52,293 nucleotides of DNA, from the NCBI GenBank assembly GCA_020328155.1, contig JAIXMX010000006.1:3936-56228 (forward strand), written 5' to 3'. Position 1 is the stretch's first letter, and each line of letters opens with the position of its first letter. A program made the translations under genes and the position numbers. This stretch comes from Candidatus Endomicrobiellum agilis. Its GTDB lineage: Bacteria > Elusimicrobiota > Endomicrobiia > Endomicrobiales > Endomicrobiaceae. Below are positions 1 to 52,293 of the stretch, piece after piece. The notes under the pieces were generated by a model. The model did no database searches and was not told the origin of the DNA. It saw only the letters and a program-made list of their open reading frames with translations.

Positions 1-209
1 TCTTATTCTTCCGCCAAAATCCCGTGATGCGGAAAAACATCTTTTATTACTTTTATTATAGCCTTTTGCGAATTCTTGTCAGCCTGGGTAACCGGATCAA
101 TTTCCCCCTTATACTCAACGCTAAGTACGCTGTTATAGTATTTAAGAAGCACCGATGCTCCCTCTTTTGCAGCAGCCAAAGCCGTACTTGTATAAGACGA
201 AAATTCCAT
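1..209 (-). CDS. Inositol monophosphatase family protein, N-terminal part (cut by window edge)
   Basis: The visible 68 or so residues match the N-terminus of the inositol monophosphatase (SuhB/CysQ-like) superfamily: a helical start followed by a segment with the family pattern DPVTQADKNSQ, where the Asp-x-x-T/S-x-x-D region is close to the metal site, and HHGILAEE, where the Glu pair belongs to the conserved G-I-x-x-E-E metal-binding motif. The rest lies before base 1. In the family these Mg-dependent, Li-sensitive enzymes remove phosphate from inositol phosphate, NADP or PAP. The substrate cannot be told from this fragment. The start is the ATG at 209. Family assignment is fairly sure, subfamily is not. 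Confidence 0.8.
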
Positions 210-633
210 ATGCGCTCCTTACTTTTTAATTTACACAGTTCCGTATTCATCTTTTCGCCATGAGTATTTAATAAATTATAAAATTTTTTATTAGCTCCGC
301 ACTATTTAACTTGATGTTAAAAAACTGTATATTTAATCTACTATATTCGCCTTATCGGATGTTATTATCCGCTAAACATTTCAAAAAATCAACAATAGAC
401 ATACTCAGTTCTATATTTTTGTTCTTGCTTTTTAAGTCCTTTAATCCTACGACCAAACACACTAAAGAATACTTCCATCTTTCCATATCGGACAAATTCA
501 CAAACGCACCGTTCGACTAACCATTCCCAAACTTTAGATTTTTCTGAACACTGTAGAAATAGAAATCGCTTTTAAAAACTTTTCCCGTCTTTTAATAAAA
601 GTGCATCCTCTCAATAAATCTTCTCAGAAAATG
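210..633. other. Spacer with a possible decayed reading frame
   Basis: No intact gene is seen. On the minus strand, bases 516-352 form a 54-codon open stretch with a protein-like composition (it contains MERWKYSLVCLVVGLKDL) that ends in TAA and has no credible start. It may be the remnant of a lost gene. I do not recognise a family. A short plus ORF over the same bases looks like a shadow. Confidence 0.3.
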
Positions 634-709
634 CGGGGATGACGGGATTTGAACCCGCGATCTCTGCCTTGACAGGGCAGTGTGTTAAACCAGGCTACAC
701 CACATCCCC
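634..709 (-). tRNA. tRNA-Asp (anticodon GTC)
   Basis: Read on the minus strand, the sequence folds as a cloverleaf: acceptor arms GGGGATG/CATCCCC, a D arm, anticodon stem CTGCC/GGCAG around loop CTGTCAA (anticodon GTC), and T arm GCGGG-TTCAAAT-CCCGT with the usual TTCAAAT loop. The discriminator base is G, as expected for aspartate tRNAs. It lies about 45 bases downstream of glyA on the same strand and may be cotranscribed with it. Confidence 0.95.
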
Positions 710-754
710 AAAACATACAAACAGATCAACTAAATAAACCAATAATCAACAAGA

Positions 755-2005
755 TTAATATTCCAATCCCTTATATACAGGAAATTCTTGACACAATTTC
801 AACATGTCGAGTCTGACTTCGGAAATTATCTTCTCACTATTAATATTTTTAAGAACTTTAATTATCGCCTCCGCTATTTTTACCATTTCAGGCTCTTTCA
901 TGCCTCTTGTGGTGACAGCGGGCGAACCTATTCTTATTCCCGAAGTTATCGCCGGCTTTTCGAGGTCATAAGGTATTCCGTTTTTATTTAAAGTTATTCC
1001 TGCTTTTCCCAAAACATCCTGAGCGTTTTTACCTTTAACGTTTAAAGGTCTTAAGTCAACCAAAAACACGTGCGAGTCGGTGCCGCCGGAAACAATTTTT
1101 AAGTTCCCATTTTCTAAAGTTTCGGCAAGTTTCTTTGAATTAGCTAAAACCTGCCTCTGATATTCTTTAAATTCAGGCTTAAGCGCCTCGCCTAAAGCCA
1201 CAGCCTTTGCAGCTATAACGTGCATTAAAGGTCCGCCTTGCTCTCCCGGAAAAACAGCAGAGTTAATTTTTCTTGCAAGCTCTTCATTATTAGTGAGAAT
1301 TAAACCGCCGCGCGGTCCGCGAAGCGTTTTATGAGTTGTCGTCGTGGTAATATCCGCACACTCTACAGGCGACGGATAAACACCCGCAGCTATTAAACCC
1401 GCGTAATGCGCCATATCCGACATATGATAAGCGCCAGCTTTTTTTGCAATTTCACTTATTTTCTCCCAATCCCAAATCCTCGAATATGCGCTCGCGCCGC
1501 TAATTATCAGTTTAGGATTATGCTTCGAAGCAAGATTTTCTATTTCATTATAATCTATGTAGCCCGTTTTTTCGTTTACCGAATAAGAAACAATATTAAA
1601 CCATTTGCCTGAAACATTAAAAGGACTGCCGTGCGTTAAATGTCCGCCGTGCAATAAATTGAGACCCATAACGGTATCACCGGGTTTTAAAAGAGCAAGC
1701 AGTACGGCAAAATTTGCCTGCGCGCCGGAATGCGGTTGCACGTTTGCAAACTTTGCATTAAAAAGCTTTTTTGCCCTTTCTATCGCAATAGTTTCCGCTA
1801 TATCTACAATCTCGCACCCTCCGTAATATCTTTTACCCGGATATCCTTCGGCGTATTTATTCGTAAGGCAGGACCCCTGCGCTTCCATGACCGCCTGCGA
1901 AGTTATATTTTCAGAAGCGATAAGCTCTATAGTTTCTCTCTGTCTCTCAAGTTCTTTTACCAACATATCATAAATTTCGCCATCATTTTTCTTTATGCTT
2001 TCCAT
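755..2005 (-). CDS. glyA: Serine hydroxymethyltransferase
   Basis: The 416-residue protein matches GlyA over its full usual length. It moves the serine hydroxymethyl group to tetrahydrofolate, giving glycine and 5,10-methylene-THF, and is the main one-carbon source in the cytosol. The PLP-binding lysine is K226 in the [15 protein letters not shown] signature. The N-terminal IELIASEN and the [13 protein letters not shown] loop are also present. The start is preceded by GGAG six bases upstream. tsaC ends only 24 bases before it on the same strand, so the two form an operon. Nothing is missing. Confidence 0.97.
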
Positions 2006-2029
2006 TTTTTTCTCCTGTATTATCCTATC

Positions 2030-2638
2030 CTATACGAACTTTAATATCTCGTCAGTATTCAAACAGCCTTTACGAACAACTGTATAGGGAAACTCTACCA
2101 TATCTATAACTGTAGATTCAAAAGAGAATTTACACTGTCCGCCGTCAACAGCAATATCAACTATCCCGTCAAATTTTGAAGTTTCGTCTATATTTTTTGC
2201 ACTTTTTTCGCTCGATATATTGACAGAAGTCGTAAAAACAGGCTTACCCGTTTCTTTCAACAGTTTTAACACAAACTTGTTATCTGGAATTCTCACTCCT
2301 AAATCTTTTCTGCCGCCAGACAAAATCTTCCCCATTTCCGTTGTAGAAAATATCAATGTGAGCTGCCCAGGCCAAAATTTCTCGGCAATTTTCAGCGCTT
2401 TTTCGGGGATTTCAACAAACATTTTCATGCTTTTAATATCTGGCGACATCAGAATAAACGGCTTTTTCTGACTTCTGCTCTTAATCTTACATAACGCTTT
2501 TTGTGCTTTTATATTAAAAGCGTCAACGGCAAAACCGTAAACTGTATCCGTGGGGATAATCGCTATTCCGCCGCTTTTTATGATCTCGGCCGTCTTTTTA
2601 TGCACTTTTTTGTTTCTCGATGAAATCTTCAAAGTCAT
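2030..2638 (-). CDS. tsaC: L-threonylcarbamoyladenylate synthase (Sua5/YrdC/TsaC family)
   Basis: This 202-residue protein carries the YrdC fold: GGIAIIPTDTVYGFAVDA near residue 24, the basic KSRSQKKPFI motif that binds substrate, and the late TSVNISSE segment. TsaC makes threonylcarbamoyl-AMP from threonine, bicarbonate and ATP, the first step of the t6A37 modification of ANN-reading tRNAs. The length fits the short TsaC/YrdC form, without the Sua5 C-terminal domain. An AAGG lies seven bases before the ATG. It is the first gene of a two-gene unit with glyA. Confidence 0.93.
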   Translation of the reverse strand: MTLKISSRNKKVHKKTAEIIKSGGIAIIPTDTVYGFAVDAFNIKAQKALCKIKSRSQKKPFILMSPDIKSMKMFVEIPEKALKIAEKFWPGQLTLIFSTTEMGKILSGGRKDLGVRIPDNKFVLKLLKETGKPVFTTSVNISSEKSAKNIDETSKFDGIVDIAVDGGQCKFSFESTVIDMVEFPYTVVRKGCLNTDEILKFV

Positions 2639-2817
2639 ATATCTGCCTTACTCTAAAGGATGGGCAGTCAACAATTGTCGGACGAGAACAATTAAAAAAA
2701 TTGTCATTCTAAAAAAAGATGCAGTCTTTAAACCGCCAGCACCCTCAATCGGATGAAAATAACCAGAAAAACACTTTTTCGGCGACTGCGCTCGCATTTC
2801 AATTTTCATTTCGCTCT

Positions 2818-4020
2818 TCAGCTTCTGTAGTCGCCGTTTATTTTAACATAATCATATGAAAAATCGCACGTATAATACTTACTGCTTTTTTCACCCGCTT
2901 TTAAATCTACAACAATCTTGACTTCTTTTTTAAGTAAAGATTTTTTTGCCTCTTCTTCAGAAAAATTTAACGCAATGCCGTTTTTAAAAGTATGTATGCC
3001 GCCTATATATATGTCAACTTTATTGGGGTCAAATTTTACACCTGCTCTGCCTGCAGCGGCGATAACCCTGCCCCAGTTTGCATCCGCGCCGAAAATAGCC
3101 GTTTTAAGAAGCGGCGATGTCGCTATTGTCGAAGCTATAAGCTTCGCATCGTTTTTGATTTCAGCATTTTTAACTTCAATTTCAATAAACTTTGTCGCAC
3201 CCTCGCCGTCTTTTGCAACAGATTTTGCAAGTTCAAGAGTAATATCGTCAAACGCCTCTATAAATTTTTCTAAATCCGCTTCGGATAATTTCCCCGTACC
3301 GCTATGCCCATTAGCCAAAACTATTAAAGTATCGTTAGTTGACGTATCTCCGTCAACAGATACGCAGTGAAAAGATTTATCCGCAGAATTTTCCAATATT
3401 GTCTGAAGAGTTTTACTCTCAATTTCAGCATCAGTTAAAATAAACGAGAGCATCGTAGCGTGAAGTCCCTGCATATTCGGGTGTATCATACCCGCGCCTT
3501 TCACACAGCCCCAGATTTTAATTTCGCCATTTTTGACTTCAATTTTTCTGCTCGTTTTTTTTATAAAAGTATCCGTAGTCATTATTGCAAGAACAGCCTC
3601 ATCTTCATTTTCAGAAGATACGCCGATATTATTTTTTAACATATCGACGTTCTTTTCAAAGTCGTCCCCGGAAATACTTAAGTATTGTCCTATAACGCCA
3701 GTCGAAGCACACAAAACAGAACCGCTCTCAAAATCAAAAGATTTTTCTACTATTGAACACATATTCTCAGCATCTTTTTTCCCTTTGTCACCGGTACATG
3801 CATTTGCACACCCCGAATTCGCTATAATACCTGAAAACTTGCCGCCTTTTTCCAATCTTTCAATATCCGTAAGAACCGGTGCGGCTTTTACAATGTTTTT
3901 TGTAAACATACCAGCAGCATGTGCAGGCGATTCGGAAATAAAAAGAGCTAAATCTTTTTTTCCTTCATTTTTTGATAAGCCGCTGCGTATTCCTCCGATT
4001 TTAAAACCTTTTGGAAGCAT
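2818..4020 (-). CDS. argJ: Bifunctional glutamate N-acetyltransferase / amino-acid acetyltransferase
   Basis: The 400-residue protein is ArgJ, which recycles the acetyl group from N-acetylornithine to glutamate in arginine synthesis and may also start the pathway with acetyl-CoA. The autocleavage site is intact: G-L-H-A-T-M-L, with T189 as the nucleophile exposed after cleavage into alpha and beta chains. Other family marks are GIIANSGCANACTG and the GADANWGRVIAA segment. It follows argC by 51 bases on the same strand. argB, argD and the later genes are not in the window. Confidence 0.97.
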   Translation of the reverse strand: MLPKGFKIGGIRSGLSKNEGKKDLALFISESPAHAAGMFTKNIVKAAPVLTDIERLEKGGKFSGIIANSGCANACTGDKGKKDAENMCSIVEKSFDFESGSVLCASTGVIGQYLSISGDDFEKNVDMLKNNIGVSSENEDEAVLAIMTTDTFIKKTSRKIEVKNGEIKIWGCVKGAGMIHPNMQGLHATMLSFILTDAEIESKTLQTILENSADKSFHCVSVDGDTSTNDTLIVLANGHSGTGKLSEADLEKFIEAFDDITLELAKSVAKDGEGATKFIEIEVKNAEIKNDAKLIASTIATSPLLKTAIFGADANWGRVIAAAGRAGVKFDPNKVDIYIGGIHTFKNGIALNFSEEEAKKSLLKKEVKIVVDLKAGEKSSKYYTCDFSYDYVKINGDYRS

Positions 4021-4071
4021 TGTCTTTAATTTCTCCTTGCAGTCAAACTTTACGGCGCATATTCAAACCGT

Positions 4072-5091
4072 CTACAATCCTACGGTCTCAGGTAAACCAA
4101 ACATAATATTCATATTCTGTACCGCCTGTCCCGATGCGCCTTTGACTAAATTGTCTATAACCGAAACTACGACAAGTCTATCTGTTCTTTCGTCAACTTT
4201 AATACTTATTTCACAATAATTCGTATTTGAAACATCTTTTATTCCCGGCATCACACCCTCATCGAGAATTTTTACAAATTGCCTACCGCCGTAAAATTCT
4301 CTATATTTCTCAAGGACTGCAGATATCGGAACATGCTTTTTCATACTTACATAAACCGTTGAAAGCATGCCTCTCTCAACGGGAATAATATGCGGAGTAA
4401 AACTTATAGTTACGGCTTCTCCCGACAAAACCGAGAGTTCCTGTTCTATCTCAGGAATATGCCTGTGTCCGCCTGCAATTTTGTAGGCTCTAAAATTAGG
4501 ATGTTCATCTTTAAAATATGCTTGCGCACTTTTTCTACCGGCTCCAGAGATACCGCTTTTTGAATCTATAACTATTCCTTTCAGGTTTACAAAATCGTTT
4601 TTTACGGCTGGCGCACAGCCTAAAATAACCGTTGTAGGATAGCAGCCTGGATTTGCAATAAGCAAAGCCTTTTTTATTTTCTCAGCATTCAGTTCCGACA
4701 ATCCGTAAACAGCTTTCTCGATATATTCTTTTGCAGTATGTTTTATATTATACCACTTTTCGTAAACTTCCGGCTTGCTCAACCTAAAATCCGCAGATAA
4801 ATCTATAACTTTAACTCCGGCATCAATAAGATGCGGAACAATTTCAAAAGCAACAGCATGCGGCAGCGCAAGAAAAACCACATCGCATTTGTCGGCGACT
4901 TTTTTCACGTCTAAAGCTTCGACTCTCAAATCCAAGTGGCTAAAACGCGGATACACATCCTTTAAATGTCTTTCTTCGGAAGAACTTCTGCCGAAAAGTC
5001 CGGTTATTTTCACATCCGGATGGTTTAAAAGAATTTTTAAAAGCTCTTCTCCTGTGTATCCTGTTATACCTACAATTCCTGCTTTAACCAT
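4072..5091 (-). CDS. argC: N-acetyl-gamma-glutamyl-phosphate reductase
   Basis: The 339-residue protein is a full ArgC of the longer type. It reduces N-acetylglutamyl phosphate to the semialdehyde with NADPH, the third step to arginine. The N-terminal Rossmann motif is [14 protein letters not shown]. The catalytic cysteine is C150 in [10 protein letters not shown], and the substrate-binding [13 protein letters not shown] segment follows. A GGGG-containing purine stretch lies just before the ATG. A perfect palindrome 33-51 bases upstream is listed separately as a candidate operator. It heads an argC-argJ unit. Confidence 0.97.
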
Positions 5092-5123
5092 TCTTTTCCC
5101 CGATTTTACAATAATTACGAATG

Positions 5124-5142
5124 TTTGAAAATAATTTTCAAA
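5124..5142. promoter_or_regulatory. Perfect 9-1-9 palindrome upstream of argC, candidate ArgR-like operator
   Basis: TTTGAAAAT, one central A, ATTTTCAAA: every arm base is paired. The centre is about 42 bases before the argC start. Its layout, a TTTGAA and TTCAAA pair around an AT core, resembles bacterial ARG boxes (TNTGAAT-WWWW-ATTCANW). The regulator is not in the window, so binding by ArgR is inference. Confidence 0.45.
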
Positions 5143-5173
5143 ACAAATCTATCCGCAACAGCGACTTTGCACA

Positions 5174-5896
5174 CTATTGAAACTCCGCTTTCCGCATTTT
5201 ATTTTCCGGATATATCAAAATTACAAACTCACCCACCAAATTGCGTTTCATCTTAATATTTTCTGAAACTTCTTTAACTGTTCCTCTTATAAACTCTTCA
5301 AACTTTTTCGTCATTTCTCTTGCCAGACAAATCTTAGCATCTTCGCCAAACACATCCAAACATATTTCAATAGTTTTGAGTATTCTGCGCGGAGACTCAT
5401 AAAAAACTATAGTTTTTTCTAAATTTAAAAGTTTAGACAACTCTTTTCTAATCTTGCCGGACTTCCTTTTTAAAAATCCGCAAAATATAAAACCGTCCGA
5501 TGGAAGGCCGGAACCTACAAGAGCGGTTATTACTGCGCTCGCTCCCGGCAAAATTTCAGTTTTTATACCTTTTTCCAAAGCCTCTCTAATTAAAACATAT
5601 CCAGGGTCAGAAATACCCGGAGTTCCCGCATCTGAAATGAGAGCAACTTTTTTCCCCTCTGACAACTCGCTAAGTATCCGTCCAAGCCTGCGGCGTTCGT
5701 TATAGGAATAAAAACTCACCAAAGGTTTTGAAATCTCAAAATGCGATAAAAGCTTTAAACTCTGCCTTGTATCCTCACAGGCAATCAAATCACAATCTCT
5801 GAGCGTTTTTAAAGCTCTTAAAGTTATATCTTCAAGATTTCCTATTGGAGTCGGAACTATGTATAAAACGCCATTCATTTTACGATATGTTGGCAT
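5174..5896 (-). CDS. rsmI: 16S rRNA (cytidine1402-2'-O)-methyltransferase
   Basis: RsmI 2'-O-methylates C1402 in the ribosomal P site using SAM. The protein has the tetrapyrrole-methylase fold with its family motifs in order: IVPTPIGNLEDITLRAL, ACEDTR, ALISDAGTPGISDPG, GASAVITALVGSGLP and VFYESPRR. Three in-frame ATGs lie at the start (5911, 5896, 5878). I chose 5896 because GGGAG sits eight bases before it. 5878 would give the most compact family-like start but has no ribosome site. The C-terminal domain is slightly short, as in many RsmI. It stands alone, 80 bases upstream of argC. Confidence 0.94.
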   Translation of the reverse strand: MPTYRKMNGVLYIVPTPIGNLEDITLRALKTLRDCDLIACEDTRQSLKLLSHFEISKPLVSFYSYNERRRLGRILSELSEGKKVALISDAGTPGISDPGYVLIREALEKGIKTEILPGASAVITALVGSGLPSDGFIFCGFLKRKSGKIRKELSKLLNLEKTIVFYESPRRILKTIEICLDVFGEDAKICLAREMTKKFEEFIRGTVKEVSENIKMKRNLVGEFVILIYPENKMRKAEFQ

Positions 5897-5911
5897 ATAT
5901 AGCACTCCCAT

Positions 5912-6395
5912 TCAGCGTCGTTAACTTACCCCCTCCTCTCCAAATTCTGCCCAACGGAAATTTTGCAAACTTTCCCGGCATCGCCTCATAATTTTTATTA
6001 TAACCTCAAGAATTATCAACCGCTTGTTTTAGAACGCGTAAGAAGCTTTTCAAATTCCAACTTAAGCTGCGATACCGAATATACTATTGAAACTCGATTT
6101 ATAACAGCTGTGCAGCCGCCGTTTTCAAGGAACACATCTCATGCCAAATAAAAACAGTTACAAATATTTGCCGTCGATAACAATTTTAGAGCACTCGCGT
6201 TCGCTTCTGCGCCAAAATATCCGCGCAGTATATTCAAAAGTAATTTTTTTTGATTTTATAATTTTTTCGAGCCGTAGGTCAACTAAAAAAAGAGCGTCTA
6301 TCATAGCGACAAGAGATAAAAACAGATGAAGAAGCGGATCGGCAGAGCAATCGGATTTTTTGTTTTTTAAGCGGTGCGCAGGATTTGCTTGAATT
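5912..6395. other. Long spacer between divergent rsmI and dprA
   Basis: Nothing recognisable was found on either strand apart from the dprA promoter at its right end. Short ORFs here are broken and show no family motifs. It may be a degraded gene. Confidence 0.4.
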
Positions 6396-6425
6396 TTGAC
6401 AATTTTTTAATAATTTGTTTACAAT
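6396..6425 (+). promoter_or_regulatory. Near-consensus sigma-70 promoter of dprA
   Basis: A perfect TTGACA (6396-6401), an 18-base spacer and TACAAT (6420-6425). Transcription would start near 6432, only two to four bases before the dprA ATG at 6435. No ribosome site exists in between, so the transcript is probably leaderless. Confidence 0.75.
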
Positions 6426-6434
6426 AACCACTAA

Positions 6435-7529
6435 ATGAATGAAAAAGATTTGTCTTTATTTAAGCTCCTTTTGGCAGCGGATATAGGCACGGTAAGATTT
6501 TTCAGACTGCTTGAAAGATTCGGCGATACAGAGTCAATCCTTAAAGCGTCTAAAAGAGATATCGTGTCGGTTGATGGCATAGGTCCGACAATAGCAGACG
6601 CAGTTCTTAACTCTTCAAATTCCAATAAAGCTGAAAAAGAATTTGAAACCGCAATAAAAAACAATATAAAAATCGTTTTTTACAGCAACAGCGATTATCC
6701 AAAACCGTTAAAAGAGCTTGTAGACAAGCCGCTTGTTCTTTATATTAAAGGCAGCATTTTAGAAAAAGATTTTGACTCCATATCAATAGTCGGTTCAAGA
6801 AGAATAAGCAATTATGGAAAAACAGTTACGTCAGAGTTTGCATCTTATTTCGCAAAAAAAGGAATAACAATCATTTCAGGACTGGCAAGAGGCGTCGACA
6901 GTCAAGCACATATTACAGCTTTAGAAAATAAATCAAGAACCGTAGCCGTTTTAGGGAACGGATTGCTCACAAACTATCCACCCGAAAATGCAAAATTACA
7001 GGAAAAGATTTCACAATACGGCGCAGTTATAAGCGAATTCCCGCTTTATAAACAGCCTGACAGGGGAACTTTTCCTAGAAGAAACAGAATAATCGCCGGA
7101 TTTTCCAGAACAACACTGATTACAGAAGCGGCGCTTGGAAGCGGAGCTCTAATAACGGCAAGATTCTGCGCTGAATACGGAAAAGATGTTTTTGCAATTC
7201 CGGGAAACATATATTCAAGCGTATCAAAAGGAACAAACGAACTCATACAAAGCGGCGCTTTTATCGCGTTAAGTCCGCATGATATGGCAGATCAGCTCGG
7301 ATGGATTCCAAAAGACAAAACTGCAAAAACAACCAAACTCCCCGTTCTCGACAAACTCGAATCGGAAGTTCTTACTCTGATAGAAAACGATAGCATGGGA
7401 CTGCCGCCGGATTTAATCGCCCAAAAATTAAATATCGGGATTTCAGAAATGGCGGCGGTGCTTTTAAAGCTTGAAATAAACGGACTTATAAAAACAACTC
7501 CGGGACAAATATACGTAAGAGTGTATTGA
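6435..7529 (+). CDS. dprA: DNA-processing protein A (natural transformation)
   Basis: DprA/Smf binds incoming single-stranded DNA during natural transformation and loads RecA on it. The 364-residue protein has three parts: an N-terminal helix-hairpin region (to about residue 75), the extended Rossmann core with VGSRRISNYG, ISGLARGVDSQAH, AVLGNGL, SEFPL and RRNRIIAGFS, and a C-terminal winged helix from about residue 300. All core motifs look intact, so the gene should be functional. There is no Shine-Dalgarno sequence, and the promoter sits right before the start. topA follows after 19 bases on the same strand. Confidence 0.96.
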   Translation: MNEKDLSLFKLLLAADIGTVRFFRLLERFGDTESILKASKRDIVSVDGIGPTIADAVLNSSNSNKAEKEFETAIKNNIKIVFYSNSDYPKPLKELVDKPLVLYIKGSILEKDFDSISIVGSRRISNYGKTVTSEFASYFAKKGITIISGLARGVDSQAHITALENKSRTVAVLGNGLLTNYPPENAKLQEKISQYGAVISEFPLYKQPDRGTFPRRNRIIAGFSRTTLITEAALGSGALITARFCAEYGKDVFAIPGNIYSSVSKGTNELIQSGAFIALSPHDMADQLGWIPKDKTAKTTKLPVLDKLESEVLTLIENDSMGLPPDLIAQKLNIGISEMAAVLLKLEINGLIKTTPGQIYVRVY

Positions 7530-7548
7530 AAAAGAAAGGAAGAAAATA

Positions 7549-9744
7549 ATGTCAAAATATTTAGTTATAGTGGAATCGCCTGCAAAAGAAAAAACAATAT
7601 CAAAAATTTTAGGCAAAGACTTTACCGTAAAAAGCTCTTACGGACATATAAGAGATCTGCCTAAAAGCAAACTCGGTATTGACATTGAAGACAATTTCAA
7701 ACCAACATATAAAAACATAGCAAAAGCCAGAAAACTTATATCAAACCTAAAAAAAGAAGCTGAAAATTCCGACAAAATTTACCTTGCCACTGATTTCGAC
7801 CGCGAAGGGGAAGCCATTGCATGGCACTTAAAAGAAGCATTAAAACTTCCGGATCCTAAAATTTCAAGAATAACGTTTCACGAGATTACGACTGAAGCAA
7901 TTCTTGATGCCGTAAAACATCCGAGAGGACTGGATATGGAGCTTGTAAACAGCCAGCAAACACGAAGAATTTTAGACAGACTTGTAGGCTACAAACTTTC
8001 CCCGCTCTTATGGAAAAAAGTAAAACGCGGACTCTCAGCGGGAAGAGTGCAATCCGTAGCCGTAATGATTATATGCAACAGAGAAGAAGAAATTAAAAGG
8101 TTTATTCCGGTAGAATATTGGAGCATCGAAGCAGAACTGTCAAAACTTGAAAAGAACACGCTGCCTTTTAAAGCACAACTTTTTTCAAAAAACGATATCA
8201 AGTTTGAAAAACTCTCAATAAAAAACAAAGAACAGTCCGACGAAATATTGAAAGAGCTTGAAGGCGCAAAATATATCGTAAAGTCGGTCGACACAAAACA
8301 GCGCAAACGCTCCCCTTACGCGCCTTATATCACTTCGACACTACAGCAGGACGCTTCAAGAAGACTTGGGTTTCCAGTCTCAAAAACAATGTTTGTCGCG
8401 CAGAAATTGTACGAAGGCATCAATATAGGCGACAGCACGAACGTCGGACTTATAACCTATATGAGAACCGACTCTTTAAATATCGCAAAAAGCGTCCAGA
8501 ACGAGACATTAAAATTTATAGAGTCTTCTTACGGAAATGATTTTCTTCCCAAAACACCAAGAGTTTATAAAACAAAAATCAAAGGAGCGCAAGAAGCGCA
8601 CGAAGCGATAAGACCTACTTCTCCAAACAGGATACCGTCTGAGATAAAACAACATTTATCTGAGGATGAATTCAAACTTTATAGTTTAATATGGAAAAGA
8701 TTTTTGGCAAGCCAGATGGCAGACGCGATTTACAATACTGTAACAGCGGAAATCGCGGCAAAAGATTATTTGTTTAAGGCGTTTGGGAGTACATTACTGT
8801 TTGACGGATTTTTGAAAGCCTATAATATAGACGACGATGGAAAGGAGACAAAGCTTCCTTCTTTAAAAAGCGGTGAGGAATTAAATCTTCTACAGTTGCT
8901 TCCATGCCAGCATTTCACGGAACCGCCGCCACGCTATAACGAAGCGAGTTTAATTAAAGCTCTTGAAGAACACGGTATAGGAAGACCATCTACTTACGCC
9001 CCCACGATTAAAACTATTCTGGACAGAATATACGTGCGTCTCGACAACAAAAAATTTACTCCTACGGATCTCGGCATAGTCGTAAACAACGTTTTAAAAC
9101 AACACTTTGGAAATATAATCAACGTTGAGTTCACGGCAGACATTGAAGAAAAGCTCGACGAAATCGCGGAAGATAAAGCTATTTGGCAAAACGTTTTAAA
9201 AGATTTCTATACGCCGTTTGAAAAAGATTTAAACGAAGCGGAAAAAAATTTGCAAAGACAAAAAGTTCCGGTGCAGCAGAGTTCGGAAATATGCCCTAAA
9301 TGCGGAAAAAATATGGTTGTAAGATATTCCAGAAGAGTACGATTTCTAGGATGCTCCGGGTATCCCGAATGTAATGCGACATTGTCTTTAGATAAAAATG
9401 GACAAGTCGCCGAAGCTCCTCAAGAAACAGATATGAAATGCGATAAATGCGGTAGTCCGCTTATTAAAAAAGCGGGATTTATGGGAAAACAATATCTCTC
9501 ATGTAAAAATTATCCGGAATGCAAAACCAAATATAACATTGATGAGAACGGAAACAAGATAATCATGCCCGAACCCAAGCATACGGATATAAAATGCAAT
9601 AAATGCGGTTCGGAAATGCTTAAAAGAATAGGAAAAAGAGGACACTTTCTCACTTGTTCGGCATTCCCTAAATGCAGGAATTTACAATGGATCAAAACAG
9701 ACAAGACGGTGAAGTCTCCGGAAAAGAAAATAGCAAACAAATAG
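7549..9744 (+). CDS. topA: DNA topoisomerase I (type IA)
   Basis: The 731-residue enzyme relaxes negative supercoils. It starts with the Toprim domain (VIVESPAKEKTI, and the metal-binding DFDREGEA near residue 82). The active-site tyrosine is Y304 in ITYMRTDS. Three C4 zinc ribbons end the protein, each beginning C-x-K-C-G (near residues 585, 632 and 685). This is the common bacterial form. AAGGAAG lies before the ATG. It is the middle gene of dprA-topA-xer, an order common in bacteria. Confidence 0.97.
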   Translation: MSKYLVIVESPAKEKTISKILGKDFTVKSSYGHIRDLPKSKLGIDIEDNFKPTYKNIAKARKLISNLKKEAENSDKIYLATDFDREGEAIAWHLKEALKLPDPKISRITFHEITTEAILDAVKHPRGLDMELVNSQQTRRILDRLVGYKLSPLLWKKVKRGLSAGRVQSVAVMIICNREEEIKRFIPVEYWSIEAELSKLEKNTLPFKAQLFSKNDIKFEKLSIKNKEQSDEILKELEGAKYIVKSVDTKQRKRSPYAPYITSTLQQDASRRLGFPVSKTMFVAQKLYEGINIGDSTNVGLITYMRTDSLNIAKSVQNETLKFIESSYGNDFLPKTPRVYKTKIKGAQEAHEAIRPTSPNRIPSEIKQHLSEDEFKLYSLIWKRFLASQMADAIYNTVTAEIAAKDYLFKAFGSTLLFDGFLKAYNIDDDGKETKLPSLKSGEELNLLQLLPCQHFTEPPPRYNEASLIKALEEHGIGRPSTYAPTIKTILDRIYVRLDNKKFTPTDLGIVVNNVLKQHFGNIINVEFTADIEEKLDEIAEDKAIWQNVLKDFYTPFEKDLNEAEKNLQRQKVPVQQSSEICPKCGKNMVVRYSRRVRFLGCSGYPECNATLSLDKNGQVAEAPQETDMKCDKCGSPLIKKAGFMGKQYLSCKNYPECKTKYNIDENGNKIIMPEPKHTDIKCNKCGSEMLKRIGKRGHFLTCSAFPKCRNLQWIKTDKTVKSPEKKIANK

Positions 9745-10607
9745 ATTCTTTTGAAAAGTACCTTAAAGCCGAGCGGAATTTCTCTCCGCACACTTTAAGA
9801 GCTTACATAAGAGATATTCTTGATTTTGCTCTCTTCCTGAAGAAAAAACAGTTAAATTTTTGCCATGCCGACAAATACGACATAAGAAAATTTCTGGAAG
9901 AACTCAATAATAAGAAATTAGGCAAAGCAACGCTTGCAAGAAAATTCGCGGCACTGCGCACCTTCTACAAATTTTTAATAATCAACAAAATTATTGAAGA
10001 AAATCCCATAGAAAGCATGACAGTCGGACTGAAAAAAGATAAAAAAATTCCATCGTTTTTAACTGAAAATGAAACACAAGCGCTTTTAAATCTACCTGAC
10101 ATAAAACTGCGCGATAAAGCAATGATAGAACTTCTTTACTCATGCGGTCTGAGAATTGAAGAGCTAGTAAGTTTAGATTTAAAAAATATAGACTTTATAT
10201 CAAACATCGTCACCGTAAAAGGCAAAGGAAATAAAGAAAGAATCGTGCCGATGGGGAACATCTGTCTTTACGCGATAAGAGATTATATAAACGCACGACG
10301 CAATTCCGGTCTCCCTTGCGATATAAAATCACCAGTATTTTTAAGCGACCACAACAAAAGACTTAACCAAAGAACCGCCAGAAGAATTTTACACAGATAT
10401 TTTATTAAAGCAGGTTTTACAAAAAAAGTAAGCCCGCATACTTTAAGGCACACATTTGCGACGCACATTCTTGACAGAGGCGGCGATCTGAGAAGCATTC
10501 AGGAAATGTTAGGACATAAAAATCTTTCTACAACGCAAATTTACACACACGTGACAATAGAAAGCCTGAAAAAAGTTTACCAGAAGGCACACCCAAGAGC
10601 AAAATAA
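9687..10607 (+). CDS. xerC: Tyrosine recombinase XerC/XerD
   Basis: A 306-residue tyrosine recombinase with an N-terminal SAM-like core-binding domain (IDSFEKYLKAERN to about residue 115) and the catalytic domain. The active-site set is complete: R156 (GLR), K178 or K180 (VKGKGNK), H251 and R254 (SPHTLRHTF), H277 (LGHKNL) and Y286 (TQIYTH). Family members resolve chromosome dimers at dif. The start at 9687 is chosen because AGGA lies just before it. An in-frame ATG at 9672 has no ribosome site. It overlaps the end of topA by 58 bases, so the genes are translationally tied. The topA link favours a housekeeping XerC/D over a mobile integrase. Confidence 0.9.
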   Translation: MDQNRQDGEVSGKENSKQIDSFEKYLKAERNFSPHTLRAYIRDILDFALFLKKKQLNFCHADKYDIRKFLEELNNKKLGKATLARKFAALRTFYKFLIINKIIEENPIESMTVGLKKDKKIPSFLTENETQALLNLPDIKLRDKAMIELLYSCGLRIEELVSLDLKNIDFISNIVTVKGKGNKERIVPMGNICLYAIRDYINARRNSGLPCDIKSPVFLSDHNKRLNQRTARRILHRYFIKAGFTKKVSPHTLRHTFATHILDRGGDLRSIQEMLGHKNLSTTQIYTHVTIESLKKVYQKAHPRAK

Positions 10608-11171
10608 CCACAACGTTTATGAACAAAGCTGCCGCTATGTCATCACTGCCGTTCGCTTTTTAAACTGCAAACTCCAAAACAAACTGAGAAATTAATAAAA
10701 TCGCATACACAACAGACTTAAAGAAATTACTGCTGCTTCAAAAGAAGAGATTTCAAAAATAATTACACCTCTTCTTCCATTCCATTGTCGTTTGAAAATT
10801 GTAAACGAAGAATTAAATCTCGCACAATGTAAAATACGATAATCCCCATCAAACGTGCAACCGAAATAAAAGACAACAATCAAAAATTATCATTTTGCAA
10901 TAAAGACACAGTGTTGAAATCATCAAATAACACAGTAAAAATGCAAAATATAAGTATTGAGGTTATACCGTCAAAAATATAAGGAGTTCAAAACAACTGA
11001 GGAGCAATAGATCTAGTTGAATTTGAATATCTTAGATTGAAAAGCAGCAGGGCGAAAATAAAATAAAAAACATATTCAAGAATAATTATATATCGTTAAG
11101 AAATACTAACGTTTTGTATCCGACGGAAAAATTATATATTTATTATTTGCTGACGACAAATATGAGCCACT
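10608..11171. other. Long spacer with coding-like remnants
   Basis: No intact gene is seen between xer and the groEL terminator. On the plus strand about bases 10707-10845 read as a protein-like stretch (it contains KEITAASKEEISKII) before a stop, followed by many stops in all frames. It is best viewed as an old pseudogene of unknown origin. Confidence 0.35.
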
Positions 11172-11208
11172 TAATAAAAGCAGCCTCCAGACAAAAATCC
11201 GGAGGCTG
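11172..11208 (-). terminator. Rho-independent terminator of groEL
   Basis: On the minus strand CAGCCTCC and GGAGGCTG form a perfect 8-bp stem around a T-rich loop, followed by CTTTTATT. It lies about 30 bases after the groEL stop. Confidence 0.85.
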
Positions 11209-11236
11209 TTTGTTTATTCCAATAAATATCTCTATT

Positions 11237-12877
<1,641 letters not shown>

Positions 12878-12919
12878 TCATTTATTTTATGTATTGCTAA
12901 ATTATTCCTAAGTTTTTGA

Positions 12920-13204
12920 CTATCTGACTATTCCTAAAATATCGTCCTGCGACATTATAAGGTATTCCACATCGTCAATTTTAACTTCAGTTCCAGAATA
13001 TTTTCCAAAAAGCACTTTATCGCCTGCTTTCACATCTAAAGCTATTACTTTCCCGTCATCAGTTTTTTTGCCGGTTCCTACCGCAATAATCTCGCCTTCT
13101 TGAGGTTTTTCCTTTGCGGTATCAGGAATAATAATACCTCCCTTCTTCACCTCTTTGGCTTCCATCGGCTTAACTAAGACTTTCTCTCCTAATGGTATTA
13201 TCAT
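12920..13204 (-). CDS. groES: 10 kDa co-chaperonin GroES
   Basis: The 94-residue protein caps the GroEL chamber. It has the usual beta-barrel sequence with the mobile loop ([17 protein letters not shown], residues 18-34) and the C-terminal [14 protein letters not shown] strong AAGGAGGA precedes the ATG by a few bases. It is the first gene of a groES-groEL operon driven by a consensus promoter and a CIRCE-like operator. Confidence 0.98.
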
Positions 13205-13249
13205 TTTACTTCCTCCTTAAATTTTTATTTATCTATATATTTTTCTATT

Positions 13250-13276
13250 TTAGCACTCTGACGTTACAACTGCTGA
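13250..13276 (-). promoter_or_regulatory. Degenerate CIRCE operator of groES-groEL
   Basis: The left arm TTAGCACTC (13250-13258) is a perfect CIRCE half. A 9-base spacer follows, then AACTGCTGA, which matches six of nine bases of the expected GAGTGCTAA. It touches the -10 box, so it covers the start site, where HrcA binds in other bacteria. One arm has decayed, so HrcA control may be weak. Confidence 0.75.
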
Positions 13277-13305
13277 TTATATAAAATCAAACTAACTTTT
13301 GTCAA
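13276..13305 (-). promoter_or_regulatory. Consensus sigma-70 promoter of groES-groEL
   Basis: On the minus strand, a perfect TTGACA (13305-13300), an 18-base spacer and a perfect TATAAT (13281-13276). This should be one of the strongest promoters in the window. Its -35 box lies inside the tail of the decayed gene after queE. Confidence 0.85.
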
Positions 13306-13683
13306 CTATTCCGTATCTGATTTTTTCAACTCTTCGACCTCTTTTCTCTTCCTTTGTATTTTCCATTGGACTATTGATAAAACCAATCTCTCAGCGCAGA
13401 CGCAGGTATTGGCAAAACATTACCCAAGCGAGACATCTTGTCAGCAGATCTTAATAGATTTTTTCATTTTCCATGCAAAAAACATCTTTTGCTATTTTCC
13501 GCCAGTGTCAAAGCCTTGCGACAATTATAAAAACGTTTAAAAATGTTCTTACCGGATTAAAATCCTCGAAACATCAAGTCTCTCATTTTTTTTTGGAATT
13601 TCTCGGGATCTTACTATAACTCCGTTAATCCGTCTTTTACAATAATGTCAGCGGATTTCCGCACTTCTCCGCTGTTAAGACTC
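13292..13683 (-). pseudogene. Decayed gene coupled to queE
   Basis: The ATG at 13683 overlaps the queE stop as ATGA and opens MSLNSGEVRKSADIIVKDG. The same frame then runs for about 130 codons to 13292 with five internal stops (TAG, TAA, TAA, TGA, TAG) and no frameshift. Between stops it remains protein-like, for example RLGNVLPIPASALRDWFYQ. I do not recognise the family. The ATGA junction implies it was once translated with queE as the last gene of the queuosine run. The groES promoter now overlaps its end. Confidence 0.6.
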
Positions 13684-14416
13684 ATCTAATCTTATAAACT
13701 TTATGCATCTGTGCCATGAGATACACATTAGGAATAATTTTTTTCGCCGCGACATAAAACTTATACAGATTTTGTATTGCGGGAACATTTTTATCGATTG
13801 ACGGCTGTAAAATGAGTGGACTTTCTTTTGAAATGTCTTTTATTATATTCGCCGACTTTTTTATTTCAGAAATGTTTGTATTCTCAGTTATAACGCATTT
13901 AATAAATACTTCATCTGAAGCCTTGTTTTTTGCGGTCTTCAAAAAATTCTCGTGTTCTTTCCAGAAACTTCTTTTACATTCGGAAGCAAATTTAAAATCC
14001 ATAGAAACTGTATCGCAAAATTTTATAATTCTTGTTAATTTATGAGGCAGAGTCCCGTTAGTTTCAAGATAAATGCTAAATCCTTTTTCCTTCAATTCCG
14101 GAAGCAATACTTCTAAAAAATCAACATACATTAAAGGCTCTCCGCCTGTTAAAGCAATAGACGGTTTTCCAAAAACAAAATCCTTTTTATTATTTCTATA
14201 CAATTCGCAAATTGCAGCAACAAGTTCATCCGCGGCATAATATTTCGTTTTCTCAGATATTGTCGTCGAATAAGAAGTATCACAGTAACCGCATTTAATA
14301 TTACATCCCGCAAACCGCACAAAAATCTGCGGAAATCCCGTATATAAACCTTCGCCCTGAAACGAAAAAAAAACTTCATAAATCGGCGACTGTATTTCAG
14401 TCAAGAGCAGGGTCAT
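13682..14416 (-). CDS. queE: 7-carboxy-7-deazaguanine synthase (radical SAM)
   Basis: QueE converts carboxytetrahydropterin to 7-carboxy-7-deazaguanine in the preQ0/queuosine pathway. The 244-residue protein has the radical-SAM cysteines in C-N-I-K-C-G-Y-C (C-x3-C-x2-C), preceded by FSFQGEGLYTGFPQIFVRFAGC, and the SAM-binding ALTGGEPL motif. Its start overlaps the end of queC by 20 bases, showing translational coupling. Together with queC and queD it gives the steps from carboxytetrahydropterin synthesis to preQ0. QueF, tgt and queA are outside the window. Confidence 0.95.
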   Translation of the reverse strand: MTLLLTEIQSPIYEVFFSFQGEGLYTGFPQIFVRFAGCNIKCGYCDTSYSTTISEKTKYYAADELVAAICELYRNNKKDFVFGKPSIALTGGEPLMYVDFLEVLLPELKEKGFSIYLETNGTLPHKLTRIIKFCDTVSMDFKFASECKRSFWKEHENFLKTAKNKASDEVFIKCVITENTNISEIKKSANIIKDISKESPLILQPSIDKNVPAIQNLYKFYVAAKKIIPNVYLMAQMHKVYKIR

Positions 14417-15047
14417 TTATTCCCGCTTCTTTAAAACCTTTCGCTCTCAGCTTGCACGAATCGCATTCCATACATGGTTTTTCACAGCCATTATAACAAG
14501 TCCACGTATCTTTATAAGGAACATTTAATTTTGTACCCAGTTTTATTATCTGCGCCTTGTTTAAATTCAGAAGCGGCGCATGAATAACTATTTTCGTTTT
14601 AAGAACTTTTAAAACATTGTTGTATGCTTCTATAAATTTCGGCGTGCAGTCAGGGTAATTTGAAAAATCTACAGAATTGACGCCTATAAAAATTGCTCGC
14701 ACATTTATAGACTGCGCAAAGGATAGCGCATAAGATAAAAACAGAGTGTTCCTTCCCGGAACGTAAGTAGAAGGAACCGTCTTTGTCAAATGCTTATGAA
14801 CTGGAATTTCTTTGTTTTTGCTTGTCAACGCATCGTTAGACCACGGCAAATTTATTTTTATAACGGAATACTCCGCTTTGGCAGAATCTGCAATTTTGAC
14901 GGCAGATAAGATTTCTTTTTTATGTTTTTGTCCATAATCGAATATTAAGCAGCTGCATTTATATCCTTTTGACATTGCATAATATAAAACTGTTGTCGAA
15001 TCCAGTCCGCTTGAAAATAAAATTATCGCTCGTTTTTCCATTTTCAT
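14397..15047 (-). CDS. queC: 7-cyano-7-deazaguanine (preQ0) synthase
   Basis: QueC makes preQ0 from carboxydeazaguanine, ammonia and ATP. The PP-loop ATP site is LFSSGLDSTT near the N-terminus. The zinc cysteines are in CYNGCEKPCMECDSC near the end, and TYVPGRNTLFLS is a family hallmark. I chose the ATG at 15047, which has AAGGA at a good distance. A start at 15080 would add an atypical tail. It overlaps queE by 20 bases. The gene upstream of it on the strand is decayed. Confidence 0.94.
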   Translation of the reverse strand: MKMEKRAIILFSSGLDSTTVLYYAMSKGYKCSCLIFDYGQKHKKEILSAVKIADSAKAEYSVIKINLPWSNDALTSKNKEIPVHKHLTKTVPSTYVPGRNTLFLSYALSFAQSINVRAIFIGVNSVDFSNYPDCTPKFIEAYNNVLKVLKTKIVIHAPLLNLNKAQIIKLGTKLNVPYKDTWTCYNGCEKPCMECDSCKLRAKGFKEAGINDPALD

Positions 15048-15256
15048 TTTAAATCCTTTTGAGCATACCAATAATGTCATCTTGAGTGAGCCAAAAAGCC
15101 ATAAATATTCGGTTTTTGCTCGCCGCTGCCGCTTACTTTTTTCAATATCCCCAAAGAAACCTTTTAATTCATAATTTGTTTAATCTAACATTATAAGCAT
15201 TTCCAGCGCAGGTATTCACACCGTTTTCATAATCCTTTACATTAGCTTTTGTCAAA
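15048..15256. other. Spacer before queC
   Basis: Short degraded stretches continue from the remnant at 15257-15445 (a shifted frame reads YENGVNTCAGNAYNV). No promoter or preQ1-type aptamer could be recognised by eye. Confidence 0.3.
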
Positions 15257-15445
15257 TCATTCTGAAACACTCGCTCTTTTCGTCGACTTATCTGTCTCAA
15301 AAACCGCCGTCCCAACCCGATTCGTTCCCTCTTCATATGTCAACGCATTTTTTTCGTCACCTTCAAACGGCAAATTTCCTGCTTTTACACCGCCAGCTTC
15401 TTTTCTACCGACGGCACAACCGTTACCGCAACTATTGAAACCGTT
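15257..15445 (-). pseudogene. Remnant of a Cys-containing secreted or pilin-like protein
   Basis: Directly after the queD stop, one frame stays open for 62 codons and reads like the C-terminal half of an extracellular protein: NSCGNGCAVGRKEAGG, then KAGNLPFEGDEKNALTYEE, ending at TGA. A shifted frame further on continues NTCAGNAYNV before another stop. Paired cysteines near the end and Gly/Asn-rich loops recall type IV pilin-like proteins, but the N-terminal prepilin signal is absent, so this is a guess. It splits queD from queC. Confidence 0.4.
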
Positions 15446-15812
15446 ACACGCTCACAATTGCGGACGACGACTCGCTTTCCCAGACTTCCACTTCGCAAAC
15501 CCTTGCGTTTTCCGTTTTAACGTTCTTAAGCTGCACTAAAATAAACGCAGCTATATTTTCCGCTGTCGGATTGACTTTGTCAAAAGGACCGATTTCATTC
15601 AAAAATTTATGATCTAAATAGGCAACAATTTTATCAAGATGCGCCTTAATATCAGCAAAATCCATCAGCATACCCGTATCGTCAAGCTTCGCGCCATAAA
15701 AAGCAGCTCTTATTTTCCAGTTATGCCCATGCAAATTTTCACACTTGCCTTTATACTCTCTTAGACAATGCGCTGAAGAAAAGCTTCTTGTAACCGAAAG
15801 TTTATATTCCAT
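15444..15812 (-). CDS. queD: 6-carboxy-5,6,7,8-tetrahydropterin synthase
   Basis: QueD turns dihydroneopterin triphosphate into carboxytetrahydropterin, the first dedicated step to queuosine. The 122-residue protein has the zinc histidines H15 (SSAHC), H28 and H30 (NLHGHNW) and the catalytic cysteine C24 (GKCENLHGH). CGGAG lies before the start. murI ends 11 bases upstream, so it is read in the murI unit. Confidence 0.95.
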   Translation of the reverse strand: MEYKLSVTRSFSSAHCLREYKGKCENLHGHNWKIRAAFYGAKLDDTGMLMDFADIKAHLDKIVAYLDHKFLNEIGPFDKVNPTAENIAAFILVQLKNVKTENARVCEVEVWESESSSAIVSV

Positions 15813-15823
15813 CTTTACTCCGT

Positions 15824-16651
15824 TTAGCTGATCATTTTTATTTTTTTAACACTGGGCATTTCTTTAGAAAAAAACCGACTACCTATTGCCTGAAATTTTT
15901 TGGGATTGTCACTTACGTAAAATTTTAAAAATTTTCTACTTTTTAAATCTGCAAGAAGACATGCTTCTTCTAAAATACTTTTAACTTCCTGTGCCGTAGC
16001 TTTTGCTGAATCTATAAGAGCAATGCTTCTTCCTACATTTTTTTTCAAAGTTTCTCTTAGAAGCGGATAATGCGTGCAACCCAAAACTAAAGTATCGATT
16101 TTTTTATCTAAAAGAGGCTTTATGTATTTTTTCACTATACTGTCCGCAATTTCTCCGCTGTTCCATCCCTCTTCCACAAGCGGAACAAACAGAGGGCATG
16201 CCTGCTGATACACTTCATATCTGGAAATTCTGTTTATCTCTCTCACATAAGATTCGCTATTTATAGTCCCTTCTGTCCCTATAACTCCTATTTTTTTATT
16301 TTTTGACGCGTATATCGCGGCTTTTGAACCCGGCTCTATCACGCCTATTACAGGCACTTTCAAAGTTTTTCTTAAAGTAGACAATGCAAAAGCAGACGCT
16401 GTATTGCAAGCTACCACAATCAATTTCACTTTAAATTTCATTAAAAAAGAAGTTATTTCTTTTGAATATTTGATCACGATATCTTTTGATTTTGATCCGT
16501 AAGGTACATGAGCAGTATCTCCAAAATAAATAAGGCTTTCCGAAGGAAGCGCTTCGACTATCGCAGACATCACGGTAAGTCCGCCAAACCCAGAATCGAA
16601 AATTCCTATGGGACGGTTATTTACTGTTCTGTTTTTTGTCCTTACTTGCAT
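15824..16651 (-). CDS. murI: Glutamate racemase
   Basis: MurI makes D-glutamate for peptidoglycan. The 275-residue protein has GIFDSGFGGLTV at the start, the first catalytic cysteine in VVACNTASA and the second in LGCTHYPLL. The start codon overlaps the end of the amidase gene by 35 bases, and a GGGAG is 12 bases upstream, a weak spacing. Presence of murI and an amidase shows that a peptidoglycan wall is still made or was until recently. Confidence 0.95.
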   Translation of the reverse strand: MQVRTKNRTVNNRPIGIFDSGFGGLTVMSAIVEALPSESLIYFGDTAHVPYGSKSKDIVIKYSKEITSFLMKFKVKLIVVACNTASAFALSTLRKTLKVPVIGVIEPGSKAAIYASKNKKIGVIGTEGTINSESYVREINRISRYEVYQQACPLFVPLVEEGWNSGEIADSIVKKYIKPLLDKKIDTLVLGCTHYPLLRETLKKNVGRSIALIDSAKATAQEVKSILEEACLLADLKSRKFLKFYVSDNPKKFQAIGSRFFSKEMPSVKKIKMIS

Positions 16652-18371
16652 AGTATTTTACTACTCCCTCATATACAGAATCAGCCACCGCCGCGCGGAA
16701 CTTTTTTGAAGAAAACTTTGCTTCCTGCGCATAATTGCTTATAAAAGCACTTTCCACAAGCACTGCAGGCATTTGCGATCCTCTCAATACATAAAAACTT
16801 GCTTGTTTTACGCCTTTATTAGGTATTTTAAGTCTGTTAGTCGTCTCAGCAGATATAAAACCGCCTAATTCTGAAGACTCGTTTATATATTCGGTAACAG
16901 CCATAGACCACATTACATTCTGAAGCGGAGTATATTGTTTACTGGACTTTTTCTCTAATTCCAAAACGGAATTTTCAAGAAGTGCTGTTGCAGCAGCTTC
17001 AGAATCAGTAGCTTTCTCTGATAAGGAATAAATCTCAAAACCGTTCACATTTCTGTCAAAAGTTGCATTGCAATGTACGGATATAAATAAATCCGCGTTA
17101 CATTGATTTGCTATATTCGTCCTTTCAGCAAGAGGAATAAAAGTGTCGTCTTTTCTCGTAAGAATTACTTCATAATTATCATCTCTGTCAAAAATTGCTT
17201 TAAGTTCGTAAACTATCTCAAGATTTATATCTTTTTCCTTTGTGCCGTTCGGTCCTATAGCGCCCGGATCTTGTCCGCCGTGTCCAGCGTCAAGAACTAT
17301 AACTCTTTTACGTTCACAATAAGATTTTTTCTTGTTTTCATGGTTAGAAGGCACAATATCTACAACAGGCGCAGTATCGTCAACTATTGTAAAACTGTCG
17401 TCAATTATATTCTTGCTTTCAAATTTCGCAACAGGCACTTTTTCAAGGTCTTTATTGTTCTCATCATTTTTAATCACCGATATAATTTCGCTTATCTGCG
17501 ACTGTCCGTATTTTTCAGGCGGGGTTAAATCAATCTCTTTCAAGCTATCGTTCGGCGCCACACGTTCTTCTTCCCGAGCGGGAGTTACAGTGTCTTTCCC
17601 TAAAATATCAATTTTTTTAGAATGCATAATATCGACGGATATTCTATCCGGTTTTGAAAGCATTGACGTTTTAACAAGTTTAGGTATTTGCTGAAGATTA
17701 ATTTTTATTATGGCATATCGTCCTTCCGTATCGTAAACAATATCTCTGATAATTCCGTTTTTTACGCTTAAAAAATCGCGTTGAACCTGTCCCCTCAATA
17801 TTTTCAAAATTATAGATTTAGCCGTTTTTGAAACGGTATAGGATAAAGGTTCCTCAAGCTGTATAAGCACTTGCGTGCTTTCGGGTCTCGTAAAATACCT
17901 TACGGCGGAAATATTTGTACGATGCGTTACATTCAGCACCAAAGATGAAGGATTCCATTCGGTATCAGCTTCTGCAATTTCTGCAAACTCTTTTGATTTA
18001 AGAATTTCTGGCGAAATATATATCTCTCTTCTTATCAGTCTTGAGGGAAGGGACATTCTTTTTGATTTCTTGTTGAAAACAACTTCAGTGCTATCTGCTT
18101 TAATATCTATTTTCTTGCCATTCAAATACATAGTTACCCGCGAACTTACCGGCTTCCATTCAAGCGTCGCATTATAGATTTTAGCAACTTCTTTCACGGA
18201 AAAATAGTTTGTCCGACTGGATATTTTGTAAATGTTCACGCCTGTGACAGATTCTCCGTCGACAATTACATTAATAACTTTTCGCAAAACGGCGGCTTTT
18301 TTTTCTGCATGCGAATAAGTAGCAAAAAAAAGCATAAATAGCGAAAAGAATAAAATAGTAATTTTTTTCAT
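16617..18371 (-). CDS. N-acetylmuramoyl-L-alanine amidase with copper-amine-oxidase-like and AMIN domains
   Basis: This 584-residue secreted hydrolase cuts the bond between muramic acid and the stem peptide. A signal peptide (residues 1-22, ending YSHAE) leads to a copper amine oxidase N-terminal-like beta domain (about 33-150), an AMIN-type domain (about 155-250) that targets such enzymes to the septum or wall, a polar linker, and an Amidase_3 domain (about 355-580). The zinc motifs are LDAGHGGQDPGA, an NLEIV glutamate, SVHCNA, and VLVESAFISN with the late glutamate. Its ATG overlaps the rpe stop as ATGA. The role resembles AmiC in cell separation. Confidence 0.92.
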   Translation of the reverse strand: MKKITILFFSLFMLFFATYSHAEKKAAVLRKVINVIVDGESVTGVNIYKISSRTNYFSVKEVAKIYNATLEWKPVSSRVTMYLNGKKIDIKADSTEVVFNKKSKRMSLPSRLIRREIYISPEILKSKEFAEIAEADTEWNPSSLVLNVTHRTNISAVRYFTRPESTQVLIQLEEPLSYTVSKTAKSIILKILRGQVQRDFLSVKNGIIRDIVYDTEGRYAIIKINLQQIPKLVKTSMLSKPDRISVDIMHSKKIDILGKDTVTPAREEERVAPNDSLKEIDLTPPEKYGQSQISEIISVIKNDENNKDLEKVPVAKFESKNIIDDSFTIVDDTAPVVDIVPSNHENKKKSYCERKRVIVLDAGHGGQDPGAIGPNGTKEKDINLEIVYELKAIFDRDDNYEVILTRKDDTFIPLAERTNIANQCNADLFISVHCNATFDRNVNGFEIYSLSEKATDSEAAATALLENSVLELEKKSSKQYTPLQNVMWSMAVTEYINESSELGGFISAETTNRLKIPNKGVKQASFYVLRGSQMPAVLVESAFISNYAQEAKFSSKKFRAAVADSVYEGVVKYYASKDKKQNSK

Positions 18372-19027
18372 ACAAAAAGAGATTTAACGGCTTCAGTAGG
18401 ATTTTTAGCTGCAAAAATGTAGCTGCCGCTAACCAATGCGTCCGCACCGGCGTCAACGCAGATTGAAGCGACACGAGAATCTATCCCGCCGTCAACTTCT
18501 ATAAGACAATCGTAATTATTTTCATCAATTATTTTTCTCAAACTCTTAATTTTGGGAATCATATTTTCCATAAAAGATTGTCCGCCGAAGCCCGGCTCAA
18601 CTGTCATAACCAAAACCAAATCAAGATAAGGAAGTAAAGTTTCTATTTCAGAAACAGACGTTTCGGGCTTTATTGATATTCCCGCTTTAATACCCGACGA
18701 TTTTATATCTTCTACAAGTTTATTTTTTTCAACCGAAACCTCATTGTGAAAAGTTATTAAATCCGCACCTGCTTCCTTAAATTCTCGCCAGTATTTTTCT
18801 GGATTTGCTATCATAAGATGCACATCAAAAAATAATTTAGTCTCTTTTCTTAAGGACTTTACAACTACAGGACCTACGGTAATGTTTGGTACGAAGTGTC
18901 CGTCCATTACATCAATATGAACCCACTCTACTCCAGCCTCTTCTATCATTTTTACGTCATATTTTAACGCCGCAAAATTCGCGGACAGAATTGACGGAGC
19001 AATAATAACTTTTTTCATTTTTTTCAT
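18368..19027 (-). CDS. rpe: Ribulose-phosphate 3-epimerase
   Basis: Rpe interconverts ribulose- and xylulose-5-phosphate in the pentose phosphate pathway. The TIM barrel shows IAPSILSANFA, HIDVMDGHFVPNIT (metal His/Asp), VMTVEPGFGGQSF and EVDGGID. I chose the ATG at 19027, with GGA six bases before it. 19048 and 19018 are alternatives. It follows the PASTA gene by about 45 bases and overlaps the amidase start by four. Confidence 0.95.
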   Translation of the reverse strand: MKKMKKVIIAPSILSANFAALKYDVKMIEEAGVEWVHIDVMDGHFVPNITVGPVVVKSLRKETKLFFDVHLMIANPEKYWREFKEAGADLITFHNEVSVEKNKLVEDIKSSGIKAGISIKPETSVSEIETLLPYLDLVLVMTVEPGFGGQSFMENMIPKIKSLRKIIDENNYDCLIEVDGGIDSRVASICVDAGADALVSGSYIFAAKNPTEAVKSLFV

Positions 19028-19072
19028 CCCAAATCCAATGATATTCACTGTAATACTATGGTCATAATCCCG

Positions 19073-19795
19073 CTATATAGAACCGCTCAACCACAAGCTG
19101 ACGCTTCTCCAATCCGTCACATCAGTATCGGCTTCCGGCACCTGCCTTACAACGGTATTCGTTTTAACACCTGAAATATTTCCGCCTGCCACATTTAAAG
19201 CGATACCATACTGCGACGACCACGTCGATGCTTCTTCAAGATTTTTATTTACAAAGTCCGGCATAAGAACAATTCCTTCGGGCGGAGGACCGTCCGAAAC
19301 AACAATATTTACAACAGAATCTTTATCCACTGAATATCCAGCCACAATATCCTGTGAAAGAACTGTCCCTTTTTTTACCGTAAAGGAATATTTTTTTGAG
19401 ACTTCGCCCATAACCAAAGTTGAATATTTCAAAGAAATATCCGCAGCGCGGACAGTCTGCCCAACAAGATTGGGGACATAAATCATTTCCCCTCCTTGGC
19501 TTATCGTCACTTTAATTAGTCTTCCTTCTCTTACATTCATTCCTGCAGGAGGGTTTTGCCGCAAAACTATTCCGGCAGGCACATTTTGATTGAATTCTTC
19601 ACCGTCTTTGTTAATACCAAATCCAGCTTTTGAGAGTTCTTCTGTAGCGTCATAAATACTTTTTCCGACTATATTCGGCAGCACAACTTCTTTTTTATTA
19701 TGAACTAAAGCACTCATAATCATATTAAAAGCAAAATAAAAAGCTGCCCCCACGATTACCGATATAACAAACAATTTAAAAAACTTTCCTAACAA
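19073..19795 (-). CDS. Membrane-anchored PASTA-domain protein
   Basis: The 240-residue protein has one N-terminal membrane helix (residues 6-30) and then three PASTA repeats in the periplasm (about 37-103, 104-172 and 173-240). Each starts with a Val-x-(V/M)-P-x-(L/F/I)-V type strand, such as VVLPNIVGK, IYVPNLVGQ and VLMPDFVNK. PASTA domains bind uncrosslinked muropeptides or beta-lactams. There is no kinase or transpeptidase domain attached, so it is a stand-alone wall sensor or scaffold. It begins the long run rpe, amidase, murI and queD, which links it to wall turnover. Confidence 0.88.
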   Translation of the reverse strand: MLGKFFKLFVISVIVGAAFYFAFNMIMSALVHNKKEVVLPNIVGKSIYDATEELSKAGFGINKDGEEFNQNVPAGIVLRQNPPAGMNVREGRLIKVTISQGGEMIYVPNLVGQTVRAADISLKYSTLVMGEVSKKYSFTVKKGTVLSQDIVAGYSVDKDSVVNIVVSDGPPPEGIVLMPDFVNKNLEEASTWSSQYGIALNVAGGNISGVKTNTVVRQVPEADTDVTDWRSVSLWLSGSI

Positions 19796-20282
19796 AATTT
19801 CACCCTGATATCAAATTTTACAAAACAGACTGCTACAATTTTCATGATATACCACAAAATTTGATAATAACGAACAACAGCTGCCGAAAACTAACGGAAA
19901 AAGACAAAATATAATTCGGGAACAAGTTCGTAGTCAATGATAACTTTTTTATAGGGGGAAAGATTCCGCCGCATAGAACTGTTTTTAAAGTTTTTACCGG
20001 GGAACCAGAGCAGTATATCTGACGATAGGAGACGAGTCGGTGAGCGCTCCGAAACTCATTTCAATATCTACACCGATTAAAAACAACCATAACGGCAGGC
20101 TCCGCATCCGACGCGGAAATGACAACAACAAACAAATAACAATGATGCCTGCCGCTCCGATGAAACACAGCAAAAGCAAATCTCTATCTCTGCTTCTGAT
20201 ATAACTCGTGCATTTCAATCTTCAACCGGGCATTTTTAAACAGGAGCGGCATAACGACCTCATATAATCTCAAAAAATGAAG
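19796..20282. other. Spacer between ilvC and the PASTA gene
   Basis: No gene could be supported. An open frame on the minus strand (20218-19994) encodes a hydrophobic 74-residue peptide, but it has no ribosome site and no family signature. A short plus-strand stretch near 19950-20015 reads GGKIPPHRTVFKVFTGEPE and then hits a stop. Both may be pieces of one or two lost genes. Confidence 0.3.
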
Positions 20283-21281
20283 TTATTTTTTAATCCACGA
20301 CATTTTTGAGCGCAATCTCTCTCCAACTTTTTCAATTAATCTCTCGCTTACTTCTTTTCTTTCTTTTTTGAAGAAAGTTCTTCCTGTTTTGTTCTCTTCA
20401 AGCCACTTATCTGCAAATTTACCGGACTGAATATCAGTCAAAACTTTTTTCATTTCTTCTCTGGTAGAATCGGTTATTATTCTTTTTCCGCTTACATATT
20501 CGCCGTATTCTGCAGTATCGGAAACTGAATAATTCATCTTGCCGAATCCGCCTTCAAATATTAAGTCTACAATAAGTTTTACTTCGTGTAAGCATTCAAA
20601 ATATGCTATCTCAGGCTGGTAACCTGCAGCTACAAGCGTTTCAAATCCCGAGTTTATAAGCTCCACAAGCCCTCCACAAAGAACAACCTGCTCGCCAAAT
20701 AAATCAGTTTCGGTTTCTTCGGCAAAAGTCGTTTCTAGAACACCGCCTCTTGTGCCTCCGATGCCTTTAGCATAGGCAAGAGCCAAATCTTTTGCTTTAC
20801 CGCTTGCATTCTGCTCCACCGCTATTAAACACGGCACGCCTTTACCTTCTTCGTATTGTCTTCTTACCAAATGACCGGGTCCTTTGGGTGCAATCATAAT
20901 CACGTCTAAATCCGGCGTGGGAACAATCTGCTTAAAGCGTATATTAAAACCGTGTGCAAAACTCAAAATTATACCTTTTTTAATGTTAGGTTTTATATCT
21001 TCTTCCCAAACTTTTCTCTGAACTTCATCCGGCAACAGAATATGAACCCAGTCTGCCTGCTTAACTGCTTCGGCAACGCTCACCGGTTTCCAACCGTCTT
21101 CAATAGCTTTTTTATAGTTATCTCCGCCGGATCTCTGCGCAACAATAACATTTAGGCCGGAATCTTTAAGATTTAAAGCATGCGCATGCCCCTGACTACC
21201 ATAACCTAAAACTGCGATAGTTTTTCCGTTCAAAAGACTTAAATCAGCGTCACTTTCGTAATACATCTTTGCTTCTTTCAT
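20283..21281 (-). CDS. ilvC: Ketol-acid reductoisomerase (NADP type)
   Basis: IlvC rearranges and reduces acetolactate in valine and isoleucine synthesis. The 332-residue length is that of class I enzymes. The nucleotide site is [18 protein letters not shown] with AQRSGG after beta-2, pointing to NADPH. The knotted domain has the metal-binding [13 protein letters not shown] and [17 protein letters not shown] precedes the start. It is the last gene of the ilv run. Confidence 0.97.
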
Positions 21282-21312
21282 TTTATTTCTCCTTGTTCTC
21301 CCTTTTTCTTTA

Positions 21313-21798
21313 TCACTTTGTCAGCTGTCCTCGACTTAAAGCGACAATACCTGTCTTGCATGTTTCTCTTATCCCATAAGGCATAACCATTTTTATAAAA
21401 GCTCTGATTTTATCTCCGTTACCTGTTATTTCCACTATAATTGAATCCTGCGACACGTCTATAATTCTTGACCTGAAAATTTCTATCAGCTGAATAACTT
21501 CATTGCGGGTAGATTTTTTTATGTTTATCTTTATGAGAGCAAGACCTCTTTCAACATAATCAACATCGTTAAAATCGCTAACTTTTATAACATCGACCAG
21601 TTTATTCAACTGCTTTGTAACCTGCTCAAGAACAGAATAGTCCCCTTTGACGACAATAGTCATTCTTGAAATTGCCGGATCTTCAGTCTCACTTACATTA
21701 AGCGAATCTATATTAAATCCGCGAGCCGCAAAAAGAGTAGATATTCTTGCAAGAACACCAAACTTATTTTCTACTAAAACTGAAACCGTATGACGCAC
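21313..21798 (-). CDS. ilvH: Acetolactate synthase small (regulatory) subunit
   Basis: The 161-residue protein starts with an ACT domain ([27 protein letters not shown]) that binds valine in the family and gives feedback control, followed by the C-terminal ALS_ss domain (from about residue 80). It partners IlvB. ilvC follows after 31 bases. The gene is separated from ilvB by more than 1.1 kb holding a dead gene, so either it has its own promoter or the transcript runs through. Confidence 0.95.
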
Positions 21799-21950
21799 AT
21801 TATCTCCTTATAATAAATTATATCGAATCTTTAAACTACTTTATTTAATTTTACAGCTTTTAAATTGATTTTTCAATATAAACTGACTTTATATAAATAA
21901 AATTTATAAACAGATTTTAAAATATTCAAAATATATTTACATAAATAATT

Positions 21951-22766
21951 TAATTGAATTTTTTTATCCGATAACCGATTCTGCCACATTCACCTATAAA
22001 TTCTATTTTTCCCGGCGCTCTTAACTCGCGAAGCAGTTCTGATATAACATTTCTAGGTATATTTGACAAAATATCTACAAATTCTTCAAAATAACACTTA
22101 CCGCGTTTTTCAATACGTTAAAGTAGCAAAGCTTTACAGCTATCTCTTGCCGTTCCTTCAGTCTTTATATACTCATCCTTTTTTTTCGCGGCATTATAAT
22201 ATTTTCTATACAACATATATTGATTTTTCTCGTGAGGAACTCTTTCTATTATTCCTAAATCAGCAAGATATTTCTGCTGTTTTAATATTGTTAAACAGCC
22301 TCTTCATCTATATCGCTCGACGAAAATCCTCCGCATATTTCGCTGTTGAAATCAGGTTCGGTCTCCTCTAAGTATTTTAGCTTGCGGAATATCATCCATA
22401 TAGAACTGCCATTTCTCATATACACAATACCGTCTGATTTGACAGTCATGCTTTTTTGGCGGCTAGGTATATTAAAAATCAAAATTCTCAAATTATCTTC
22501 ACATTTTTCAATGATAACATGAATTTCAAGTTCAGCAAACAAACGCTATTGCACATCGTCATATATCTGATAGGCAATCGTTCCGACAGAAATGTCAGAG
22601 TCATCTTTACTCTCAGCGACAAAAACCCGACGCCTTCATTTGCTAAAGCAGAACAATAATTTTTCAATTTACGATAAGAAAATCTGTTCCTAGCTTTTTT
22701 GAATTCTAAATTTGAATTTTTTCATTATTTTTTTAAGATTTCAGTCAATTTTTCCCAATTTTTCAT
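21951..22766 (-). pseudogene. Decayed AlbA_2 (Schlafen-like) DNA-binding / RecG-like C-terminal protein
   Basis: Pieces in several frames can be joined in order. From ATG 22766: MKNWEKLTEILKK, then NLEFKKARNRFSYRKLKNY and CSALANEGVGFL, the AlbA_2 hallmarks of an E-F-K motif and an A-x-A-N-E-G-G-like loop. Next come a stop, ELEIHVIIEKCEDNLRILI, YMRNGSS and TEPDFNSEICGGFS. After another break there is ADLGIIERVPHEKNQY, and a final winged-helix part NVISELLRELRAPGKIE ending GYRIKKFN and TAA at 21951. Both ends survive, but stops, frameshifts and a likely internal deletion (the ATPase part) make it dead. Such proteins act as regulators or in phage defence. It sits inside the ilv run. Confidence 0.8.
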
Positions 22767-22907
22767 AAATATCTTAAATATACACATCAAAAGTTTTTTG
22801 ATTCTTTTTAGATATTTATCGAAGAACGACATAAAGCATTAAAAGCCGTCATTAGGAAATCATAGTCAGCGGCGCTTTTTATTCCATAAATTCAATTTGT
22901 TTTTCAA

Positions 22908-24644
22908 TCATTTGTTCATCTGTGTAATAACATCATCAAGAGACGATCCAGCAGGGACCATAGGGAATATATTTTCTTCCATCTCAACCCACACATCAAG
23001 AACAACCGAACCTTTTGTTTCAAGCATCTTTTTTAAAGCGGATTCGACATCCTTTTTCTCTGTAACGCGTATTCCCAAAACGTCGTAACTCTGCGCCCAT
23101 TTTACAAAATCGGGAATATAAACGGGACAAGTGACTCTGTTCGGCTCATTACACAAACGCGGACATTTATTACGTCTCGCAAGACAGCTCTGTGAATATC
23201 TCTTGCCGTAAAACATTTCCTGCCATTGGCGCACATTTCCGAGATATTGATTGTTTAATATGACAACTTTAACGTTGATTTCATTTAATACCGATACCGC
23301 CATTTCCTGCATATTCATCTGGAAAGAACCGTCGCCGGCTATAACTATAACTTCTTTATCTGGATTCCCGACTTTTGCTCCCAGAGCGGCAGGATACCCA
23401 AAACCCATTGTTCCCAGCCCGCCGGAACTTAAAAATAAACGCGGATACTTTGCTTTATAATATTGTGCCGCCCACATCTGATGCTGTCCGACTTCCGTTG
23501 AAACAATTGCCTCGCCTTTCGTAAGTTCCGAAATTTTTTCAACCACATACTGAGGATGAAGCTTATCGTCATTTCTATTATACGACAGAGGATGCTCCTC
23601 TTTCCATGCATCAACTGTCTTAATCCATTCTTTTCTTCCTTTTTTCTCTATCAACGCTGACATTTCTTTTAAAACCGTTTTTGCATCGCCGACGACGGGA
23701 ATATCAACGTCGACAACTTTTGATATAGCTGTAGGATCTATATCAATATGGATTATTTTCGCTTTTTTTGCAAAATCGCAGACCCTACCCGTACATCTGT
23801 CGTCAAATCTAGCGCCGACGGCTATAACAACGTCCGCCGCCTGTATCGCCCTATTTGCGCAAAAAGTACCGTGCATGCCAAGCATTCCCAAACTTAAATC
23901 CGTATCATGCGGATATGTTCCGATGGCAAGCAATGTATTTGTGACAGGAATATTGGCCTTTCTTGACATTTTCAAAATTTCATCTTCCGCCCCAGAAACA
24001 ACAACGCCAGCTCCTACATAAAGTACAGGTCTTTCGCTTTTATTTATCATGCTAACTGCTTTTTTAATCTGCCCTGTATGTCCGCTGTAATTAGGTTTGT
24101 AAGAACGTATTTCAACTTTATGAGGATAAACGAATTCGCACAACCCTCGCTGCACGTCAATCGGGATATCAACCAAAACCGGTCCGGGTCTGCCGGTAGT
24201 CGCAATATAAAACGCTTCTTTTATGGTTCTTGCCAAATCCTTTACGTCTTTAACTAAAAAATTATGTTTTGTCACCGGTCTTGTGATGCCTATGGTATCT
24301 GCTTCCTGAAAAGCATCTTGGCCGATTACACTTGTTGCAACCTGTCCCGTAATTGCAACCAAAGGGACAGAATCCATATATGCAGTGCCAAGTCCCGTAA
24401 CTATATTTGTAGCTCCCGGTCCTGACGTAACTATACATACGCCGGATTTACCTGTAGAACGGGCATAGCCGTCAGCCATATGCGAAGCTCCCTGTTCATG
24501 CCTTGTTAAAATAAAATTTAATTTTGATCCGTAGATTGCGTCAAACATCGGCAGCGCCTGTCCACCTGGAATCCCAAATACTATCTCAACATTTTCCCTT
24601 AACAAGCTCTCTACTAAAATTTGCGCACCAGTTTTTTTTTCCAT
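22908..24644 (-). CDS. ilvB: Acetolactate synthase large (catalytic) subunit
   Basis: The ThDP-dependent enzyme condenses pyruvate with pyruvate or 2-oxobutyrate. The 578-residue protein has GIPGGQALPMFDAI, the catalytic glutamate E50 in RHEQGASHMADGYAR, and the ThDP/Mg motif GDGSFQMNMQEM-x-NNQYLGNVRQWQ in the C-terminal domain. Unusually, after FYGKRYS it carries an insert with four cysteines (C487, C494, C498, C506) before the normal PDFVKWAQSY. It follows ilvD by 265 bases. Confidence 0.97.
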   Translation of the reverse strand: MEKKTGAQILVESLLRENVEIVFGIPGGQALPMFDAIYGSKLNFILTRHEQGASHMADGYARSTGKSGVCIVTSGPGATNIVTGLGTAYMDSVPLVAITGQVATSVIGQDAFQEADTIGITRPVTKHNFLVKDVKDLARTIKEAFYIATTGRPGPVLVDIPIDVQRGLCEFVYPHKVEIRSYKPNYSGHTGQIKKAVSMINKSERPVLYVGAGVVVSGAEDEILKMSRKANIPVTNTLLAIGTYPHDTDLSLGMLGMHGTFCANRAIQAADVVIAVGARFDDRCTGRVCDFAKKAKIIHIDIDPTAISKVVDVDIPVVGDAKTVLKEMSALIEKKGRKEWIKTVDAWKEEHPLSYNRNDDKLHPQYVVEKISELTKGEAIVSTEVGQHQMWAAQYYKAKYPRLFLSSGGLGTMGFGYPAALGAKVGNPDKEVIVIAGDGSFQMNMQEMAVSVLNEINVKVVILNNQYLGNVRQWQEMFYGKRYSQSCLARRNKCPRLCNEPNRVTCPVYIPDFVKWAQSYDVLGIRVTEKKDVESALKKMLETKGSVVLDVWVEMEENIFPMVPAGSSLDDVITQMNK

Positions 24645-24909
24645 ACTGTAATCCTTATTTTTTACCTTTATAAAATATTGGCTTTATCCATATAAAAGAA
24701 ATTTGCTATTGCGAACTTGACGCGGATATTGGCTTCTTTTTTAAAACAGAAGTACCGCGCCAAATGCGAGATGACGACAACAGATAAACTGACCTATTAG
24801 CCAGCCGTAATTTTCATTGCCGCGCTCAAAGTTCTGTTTTTACTCAAATCTGAAATATCAATTTTTTTTAACTTTACTCAATTTTCTATAACGCCTTCCT
24901 GCCGATTCG

Positions 24910-26559
24910 CTATTTTAATACAGCACCGGTATCTGCCGACTGCACCAATTTAGCGTAACGCGCCATATAACCAGTTTTGATTTTTTGCTCTGGTTTGACA
25001 ACTTTAGCAATCCGCGATTTTATTTCATCGTCCGACAATTCAACGTTCAACGTTCTTTCAGGTATGTTAATATTTATTATATCGCCCTCATTAATTGCCC
25101 CTATCGCCCCGCCTGCCGCCGCTTCCGGAGAAATATGTCCTATACAAGGACCTCTTGTTCCGCCGGAAAAACGTCCATCGGTAAGAAGTGCGACAGAATC
25201 GCTCAACCCCATGCCGTGCAACGCGCTTGTAGGACTCAGCATCTCTCTCATTCCCGGTCCGCCGGAAGGACCTTCATATCTTATGACAACGACGTCGCCA
25301 GAAACAATTTTATTATCAAGTATCGCTTCCATAGCATCGTCTTCAGAATTAAACACGCGCGCTCTGCCAGAAAAAACTTTCATTTTTTCGCTTACGGCAG
25401 CCTGCTTGACAACGCAACCGCAAGGAGCGATATTTCCTCTTAAAACCGCAATGCCGCCTTCGGGTTTGTAAGGATTTTTCGCCCTTATAACATCCTCATC
25501 TAAAATTTTAGCTGACTTTGCAACTTCAAGTATGTCCCGCCCCGACACTGTTTTAGAATGCGCCAAACCCTTTTGAATCGCAAAAAGCACTGCAGGCATT
25601 CCGCCGGCATTGTCCAAATCTTCCATATAGTGATCTCCAGCCGGTTCCAGACAGGCAATCTGCGGAGTTCTTTCAGAGATTTCGTCAAACAATTCCAAAG
25701 GCAATTTTATTCCCGCTTCATTGGCTACAGCGGGAAGATGTAAAACCGTATTTGTAGAACCGCCCAAAGCCATATCGGCAGTAATAGCATTTTTAAAAGC
25801 GTCAAGCGTTAAAATATCACGAGGTTTTACGTCTTCTTTTACAAGTTCAACAACTCTTATACCCGATTCATAAGCAATTCTTTTTTTCTTTGCGCTGACG
25901 GCAAGCGCAGTCGCACAACCATAGAGAGACATTCCCATCGCCTCAGTTAAACACGCCATCGTGTTAGCGGTGTACATTCCCTGACAAGCGCCCGCTCCGG
26001 GACATGCCGCCATTTCCAGCTCTGAGAGCTGTTTCTCGGTAATTTTACCAGCCTGAAACTGCCCGACCGCCTCAAAAGTATCCCTTACCATAGAACGTCT
26101 TTTTTTCTCATACATTCCAGTTACCATAGCACCTGCAGTAACAGCAATCGCAGGTATATTAACCCTCGCAGCAGCCATAAGCATTCCCGGCGTAACTTTA
26201 TCGCAGTTTGATAAAAGAACAAGACCGTCCAACATATGAGCATTTGCAACAGTTTCTATTAAATCGGCAATTATCTCTCTCGAGCCAAGCGAATAATGCA
26301 TGCCGCTGTGTCCCATAGCTATACCGTCGCACACTGCAGGCGCGCCGAAAATAAAAGGAACGCCGCCGCCGGCAGCAATGCCCCTTTCTACAAATCTTTC
26401 CAAATCGCGCATCGCAATATGACCCGGAACCAAATCTGAAAATGACGAAGCAATGCCTATAAAAGGCTTATTTAAATCACTTGGACTTACCCCTGTAGAA
26501 TACAACAAACATCTGCTGGGCGCTCTCACCGCGCCTTTTTTTATTTGATCGCTTCTCAT
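24910..26559 (-). CDS. ilvD: Dihydroxy-acid dehydratase
   Basis: IlvD dehydrates dihydroxy acids to the keto acids of valine and isoleucine, using an Fe-S cluster. The cluster and metal residues are visible: [13 protein letters not shown] and [19 protein letters not shown], with [12 protein letters not shown] and [14 protein letters not shown] further on. The start at 26559 ([16 protein letters not shown], about 550 residues) matches the family and has GGAG seven bases upstream. The frame stays open upstream to an ATG at 26640, adding 27 Ile/Lys-rich residues that the family lacks (see findings). It heads the ilv run. Confidence 0.96.
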
Positions 26560-26658
26560 TTTTAAACTCCGTTTTATTTTACTTATCTTAATAAAATTTT
26601 CGTATTTTGATGATATGATTTTGGTTATTTTGATTGCCATTAAGTCAAACTGGTATTT

Positions 26659-26688
26659 ATTATACCAAATCTTTATTTATATGCACAA
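26659..26688 (-). promoter_or_regulatory. Promoter of ilvD with overlapping palindrome
   Basis: On the minus strand TTGTGC, an 18-base spacer and a perfect TATAAT (26664-26659). A palindrome TGGTAT-N5-ATACCA (26651-26667) covers the -10 box and the predicted start site, a classic repressor position. Confidence 0.6.
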
Positions 26689-26915
26689 ATTAACAAATTT
26701 AGTTATCTAAAAAGACGCCGAAAAATATAATTATTATTTCCGCGCACTCACTCTTTGAAGAATCCTGAAAAAGACTGGTCGGTTCGAGCGGCTTTATTCT
26801 CTTATCATAACAAACAAAACGATTTCGGCAAACAAAACAATATTCCTATGGAGTTTTAAACGCTATTTGCGGACTAAGAACTTCATTGATTTCAAATATT
26901 CAATTAGTGCAGGGC
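26689..26915. other. Spacer with a short plus-strand gene remnant
   Basis: Bases 26740-26859 on the plus strand stay open and read as protein (SLKNPEKDWSVRAALFSYH, then IPMEF and TAA), without a start. It looks like the tail of a lost gene, perhaps with helical repeats. The family is not recognised. Confidence 0.35.
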
Positions 26916-26943
26916 TTGAATTTTTTTTTTAAATGAATATAAT
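26916..26943 (+). promoter_or_regulatory. Promoter of tRNA-Asn
   Basis: TTGAAT (26916-26921), a 16-base T/A-rich spacer and a perfect TATAAT (26938-26943), about 30 bases before the mature tRNA end. Confidence 0.65.
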
Positions 26944-26979
26944 TAATATGATAAAGTTAATCATAAAAAGACGTTTAAT

Positions 26980-27051
26980 TCCGACGTAGCTCAATGGTGG
27001 AGCAATCGGCTGTTAACCGATCGGTTGCTGGTTCGAGTCCAGCCGTCGGAG
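26980..27051 (+). tRNA. tRNA-Asn (anticodon GTT)
   Basis: The cloverleaf is clear: acceptor TCCGACG/CGTCGGA, D arm GCTC..GAGC, anticodon stem ATCGG/CCGAT around CTGTTAA (GTT), T arm GCTGG-TTCGAGT-CCAGC, discriminator G. No CCA is encoded. Confidence 0.96.
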
Positions 27052-27073
27052 TTTTTAATTCCTCAAACATCAT

Positions 27074-27106
27074 AATCCTGCTTAAACGGCAGGATTTTTT
27101 GTTTTA
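27074..27106 (+). terminator. Rho-independent terminator after tRNA-Asn
   Basis: AATCCTGC and GCAGGATT form a perfect 8-bp stem with a 7-base loop, followed by a T-run. It ends the tRNA unit just before the guaB promoter region. Confidence 0.85.
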
Positions 27107-27144
27107 TCTTGTAAAACCTACACATAATGTGGTACAATAGATAG

Positions 27145-28626
<1,482 letters not shown>

Positions 28627-28782
28627 CAACCTATATATTTAACGCTGATTCGGGAAATTGTCTTCTATCTCTAAATCAGCTGTTGCTTCCTTAAAAAACT
28701 CTAACGACAAACTTTTTAAGTTAAGTTCCAAATTAACTTCGTTCATATCGGCGGATTAACGATAAAATTCCAGGATTTAAAT

Positions 28783-29715
28783 ATGTTTGACAGCTTAATA
28801 TCCTTTTTCATAATAGCAACTCTAGGCGCATTCTTTCGCTGGAAAAAGCTCGGCGGTATAAGTTCCGATGCCGCAAGACACGTAATTAACGCTATTGTAA
28901 TAAATTTTCTTCTTCCGGCGCTGTGTTTTAAAGTCATAGCTACAGCTCCTATAGATAAAAATTCTGTTTTGTTGCCGGCATCCGCAATTATAACAATTCT
29001 TTTATCTCTTCTGATATCTTTTGCAATCTATACAATAATTGAAAAATTTACGACTTTAAATAAAAAAGAAAAAGGCGCTTTAATTTTAGCGGCTTCTTTC
29101 GGGAATGTTACTTTTTTGGGTCTTTTGCTTCTCACAGGTTTGTACGGACAAAGTGCAGCAAAATATGTTCTCTTGTACGATTTTCTCGCAACAACTCCTT
29201 TACTGTGGCCGGTCGGAGCGACAATAGCCTCCTATTACGGACAAGGACAAAAACTCACATTTAAAGAAAGCTCAAAAATAATAGCGGAACTTCCTCCGGT
29301 TTGGGCGTTCGCGGCAGGATTTACAGCAAACTTTTTAGGTATTCACCTTCCAAATTTTCTATTAAAAACTTTAGATATTATGTCTATGGCGATAATTCCG
29401 CTTATGATGTTTAGCATAGGACTCGCTCTTTCTAAGCCAAAGTTAAAACACGCAATAATTGCAACTCCCGCAATTATAATAAAGCTATGTCTGGTTCCAT
29501 TGATCGCCTTCGGAACCGCTCTGCTTCTAGGAATGGACGGACTCGCTTTAAAATCAACTGTTATGGAAGCAGCTATGCCTACAATGATTTTCACTTCAGT
29601 TATATCTTCTCAATATAAACTCGACCACACTCTTTCCGCCGTTATCATTGTACTCTCAACAATAATATCTCTTATTACTCTTCCATTAATTTCGTGGCTG
29701 CTTCGGGGATATTAG
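28783..29715 (+). CDS. AEC-family (auxin efflux carrier-like) permease
   Basis: The 310-residue, very hydrophobic protein has about ten predicted membrane helices in two five-helix halves, the layout of the AEC/PIN-type transporter family. The N-terminal half holds NAIVINFLLPALCFKVIA, typical of the broken helix with a conserved N-x-x-x-P. Bacterial relatives export organic acids such as malate, but the substrate cannot be told here. AGGA lies seven bases before the ATG. guaB ends 156 bases upstream on the same strand. Confidence 0.85.
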   Translation: MFDSLISFFIIATLGAFFRWKKLGGISSDAARHVINAIVINFLLPALCFKVIATAPIDKNSVLLPASAIITILLSLLISFAIYTIIEKFTTLNKKEKGALILAASFGNVTFLGLLLLTGLYGQSAAKYVLLYDFLATTPLLWPVGATIASYYGQGQKLTFKESSKIIAELPPVWAFAAGFTANFLGIHLPNFLLKTLDIMSMAIIPLMMFSIGLALSKPKLKHAIIATPAIIIKLCLVPLIAFGTALLLGMDGLALKSTVMEAAMPTMIFTSVISSQYKLDHTLSAVIIVLSTIISLITLPLISWLLRGY

Positions 29716-30066
29716 ACGACGTTCAGACAATCGACAGGGACGACATTAAAATATGACGGGTAATGACAAACGGCGCAGTTCTAAAAGAAAACTTTTAAAC
29801 GGCGTTTCCTCTTACCGCAAAAATACGGATTCTGCCTCGTTTTCACTCTGAAATTATAAGTCAGTTTTTGAACTGCGCGGAGAGCTGGCACTGTATTTGA
29901 TAGATATTTATTTCTATGAATTCTTTTATTGCGGAAACAGTATTTAAAATATCCGCAATGTTTTCGGCAACTGCCGTTTAAATACGATAAAAAACAAAAT
30001 AGCGCGCAAATTGCCTGCAGAAAGCAGAAAGATGTTGCAACGCAAACGCGTCGGAGCAAATAATCC
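29716..30066. other. Spacer between convergent transporter and rpsI genes
   Basis: Nothing recognisable. A minus-strand open frame (30059-29781) is rich in Cys, Arg and Phe, has no ribosome site and looks like non-coding sequence. No clear terminator was found for either neighbour. Confidence 0.35.
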
Positions 30067-30462
30067 TTAACGTTTTGAGAATTGGAAACGTTTTCTGGCT
30101 TTTGGTCTCCCCGGTTTTTTTCTTTCTACCATTCTGGGATCCCTGGTTAAAAGACCTTCTTTTTTCAATACCGCTTTTGACGGTTCATTGAGTTTCAAAA
30201 TCGCTCTCGCCAAGCTATGGCTTATAGCTCCCGCCTGACCGCTTATTCCGCCGCCCTTAACATTGACATAAAAATCATAATCTCTCACGCCATTCCAAAA
30301 GTCAAAAGGCTTTAAAGCTGTCTTTTTAAGTCTTTCTAAGCCGCCGAAATATTCGTCTATAGTTTTATTATTAATTATAATTTTGCCGCTTCCATCTGAA
30401 ACTTTTATTCTGGCAACTGCATTTTTTCTGCGTCCCGCAGTTATACAAGAAACGCTGTTCAT
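30067..30462 (-). CDS. rpsI: Small-subunit ribosomal protein uS9
   Basis: The 131-residue protein ends in the family's basic tail (RKKPGRPKARKRFQFSKR), which reaches the P-site tRNA. TAGRRKNAVARIKV at the start and GGGISGQAGAISHSLARAL in the middle are S9 signatures. GGGGAG lies before the ATG. It follows rplM by 12 bases, the universal L13-S9 pair. Confidence 0.97.
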   Translation of the reverse strand: MNSVSCITAGRRKNAVARIKVSDGSGKIIINNKTIDEYFGGLERLKKTALKPFDFWNGVRDYDFYVNVKGGGISGQAGAISHSLARAILKLNEPSKAVLKKEGLLTRDPRMVERKKPGRPKARKRFQFSKR

Positions 30463-30474
30463 TTTCTCCCCTCT

Positions 30475-30906
30475 TTACTTTGCCGACACCGCGAGCTGTG
30501 CGCCGTGCATATGTTTATCTCCCTTAAACACTTTAAGCCTTGTAATCTGTCTGTCCGCAAGTTTATTTTTAGGAAGCATTCCCTTAACCGCCGCAAACAA
30601 AGCTTTTTCAGGGCTTTTAACCATCAAAACAGAATAAGGAGTTAACTTTGCTCCGCCCGGATATCCGGAATATGTAAAATATGTTTTCTGGCTGAGTTTC
30701 TTTCCCGTAAGAACAATCCTGCTTGCATTTGTCACAACCACGAAATCGCCGCAGTCTATATGATTTGTATAAAAAACTTTACTTTTTCCTCTTAAAAGTT
30801 CAGCTATTTTAACCGCAAGTCTTCCCAAAATTTTTCCATCGGCATCTATCAAGTGCCATTTTCTTTCAACTGCATCCTGTTTTGGCAAATAAGTCTTTTT
30901 ATTCAT
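30475..30906 (-). CDS. rplM: Large-subunit ribosomal protein uL13
   Basis: The 143-residue protein is a standard L13: W-x-x-I-D-A-x-G-x-x-L-G-R-L at residues 17-30, the DFVVVTNASRI segment and the MLPKNKL motif. L13 is an early assembly protein of the 50S subunit. AAGG lies before the ATG. A leader of about 180 bases separates it from its promoter. Confidence 0.97.
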   Translation of the reverse strand: MNKKTYLPKQDAVERKWHLIDADGKILGRLAVKIAELLRGKSKVFYTNHIDCGDFVVVTNASRIVLTGKKLSQKTYFTYSGYPGGAKLTPYSVLMVKSPEKALFAAVKGMLPKNKLADRQITRLKVFKGDKHMHGAQLAVSAK

Positions 30907-31091
30907 ATTTAAAACCTTGTTCCATAAAAATTTATACCGCTTTTACCGCCCCGACAAAATAAGGGCAGACGCTGTAAATATCCTAAATTTAAGAATCAGC
31001 TAAATCTCTATAACCGCAAACCGCATTCCATAATCTGCTTGCTAAAACTTAAACTGGAAAATAAAACTTTTCAACAGTCATAATGTCTGAT
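30907..31091 (-). promoter_or_regulatory. Long 5' leader of rplM-rpsI
   Basis: The predicted transcript starts near 31085 and carries about 180 untranslated bases before rplM. L13 operons in several bacteria are autoregulated through such leaders. I could not fold this one reliably, so it is only a candidate. Confidence 0.3.
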
Positions 31092-31121
31092 ATTATACAC
31101 TTTTAAATAGAAAAAAAGCAA
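31092..31121 (-). promoter_or_regulatory. Promoter of rplM-rpsI
   Basis: On the minus strand TTGCTT, an 18-base T-rich spacer and a perfect TATAAT (31097-31092). Confidence 0.6.
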
Positions 31122-31444
31122 TCACGATAAATGAATAAAACGAAGAAGACGCGACGCAAAGCTTGAAATATTAATATCGGGAAATATAAGCGTTGATATA
31201 CCATTCTTAAAGCTTTCTAATAATCTGTATAATAGACGGCTCAAGCCGTTTGCCAATCGCTTAAGTTCAGTACATTTTTTCAAATCACGCACAAGGAAGC
31301 GGAGCGATCAACCTCCCTCCGTCTCCAAGCTCTTACGCAACCTGCCATATACACAAAAACAGGGCTATCGCCTTAAACTAAACATAATAATATTAATTTT
31401 TTTCATCTTTATTTCTTCCCTATTTTACGCTGCCTGCCGACAGT
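31122..31444. other. Spacer between rplM promoter and rlmB
   Basis: No gene is seen. On the plus strand a TATAAT near 31228 is followed at once by a perfect GACGGCT/AGCCGTT-like hairpin. This could mark a small RNA but has no good -35 box and no terminator. Confidence 0.25.
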
Positions 31445-32194
31445 TTATTTTCGTTTTTTTGCTATTTCGTATAGAACAACAGCCGAAGCACAGGACGCAT
31501 TTAGCGAAGATATTGTATTTGCTTGCGGAATTGATATTAAAAAATCGCTATTTTTCTTTGTTAGACTGCGAAGTCCGAAGCCTTCGCTTCCTATTATTAC
31601 CGCAAGAGGGAAAGGTAAATCGGCTTTTTCAAGCATTTGTTCGCCGGTTTCAGCGCCAATTATCCAAAACCCGTTTTTTTTTAATAAATCCATCGCCCTA
31701 TTGATATTTACAACTCTTGATATTGAAATATGCTCAACAGCTCCGGCAGAAGATTTCGACACGGTTTCATTTATTCCCGCAGCTCTCCATTTAGGTATTA
31801 CCACTCCGTCCACTCCGAAAGCCACGCAGTTTCTTATAATCGCGCCCAAATTATGCGGATCTTCAATACCGTCTAAAATTACAAGCAGCGGTTTCAGGGA
31901 CTTTTTCGCTTTTTCAATCAAATCCGGCAGCTCCGTATATTCCAGAGGGGAAACCTCCGCGACCACGCCTTGCGAATTTTCAGAAAATCTGTCGAGTTTT
32001 TCCGGCGGAACGCTGTGCAAGGCTATGTTTTTCCGCTTAGCAAGACTGATAATTTCTAAAATTGCCGCGCCTCTTGCGGTTTGAGAAATCATCACTTTAT
32101 TTACCGAACGCTTGCCGGCTTTAAGAAGCTCTAAAACCGGATTCCGCCCGTAAATAATGTTTTCCGACAGCTGATTATCGTTTTTGCCGTACAT
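31445..32194 (-). CDS. rlmB: 23S rRNA (guanosine-2'-O)-methyltransferase, TrmH/RlmB family
   Basis: The 249-residue SPOUT enzyme has an N-terminal L30e-like substrate-binding domain (IIYGRNPVLELLKAG to about residue 80) and a knotted SAM domain with its three motifs: ILDGIEDPHNLGAIIRNC, VIIGSEGFGLR and IPQANTISSLNASCASAVVLYE. RlmB methylates G2251 of 23S rRNA. This one is close in layout, but a tRNA target cannot be ruled out. AAAGGA lies six bases before the ATG. The DNA upstream is the truncated lipoprotein copy. Confidence 0.9.
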   Translation of the reverse strand: MYGKNDNQLSENIIYGRNPVLELLKAGKRSVNKVMISQTARGAAILEIISLAKRKNIALHSVPPEKLDRFSENSQGVVAEVSPLEYTELPDLIEKAKKSLKPLLVILDGIEDPHNLGAIIRNCVAFGVDGVVIPKWRAAGINETVSKSSAGAVEHISISRVVNINRAMDLLKKNGFWIIGAETGEQMLEKADLPFPLAVIIGSEGFGLRSLTKKNSDFLISIPQANTISSLNASCASAVVLYEIAKKRK

Positions 32195-32210
32195 TGAAAG
32201 TCCTTTTTTT

Positions 32211-32425
32211 ATATCGTCAGCGTCTTGATGTCGGTTTTGGCGTGGACGTGGGCGTCGGTGGCGGGCTTGGCGTTAATGTGGGTGACGGTGTTGCGTTGGC
32301 TCTGGATTAACCTTTTTAACAACAGTATTAACAGCAGTAGCAGATTTACTGCCATTCTGAAGCTGTTTATCACAGCCAGAGATTAAGCTTACAATTAAGA
32401 ACAACGATACTATATCTTTTCATGA
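32211..32425 (-). pseudogene. Truncated, frameshifted copy of the proline-rich lipoprotein gene
   Basis: Bases 32425-32300 repeat the 5' end of the gene at 33349-32690 almost base for base. The copy covers its signal peptide (SLISGCDKQLQ), its NGSKSATA segment and the following stretch. The first codons are one base out of frame with the rest. A second shift then leads straight into a Pro/Thr linker (TPSPTLTPSPPPTPTSTPK), followed by a stop. The middle and the membrane segment are missing. It lies just upstream of rlmB. Confidence 0.8.
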
Positions 32426-32443
32426 TTTTTTTACATACTCCCT

Positions 32444-32563
32444 ATGCGTTCTTTTCAAATTAAGGAGGTCTTCTCATTTGCCAATCGGCAATTCTGGGAC
32501 AAAATTAAAAAGTTGGAAGAGTACGATGAAATTATTACTTTAAAACCCAGCGGAGCAGTCTGA
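32444..32563 (+). pseudogene. Short ORF or gene fragment of unknown origin
   Basis: An ATG at 32444 opens 39 codons that read like real protein (KEVFSFANRQFWDKIKKLEE) and end at TGA. There is no ribosome site and the following DNA is broken. It may be the N-terminal stub of a lost gene, with its strand opposite to the lipoprotein copies on both sides. Confidence 0.3.
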
Positions 32564-32689
32564 TTACCAATTGTTTTGCCGTTATTCTTTTTACATTATC
32601 TATCTTGGAAATAGTACGTATTTCAAATACGCCGGCAGGCAGTTACGCGCGGACAATCACTGTATAGGATTTGTCCTGTTTCATTCTCA

Positions 32690-33349
32690 TCAGACATGTG
32701 CAGGCACATCACTGCCACCAGAAGGCGGAACACTAACGGCGCTCTTAGTCCTGTGCTTACGATGTTTTTTACCAGACGGAGCAGTATCTTTAGCAGGCTT
32801 ACCATCATCAGAAACATCATATATAGGAGCAGCAGGATCAGAACAATAAAGACCATTAATAGCAACAAAGGCCAAAATCGCAACCGCCACAATCTGAACA
32901 TACCAAGTCTTCACAAACGGCCATACAGATGACACAAACGACGGGCTTGGCTTGGGCGGCGGCGGCGATTTGGGTGTTGGCGTCAGTGTCGGTTTGGGTG
33001 TTGGCGTCGGTATCGGTTTGGGTGTTGACGTTGGCTTGGGTGTTAATATCGGCATTGGCGGCGGCGCGGGTGTTGGATTACTCTTCTTTTTTAGTCTAGC
33101 TTCAGCTTCAGCCTCAGCCGCGCGTCTGTCGTCTTGCTCTTCTCTTTTTATTTGGACAATCTCTTCGTCAAATTTACCGCCGTCCTTAAGATTAGCATCT
33201 TTGTCAACACTACCTGCATTAACATTCTGAGGATTAACATCCTTAGCAACAGTATTAATAGCAGTAGCAGATTTACTGCCATTCTGAAGCTGTTTATCAC
33301 AGCCAGAGATTAAGCTTATAATTAAGAACAAAGCTATCACTTTCTTCAT
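32690..33349 (-). CDS. Lipoprotein with coiled, Pro/Thr-rich rod and C-terminal membrane helix
   Basis: The 219-residue protein has a lipoprotein signal peptide with lipobox L-I-S-G-C (C17), a polar and acidic stretch, a helical KREEQDDRRAAEAEAEARLKK segment (68-89), a Pro/Thr/Lys rod (91-136, many x-P-T-P units), a hydrophobic helix (about 150-168), and a 50-residue tail with a K/H/R cluster (194-202). Lipid anchor, rod and second membrane helix suggest a tether across the envelope, recalling TonB rods or phage u-spanins in layout only. Asp at position +2 would argue for inner-membrane retention by enterobacterial rules. AGGAGAGG precedes the ATG. The family is unknown. Confidence 0.8.
   Translation of the reverse strand: MKKVIALFLIISLISGCDKQLQNGSKSATAINTVAKDVNPQNVNAGSVDKDANLKDGGKFDEEIVQIKREEQDDRRAAEAEAEARLKKKSNPTPAPPPMPILTPKPTSTPKPIPTPTPKPTLTPTPKSPPPPKPSPSFVSSVWPFVKTWYVQIVAVAILAFVAINGLYCSDPAAPIYDVSDDGKPAKDTAPSGKKHRKHRTKSAVSVPPSGGSDVPAHV
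32952..33072 (-). repeat. 18-base-type tandem repeats encoding the Pro/Thr rod
   Basis: Repeated GGTGTTGGCGTCGG-like units, read on the minus strand as (x-P-T-P-K-P) blocks, make up residues about 93-132 of the lipoprotein. Such repeats can change length by slippage. The plus-strand ORF over them (GVGVG-rich) is a shadow. Confidence 0.7.
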
Positions 33350-33361
33350 ACTTATCCTCTC

Positions 33362-33430
33362 CTAATATTTATCATAGCCAGCTTTGTTATAGCCATGTCT
33401 ATCATAGCCTTCTTTATCATAACCTTTCAT
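33362..33430 (-). CDS. Tiny ORF made of four GYDKx repeats
   Basis: An ATG at 33430 opens MKGYDKEGYDRHGYNKAGY and ends DKY before TAG at 33362, 22 residues in all. It is built from four 15-base units, each encoding G-Y-(D/N)-(K/R)-x, and all four stay in frame. The stop lies 12 bases before the lipoprotein start and overlaps its ribosome site region. No clear Shine-Dalgarno precedes it. Pentad repeats of this type occur in longer bacterial and phage proteins, so it could be a remnant. It could also be a short peptide that couples translation into the lipoprotein. Confidence 0.45.
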   Translation of the reverse strand: MKGYDKEGYDRHGYNKAGYDKY

Positions 33431-33464
33431 TTATGCTTATATGCTGGCGCGGCTACAAAGTATA

Positions 33465-33719
33465 TCAAATAATGTATCTGCGTATCCACGCTTTTATAAT
33501 GCGATTGTCCTGAATAATCAAATACTCAAACAATTCAAATGCTTTATAGGTTTCGTTCAAACTTAAACCGCTTGCCTTTACCACACGCTGAGCGGTACTT
33601 CGAGCTATTATCAAAATTAGAGACATCTGATCAATAATACGAACTAGTTTACCGATAATTACAGGGAGAATACCTACAATTACAGGCAGACTACCAGCAA
33701 TTATAGAGAGACCGGGCAA
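33465..33719 (-). CDS. Small hypothetical protein, 84 residues
   Basis: An open frame from a TTG at 33719 reads GLSIIAGSLPVIVGILPVI, then a helical, amphipathic part (STAQRVVKASGLSLNETYK and FELFEYLIIQDNRIIKAW). The first third holds a 21-base near-repeat (G-S-L-P-V-I-V, G-I-L-P-V-I-I). GAGGG lies just upstream but very close to the TTG. It sits 34 bases before the GYDK ORF and on the same strand as the lipoprotein, as if part of one transcript. It may be the tail of a longer, broken gene. No family was recognised. Confidence 0.4.
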   Translation of the reverse strand: MPGLSIIAGSLPVIVGILPVIIGKLVRIIDQMSLILIIARSTAQRVVKASGLSLNETYKAFELFEYLIIQDNRIIKAWIRRYII

Positions 33720-34126
33720 TTACCCTCTTATTTATTATATTAAGATTTTTAAGAATTTCTGGACATAATTTGGATAAAAAAGATTAACTATATGTAAAAG
33801 AATACAATAGTAATTTTGTTTTCTCTATATTTTTATCTCTTTACTTACAGCGTACTTCTCCTTTTATTTTCTTGGAGACGAGGGGGTATAGTCATGCCGC
33901 CGGTGAAAACAGCAACAGTTTAGAAAAGGTTAGAGATACTTGCTGAACTTTCACAGTGTAAAATTGAGATTTAGCATCAAAAGAACAGGCACATAGAAAA
34001 GTTTCAAACCTTTTATCCTTTAAGCTATAAAGAAATTACAATAAACAAAAAAGAGCTGCATTCTGTCTTTTTATATAAGCAAACCGTCTAATCTCAAAGA
34101 TAAGAATTAACAACTGAAAATTATGA
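33720..34126. other. Spacer upstream of the membrane protein
   Basis: AT-rich sequence with no supported gene. A TATAAT-like box lies near 33740 on the minus strand and could serve the 33719 ORF, but no -35 partner is convincing. Confidence 0.3.
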
Positions 34127-34132
34127 TATACT
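34127..34132 (+). promoter_or_regulatory. -10 box right before the orphan membrane protein
   Basis: TATACT ends eight bases before the ATG at 34140. If used, the message would be essentially leaderless. A TTAACA lies upstream but at a short 14-base spacing. Confidence 0.4.
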
Positions 34133-34139
34133 TACAGGA

Positions 34140-34940
34140 ATGAACTTTGACTTTATTATAACTTTTTGCCTGCCCGTTTTAGCGGGTTCTATATATTTTT
34201 TTATGGCGTTTGAAACTAAACGTATAAGCAAATTCCGCTCGATAATGTTTGGAGAAACAGCTTTCAAAAAAATTGAGCTAGCTTTTATAATGTTTGGGAT
34301 ATATTTCATTACGCGTCCGCTTCAGAATATCTTAGTATGGCATCCTCTGCCCTTAATGATAAACTGCGCAAGACAATTTTTTTTAATGGCAATTATCGCT
34401 CCGTCAATTCTTGTTGCAATTTTCCACTGGGTACCTATGTCCGGCGGCATTCCGCGTTCAACAAAATTTGCCGCTTACATAATCGGCGGGCTAATGGGTA
34501 TTATTTTCTTTTTACTGGATAGCATCGCTATAAGCGGTTTAGGAGTTTCTTCGTCATGGAAAATCGTCAATGTGTATGATCTCATATGGGTTCAGTCCGG
34601 AACACCCATAATACAAATTGTGTTTATACATTTAATTTGCCAGTTTGTCTCGCCTATGGGATTTCTGCTTCTTGCCGCGGCATACGTAAGGCACAAGCGG
34701 CATAACTATCAGTATGCAAATGTTTATAATTTAATACCGACAAAATGGAAATACCTTGAAATAAGTTTAATCGTTTTTGCAGCTTCGTTTTTCTCAGCTG
34801 GAATTGCCGCAATTTTTGGCACTTATCGCACTTACCCATATATATGGTCAATTTACTTTATAGGCGCGGTTCTCTCCGGCATTTTTGAGCTGATAAGCAT
34901 TAAACTCCCGCCGCGCGAAGCGCCCAGCGATTTAAAATAA
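34140..34940 (+). CDS. Orphan seven-helix membrane protein
   Basis: The 266-residue protein has about seven hydrophobic helices (near residues 5-25, 45-65, 80-100, 112-130, 150-178, 205-225 and 232-252), short loops and no large soluble domain. I recognise no family motif. The layout is like the sensor part of 7TM receptors or an integral stability factor, but no kinase is attached. Possible functional residues are the W-H-P-L-P loop near residue 68 and PMGF near residue 172. There is no ribosome site beyond AGGA directly touching the ATG. It stands alone. Confidence 0.75.
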   Translation: MNFDFIITFCLPVLAGSIYFFMAFETKRISKFRSIMFGETAFKKIELAFIMFGIYFITRPLQNILVWHPLPLMINCARQFFLMAIIAPSILVAIFHWVPMSGGIPRSTKFAAYIIGGLMGIIFFLLDSIAISGLGVSSSWKIVNVYDLIWVQSGTPIIQIVFIHLICQFVSPMGFLLLAAAYVRHKRHNYQYANVYNLIPTKWKYLEISLIVFAASFFSAGIAAIFGTYRTYPYIWSIYFIGAVLSGIFELISIKLPPREAPSDLK

Positions 34941-34971
34941 AAAATTTGATTTTTTCTTTTTATTATATTAC

Positions 34972-34977
34972 TATAAT
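34972..34977 (+). promoter_or_regulatory. -10 box of the Cys/Lys-rich peptide unit
   Basis: A perfect TATAAT, with TTGATT 20 bases upstream, longer than normal. It is the only good promoter element between the membrane protein and the peptide gene. Confidence 0.45.
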
Positions 34978-35024
34978 GCGTACGCGGACTGAAATTTTCC
35001 ACGTTGCCCGTAAAAATTAGAAAA

Positions 35025-35044
35025 TAGGAACTTTATTATTCCTA
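35025..35044 (+). promoter_or_regulatory. Small hairpin before the peptide's ribosome site
   Basis: TAGGAA and TTCCTA pair perfectly around an 8-base loop, ending a few bases before AAGGAG. It could insulate or control translation start. Confidence 0.35.
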
Positions 35045-35058
35045 AAAAGGAGATGAAC

Positions 35059-35142
35059 ATGGCTTGTGGATGCAAGGCAAAAAAAGCCGCCCCTGAGAAA
35101 AAAACTGTAAAAAAAACAGTTAATAAAAATAAGAAAAAATGA
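35059..35142 (+). CDS. 27-residue Cys-Gly-Cys and lysine-rich peptide
   Basis: A strong AAGGAG lies six bases before the ATG. The peptide begins MACGCKAKKAAPEKK and ends in a lysine- and asparagine-rich tail (NKNKKK). Twelve of 27 residues are lysine. C3-G-C5 could bind metal or act as a redox pair, and the tail could bind nucleic acid like a histone H1 end. It has its own -10 box and its own terminator, making a self-contained unit of about 220 bases. I know no function. The clean ribosome site, spacing and terminator argue that it is real. Confidence 0.7.
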   Translation: MACGCKAKKAAPEKKTVKKTVNKNKKK

Positions 35143-35165
35143 GAGCTGAATTCATAAATTTCTAT

Positions 35166-35201
35166 AAAAAACCGACTTCTAAAGGGGTCGGTTTTTTATT
35201 T
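35166..35201 (+). terminator. Rho-independent terminator of the peptide unit
   Basis: AAAAACCGAC and GTCGGTTTTT form a perfect 10-bp stem with an 11-base loop, followed by more T. It begins 24 bases after the peptide stop. Confidence 0.88.
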
Positions 35202-35301
35202 TAATAAGCATACTTTCAATATTTTGAGCGGGATAGAGAAAAAAATCCGTCAGACCGTTAAGCGCATAAACTTCCATCTTTCCAAAATCGCTGTTGAAAT
35301 A

Positions 35302-36573
35302 TCAAGGCTTTATAACATCAAAGCCGGTATATCTACGCAATGCAGCGGGAATCACCACAGAGCCATCTTCTTGTTGATAATTTTCAAGTATTGCGGCAAA
35401 AGTTCTTCCGACCGCAACGCCAGAACCGTTTAAAGTGTGTAAAAATTCTCTTTTTTTATTTTGAGAATATTTTACTTTTATATTCATTCTTCTCGCTTGA
35501 AAGTCTTTGAAATTTGAACATGATGAAATTTCTCTGTACATTCCGTCCCCCGCAAGCCATACTTCTAAATCGTATGTTTTTGCCGACGAGAAACCCGTAT
35601 CTCCAGTAGATAAAAGCACAACTCTGTAAGGAAGTCCCAACAGCTCCAGCACATTTCCCGCATCAAGAACAAGAGATTCCAGTTCCTCATCTGAAATTTC
35701 CGGTCTAACAAATTTTACAAGTTCCACTTTATCAAACTGATGGTTTCTGATAAGACCTTTTGTATCTTTTCCATAAGAGCCGGACTCTCTCCTGAAACAC
35801 GCTGAATAAGAAACATATTTTTGCGGCAGAGCAGACTCTTCCAGAATTTCGTCTCTGTAAACATTTGTCACGGGAACCTCTGCCGTCGGTATCAAATACA
35901 AATCGTCATTGGCACACTTAAACAAATCTTCTTCAAAATTCGGAAGCTGCCCCGTACCCTTCATTGAAGCCTGATTTACAAGATAAGGCGTCATTATTTC
36001 TTTATATCCTTTTTTCTTGTGCGTATCCAGAAAAAAAGAAATGAGAGATCTCTCCAAAACGCATCCTTCATTTTTTAAAACCGCAAAATGCGGACCTGAA
36101 ATCTTTGAAGCTGCCGCAAAATCAAGAATACCCAGCTTTTCTCCGATTTCCCAGTGATGTCTAGGCTTGAAAGAGAATTTTTCAGGTTCTCCGACAAATC
36201 TTATAATTTTATTGTCTTCCGCATCTTTTCCAACAGGAACGCTTTCGTCTAAAATATTGGGAATGCGGAGCAGGAAATCTTCTATTTGCCTTTCAACCGT
36301 CAAAAGTTGTTTTTCCCGTTCTTGAATTATACTTCTTATTTCGTTTATTTCAGTAAGAAGCTCCGGCACAGGTTCTTTGCCTTCTCTTTTGAGTTTGCCT
36401 ATTTTTTCAGATTCTTTATTTCTTTTAAGTCGCAGCTGTTCTATTTCGCCGACTAGCGTTTTTCTTTCAGTGTCCCAGTTTAAAAGCCGATTGAAATCGA
36501 TATCCAGATTTCTGTTTAACATTGCCCGCTCGATTTCTTTCACTTTTTCCCTGATAACTTTAATATCTAACAT
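35302..36573 (-). CDS. serS: Seryl-tRNA synthetase
   Basis: The 423-residue class II synthetase charges tRNA-Ser. It has the N-terminal antiparallel coiled-coil arm (about residues 30-105) that grips the long variable arm, then the catalytic core with motif 2 ([23 protein letters not shown]) and motif 3 ([18 protein letters not shown]). GGAG lies before the start. A partial copy of bases 36069-36152 appears in the spacer beyond its 5' end. Confidence 0.97.
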
Positions 36574-37459
36574 TTTTTCTCCAGTACCGCAATGCTCATA
36601 TAATTAAATTTATTTCACATATTCCCATCAAGGAAATTGAACTCGCACACTTCCTCAGAAACAAATCTCTGCCCATCAGAGATGATGTCGTTCTTTGTAT
36701 GTTATATAAAGAACTTTTTCATCAGCCGCCTTGCGCTTTCATATGCAACGGCTTGTCTGTCCTTGTTTCAATCAATATAAAATCACTGCAATATTTCTTA
36801 CATTTCATATCTGTCGGACATTTTTCTTCCCGCATATACAAGAGATAAATAGCGAAGAAATTTTTAAAATCTACAAAGCACCGCGGCTGGAACAGAATCC
36901 TTTCAGAAGTTTGACATAACAGCCAAAAGCGCAGCGTAGTTTATTTTTCGATTCTTCAAAAGAAAAAGCCAGTTGCCAAAACAAAGCGTCTTTTTCGTCA
37001 AAAGTTATCGTAAGCCCCGCCGTAAGTAAAAAATTGCGAGACGGCAAGAATAAATCCCTCTCCATTTCACAATGTTTTATTGCAACTGCACACTTTTTTT
37101 ACCATCCGCGTTAATCTCAACGTATTACGGCGCTTCAGACGCATGCCATATCTTGTTTATTACTACAGTATTTCTAAAATTTTCAACAGACAGAAACAGA
37201 TATTTCTTAGCTTTTTTCTTGTTTTAAGATACCATCAAAATAATAAATTCATTATCAGAAAATAGATATTTGACTATAGCAGACTTGCCATTTTATATTT
37301 GCTTTGCAATGGGTAGCAGCGCTAAACCGCCCAGAAATTTTTTATATTCATAATCAGCATATTTTACGCAGCTTTCAAGATTATGTCTGTAACATTTTAT
37401 AGAACATAAAATGGTATTTTATGATTGATAGCGCAGCATTTCGTTAAAACGCAAGCTTT
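36574..37459. other. Long spacer between serS and dnaE, left part
   Basis: No intact gene. Open but unconvincing stretches occur on plus (about 36620-36850) and minus (37065-36871, reading LLTAGLTITFDEKDALFW). Neither has a ribosome site or a motif I know. The base composition resembles the coding regions, so this is likely worn-out coding DNA. Confidence 0.35.
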
Positions 37460-37544
37460 CATCTTTTTTAAACTGCAAAATGCATTCCCAAAATCTTTGA
37501 AGCTGCCGCAAAATCAAGAATGCTTGGCTTCCCTCCGATTTCCA
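37460..37544 (-). pseudogene. Duplicated fragment of serS
   Basis: These 85 bases align in the same orientation with 36069-36152 inside serS, which encode the part around [14 protein letters not shown] core of 31 bases (37491-37521) is identical to 36099-36129. The flanks have diverged. It lies about 1.4 kb from the source and can have no function as a synthetase. Confidence 0.8.
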
Positions 37545-37864
37545 AATATTCTAATTTACAGCAAATCGCTGCTTTAATATTTTTAACAGAAAAGCAAATC
37601 AGCAAACATATGAAAGAAAACGACGGCAAGCAGACTGCTACTTTTTCCTATGAAAGCAAGAAGCCATTTTTTTAAACTGGTTGAAAACAAAATTAAGAGA
37701 CGATATCAACTCTCGCGGATAAGACAACGAATTGGATTATTCCGTTGTTGTCTTAAATCGCCTTTGCTTTGGCAGATGAAAATAAAAGAGAATATTGTTT
37801 TAGCAGATTAAAATACAGACGGGTTGCCGCAGCAGTTTTCGCTTTTCGTTTCGCCTGCACGATT
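37545..37864. other. Spacer downstream of dnaE
   Basis: No gene is visible. An inverted repeat (AAGACAAC ... GTTGTCTT, about 37718-37756) lies about 110 bases beyond the dnaE stop and could fold, but it lacks a T-run, so I do not call a terminator. Confidence 0.3.
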
Positions 37865-40800
37865 CTAGTTTGTATGATGCAGTTCAACTGAATCTTTATA
37901 TCCGATTGCCGTTTCAACATCGTTTACAAAATTATCGGAATAGTCAGACAAATATTCGGTTTCAATGGAAAAATTGCCGTAGAGCGAATCTTCCAAATCC
38001 AGGTAAATTTTTGCTTTGCCTCTGTGCATACCAAGAATTTTCTTTAGATCTTCGAGTAAAACGTCATCGCATTTTGCAGTTGAAAGTTTTATATGTATTT
38101 CGCCGTAGTTCGGCTGAAATTTCTTTTTTGCCTCGTCAATTGTCATTACATCTTCCGCTATTATTTCAGTCTGCCCTTGAGCGGCTGTCAGTCTGCCCTT
38201 TACCACAACTACATTGCCGGTCGTAAGATAGTTATTATATTTGTCAAAACTTTTTGGGAAAAGCACCACGTCGATGCTGCCGTATATATCTTCTATGCCA
38301 AACCTTGCATACGATTCTTTCTTGGTTTTAGAAATAAGAGTTTTTGCTGAAGTTATCATACCGGCGACACGGACAATCTGCGCCGTTTTATAATCAGTAT
38401 TTTCTTTGGGCTGGGGAAGCCTGTCAAGTCTGTAATTAGAATAAGCAATGAGATCTTTCTCCCTATGTTTTAACGGATGACCGGAAATATAGTATCCCAA
38501 AACTTCTTTTTCAAACTCCAACGCTTTAAACAGTTCAAGCGGTTCTGCTTGTTGCAAAGAAAGCGCGTTTGTCATAGTTTCTGCACTGTTAAAAAGAAAT
38601 CCTTGCGAGGATTCTCTCTCTCGTTTTATTTTTACAACTTTATCAATAGACGAATCTAGGCTTTGAAGCAGGCTCGCTCTTACTACAAATTTATCCGCGC
38701 CGAAGGAGTCAAAGGCTCCCGCCTTTGTAAGACTCTCCAAAGCTTTTTTGTTAACCGCCTTTAAATCTATTCTCTGCAAAAAATCGTCCCAATCTTTAAA
38801 ACTTTTAACTTGTCCGCCGTCAATTCTCGACTGCTCTATGGACTTCGTTATGCCCTCGCCAACATTTTTAACGGCAAGCAGTCCAAAACGTATATTCGCA
38901 TTTTCTATTTTAAACTTTCCGCCAGAATACTGCACGTCGGGCGGCAACATTTCAATACCAAAGTTATCTGCATCGTCTATGTACGTTACGAGTTTGCTTT
39001 CCTCATTGTCTTTTACGGCGGAACGTCCGATTTCGCTGTTGAGCAGAGCAGTCAAATATTCCAAAGGATAATTTGCTTTTAAATAGGCTGTCTTATAAGA
39101 AATGACGCCATAAGCGGCGGAATGGGATTTATTAAAACCGTATCCGGCAAAAGACACGATGTTGTCAAATATTTTTTCCGCAACTTTTTTGTCAACATTC
39201 TTTTCTTTAGCGCCTTTTATAAATTTTTCTCTTTGTTCTTCAATAACTTCAGGTATTTTTTTACTCATAGCTTTACGCAAACTGTCCGCTTCTCCATGAG
39301 TAAAGCCTGCAAGCTCCACAGACATTTTCATTACCTGTTCCTGATATAAGATGACGCCGTAAGTGTCTTTTAATATAGATTCTTGTAACGGATGATCGTA
39401 AACAATTTTTGTCCTGCCGTGTTTGCGGTTTACAAAATCGTCCAACATCCCCGAACCCATAGGTCCCGGGCGGTACAGAGCAATCAGAGCTATTATATCG
39501 TCAATACTGCTGGGTTTGAGTTTTCTTATCAAATCTCTCATACCTTTGCTTTCAAGCTGAAATACGCCCATAGTTTCAGCTTTTTCGAGAAGTTTATAAG
39601 TTTTTTCATCGTCCAACGGGATATTGTCTAAATTGAAATCATGATTCCTTTTACGTATAAATTCTACGCAGTCGGCAATAATAGTGAGCGTTCTTAAGCC
39701 CAAAAAGTCAACTTTTAAAAGTCCGAGCTGCGGCAGCACGACGCCGTCATACTGTGTTGTAATAATATTTTTCGAACCTTTCGCGAGCGGCGAATAATTT
39801 GTAATTTTTTCGTTCGCTATAACCATACCCGCAGCATGCACTCCAGTGTGTCTTTTTAAACCTTCAAGTTTTCGCGAAACATCTATAAGTTTTGCAATTT
39901 TTTCGTCAGTCTTTACAAATTTTGCCAATTCCGTTGAAGTCTGCAAAGCATCGGCAATGCTTGCATTTTGCGGAATAAGTTTCGCAATGCTATTTGATTG
40001 TGCAGGACTAAAACCCATAACTCTCGCGACGTCTTTTATAACAAGCCGCGACTGCATTGAGCCGAACGTTATAATCTGCGCGCACTTCTCTTCGCCGTAT
40101 TTCCGGCGCACATATTGTATAACTTCGTCGCGTCCAGAATCTGCAAAATCTATATCTAAATCAGGCATTGAACGTCTGTCAGGATTTAAAAATCTTTCAA
40201 AAAGCAGACCGTATTTCAAAGGACATATATCCGTGATGCCTAAAGTATATGCAACCATAGAACCTGCTCCCGAACCTCTTCCGGGACCTACAGGAATGCC
40301 GTGGTCTTTCGCATATTTTATAAAGTCCGAAACTATTAAAAAGTAAGAAGCAAATCCCATTTTATTGATAATGGAAAGCTCGTGTTTCAATCTTTCCTTG
40401 TGTTCTGGTTTAACCGCGTCATATCTCGCCGCAAGTCCCTTTTGGCAAAGCATTTCAAGATATTTTGAATCCGATTCATACTCTTTTGGCACTGGAAACT
40501 GCGGCAGAAGCAGTTTATCCGTATTTATCTCAAGATTAGTTTTTTCTGCAATTTCCAAAGTATTCTTTATAGCTTCCGGCACATAAGAAAATGTTTTTAC
40601 CATGTCTTCTGCACTGCGATAGCAAAAAAGATCAGAAAAAAAGCGCAGTCGTTTATCATCACTAAGCATTTTACCTGTTCCGATACAAAGCAGAATATCA
40701 TGGATTTCAACATCTTCTTTTTTTAAAAAATGGCAGTCGTTTGTAGCGACAAGCGGAATTGAGGTTTTTTTTGATAATTCAACTAGGTTTTTGATTATTT

Positions 40801-41395
40801 TTTTCTGCGCTTCAAGACCGTTGTCCATAATTTCTATATAAAAATTATCTCTGCCGAAAATATCGCGGTATTCTATTGCGGCGTTCTGCGCCTTTTCGTT
40901 GTCTTCTTTCAATAAAGCAGACGCAACTTCGCCCGCAAGACAGCCCGACAAAGCAATCAGTCCCTGCCCGTACTTTTTTAAAACTTCTTTATCAACGCGC
41001 GGCTTATAGTAAAAACCTTCAGTAAACCCTATGCTTACTATTTGCATGAGGTTTTGATACCCTTTAAAATTTTTGGCAAGCAGGGTTAAATGATTATAGT
41101 TTTCGCCGTCGCCGTCAGTTTTGTTGCCACTTTTTTTATCCAAACGCGATTTTGGAGCAACATATACTTCACAGCCGATTATAGGTTTTATGCCGCTTTG
41201 CTTTGCAGCCCAGTAAAATTCCATAGCTCCGTACATATTGCCATGATCAGTAATGGCAAGCGCTGGCATCTTATATTCTTTAGCTATAAGGTTGAACAAT
41301 TCGCCGGGTCTTCCCTTATCGTCTGTGATCCTGCAAGCGCCGTCGAGGAGGGAATATTCGGTATGATTATGTAAATGTACAAATTCCGCGGCCAT
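37865..41395 (-). CDS. dnaE: DNA polymerase III alpha subunit
   Basis: This 1176-residue protein is the replicative polymerase of the DnaE1 type. In order: PHP domain (HLHNHTEYSLLDGA, DHGNMYG, residues 1-250), palm with the catalytic aspartates in MPDLDIDFADSGRDEV, the GPGRGSGAGSMVAY motif, the thumb and fingers, the beta-binding and helix-hairpin-helix part, an OB domain (from about 990, VRVAGMITSAKTL), and a short C-terminal domain. AGGTG lies seven bases before the ATG. All key motifs are intact. Confidence 0.97.
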   Translation of the reverse strand: MAAEFVHLHNHTEYSLLDGACRITDDKGRPGELFNLIAKEYKMPALAITDHGNMYGAMEFYWAAKQSGIKPIIGCEVYVAPKSRLDKKSGNKTDGDGENYNHLTLLAKNFKGYQNLMQIVSIGFTEGFYYKPRVDKEVLKKYGQGLIALSGCLAGEVASALLKEDNEKAQNAAIEYRDIFGRDNFYIEIMDNGLEAQKKIIKNLVELSKKTSIPLVATNDCHFLKKEDVEIHDILLCIGTGKMLSDDKRLRFFSDLFCYRSAEDMVKTFSYVPEAIKNTLEIAEKTNLEINTDKLLLPQFPVPKEYESDSKYLEMLCQKGLAARYDAVKPEHKERLKHELSIINKMGFASYFLIVSDFIKYAKDHGIPVGPGRGSGAGSMVAYTLGITDICPLKYGLLFERFLNPDRRSMPDLDIDFADSGRDEVIQYVRRKYGEEKCAQIITFGSMQSRLVIKDVARVMGFSPAQSNSIAKLIPQNASIADALQTSTELAKFVKTDEKIAKLIDVSRKLEGLKRHTGVHAAGMVIANEKITNYSPLAKGSKNIITTQYDGVVLPQLGLLKVDFLGLRTLTIIADCVEFIRKRNHDFNLDNIPLDDEKTYKLLEKAETMGVFQLESKGMRDLIRKLKPSSIDDIIALIALYRPGPMGSGMLDDFVNRKHGRTKIVYDHPLQESILKDTYGVILYQEQVMKMSVELAGFTHGEADSLRKAMSKKIPEVIEEQREKFIKGAKEKNVDKKVAEKIFDNIVSFAGYGFNKSHSAAYGVISYKTAYLKANYPLEYLTALLNSEIGRSAVKDNEESKLVTYIDDADNFGIEMLPPDVQYSGGKFKIENANIRFGLLAVKNVGEGITKSIEQSRIDGGQVKSFKDWDDFLQRIDLKAVNKKALESLTKAGAFDSFGADKFVVRASLLQSLDSSIDKVVKIKRERESSQGFLFNSAETMTNALSLQQAEPLELFKALEFEKEVLGYYISGHPLKHREKDLIAYSNYRLDRLPQPKENTDYKTAQIVRVAGMITSAKTLISKTKKESYARFGIEDIYGSIDVVLFPKSFDKYNNYLTTGNVVVVKGRLTAAQGQTEIIAEDVMTIDEAKKKFQPNYGEIHIKLSTAKCDDVLLEDLKKILGMHRGKAKIYLDLEDSLYGNFSIETEYLSDYSDNFVNDVETAIGYKDSVELHHTN

Positions 41396-41842
41396 AAAAA
41401 AACACCTATTTCTTCCTATTTTCTATTTTTGATTTGTTGCATTATATCATTTTTAAAAGCTTATTTTTAGCCTTTATTTTAACGAATATGAAAATCGTAT
41501 TTGCAAATAATTTCTAAGAGTTTTGAGATTTTTGTTAAGAATATTTGTTATTTCTTGATATTATCTATAAACAGCGGTAAACTTCCAGAACAAGACGATA
41601 TAGTGCCTAATATATTCAGATTATCCCACAATCTTACAATACTTCAAGCAAAAGAGCCTTATCTTGCCAAACGGTAAAACTATTTCATATAATCATGACA
41701 ATACATGCGGCATTCCAACCTTAACGCAAAAATGAAAAGACTTTCCAAAACCGATAAAACGCAGGAACGCAAAGAAATCACGCGGCACCATAAAAAAGCG
41801 ATGGCGGTATCTTGAATTACATTCAATTTTAAATCAAAAATT
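41396..41842. other. Spacer between divergent dnaE and lemA with a gene remnant
   Basis: Near 41430-41460 (minus) a TATAAT-like box could serve dnaE. On the plus strand about 41546-41677 reads as protein (GKLPEQDDIVPNIFRLSHN) up to TAA, and another frame continues NEKTFQNR-like fragments. This is a probable decayed gene. The family is not recognised. Confidence 0.35.
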
Positions 41843-42439
41843 ATGGAGAAAATCACGCTGACAATAACAACAATTTTCATTATTTTAATCATTCTTGCAG
41901 GATTGTACGTTCTTTTAACCTACAACAGGCTTATAACGCTCAGAAACAGAGTAAAAGAAGCGTGGAGCGATATTGAAGTGCAGATGAAACGCCGCTATGA
42001 TTTAATACCTAACTTTGTAGAAACGGTTAAAGGTTATGCGTCGCACGAGAAAAATACTCTTAGCGACGTTATAAAAGCAAGGAATACCGCTATGCAGAAC
42101 ATGGGAAATATTTCGGATAAAGCTCAGGCTGAGAACGCATTATCCGGAACGTTAAAATCTCTTTTTGCGCTATCCGAAAATTATCCGAATTTAAAAGCAA
42201 ATCAAAACTTTTTAGAACTTCAGAGAGAGCTTGCGGACACCGAAAACAAAATACAATCAAGTCGCAGATTTTATAATTCGAACGTCCTTGCCATCAATAC
42301 AAAGCTTGAATTATTTCCAAGCAATATTATTGGCAGCGTATTTGGTTTTAGAAAACACGATTTATTTAAACTTGACGATACTGAACAGGGAGCAAAAAAA
42401 CCCGTTAAAGTTTCATTTTGCCTCTTCTGTTTATTATAA
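41843..42439 (+). CDS. lemA: LemA family protein
   Basis: The 198-residue protein has an N-terminal membrane helix (residues 5-25) followed by the LemA four-helix domain with its signatures YNRLITLRNRVKEAWSDIEVQMKRRYDLIPNFVE, FLELQRELADTENKIQSSRRFYN and the closing FGF motif. LemA proteins sit in the envelope next to M48 proteases, as here. Family members usually end soon after P-V-K-V. Here an extra SFCLFCLL follows, which may come from a lost stop codon. Confidence 0.93.
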   Translation: MEKITLTITTIFIILIILAGLYVLLTYNRLITLRNRVKEAWSDIEVQMKRRYDLIPNFVETVKGYASHEKNTLSDVIKARNTAMQNMGNISDKAQAENALSGTLKSLFALSENYPNLKANQNFLELQRELADTENKIQSSRRFYNSNVLAINTKLELFPSNIIGSVFGFRKHDLFKLDDTEQGAKKPVKVSFCLFCLL

Positions 42440-42620
42440 ATGGATTCATTTTGCCAAATGACGGAAATATAGAAACGATGCGCATTAAAAGCTTGAACTG
42501 CCGCCTTCTTTTTCCGCTTGTTTTTCAAACGGCGGTTCCTGAATAAAATCTTTCAAAACAGCGCTTTACGCCAGTTTTAGACGACGGTAACGCGCACACT
42601 CGCAAATGAGAGTTTTATCT

Positions 42621-43622
42621 ATGGCAAATATAACAACTTACGATTTTATCAGCTCAAACTCCAGAAGAACCGTATGGCTTATGATTTTATTTCCAATAAG
42701 CCTTGCCGCAATAATTTACTTAATAATACTTTTAGCGAGCATTTTCGTAACCGCCGATAAAAGTCAAATACACAATCAGATTTCCACGATTGCAACTGCC
42801 AACCAAACGGCTTTCCATATTCTCCCCGTAATATCGGTTACAGCGATACTGTGGATTTTGGTAAGTTATTACGCGGGACAATTTTTTATTCTCTCTGCCG
42901 TAAGCGCTGTTGAACTTACAAAAAAAAATGCTCCAGAAGTGATACGCACTGTTGAAAATATCGCCATAGCGGCGGGTCTTCCAATGCCGAAAGTTTACGC
43001 AATAGATGACGAAGCGTTAAACGCTTTTGCAACCGGCAGAGATCCCGAACATTCTTATATAGTTTTAACAAAAGGCATTATTAATAAACTAAAAAAACCG
43101 GAACTTGAGGGCGTTATAGCGCACGAGATGTCGCATATAGGAAATAGAGATATACGGCTTATGCTTATAATGATTGTGTGTATAAGTTTTGCAACTGTCG
43201 TCGCGGAATTACTGCTGAGGTTTGCGTTAACGGCAAAAACAAGAAATTCTAAAAATAATAACAACGCTGTCGTGCAAATATTTTCATTTGCTTTGGCAAC
43301 AGCCTTTTATATATATGGATATTTGGTTGCTCCGCTTATAAAGCTTGCAGTATCTCGCACAAGAGAACTTCAGGCTGATGCGACAGCCGCCTTAATAACA
43401 AGAAACCCTCAAGGGCTTATAGACGCTTTAAAAAAAATTTCAGATAATTCTATAGTTAAAAATTTAAGCGATAAACAAACAATTTCGTCAATCTGTATTG
43501 CAAATCCTTTGACTAAAAACAAACAGAACTCTTTTTTCTCAAAAATTTCAGGACTTTTTGCAACGCATCCGCCTATTGAAGACAGAATAAAAGCATTGCA
43601 AGCTATGGACGGATACAGATAA
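42621..43622 (+). CDS. htpX: M48 family membrane metalloprotease (HtpX-like)
   Basis: The 333-residue protein has two N-terminal membrane helices (about residues 18-45 and 65-92) and two more after the active site. The zinc motif is H168-E-M-S-H172, with the third ligand in RELQADATAAL. HtpX cuts damaged membrane proteins. I chose the ATG at 42621 (MANITTYDF), with GAGAG at a proper distance, over 42606. It follows lemA by about 180 bases, a very common pairing. Confidence 0.93.
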   Translation: MANITTYDFISSNSRRTVWLMILFPISLAAIIYLIILLASIFVTADKSQIHNQISTIATANQTAFHILPVISVTAILWILVSYYAGQFFILSAVSAVELTKKNAPEVIRTVENIAIAAGLPMPKVYAIDDEALNAFATGRDPEHSYIVLTKGIINKLKKPELEGVIAHEMSHIGNRDIRLMLIMIVCISFATVVAELLLRFALTAKTRNSKNNNNAVVQIFSFALATAFYIYGYLVAPLIKLAVSRTRELQADATAALITRNPQGLIDALKKISDNSIVKNLSDKQTISSICIANPLTKNKQNSFFSKISGLFATHPPIEDRIKALQAMDGYR

Positions 43623-43663
43623 AAACAGGATGGAAAGTTAAAATAATAACCGCGGCGGTAAAT

Positions 43664-43891
43664 TTGAAAGAAAAGTCAGCCACCGAGCATCTCAAACAGT
43701 TTAAAGATAAAACGGTAATTATATGCGGCGACTGCAATACCGCCCATTTTCCGATAGATTCGGCAAAACCAAAAGAAACCGAGAACGCAGGGCTGCGAAT
43801 CCTCCAAAATTTGAATAAAAAAAACACGCCAAAAATTAGAGAAAAACAGTTCTTCCAAGCTTTGAGCGGAAAGAAAGGGAAAAGACACTAG
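43664..43891 (+). pseudogene. Inverted duplicate of part of xthA inside a chimeric ORF
   Basis: Bases 43687-43778 are the reverse complement of 44160-44251 within xthA with about three mismatches in 92 bases. They read LKQFKDKTVIICGDCNTAHF on the plus strand. The ORF then runs into unrelated sequence (NKKNTPKIREKQFFQ) and ends four bases into the xthA stop region. It lacks all other catalytic motifs and a ribosome site, so it is not a working nuclease. The near identity indicates a recent event. Confidence 0.85.
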
Positions 43892-44643
43892 AAAACCGTT
43901 ATTGAAACAGGACAGTGATCTGAACCTGAAACTGATTTTCTAATATCTGCAAATTTCAGGTGTTTAACTGAATGTTGCGACATAAAAAAATAATCTATTC
44001 TCCAACCTGCATTCCTTGATCTGGCGGCGGTTTTATAATCCCACCATGTATAATTGCCGGGTTCTTTATTAAAATATCTGAACGTATCAATAAATCCAGA
44101 TGAAACAAGATTGTCAAGTTTTTCTCTTTCTTCAGGCATAAAACCAGATACTTTCTCACTTTCTTTTGGTCTTGCCAAATCTATCGGAAAATGGGCGGTA
44201 TTGCAGTCGCCGCATATAATTACCGTTTTATCTTTAAACTGTTTGAGATACCCGATTAAATAATCGTAAAATTCCATTTTATACCTAAGTCGTTCCCGCG
44301 AAGCTCCGCCGTTAGGAAAGTAAACATTAAAAAGGATAAAAGCCTCAAAATCAAGACGGAGTATTCTGCCTTCATTGTCAAAAGCTTTATTTTCAACGCT
44401 GACGCTTACAGATTTGGGATTAATTTTTGACCAAACGGCAACGCCGCTGTAACCCTTTTTTTCCGCAGAGGAACAGTAAAAATTGTACCCGTCGATTTCT
44501 CTTATATCTTTGGGAAACTGCGTTTCATCAGCTTTTGTTTCCTGCACGCAGACAATATCGGCATTTTCCTCTTTAAACCAAGCGGTAAAATTTTTTTTAT
44601 ATATTGCTCTTATGCCGTTTACATTCCATGAAACTATTTTCAT
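43888..44643 (-). CDS. xthA: Exodeoxyribonuclease III
   Basis: The 251-residue AP endonuclease/3'-exonuclease acts in base-excision repair. It has MKIVSWNVNGIRAI with the metal-binding Asn, CVQETKA with the Glu, NVYFPNGG, the active-site D-x-N in ICGDCNTAH, WWDYKTAARSRNAGWRIDYFF, and the final SDHCPV. No Shine-Dalgarno is visible before the ATG. A part of the gene is copied in inverted orientation just downstream. Confidence 0.96.
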   Translation of the reverse strand: MKIVSWNVNGIRAIYKKNFTAWFKEENADIVCVQETKADETQFPKDIREIDGYNFYCSSAEKKGYSGVAVWSKINPKSVSVSVENKAFDNEGRILRLDFEAFILFNVYFPNGGASRERLRYKMEFYDYLIGYLKQFKDKTVIICGDCNTAHFPIDLARPKESEKVSGFMPEEREKLDNLVSSGFIDTFRYFNKEPGNYTWWDYKTAARSRNAGWRIDYFFMSQHSVKHLKFADIRKSVSGSDHCPVSITVF

Positions 44644-44802
44644 TTGCTTTTACAAAAAAATAAATTCTTCAACTCGTATATTCCCAACCGCCATTTGAAA
44701 TACCATCGACGATATCATTCTTTCCGCCAGCTAGCGATAAACGCGTTTGAATAGTCCCCGCCAATAAAATCCGCAGCGACATTTGGCGGTGCCATTACGA
44801 GA

Positions 44803-45264
44803 CTAAAATTTTGCGTTGATAATTATCATTACAGGAACAGGTCCCGTTTTAATGAAATTTATAAAACCGATTTGTACGCCTTCCATATTCTCAGCCACAT
44901 TTATAAAACCTATCTGAAGACCTTTTATTGATATCGCTTTATTAAAAAATCCTTTTTGTATGCCTCTAATTTCACCCGAATTCAAATTTATCATACCTGT
45001 CTGCAATCCTTTAAATAACCTTGTGAACGTTATAAGCCAAGCATGCTGCCATCCTAAACAGTCGTCAGTTTTTGTATAAATTAGATTCCACGCTAAACCT
45101 CTTACTTCGCGAGTATAAGATCCGAGACCTATTTCCAGACCATTAACTGAATCGTCTTTCGGAAAGGCATTTTTTTCCCATAAAGAAACTTTAATTGGCG
45201 CTGCCGCAAAAATAACGCTTGCGGACACAACAACCGCGCAGAACACTGACAATAACTTTTTCAT
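44803..45264 (-). CDS. Secreted LA_2272-like surface repeat protein
   Basis: The 153-residue protein has a signal peptide (residues 1-21, ending VIFAAA) and then a run of repeats of about 18 residues with the core (G/V)-(L/I/V)-Q-x-G-(F/M)-(I/F)-N: GLQTGMIN, GIQKGFFN, GLQIGFIN, GVQIGFIN. It ends VMIIINAKF. This matches the LA_2272 type of surface-repeat proteins, which likely fold as beta strands in the outer membrane or on the surface. No enzyme motif is present. GGGGAGG precedes the start. It stands alone between xthA and engB. Confidence 0.8.
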   Translation of the reverse strand: MKKLLSVFCAVVVSASVIFAAAPIKVSLWEKNAFPKDDSVNGLEIGLGSYTREVRGLAWNLIYTKTDDCLGWQHAWLITFTRLFKGLQTGMINLNSGEIRGIQKGFFNKAISIKGLQIGFINVAENMEGVQIGFINFIKTGPVPVMIIINAKF

Positions 45265-45339
45265 TTATGCCTCCCCGTTCTTTTATTTACGGCATTAAAC
45301 TGATGCGGCATTTGCGCCGTATGCCGGCGTAAACACGCA

Positions 45340-45921
45340 TTAACTGTTCAAGAATTTTAAAACATCTATCCGCAATTTATCAAACCCATTTTTCTTTTTC
45401 GCACTTACCGCAAACACGTTTGATTTATCCGTACCAAAACACTCTGCCGCTTTACTTCGTATTTCATTTTCAGGAACGTCTCGAGGCACTTTATCACACT
45501 TGTTTGCGATAATTTTAAAGAGAATACTATATCTTTTAAGCCATTCAGCCATATCAAAATCTAATTCCGTAGGACCTACAAAAGCATCCACAATAATATA
45601 AACCGCTTTATTGCTTTTTCTTTTGATTATGCATTCTTCCATCATGTCTTTCCAAAGTTCTTTTTCCCGCGGATTTACTTTCGCAAAACCGTACCCCGGT
45701 AAATCTATTATCCATTTTCTCATAGAAACGCTATAAACATTTATGCTTCTTGTTCTGCCGGGAGTTTTTGACGTTCTTGCTAAATTCTTTTGCAAACACA
45801 GAGCGTTTATGACGCTGCTCTTCCCGACATTAGATCTTCCAGAAAAAATAACTTCCGCCGCGCTTTTCGGCAAAGAATCCGCCTTTGTTGCAGCTCTGAA
45901 AAAAACCGTTTTATTTAACAT
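45340..45921 (-). CDS. engB: Ribosome-biogenesis GTPase YsxC/EngB
   Basis: The 193-residue protein has the TRAFAC GTPase motifs in order: G1 SGRSNVGKSS, G2 region TSKTPGRTRSINVY, G3 DLPGYGFAKV and G4 NKCDKV, with VSAKKKNGFD as G5. It aids late 50S assembly. I chose the ATG at 45921 (MLNKTVFFRAAT), which gives the normal length. The frame is open up to 46017, but the extra residues look non-coding. It is essential in most bacteria. Confidence 0.94.
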   Translation of the reverse strand: MLNKTVFFRAATKADSLPKSAAEVIFSGRSNVGKSSVINALCLQKNLARTSKTPGRTRSINVYSVSMRKWIIDLPGYGFAKVNPREKELWKDMMEECIIKRKSNKAVYIIVDAFVGPTELDFDMAEWLKRYSILFKIIANKCDKVPRDVPENEIRSKAAECFGTDKSNVFAVSAKKKNGFDKLRIDVLKFLNS

Positions 45922-46170
45922 ACATGACCTGCCCGCCACGCAATATACCCGCGCTGGAACAAAAAATAAAAGATATGATTTTTGATATCTTCGCCCGCGC
46001 TGAAAGTCTCGCGCCATTTACCAGCCGCACCGCTCGCGACTGTCTTAGGATTTACCAAAAAAATAACAGCAGAGACTGCCTCAAACAATCCGCCATTTTT
46101 TGCTCTAACAAAAAAAACTTACTCTTTTTTTATAGATTCGCAAGTACTGCTTTGCCGTTACGGATAAGCC

Positions 46171-46887
46171 TTAGTCTCTGTTACCCAGTTTTGAAAGAAG
46201 TTTCAACATTTCAAGATAAAGCCATACAAGCGTTATCATAAGGGAAAGAGCGCCGTACCATTCCATGTATTTTGGAGAACCGCTCTGCGCGCCTTTTTCA
46301 ATTAAATCAAAATCAATTATGAGATTGAGAGACGCAACGGCGGCAATCGCAAAACTTACAACAATTCCCAAAGTTGAAGAATCATGAATATATGGAAACT
46401 TCCCGACTCCGAAAACATTTAAAAGTAAATCCGCCATATAGACAAGCCCTATGGCCAATGTTGAAAATATCACGGCTTTTTGAAATCTCGGAGTAGCTTT
46501 AAGCATGCCTGCTTTATAGGATGCAAGCATACAAAATAAAACGCATATTGTTGCGAGAATTGCATTTACTACAATACCCTGGTACATTTTTTCAAAATAC
46601 AAAGAAACCACACCTAGAACAAGTCCTTCGCACAGCGCGTAAAGTGGCGACAAAAACGGCGACGCCGTCTTTTTAAACACTGAAACAACAGCCAAAACAA
46701 AAGCTCCCATTAATATCGGAAACAGCAAAGGCATTATTACAGCAGGATGCGTCCAAGAATAAAATGCGCTTGCGGCAAGAAAAATCCATAAAATTATACT
46801 TTTGTTTATCGTTCCCGACACCGTCATAACTCCGTTATGACTTGCGGGCGAGTGAAAAACGCTATCTCTTAAAAGTGGATTGCTCAT
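46171..46887 (-). CDS. Bax inhibitor-1/YccA-like membrane protein
   Basis: The 238-residue protein has seven hydrophobic helices from about residue 28 to 235 after a polar N-terminus (MSNPLLRDSVF, as in the BaxI_1 family). The conserved PLYALCEGLVLG and the late SPKYMEWYGALSLMITLVWLYLEMLKLL segment are family marks. Relatives act as pH-gated calcium leaks in membranes. The bacterial role is poorly known. GGAGG precedes the ATG. It overlaps the Nudix gene by 26 bases, so the two are coupled. Confidence 0.88.
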   Translation of the reverse strand: MSNPLLRDSVFHSPASHNGVMTVSGTINKSIILWIFLAASAFYSWTHPAVIMPLLFPILMGAFVLAVVSVFKKTASPFLSPLYALCEGLVLGVVSLYFEKMYQGIVVNAILATICVLFCMLASYKAGMLKATPRFQKAVIFSTLAIGLVYMADLLLNVFGVGKFPYIHDSSTLGIVVSFAIAAVASLNLIIDFDLIEKGAQSGSPKYMEWYGALSLMITLVWLYLEMLKLLSKLGNRD

Positions 46888-47326
46888 ATTGTCCTCCTGC
46901 GATTAAATTGTACGCTGAATTTATGATTTCTTTCTGATTCGCAAAAAAAAGCAAGTCTTGCGCATGGTTTATATTGACCCATCTTAATTGCGATATCTCG
47001 CCCTTGTCAAAATCTAAAGCATTTTCAAGCGCCAACGCCAGAAAATATATAGAATGCTTTTCAACCGTCTTATCTTTTGCGCAACTGGCAGCTCCGTTAA
47101 TTATATATACATCTTCTTTTCTGAAATTTTCAATAAATTCAATTTTTTTAATTCCCGTTTCTTCAAAAATCTCTCTCCTTGCAGTTTCTATCTCGCTTTC
47201 ACCGTTTTCAATATGTCCTTTTGGAAATCCCCATTTTCCGTTACGTTTTGAATTCACAAGCAGAAATACAGGATTGCCATTCTGGATTTTGTAAATTACC
47301 GCGCCACAAGAAAATTCTTTAAGCAT
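46862..47326 (-). CDS. Nudix hydrolase
   Basis: The 154-residue protein has a complete Nudix box, G-H-I-E-N-G-E-(x7)-R-R-E-I-F-E-E-T-G-I, which binds magnesium and the diphosphate. FPKGHIE directly before it and SCGAVIYKI at the start resemble diadenosine-polyphosphate hydrolases, which lower Ap4A levels, but the substrate is not certain. AGGAAG lies seven bases before the ATG. It is translated with the downstream Bax-inhibitor gene. Confidence 0.92.
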   Translation of the reverse strand: MLKEFSCGAVIYKIQNGNPVFLLVNSKRNGKWGFPKGHIENGESEIETARREIFEETGIKKIEFIENFRKEDVYIINGAASCAKDKTVEKHSIYFLALALENALDFDKGEISQLRWVNINHAQDLLFFANQKEIINSAYNLIAGGQYEQSTFKR

Positions 47327-47654
47327 TTATATTCTTCCTGTTTTTACCGACTGTGTCATTTAATCCGCTGTTTACAGATAAAACAGAATACCAGCGCTAT
47401 TTTTTCCCATTGAGCTGCTACCCGCAAACAAAACTGTTATAACTGTCAACAGACAACAAATGCTGAATGCGCGCGGGAATAAAATAAGTCTAAAATTTTG
47501 ATTTGCCACAGAGGATAAAAGTTCTGTTGTTGAAAAAAATAAACGGCGACGGAGATAACACAAACTGCATCTATACTCCGCCGCTGCGGGAAAAATAAAA
47601 GCGCTCCCGCAAATTGCAGTAAAATAATAAACTGTAATTAAAAATCATTTCTAA
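47327..47654. other. Spacer between cinA and the Nudix gene
   Basis: Nothing recognisable. An open minus-strand frame (47563-47372) has no ribosome site and no motif. No clear terminator or promoter was found by eye. Confidence 0.35.
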
Positions 47655-48935
47655 TCAGGAACGTTTTGCAATAAGCTTTCTTCTCAACAAATCCAGCGCT
47701 GCATTCACAGTTTTTTCTCTTACATCTTTTCTTATTCCATAAAAATTAAATTTAAAACTTTCAGTTTTCTTCTCATCGGCAAAACCTATATACACAAGAC
47801 CAACCGGTTTTTCTGCTGTTCCGCCGCCAGGTCCTGCGATTCCTGTTGCCGAGAGAGCATAGTCGCTGTCTGAAAGTTTAAAAATGCCTTCCGCCATTTC
47901 CTTGGCAGTTTCCCCGCTTACAGCCCCGAATCTTGCCAGAGTTTCCTCTTTTACTCCAAGCAATTTCATTTTTGATTCATTTGAATATGCGATAACGGAG
48001 CTTTTAAAATATAAAGAACTTCCGGGGACATCTGTAATTGCCGCCGCAGCCATTCCCGCTGTGCAGGACTCTGCAAAAGAAACAGTTTTTTTATTTTCAA
48101 GCAAAAGACGTCCCGCAACTGACGCGAGGGTATCAGCGCCGCAGCCAAAAATATTGTCTTTTAAAACATTGCCGAATCTGAACTTTAAATTATTTATTGT
48201 CTCATCGACAATTAGTTCGTCTGTTCCTGAAACTGAAAATTTTATATCTATAATCGATTTGCTTGCAAGAATGCCGAACTCCACAGATTTTGAATCGCCA
48301 AATCCAGCTTCTTTCATAACCGGCTTTATCATCTCTTCAACCGAAGATTCTGCAATGCCAAACACATGCAAAACCACATTTTTCCTTATTCCAGTAGAAC
48401 AGTTCCTCAAAAACGGCTCGACGCTGCTTTCAAACATCGGCTTCATTTCCACAGGAGGTCCGGGAAGCAAAAACAAAGTTTTGCGGCATTTTTTTCCGCC
48501 GGTTTCAAACTCAAAATGCAACATCTGACCCGGAGCCGTTCCAAAACGATTCTCTAAAATTTTTGCGCCGCTTATAATATTTGCCTGCCTCTCGTTAATT
48601 TTAGGGATTGAAGCAGCCGCATGTTTTAAGAAATGCTCTTTTATTAACTTTAAAATTTTTTCATCAGCATACAACTCAAGATTTAAGCATTCTGCAGCAG
48701 TTTCAACTGTTATATCATCAAACGTAGGTCCCAGTCCGCCTGTAGTAATAATAATGTCGCTTCTCTCAAAAGCTCTTTTAAATTCCTGCAGCAAATCCTG
48801 CTTTCTGTCACCGACATCGGTAACAAGCGACAGCTCAAGCCCCATCGCGGAAAGTCTTGAGCCTATACAGGCAGCATTGGTATTGATTTTCCCAGCGAGA
48901 AGCTCGCTTCCAGTACAAATAAGTTCAATTTTCAT
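47655..48935 (-). CDS. cinA: CinA (competence/damage-inducible protein; NMN amidohydrolase type)
   Basis: The 426-residue protein is a full CinA: an N-terminal molybdopterin-binding-like (COG1058) domain with GSELLAGKINTNAA and TTGGLGPTFDDIT, a middle part, and the C-terminal CinA deamidase domain with AESCTAGMAAAAITDVPGSS and SATGIAGPGGGTAEKPVG. It recycles nicotinamide mononucleotide and cleans up ADP-ribose, and was first found with competence genes. No Shine-Dalgarno is present. A TATAGA box ends ten bases before the ATG, so the message may be leaderless, like dprA. Confidence 0.95.
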   Translation of the reverse strand: MKIELICTGSELLAGKINTNAACIGSRLSAMGLELSLVTDVGDRKQDLLQEFKRAFERSDIIITTGGLGPTFDDITVETAAECLNLELYADEKILKLIKEHFLKHAAASIPKINERQANIISGAKILENRFGTAPGQMLHFEFETGGKKCRKTLFLLPGPPVEMKPMFESSVEPFLRNCSTGIRKNVVLHVFGIAESSVEEMIKPVMKEAGFGDSKSVEFGILASKSIIDIKFSVSGTDELIVDETINNLKFRFGNVLKDNIFGCGADTLASVAGRLLLENKKTVSFAESCTAGMAAAAITDVPGSSLYFKSSVIAYSNESKMKLLGVKEETLARFGAVSGETAKEMAEGIFKLSDSDYALSATGIAGPGGGTAEKPVGLVYIGFADEKKTESFKFNFYGIRKDVREKTVNAALDLLRRKLIAKRS

Positions 48936-49278
48936 ATTTTTTAAATCTATATTAATACAGAAGTAAATGCAAATAATATGGACATACAGAACGGCAGATT
49001 TATTTTATTTGCCGCGTTGAGGACGCAGAATTGTCCCGTACTTTCTCTTCAATTCAAGCCGCTTGCCGCGAATTTTTCTATTCGCTATCTGGGCTTACGT
49101 TCTACATTAGAGACGGACTTTGTGTTTATAGTATATCCTCGCTGCCAGCCGCCGCGACAGTAAACGCCGAAGTTATTGCTGTGCAGGCTTTTGTTACGTA
49201 CGATATACATCCTCTCTTTTTTCTCTTCTGTATCCCGGCAACCGTTTCTAAAGAACAGACAGGATCCTTTTTATTCCT
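48936..49278. other. Spacer between thrC and cinA
   Basis: No gene could be supported on either strand. Only a weak -10 (TATAGA, 48951-48946 on minus) next to cinA is noted. Confidence 0.35.
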
Positions 49279-50358
49279 TTATTTCCCATCTTTATGCCAT
49301 AAGGAACCGTCTATTATATCTTTAATGTCAGCTTTGACTTTTTTCGGCTTGACGGCATTTGCTACTGCGGTATCTGGATCTTTTAAACCGTGTCCAGTAA
49401 ATATGCAGACAATTTTTACAAGATTTGTATTTTTAAAGTAACCCTGCTTAATATATTTTATAAGCCCTGCTATAGACGAAGCGGATGCAGGCTCACAGAA
49501 AACGCCTTCCGTTGCAGCTACAATTCTGTACGCGTCCAATATCTCTTCATCTGTCACTTTGTCTATTACGCCGCCGGACTCATCTCTTGCTTCTTCGGCG
49601 GATTTCCATGAAGCAGGATTTCCTATTCTTATGGCGGTTGCTATCGTCTCAGGTTTTACAATGGGACGTCCTTCAACTATCGGAGCTGAACCCGCCGCTT
49701 GAAAACCCATCATTTTAGGAAGAGCGTACTTTTCTGGTTCCGCTCTGTTGTATTCCTTATATCCTTTCCAATATGCAGTTATATTTCCTGCATTGCCGAC
49801 CGGCATAAATTGATAGTCCGGAGACTGCCCCAGACTTTCGCATATCTCATAAGCCGCAGTTTTTTGTCCTTCTATTCTGAAAGGGTTGATTGAATTAACC
49901 AAAGTAAGCGGATACCTGCCGCTCAACTCTTTTACAAGATTTAACGCTTCATCAAAGTTTCCGTCAATTTCCAAAACTTCCGCGCCGTGCATGACAGCCT
50001 GTGAAAGTTTTCCGAGAGCTATTTTCCCTTCCGGTATCAACACCACGCACTTTATTCCCGCCCTTGCGGCATAAGCCGCGGCAGAAGCTGAAGTATTTCC
50101 AGTCGACGCGCAGATAACAGCTTTGCTCCCGCTTTCAACGGCTTTTGAAACCGCCATTGTCATCCCCCTGTCTTTAAAAGAACCGGTAGGATTCATTCCT
50201 TCAAATTTAAAATATATCTCGCCGTTAAACCCAAGTTTCTTAGGCAGATTTCTTGAAGGTATTAAAGGCGTATTGCCCTCATAAAGAGATATAACCGGAG
50301 TTTTGTCGCTGACCGGCAGATTTTTTCTATATTTTTCAATTAGACCTTTGTAAGCCAT
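49279..50358 (-). CDS. thrC: Threonine synthase
   Basis: The PLP enzyme turns phosphohomoserine into threonine. The 359-residue length is that of the short (class I-like bacterial) form. The PLP lysine is in [15 protein letters not shown], followed by [19 protein letters not shown] and the phosphate-binding PVGNAGNIT. It starts at 50358 behind a purine-rich GAGGG. It stands as a single unit with its own promoter and, with ilv genes, would link threonine to isoleucine supply. Confidence 0.96.
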
Positions 50359-50400
50359 TTTCTTTGCCCTCTCATAAAATTTATAAAAATTACTACGTTT

Positions 50401-50429
50401 ATTATACCCTATTAAAGGTGCGGAATCAA
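50401..50429 (-). promoter_or_regulatory. Promoter of thrC
   Basis: On the minus strand TTGATT (50429-50424), a 17-base spacer and a perfect TATAAT (50406-50401), about 43 bases before the start codon. Confidence 0.75.
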
Positions 50430-50440
50430 TGACGATAACA

Positions 50441-50478
50441 AAACAAAAAACCTTAAAAACGCCAGTCCTTTTTAAGTT
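50441..50478 (-). terminator. Terminator between the decayed gene and thrC
   Basis: On the minus strand AACTTAAAAA pairs with TTTTTAAGGTT (one bulged G) around GGACTGGCG, and a T-run follows. It would end transcripts from the ImmA/PIN side before the thrC promoter. Confidence 0.55.
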
Positions 50479-50564
50479 TAATGCTGAGCAGTTTATCTCG
50501 CGGTTTACGAGATTATTTTGCCGTTAAAAGTTCAGCTTAGATTTTATAAAAATATATTTTCCGC

Positions 50565-51080
50565 TCATAAAAACTGTTCAAGAAGAGGTTTTTTATTGGA
50601 TACAATGTAATTAGAGGTGTCATAAATTACTTGATTAAATATTTTGATAATTTCATTTATCGGCATATTATGTAATTCTATAAACATCTTAATTTCTTTA
50701 GCCCCAAAAACAAGTAAATCCGGAGCCAAAGCTGTCATCATCCATTCTAATCTGTTTTCTTTACAGTACATGTGGCATAATTATTCCACAGTCATACGAT
50801 GAGCGGATAATACAAAACGATATCATACTTTGAAACGCAACTATATCAATAATATCTGTATCTGCGGATAAGTTTTCTGAAGATTCCAATCTTTCCAAAC
50901 TGGCAGAAAGTATTTCTTTGAAAACAAATATCCAAGTTATACTGTCTTCTGTCATTCTAAAAAACATAATCTTTAAAGAACCCAATCATTTGTTTGAGGT
51001 TTCAAATAATTGTAAAAAATATTTTTCAGCAGCAAACGACAAATATAATTCATATTCTGAAATTGCAGAAAAAAGGCGGA
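50565..51080 (-). pseudogene. Decayed gene of unknown family downstream of the ImmA/PIN pair
   Basis: Three pieces join in order: ISEYELYLSFAAEKYFLQL (about 51050) up to a TGA, then LGSLKIMFFRMTEDSITW to IMPH, then a +1 shift near 50765 into CKENRLEWMMTALAPDLLV, ending NKKPLLEQFL at 50565. Restored, it would be about 165 residues or more, helical, without a motif I know. One premature stop and one frameshift make it dead, unless two short ORFs are used. The AT-rich style matches the neighbouring ImmA/PIN genes, so it may have been part of that cassette. Confidence 0.5.
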
Positions 51081-51114
51081 AAGTGTAAAAATTCAATTTA
51101 TATTGCAGGTTCCG

Positions 51115-51630
51115 TTAAATCTTTTGTAGTTCTTTAGATTCCATTAAACCTTTCTGTAGTTCTTTTATTTTAAATTTCTTTGTAAATTGACGCAGTAATT
51201 TTTTATTCTTTGGCAATAATTCTTCTAAAGAAACACATAAATTCAATTCAAGTCGTCTTCCAAGTATCTTAAAAACAACTGCATCTCCAGAACAAATTTG
51301 AATATTTTGTGTATTCTTATTGTTATATAAATAAGATAAAAGTTCCGTTTCGCCGTCATCAAGTTTATCAATATTAAAACAGTTAAAATCAGTCTTGAAC
51401 GCAGATAAATCTGAGCTTGTTTGAGAAATACACCTTACGTTATCGCAATTACTTAAATCTATTTTATGTTTTTTGCCAGAAACTCTATAATATTTTGTTT
51501 CTTTTTTAATAATTTCAGAAATTACAATATTATATTTTTTTATCAATAATTCCCAAGAATTTGTTCTAAAAGCCTCAATAATCACACAAGTATCACACAA
51601 AACTAATGTCAATTTTGGAATCACCGCCAC
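51115..51630 (-). CDS. PIN-like nuclease domain protein paired with ImmA
   Basis: The 171-residue protein has the acidic set of a PIN-fold RNase: D13 (VLCDTCVIIEAF), a glutamate at 39 or 44 (ISEIIKKE), D91/D92/E94 (KLDDGETELL) and D116 (CSGDAVVFKIL). PIN domains cut RNA and are common toxins. The GTG at 51630 lies inside the end of the ImmA gene, an overlap of 38 bases, so both are made together. Later GTG or TTG starts are possible. No antitoxin of the usual small type is beside it. The peptidase may serve as the partner. Confidence 0.65.
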   Translation of the reverse strand: MAVIPKLTLVLCDTCVIIEAFRTNSWELLIKKYNIVISEIIKKETKYYRVSGKKHKIDLSNCDNVRCISQTSSDLSAFKTDFNCFNIDKLDDGETELLSYLYNNKNTQNIQICSGDAVVFKILGRRLELNLCVSLEELLPKNKKLLRQFTKKFKIKELQKGLMESKELQKI

Positions 51631-52293
51631 TCCATAAATTCATTTCGAGTAAATCTGAAATATTTCTTTCTAAATAATTTGCGCATTGTTTTGTTGATAT
51701 TTCACCAATTTTTAGAGCTTCAAAAGCTAAATTAATGTACCTTTCGGGGAATTTATTTAGTCCGCCCATATTTTGTTCAGTATTCTGCTTTACCTTGATT
51801 TCGCACGCATATTTTTTAATTTTACCTATGATTTCTTTAGTATGCTCAAAATCCACATTATAAACTTTTCGTATGCGCCACATCAAAGCCTCTATAGAAA
51901 CAACAAATCTTCTAGAGATAGAAACGATATCGTTAAAAGACAATTTCTTACTATTTTTCCCTAAAAAATCATCAACTGACTCCATTATACTGTCTTTTGG
52001 CATTAAAAGCTCGCTAGCAAAAACATTTGCATATTCCTCCATAACGTCTTTTTGCTGCTTATTAACAAAACTCCAAGTTAACAGATGAAATAATTCATGC
52101 GCTAAATCAAAATTACGTCTATACATAGAATTCGTAACATTTAGTGCTATTGCAGAACCTACCTCATTTGAATGATAACAAACTGCGGAACTTAAACGAA
52201 GATCAAGATTAAATATTTTTACAAAATATTTTTCCTCAAGTATCCTAAACAGGCTTTTTCCTGGATACTTCCCCAAGCCAAGTTTATGCCGAA
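51593..52293 (-). CDS. ImmA/IrrE-family metallopeptidase (N-terminus beyond window)
   Basis: The reading frame stays open to the window edge, so the start is outside. A TTG at 52276 is only the first possible start here. The visible part has the zinc motif H-E-L-F-H in RRNFDLAHELFHLLTW (residues 60-64 from that TTG) and the third ligand in EEYANVFASELLMP. The upstream frame reads RHKLGLGKYPGK, typical of the linker after an XRE-type HTH in such proteins. ImmA peptidases cleave phage repressors or regulators, and fusions are often regulators of toxin or mobile modules. It overlaps the PIN gene. Confidence 0.85.
   Translation of the reverse strand, partial: RHKLGLGKYPGKSLFRILEEKYFVKIFNLDLRLSSAVCYHSNEVGSAIALNVTNSMYRRNFDLAHELFHLLTWSFVNKQQKDVMEEYANVFASELLMPKDSIMESVDDFLGKNSKKLSFNDIVSISRRFVVSIEALMWRIRKVYNVDFEHTKEIIGKIKKYACEIKVKQNTEQNMGGLNKFPERYINLAFEALKIGEISTKQCANYLERNISDLLEMNLWSGGDSKIDISFV

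Follow-up and report, generated by a model that had tools for sequence, protein, structure and literature searches.

A lineage-specific lipoprotein family of constant leader and variable mature part, probably borne on mobile elements, in an Endomicrobium-type symbiont

Described systems of comparable design

The Erp (OspE/F-related) proteins of Borrelia cp32 join one promoter, leader and localisation sequence to many diverse external parts and are encoded on prophage plasmids (PMC10016077). The symbiont family described here is alike in that it appears to consist of mobile-replicon paralogues in which one leader has been recombined onto diverse mature parts. Unlike Erp, it shows no sequence match to those proteins, has in most members a Pro-rich spacer and an additional membrane helix, and lies in chromosomal arrays, with hexamer repeats in the leader, in an Endomicrobium-type (Elusimicrobiota) genome. 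Another likeness is to the sequence-variable mosaics and potential mobile units of phytoplasmas, host-restricted bacteria in which such units disseminate genes for secreted proteins and cause genome rearrangement (PMC3633829). Phytoplasmas belong to another phylum and their effectors are defined by the absence of a membrane helix, whereas the symbiont has integrase/DnaB/Rep3 elements and lipidation.

Phage u-spanins of the T1 gp11 type share the N-terminal lipobox and the later membrane helix (PMC6139136). They end at their C-terminal helix and are encoded in lysis cassettes, unlike the symbiont proteins, which continue into a tail, occur in many copies and have no recognisable lysis genes nearby. 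Within the genus, plasmid-like contigs of three congeners (G065, G032 and G035) carry Rep, DnaB and ParA genes, with lipobox proteins in G065 and G032. Several of those in G065 have a Pro/Thr spacer and a helix, but none of these lipoproteins is similar in sequence to the symbiont family, and there are no chromosomal arrays on such a scale in what was examined. Lipoproteins are not mentioned in the main text of two Endomicrobia genome papers (PMC11257099, PMC8809381), and neither describes the family.

The locus in the window

The window is the whole stretch of DNA analysed, 52,293 nucleotides from Candidatus Endomicrobiellum agilis. It encodes a 219-residue lipoprotein on the minus strand (32690..33349; ATG start, 219 codons), for which a first-pass annotation had proposed a lipid anchor, a Pro/Thr rod, a membrane helix and a basic tail. 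The sequence shows the features of all four. The signal peptide and lipobox (residues 1-17, 33299..33349, ending LISGC) belong to the constant module common to about 70 places in the genome, and the lipobox reads LISGC17-D18. A charged stretch follows, then a 51-residue Pro/Thr-rich spacer, of which 22 residues are Pro and 9 are Thr (residues 88-138, 32936..33088), a predicted membrane helix of mean Kyte-Doolittle value 2.2 (residues 151-169, 32843..32899) and a K/R-rich C-terminal tail with the basic cluster KKHRKHRTK (residues 170-219, 32693..32842). Here and throughout the family, helices were called from hydropathy alone and lipoboxes from pattern.

The protein had been thought to fit no known family, and the searches agree. 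Pfam and NCBIfam returned only low-complexity Pro-rich matches, which gives no homology to Erp/OspE/OspF and no membership of the TonB/VirB10-like rods (TraV, E 0.28, below its cut-off); one major-family member likewise had no Pfam match. PHROG, PADLOC and fold comparisons were also without a match. AF2 models (pLDDT 66 and 74) matched nothing in the PDB or among viral structures at E <= 0.001, there was no sequence match in the PDB, and pattern scans of genome-contig and viral-contig collections gave no relatives, nor did plasmids yield any for the lipoprotein.

Two small ORFs lie upstream on the same strand, at the gaps of 34 bases (84-codon to 22-codon ORF) and 12 bases (22-codon ORF to lipoprotein gene) that had been reported. 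The 84-codon ORF (33465..33719, minus strand) has a TTG start and contains a 21-bp degenerate tandem repeat. It matches itself alone, on both strands and across a short inverted/tandem repeat, and among 41 congeners it gave no match better than E 0.03; it is also missing from the other arrays examined. It is probably no gene, since it has no homologue in its own genome or in those congeners. The 22-codon ORF MKGYDKEGYDRHGYNKAGYDKY (33362..33430, minus strand) is a piece of a gene for a GYD-repeat lipoprotein, with 75-87% DNA matches to the repeated units of such long genes in loci L026, L035, L027 and L042. The GYD-repeat lipoproteins are a second, repeat-built family, in which numerous GYDxx units of 5 residues (15-bp DNA repeats) come after a lipobox; genes for them lie on the minus strand at L026:3471-3863, L026:5483-6160 and L035:2557-3243.

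Downstream of the lipoprotein gene is the truncated copy that had been described (32211..32440, minus strand), a frameshifted leader and the beginning of the Pro-rich part, without the helix. The copy is out of frame; its positions 32304-32404 align to 33231-33331 of the intact gene with 94% identity over 101 bp (E 9e-41). Directly 3' of the lipoprotein gene lies one copy of an intergenic repeat of about 100 bp with a hairpin (32583..32684, minus strand), common to the cassettes; iterated nhmmer counts 16 of these repeats across the array loci fetched.

All of these features fall in an island that has no counterpart in relatives (32211..34028). In blastn against the congeners, alignment on the rlmB side reaches 32209/32210, which makes the left edge at 32211 exact, and it restarts at 34029 or 34034. 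On one flank is rlmB (31445..32194, minus strand; RlmB equivalog TIGR00186, E 1.4e-67), on the other a conserved membrane-protein gene (34140..34940, plus strand) that in congeners lies beside folD and serS. Congeners keep both ancestral adjacencies intact, cysS adjoining rlmB and folD adjoining the 34140 gene; in the symbiont, the island stands between rlmB and the 34140 gene, and cysS (contig C2) and folD (C21) each border another array. A third pair, yidC and a HAD gene, are near neighbours in relatives and are here split between two arrays (C7 and C22), so that three ancestral adjacencies are broken and arrays stand at every broken end. One more array sits between gcvPA and gcvPB. In another congener, G063, that site is occupied by a DNA methyltransferase gene and a neighbour (L124:1247-3696), which are eroded in G065.

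Judged from these alignments, the island is best read as a recombinant junction that joins the rlmB side to the folD-neighbour side. In the simplest history, elements would have inserted at several sites and the insertions would then have recombined with one another. An assembly chimera at the window junction seems unlikely, as the stretches compared hold no long, near-identical counterpart of the island, the best match being 86% over 116 bp.

The genome-wide family and its leader

The symbiont's own genome (1,285,918 bases on 23 contigs) was searched, and the arrays were studied as fetched stretches. Of the two proteins that the first-pass annotation had proposed for profile searches, the 84-residue ORF led only to itself, whereas the 219-residue protein led to 73 places, mostly through residues 1-45. 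Dozens of paralogues align with its N-terminus (E 1e-6 to 1e-13), which is beyond chance. These places lie mainly in tandem arrays on contigs C2, C7, C10, C11, C18, C20, C21, C22 and C23. A family profile built from 19 members marks 71 places in the same genome and has no credible match in 41 congeners, where it gave a single chance-level match of 20 residues; the congeners vary in completeness, some being partly incomplete and one a 99%-complete 4-contig genome.

From the fetched stretches, 50 distinct members were extracted. They have in common MKK, a signal peptide, a lipobox and then about 20 residues, and the upstream DNA is often conserved too. The residue at position +2 of the lipobox is Asp in 29, Gly in 15, Asn in 4 and Ser in 2. 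The mature chain is 60 residues or longer in 45 members, and 35 of these combine a lipobox, a Pro/Ser/Thr-rich spacer of about 65 residues, one membrane helix (starting at a median of 65 residues past the cysteine) and a divergent tail, the tail beyond the helix being 50-130 residues. Homologues without the helix, which had been named as evidence against the original reading, amount to only about 10 of the 45 by hydropathy. Lys/Arg residues average 2.2 after the helix vs 1.5 before it (Wilcoxon p 0.027). In their C-terminal parts 21 members have one divergent domain in common, two further pairs are alike and the rest are singletons, so that, as in Erp, a single leader/lipidation module is joined to unrelated mature parts. 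Many fragments and frameshifted copies occur among the family places. The suspicion that the locus had been both expanding and decaying is supported.

The leaders frequently contain a tract of the hexamer TATATG, in 2-12 copies, which reads ICICIC in the signal peptide. Every one of 31 tracts in the fetched loci lies within 25 bases after an ATGAAA/G, where shuffles predict 0.4 tracts, and exact leader tracts number 30 genome-wide vs 0 in the 41 congeners. By counting, pN/pS is 0.37 in the signal peptide, about 1 in the spacer and 1.35 in the C domain. Diversifying selection, to which the excess of pN over pS in the C domain might point, was dropped because a codon model allowing for base composition and kappa (F3x4) placed omega close to 1 (0.5-2.7, never significantly different from it), with no significant pair and no 2dlnL above 2.3. 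On these estimates the leader is constrained and the body loosely constrained, a description that makes no claim of positive selection. At least 40 open frames persist at divergences of 0.4-1.5 substitutions per codon; in a simulation of substitutions alone and no constraint, 6-25% of frames remain open at 0.25-0.7 per codon. Frame survival suggests constraint, and is read no more strongly because intact copies were picked for analysis.

Genes of plasmid type occur in the array loci. They encode a tyrosine integrase (PF00589, E 3e-23; 4 loci by tblastn), a ribbon-helix-helix (RHH)-like protein with weak MatP_C/Arc matches (at least 5 loci), a DnaB-like helicase (PF03796, E 2e-32; 2 loci) and a Rep3 initiator (PF01051, E 3e-7; 2-3 loci). 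Many arrays end at contig ends, and the island in the window itself holds no integrase, RHH or replication gene. Homologues of the DnaB protein (48-53% identity) are encoded on 7-kb plasmid-like contigs of G032 and G035, together with ParA- and Rep3-type genes and in one case a lipobox coiled-coil protein (identities read from sequence). In G065, a near-complete congener with small plasmid-like contigs, three contigs of about 5 kb hold genes for several lipobox proteins that combine a Pro/Thr spacer and a helix, and a lipobox-helix-charged-tail gene lies between gap and ychF. The proteins on the congener plasmid-like contigs have the layout of the family and no sequence similarity to it. The association with mobile replicons, as for Erp, is read from gene neighbourhood here and from the plasmid-like contigs of congeners. 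We infer that plasmid-like elements carry proteins of such layout genus-wide, with sequences that diverge too fast for alignment, and that the great expansion is confined to this genome within what was searched.

Some further observations concern these loci. The three small G065 contigs (C2-C4 of that genome; L125, L126 and L127) code largely for exported proteins, those with a lipobox among them, and have one DnaA_N-like replication gene; in the gap/ychF interval of G065 a fragment (L121:6115-6348) matches the phage-type replication family REP_ORF2-G2P (PF23343, E 1e-8). Another symbiont lipoprotein family, beginning MKKAISAVLTLLLISGCVAPPRQL, has about 10 copies beside DnaB or RHH genes (L033, L025, L023, L031 and L029). 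At L030:6012-8163, identical genes of 181 and 154 residues by an assembly gap (an N run read as X) form an apparent duplication that may be a scaffolding artefact.

Weighing the explanations

As read from this genome, about 70 copies of a constant module precede divergent Pro-rich, helix and tail parts, in arrays beside plasmid-type genes and at synteny breakpoints. We consider it probable, with some reserve, that the 219-residue protein is an isolated member of a lineage-specific, element-borne family with an Erp-like role, in which a constant leader is paired with a variable mature part and a second membrane anchor is added. The locus, which had been taken for a self-contained undescribed system, is then an outpost of a genome-wide and apparently element-borne family. 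Plasmid-like elements would have inserted into the chromosome; the competence genes that Endomicrobium is reported to have kept and to express (PMC8809381) offer a possible way in for their DNA. Cassettes would then have duplicated and recombined through their shared modules, and recombination between two insertions could have fused rlmB to the 34140 gene and left the island between them. By established lipoprotein biology, Cys17 would be lipidated by Lgt, followed by signal peptidase II (Lsp). The predicted helix would stop transfer in the inner membrane and leave the tail in the cytoplasm; the Pro/Thr spacer would lie in the periplasm if both anchors sit in the inner membrane, or else form a bridge to the outer membrane. 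The Asp+2 sorting rule stems from enterobacteria. Such proteins may make up a variable envelope layer that alters dealings with the flagellate host or excludes rival phages and plasmids, which is the weakest step of the argument. A cytoplasmic tail would argue against a role purely in surface display.

The arrays could also be selfish, decaying baggage, cargo without benefit to the symbiont that was amplified by copying and recombination and is now eroding. We hold this to be somewhat improbable. The abundant fragments and frameshifted copies, the omega values close to 1 and the one congener species whose related-layout proteins lie chiefly on small contigs agree with it, but purifying selection acts on the signal peptide and at least 40 frames, chosen as intact, are still open despite their divergence. 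Exclusion, in which each element's double-anchored lipoproteins block related plasmids or phages, seems unlikely. Lipoproteins are a known class of exclusion protein, TraT and phage Ltp among them, and plasmid and integrase genes accompany the family here, while proteins of its layout lie on plasmid-like contigs of congeners; yet PADLOC gave chance-level matches only, which also speaks against a defence role, the Cor match reached only E 0.088 and came from a second lipoprotein family, and at least 50 copies are more than exclusion requires.

Copy number bears equally on the likeness to phage u-spanins drawn by the first-pass annotation, which is unlikely to be an identity. The lipobox followed by a later membrane helix is the layout of a unimolecular spanin, which in a phage lysis cassette ties the outer to the inner membrane (PMC6139136). 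Such a function is highly improbable because there are dozens of copies, a tail of 50-130 residues continues past the helix (50 in the 219-residue protein) and lysis genes are lacking: no holin or endolysin was recognisable among the ORFs around the arrays, a PHROG scan of ten representatives gave no credible lysis match, and the sole spanin match (E 0.06) came from a different protein. We give as little credence to the earlier proposal that the three ORFs form an operon of their own, on a single transcript, for an undescribed trans-envelope system. It has the tight same-strand spacing in its favour, but one of its small ORFs is without homologue and absent from other arrays examined, and the other is a GYD-repeat remnant.

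The element-borne family with an Erp-like role admits a bolder version, which we regard as doubtful: that the plasmids of this genus encode a class of variable envelope protein not recognised before, anchored twice and acting as the molecular interface of the symbiosis. Each protein would have a constant lipid-anchor leader, a Pro/Thr spacer that crosses the periplasm, a helix that stops transfer in the inner membrane and a tail, cytoplasmic or facing the host, that diversifies, and slippage of the leader hexamer would tune export. The family appears to occupy tens of kilobases of a 1.3-Mb genome, although Endomicrobium-type symbionts are portrayed as eroding, and it is also tied to genome rearrangement. 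If expressed, its members would be candidate molecules of the bacterium-flagellate interface, and host specificity would become testable.

At the edge of the window, two adjacent minus-strand ORFs (51115-52291) suggest by eye an ImmA/IrrE-like peptidase and a PIN-like partner.
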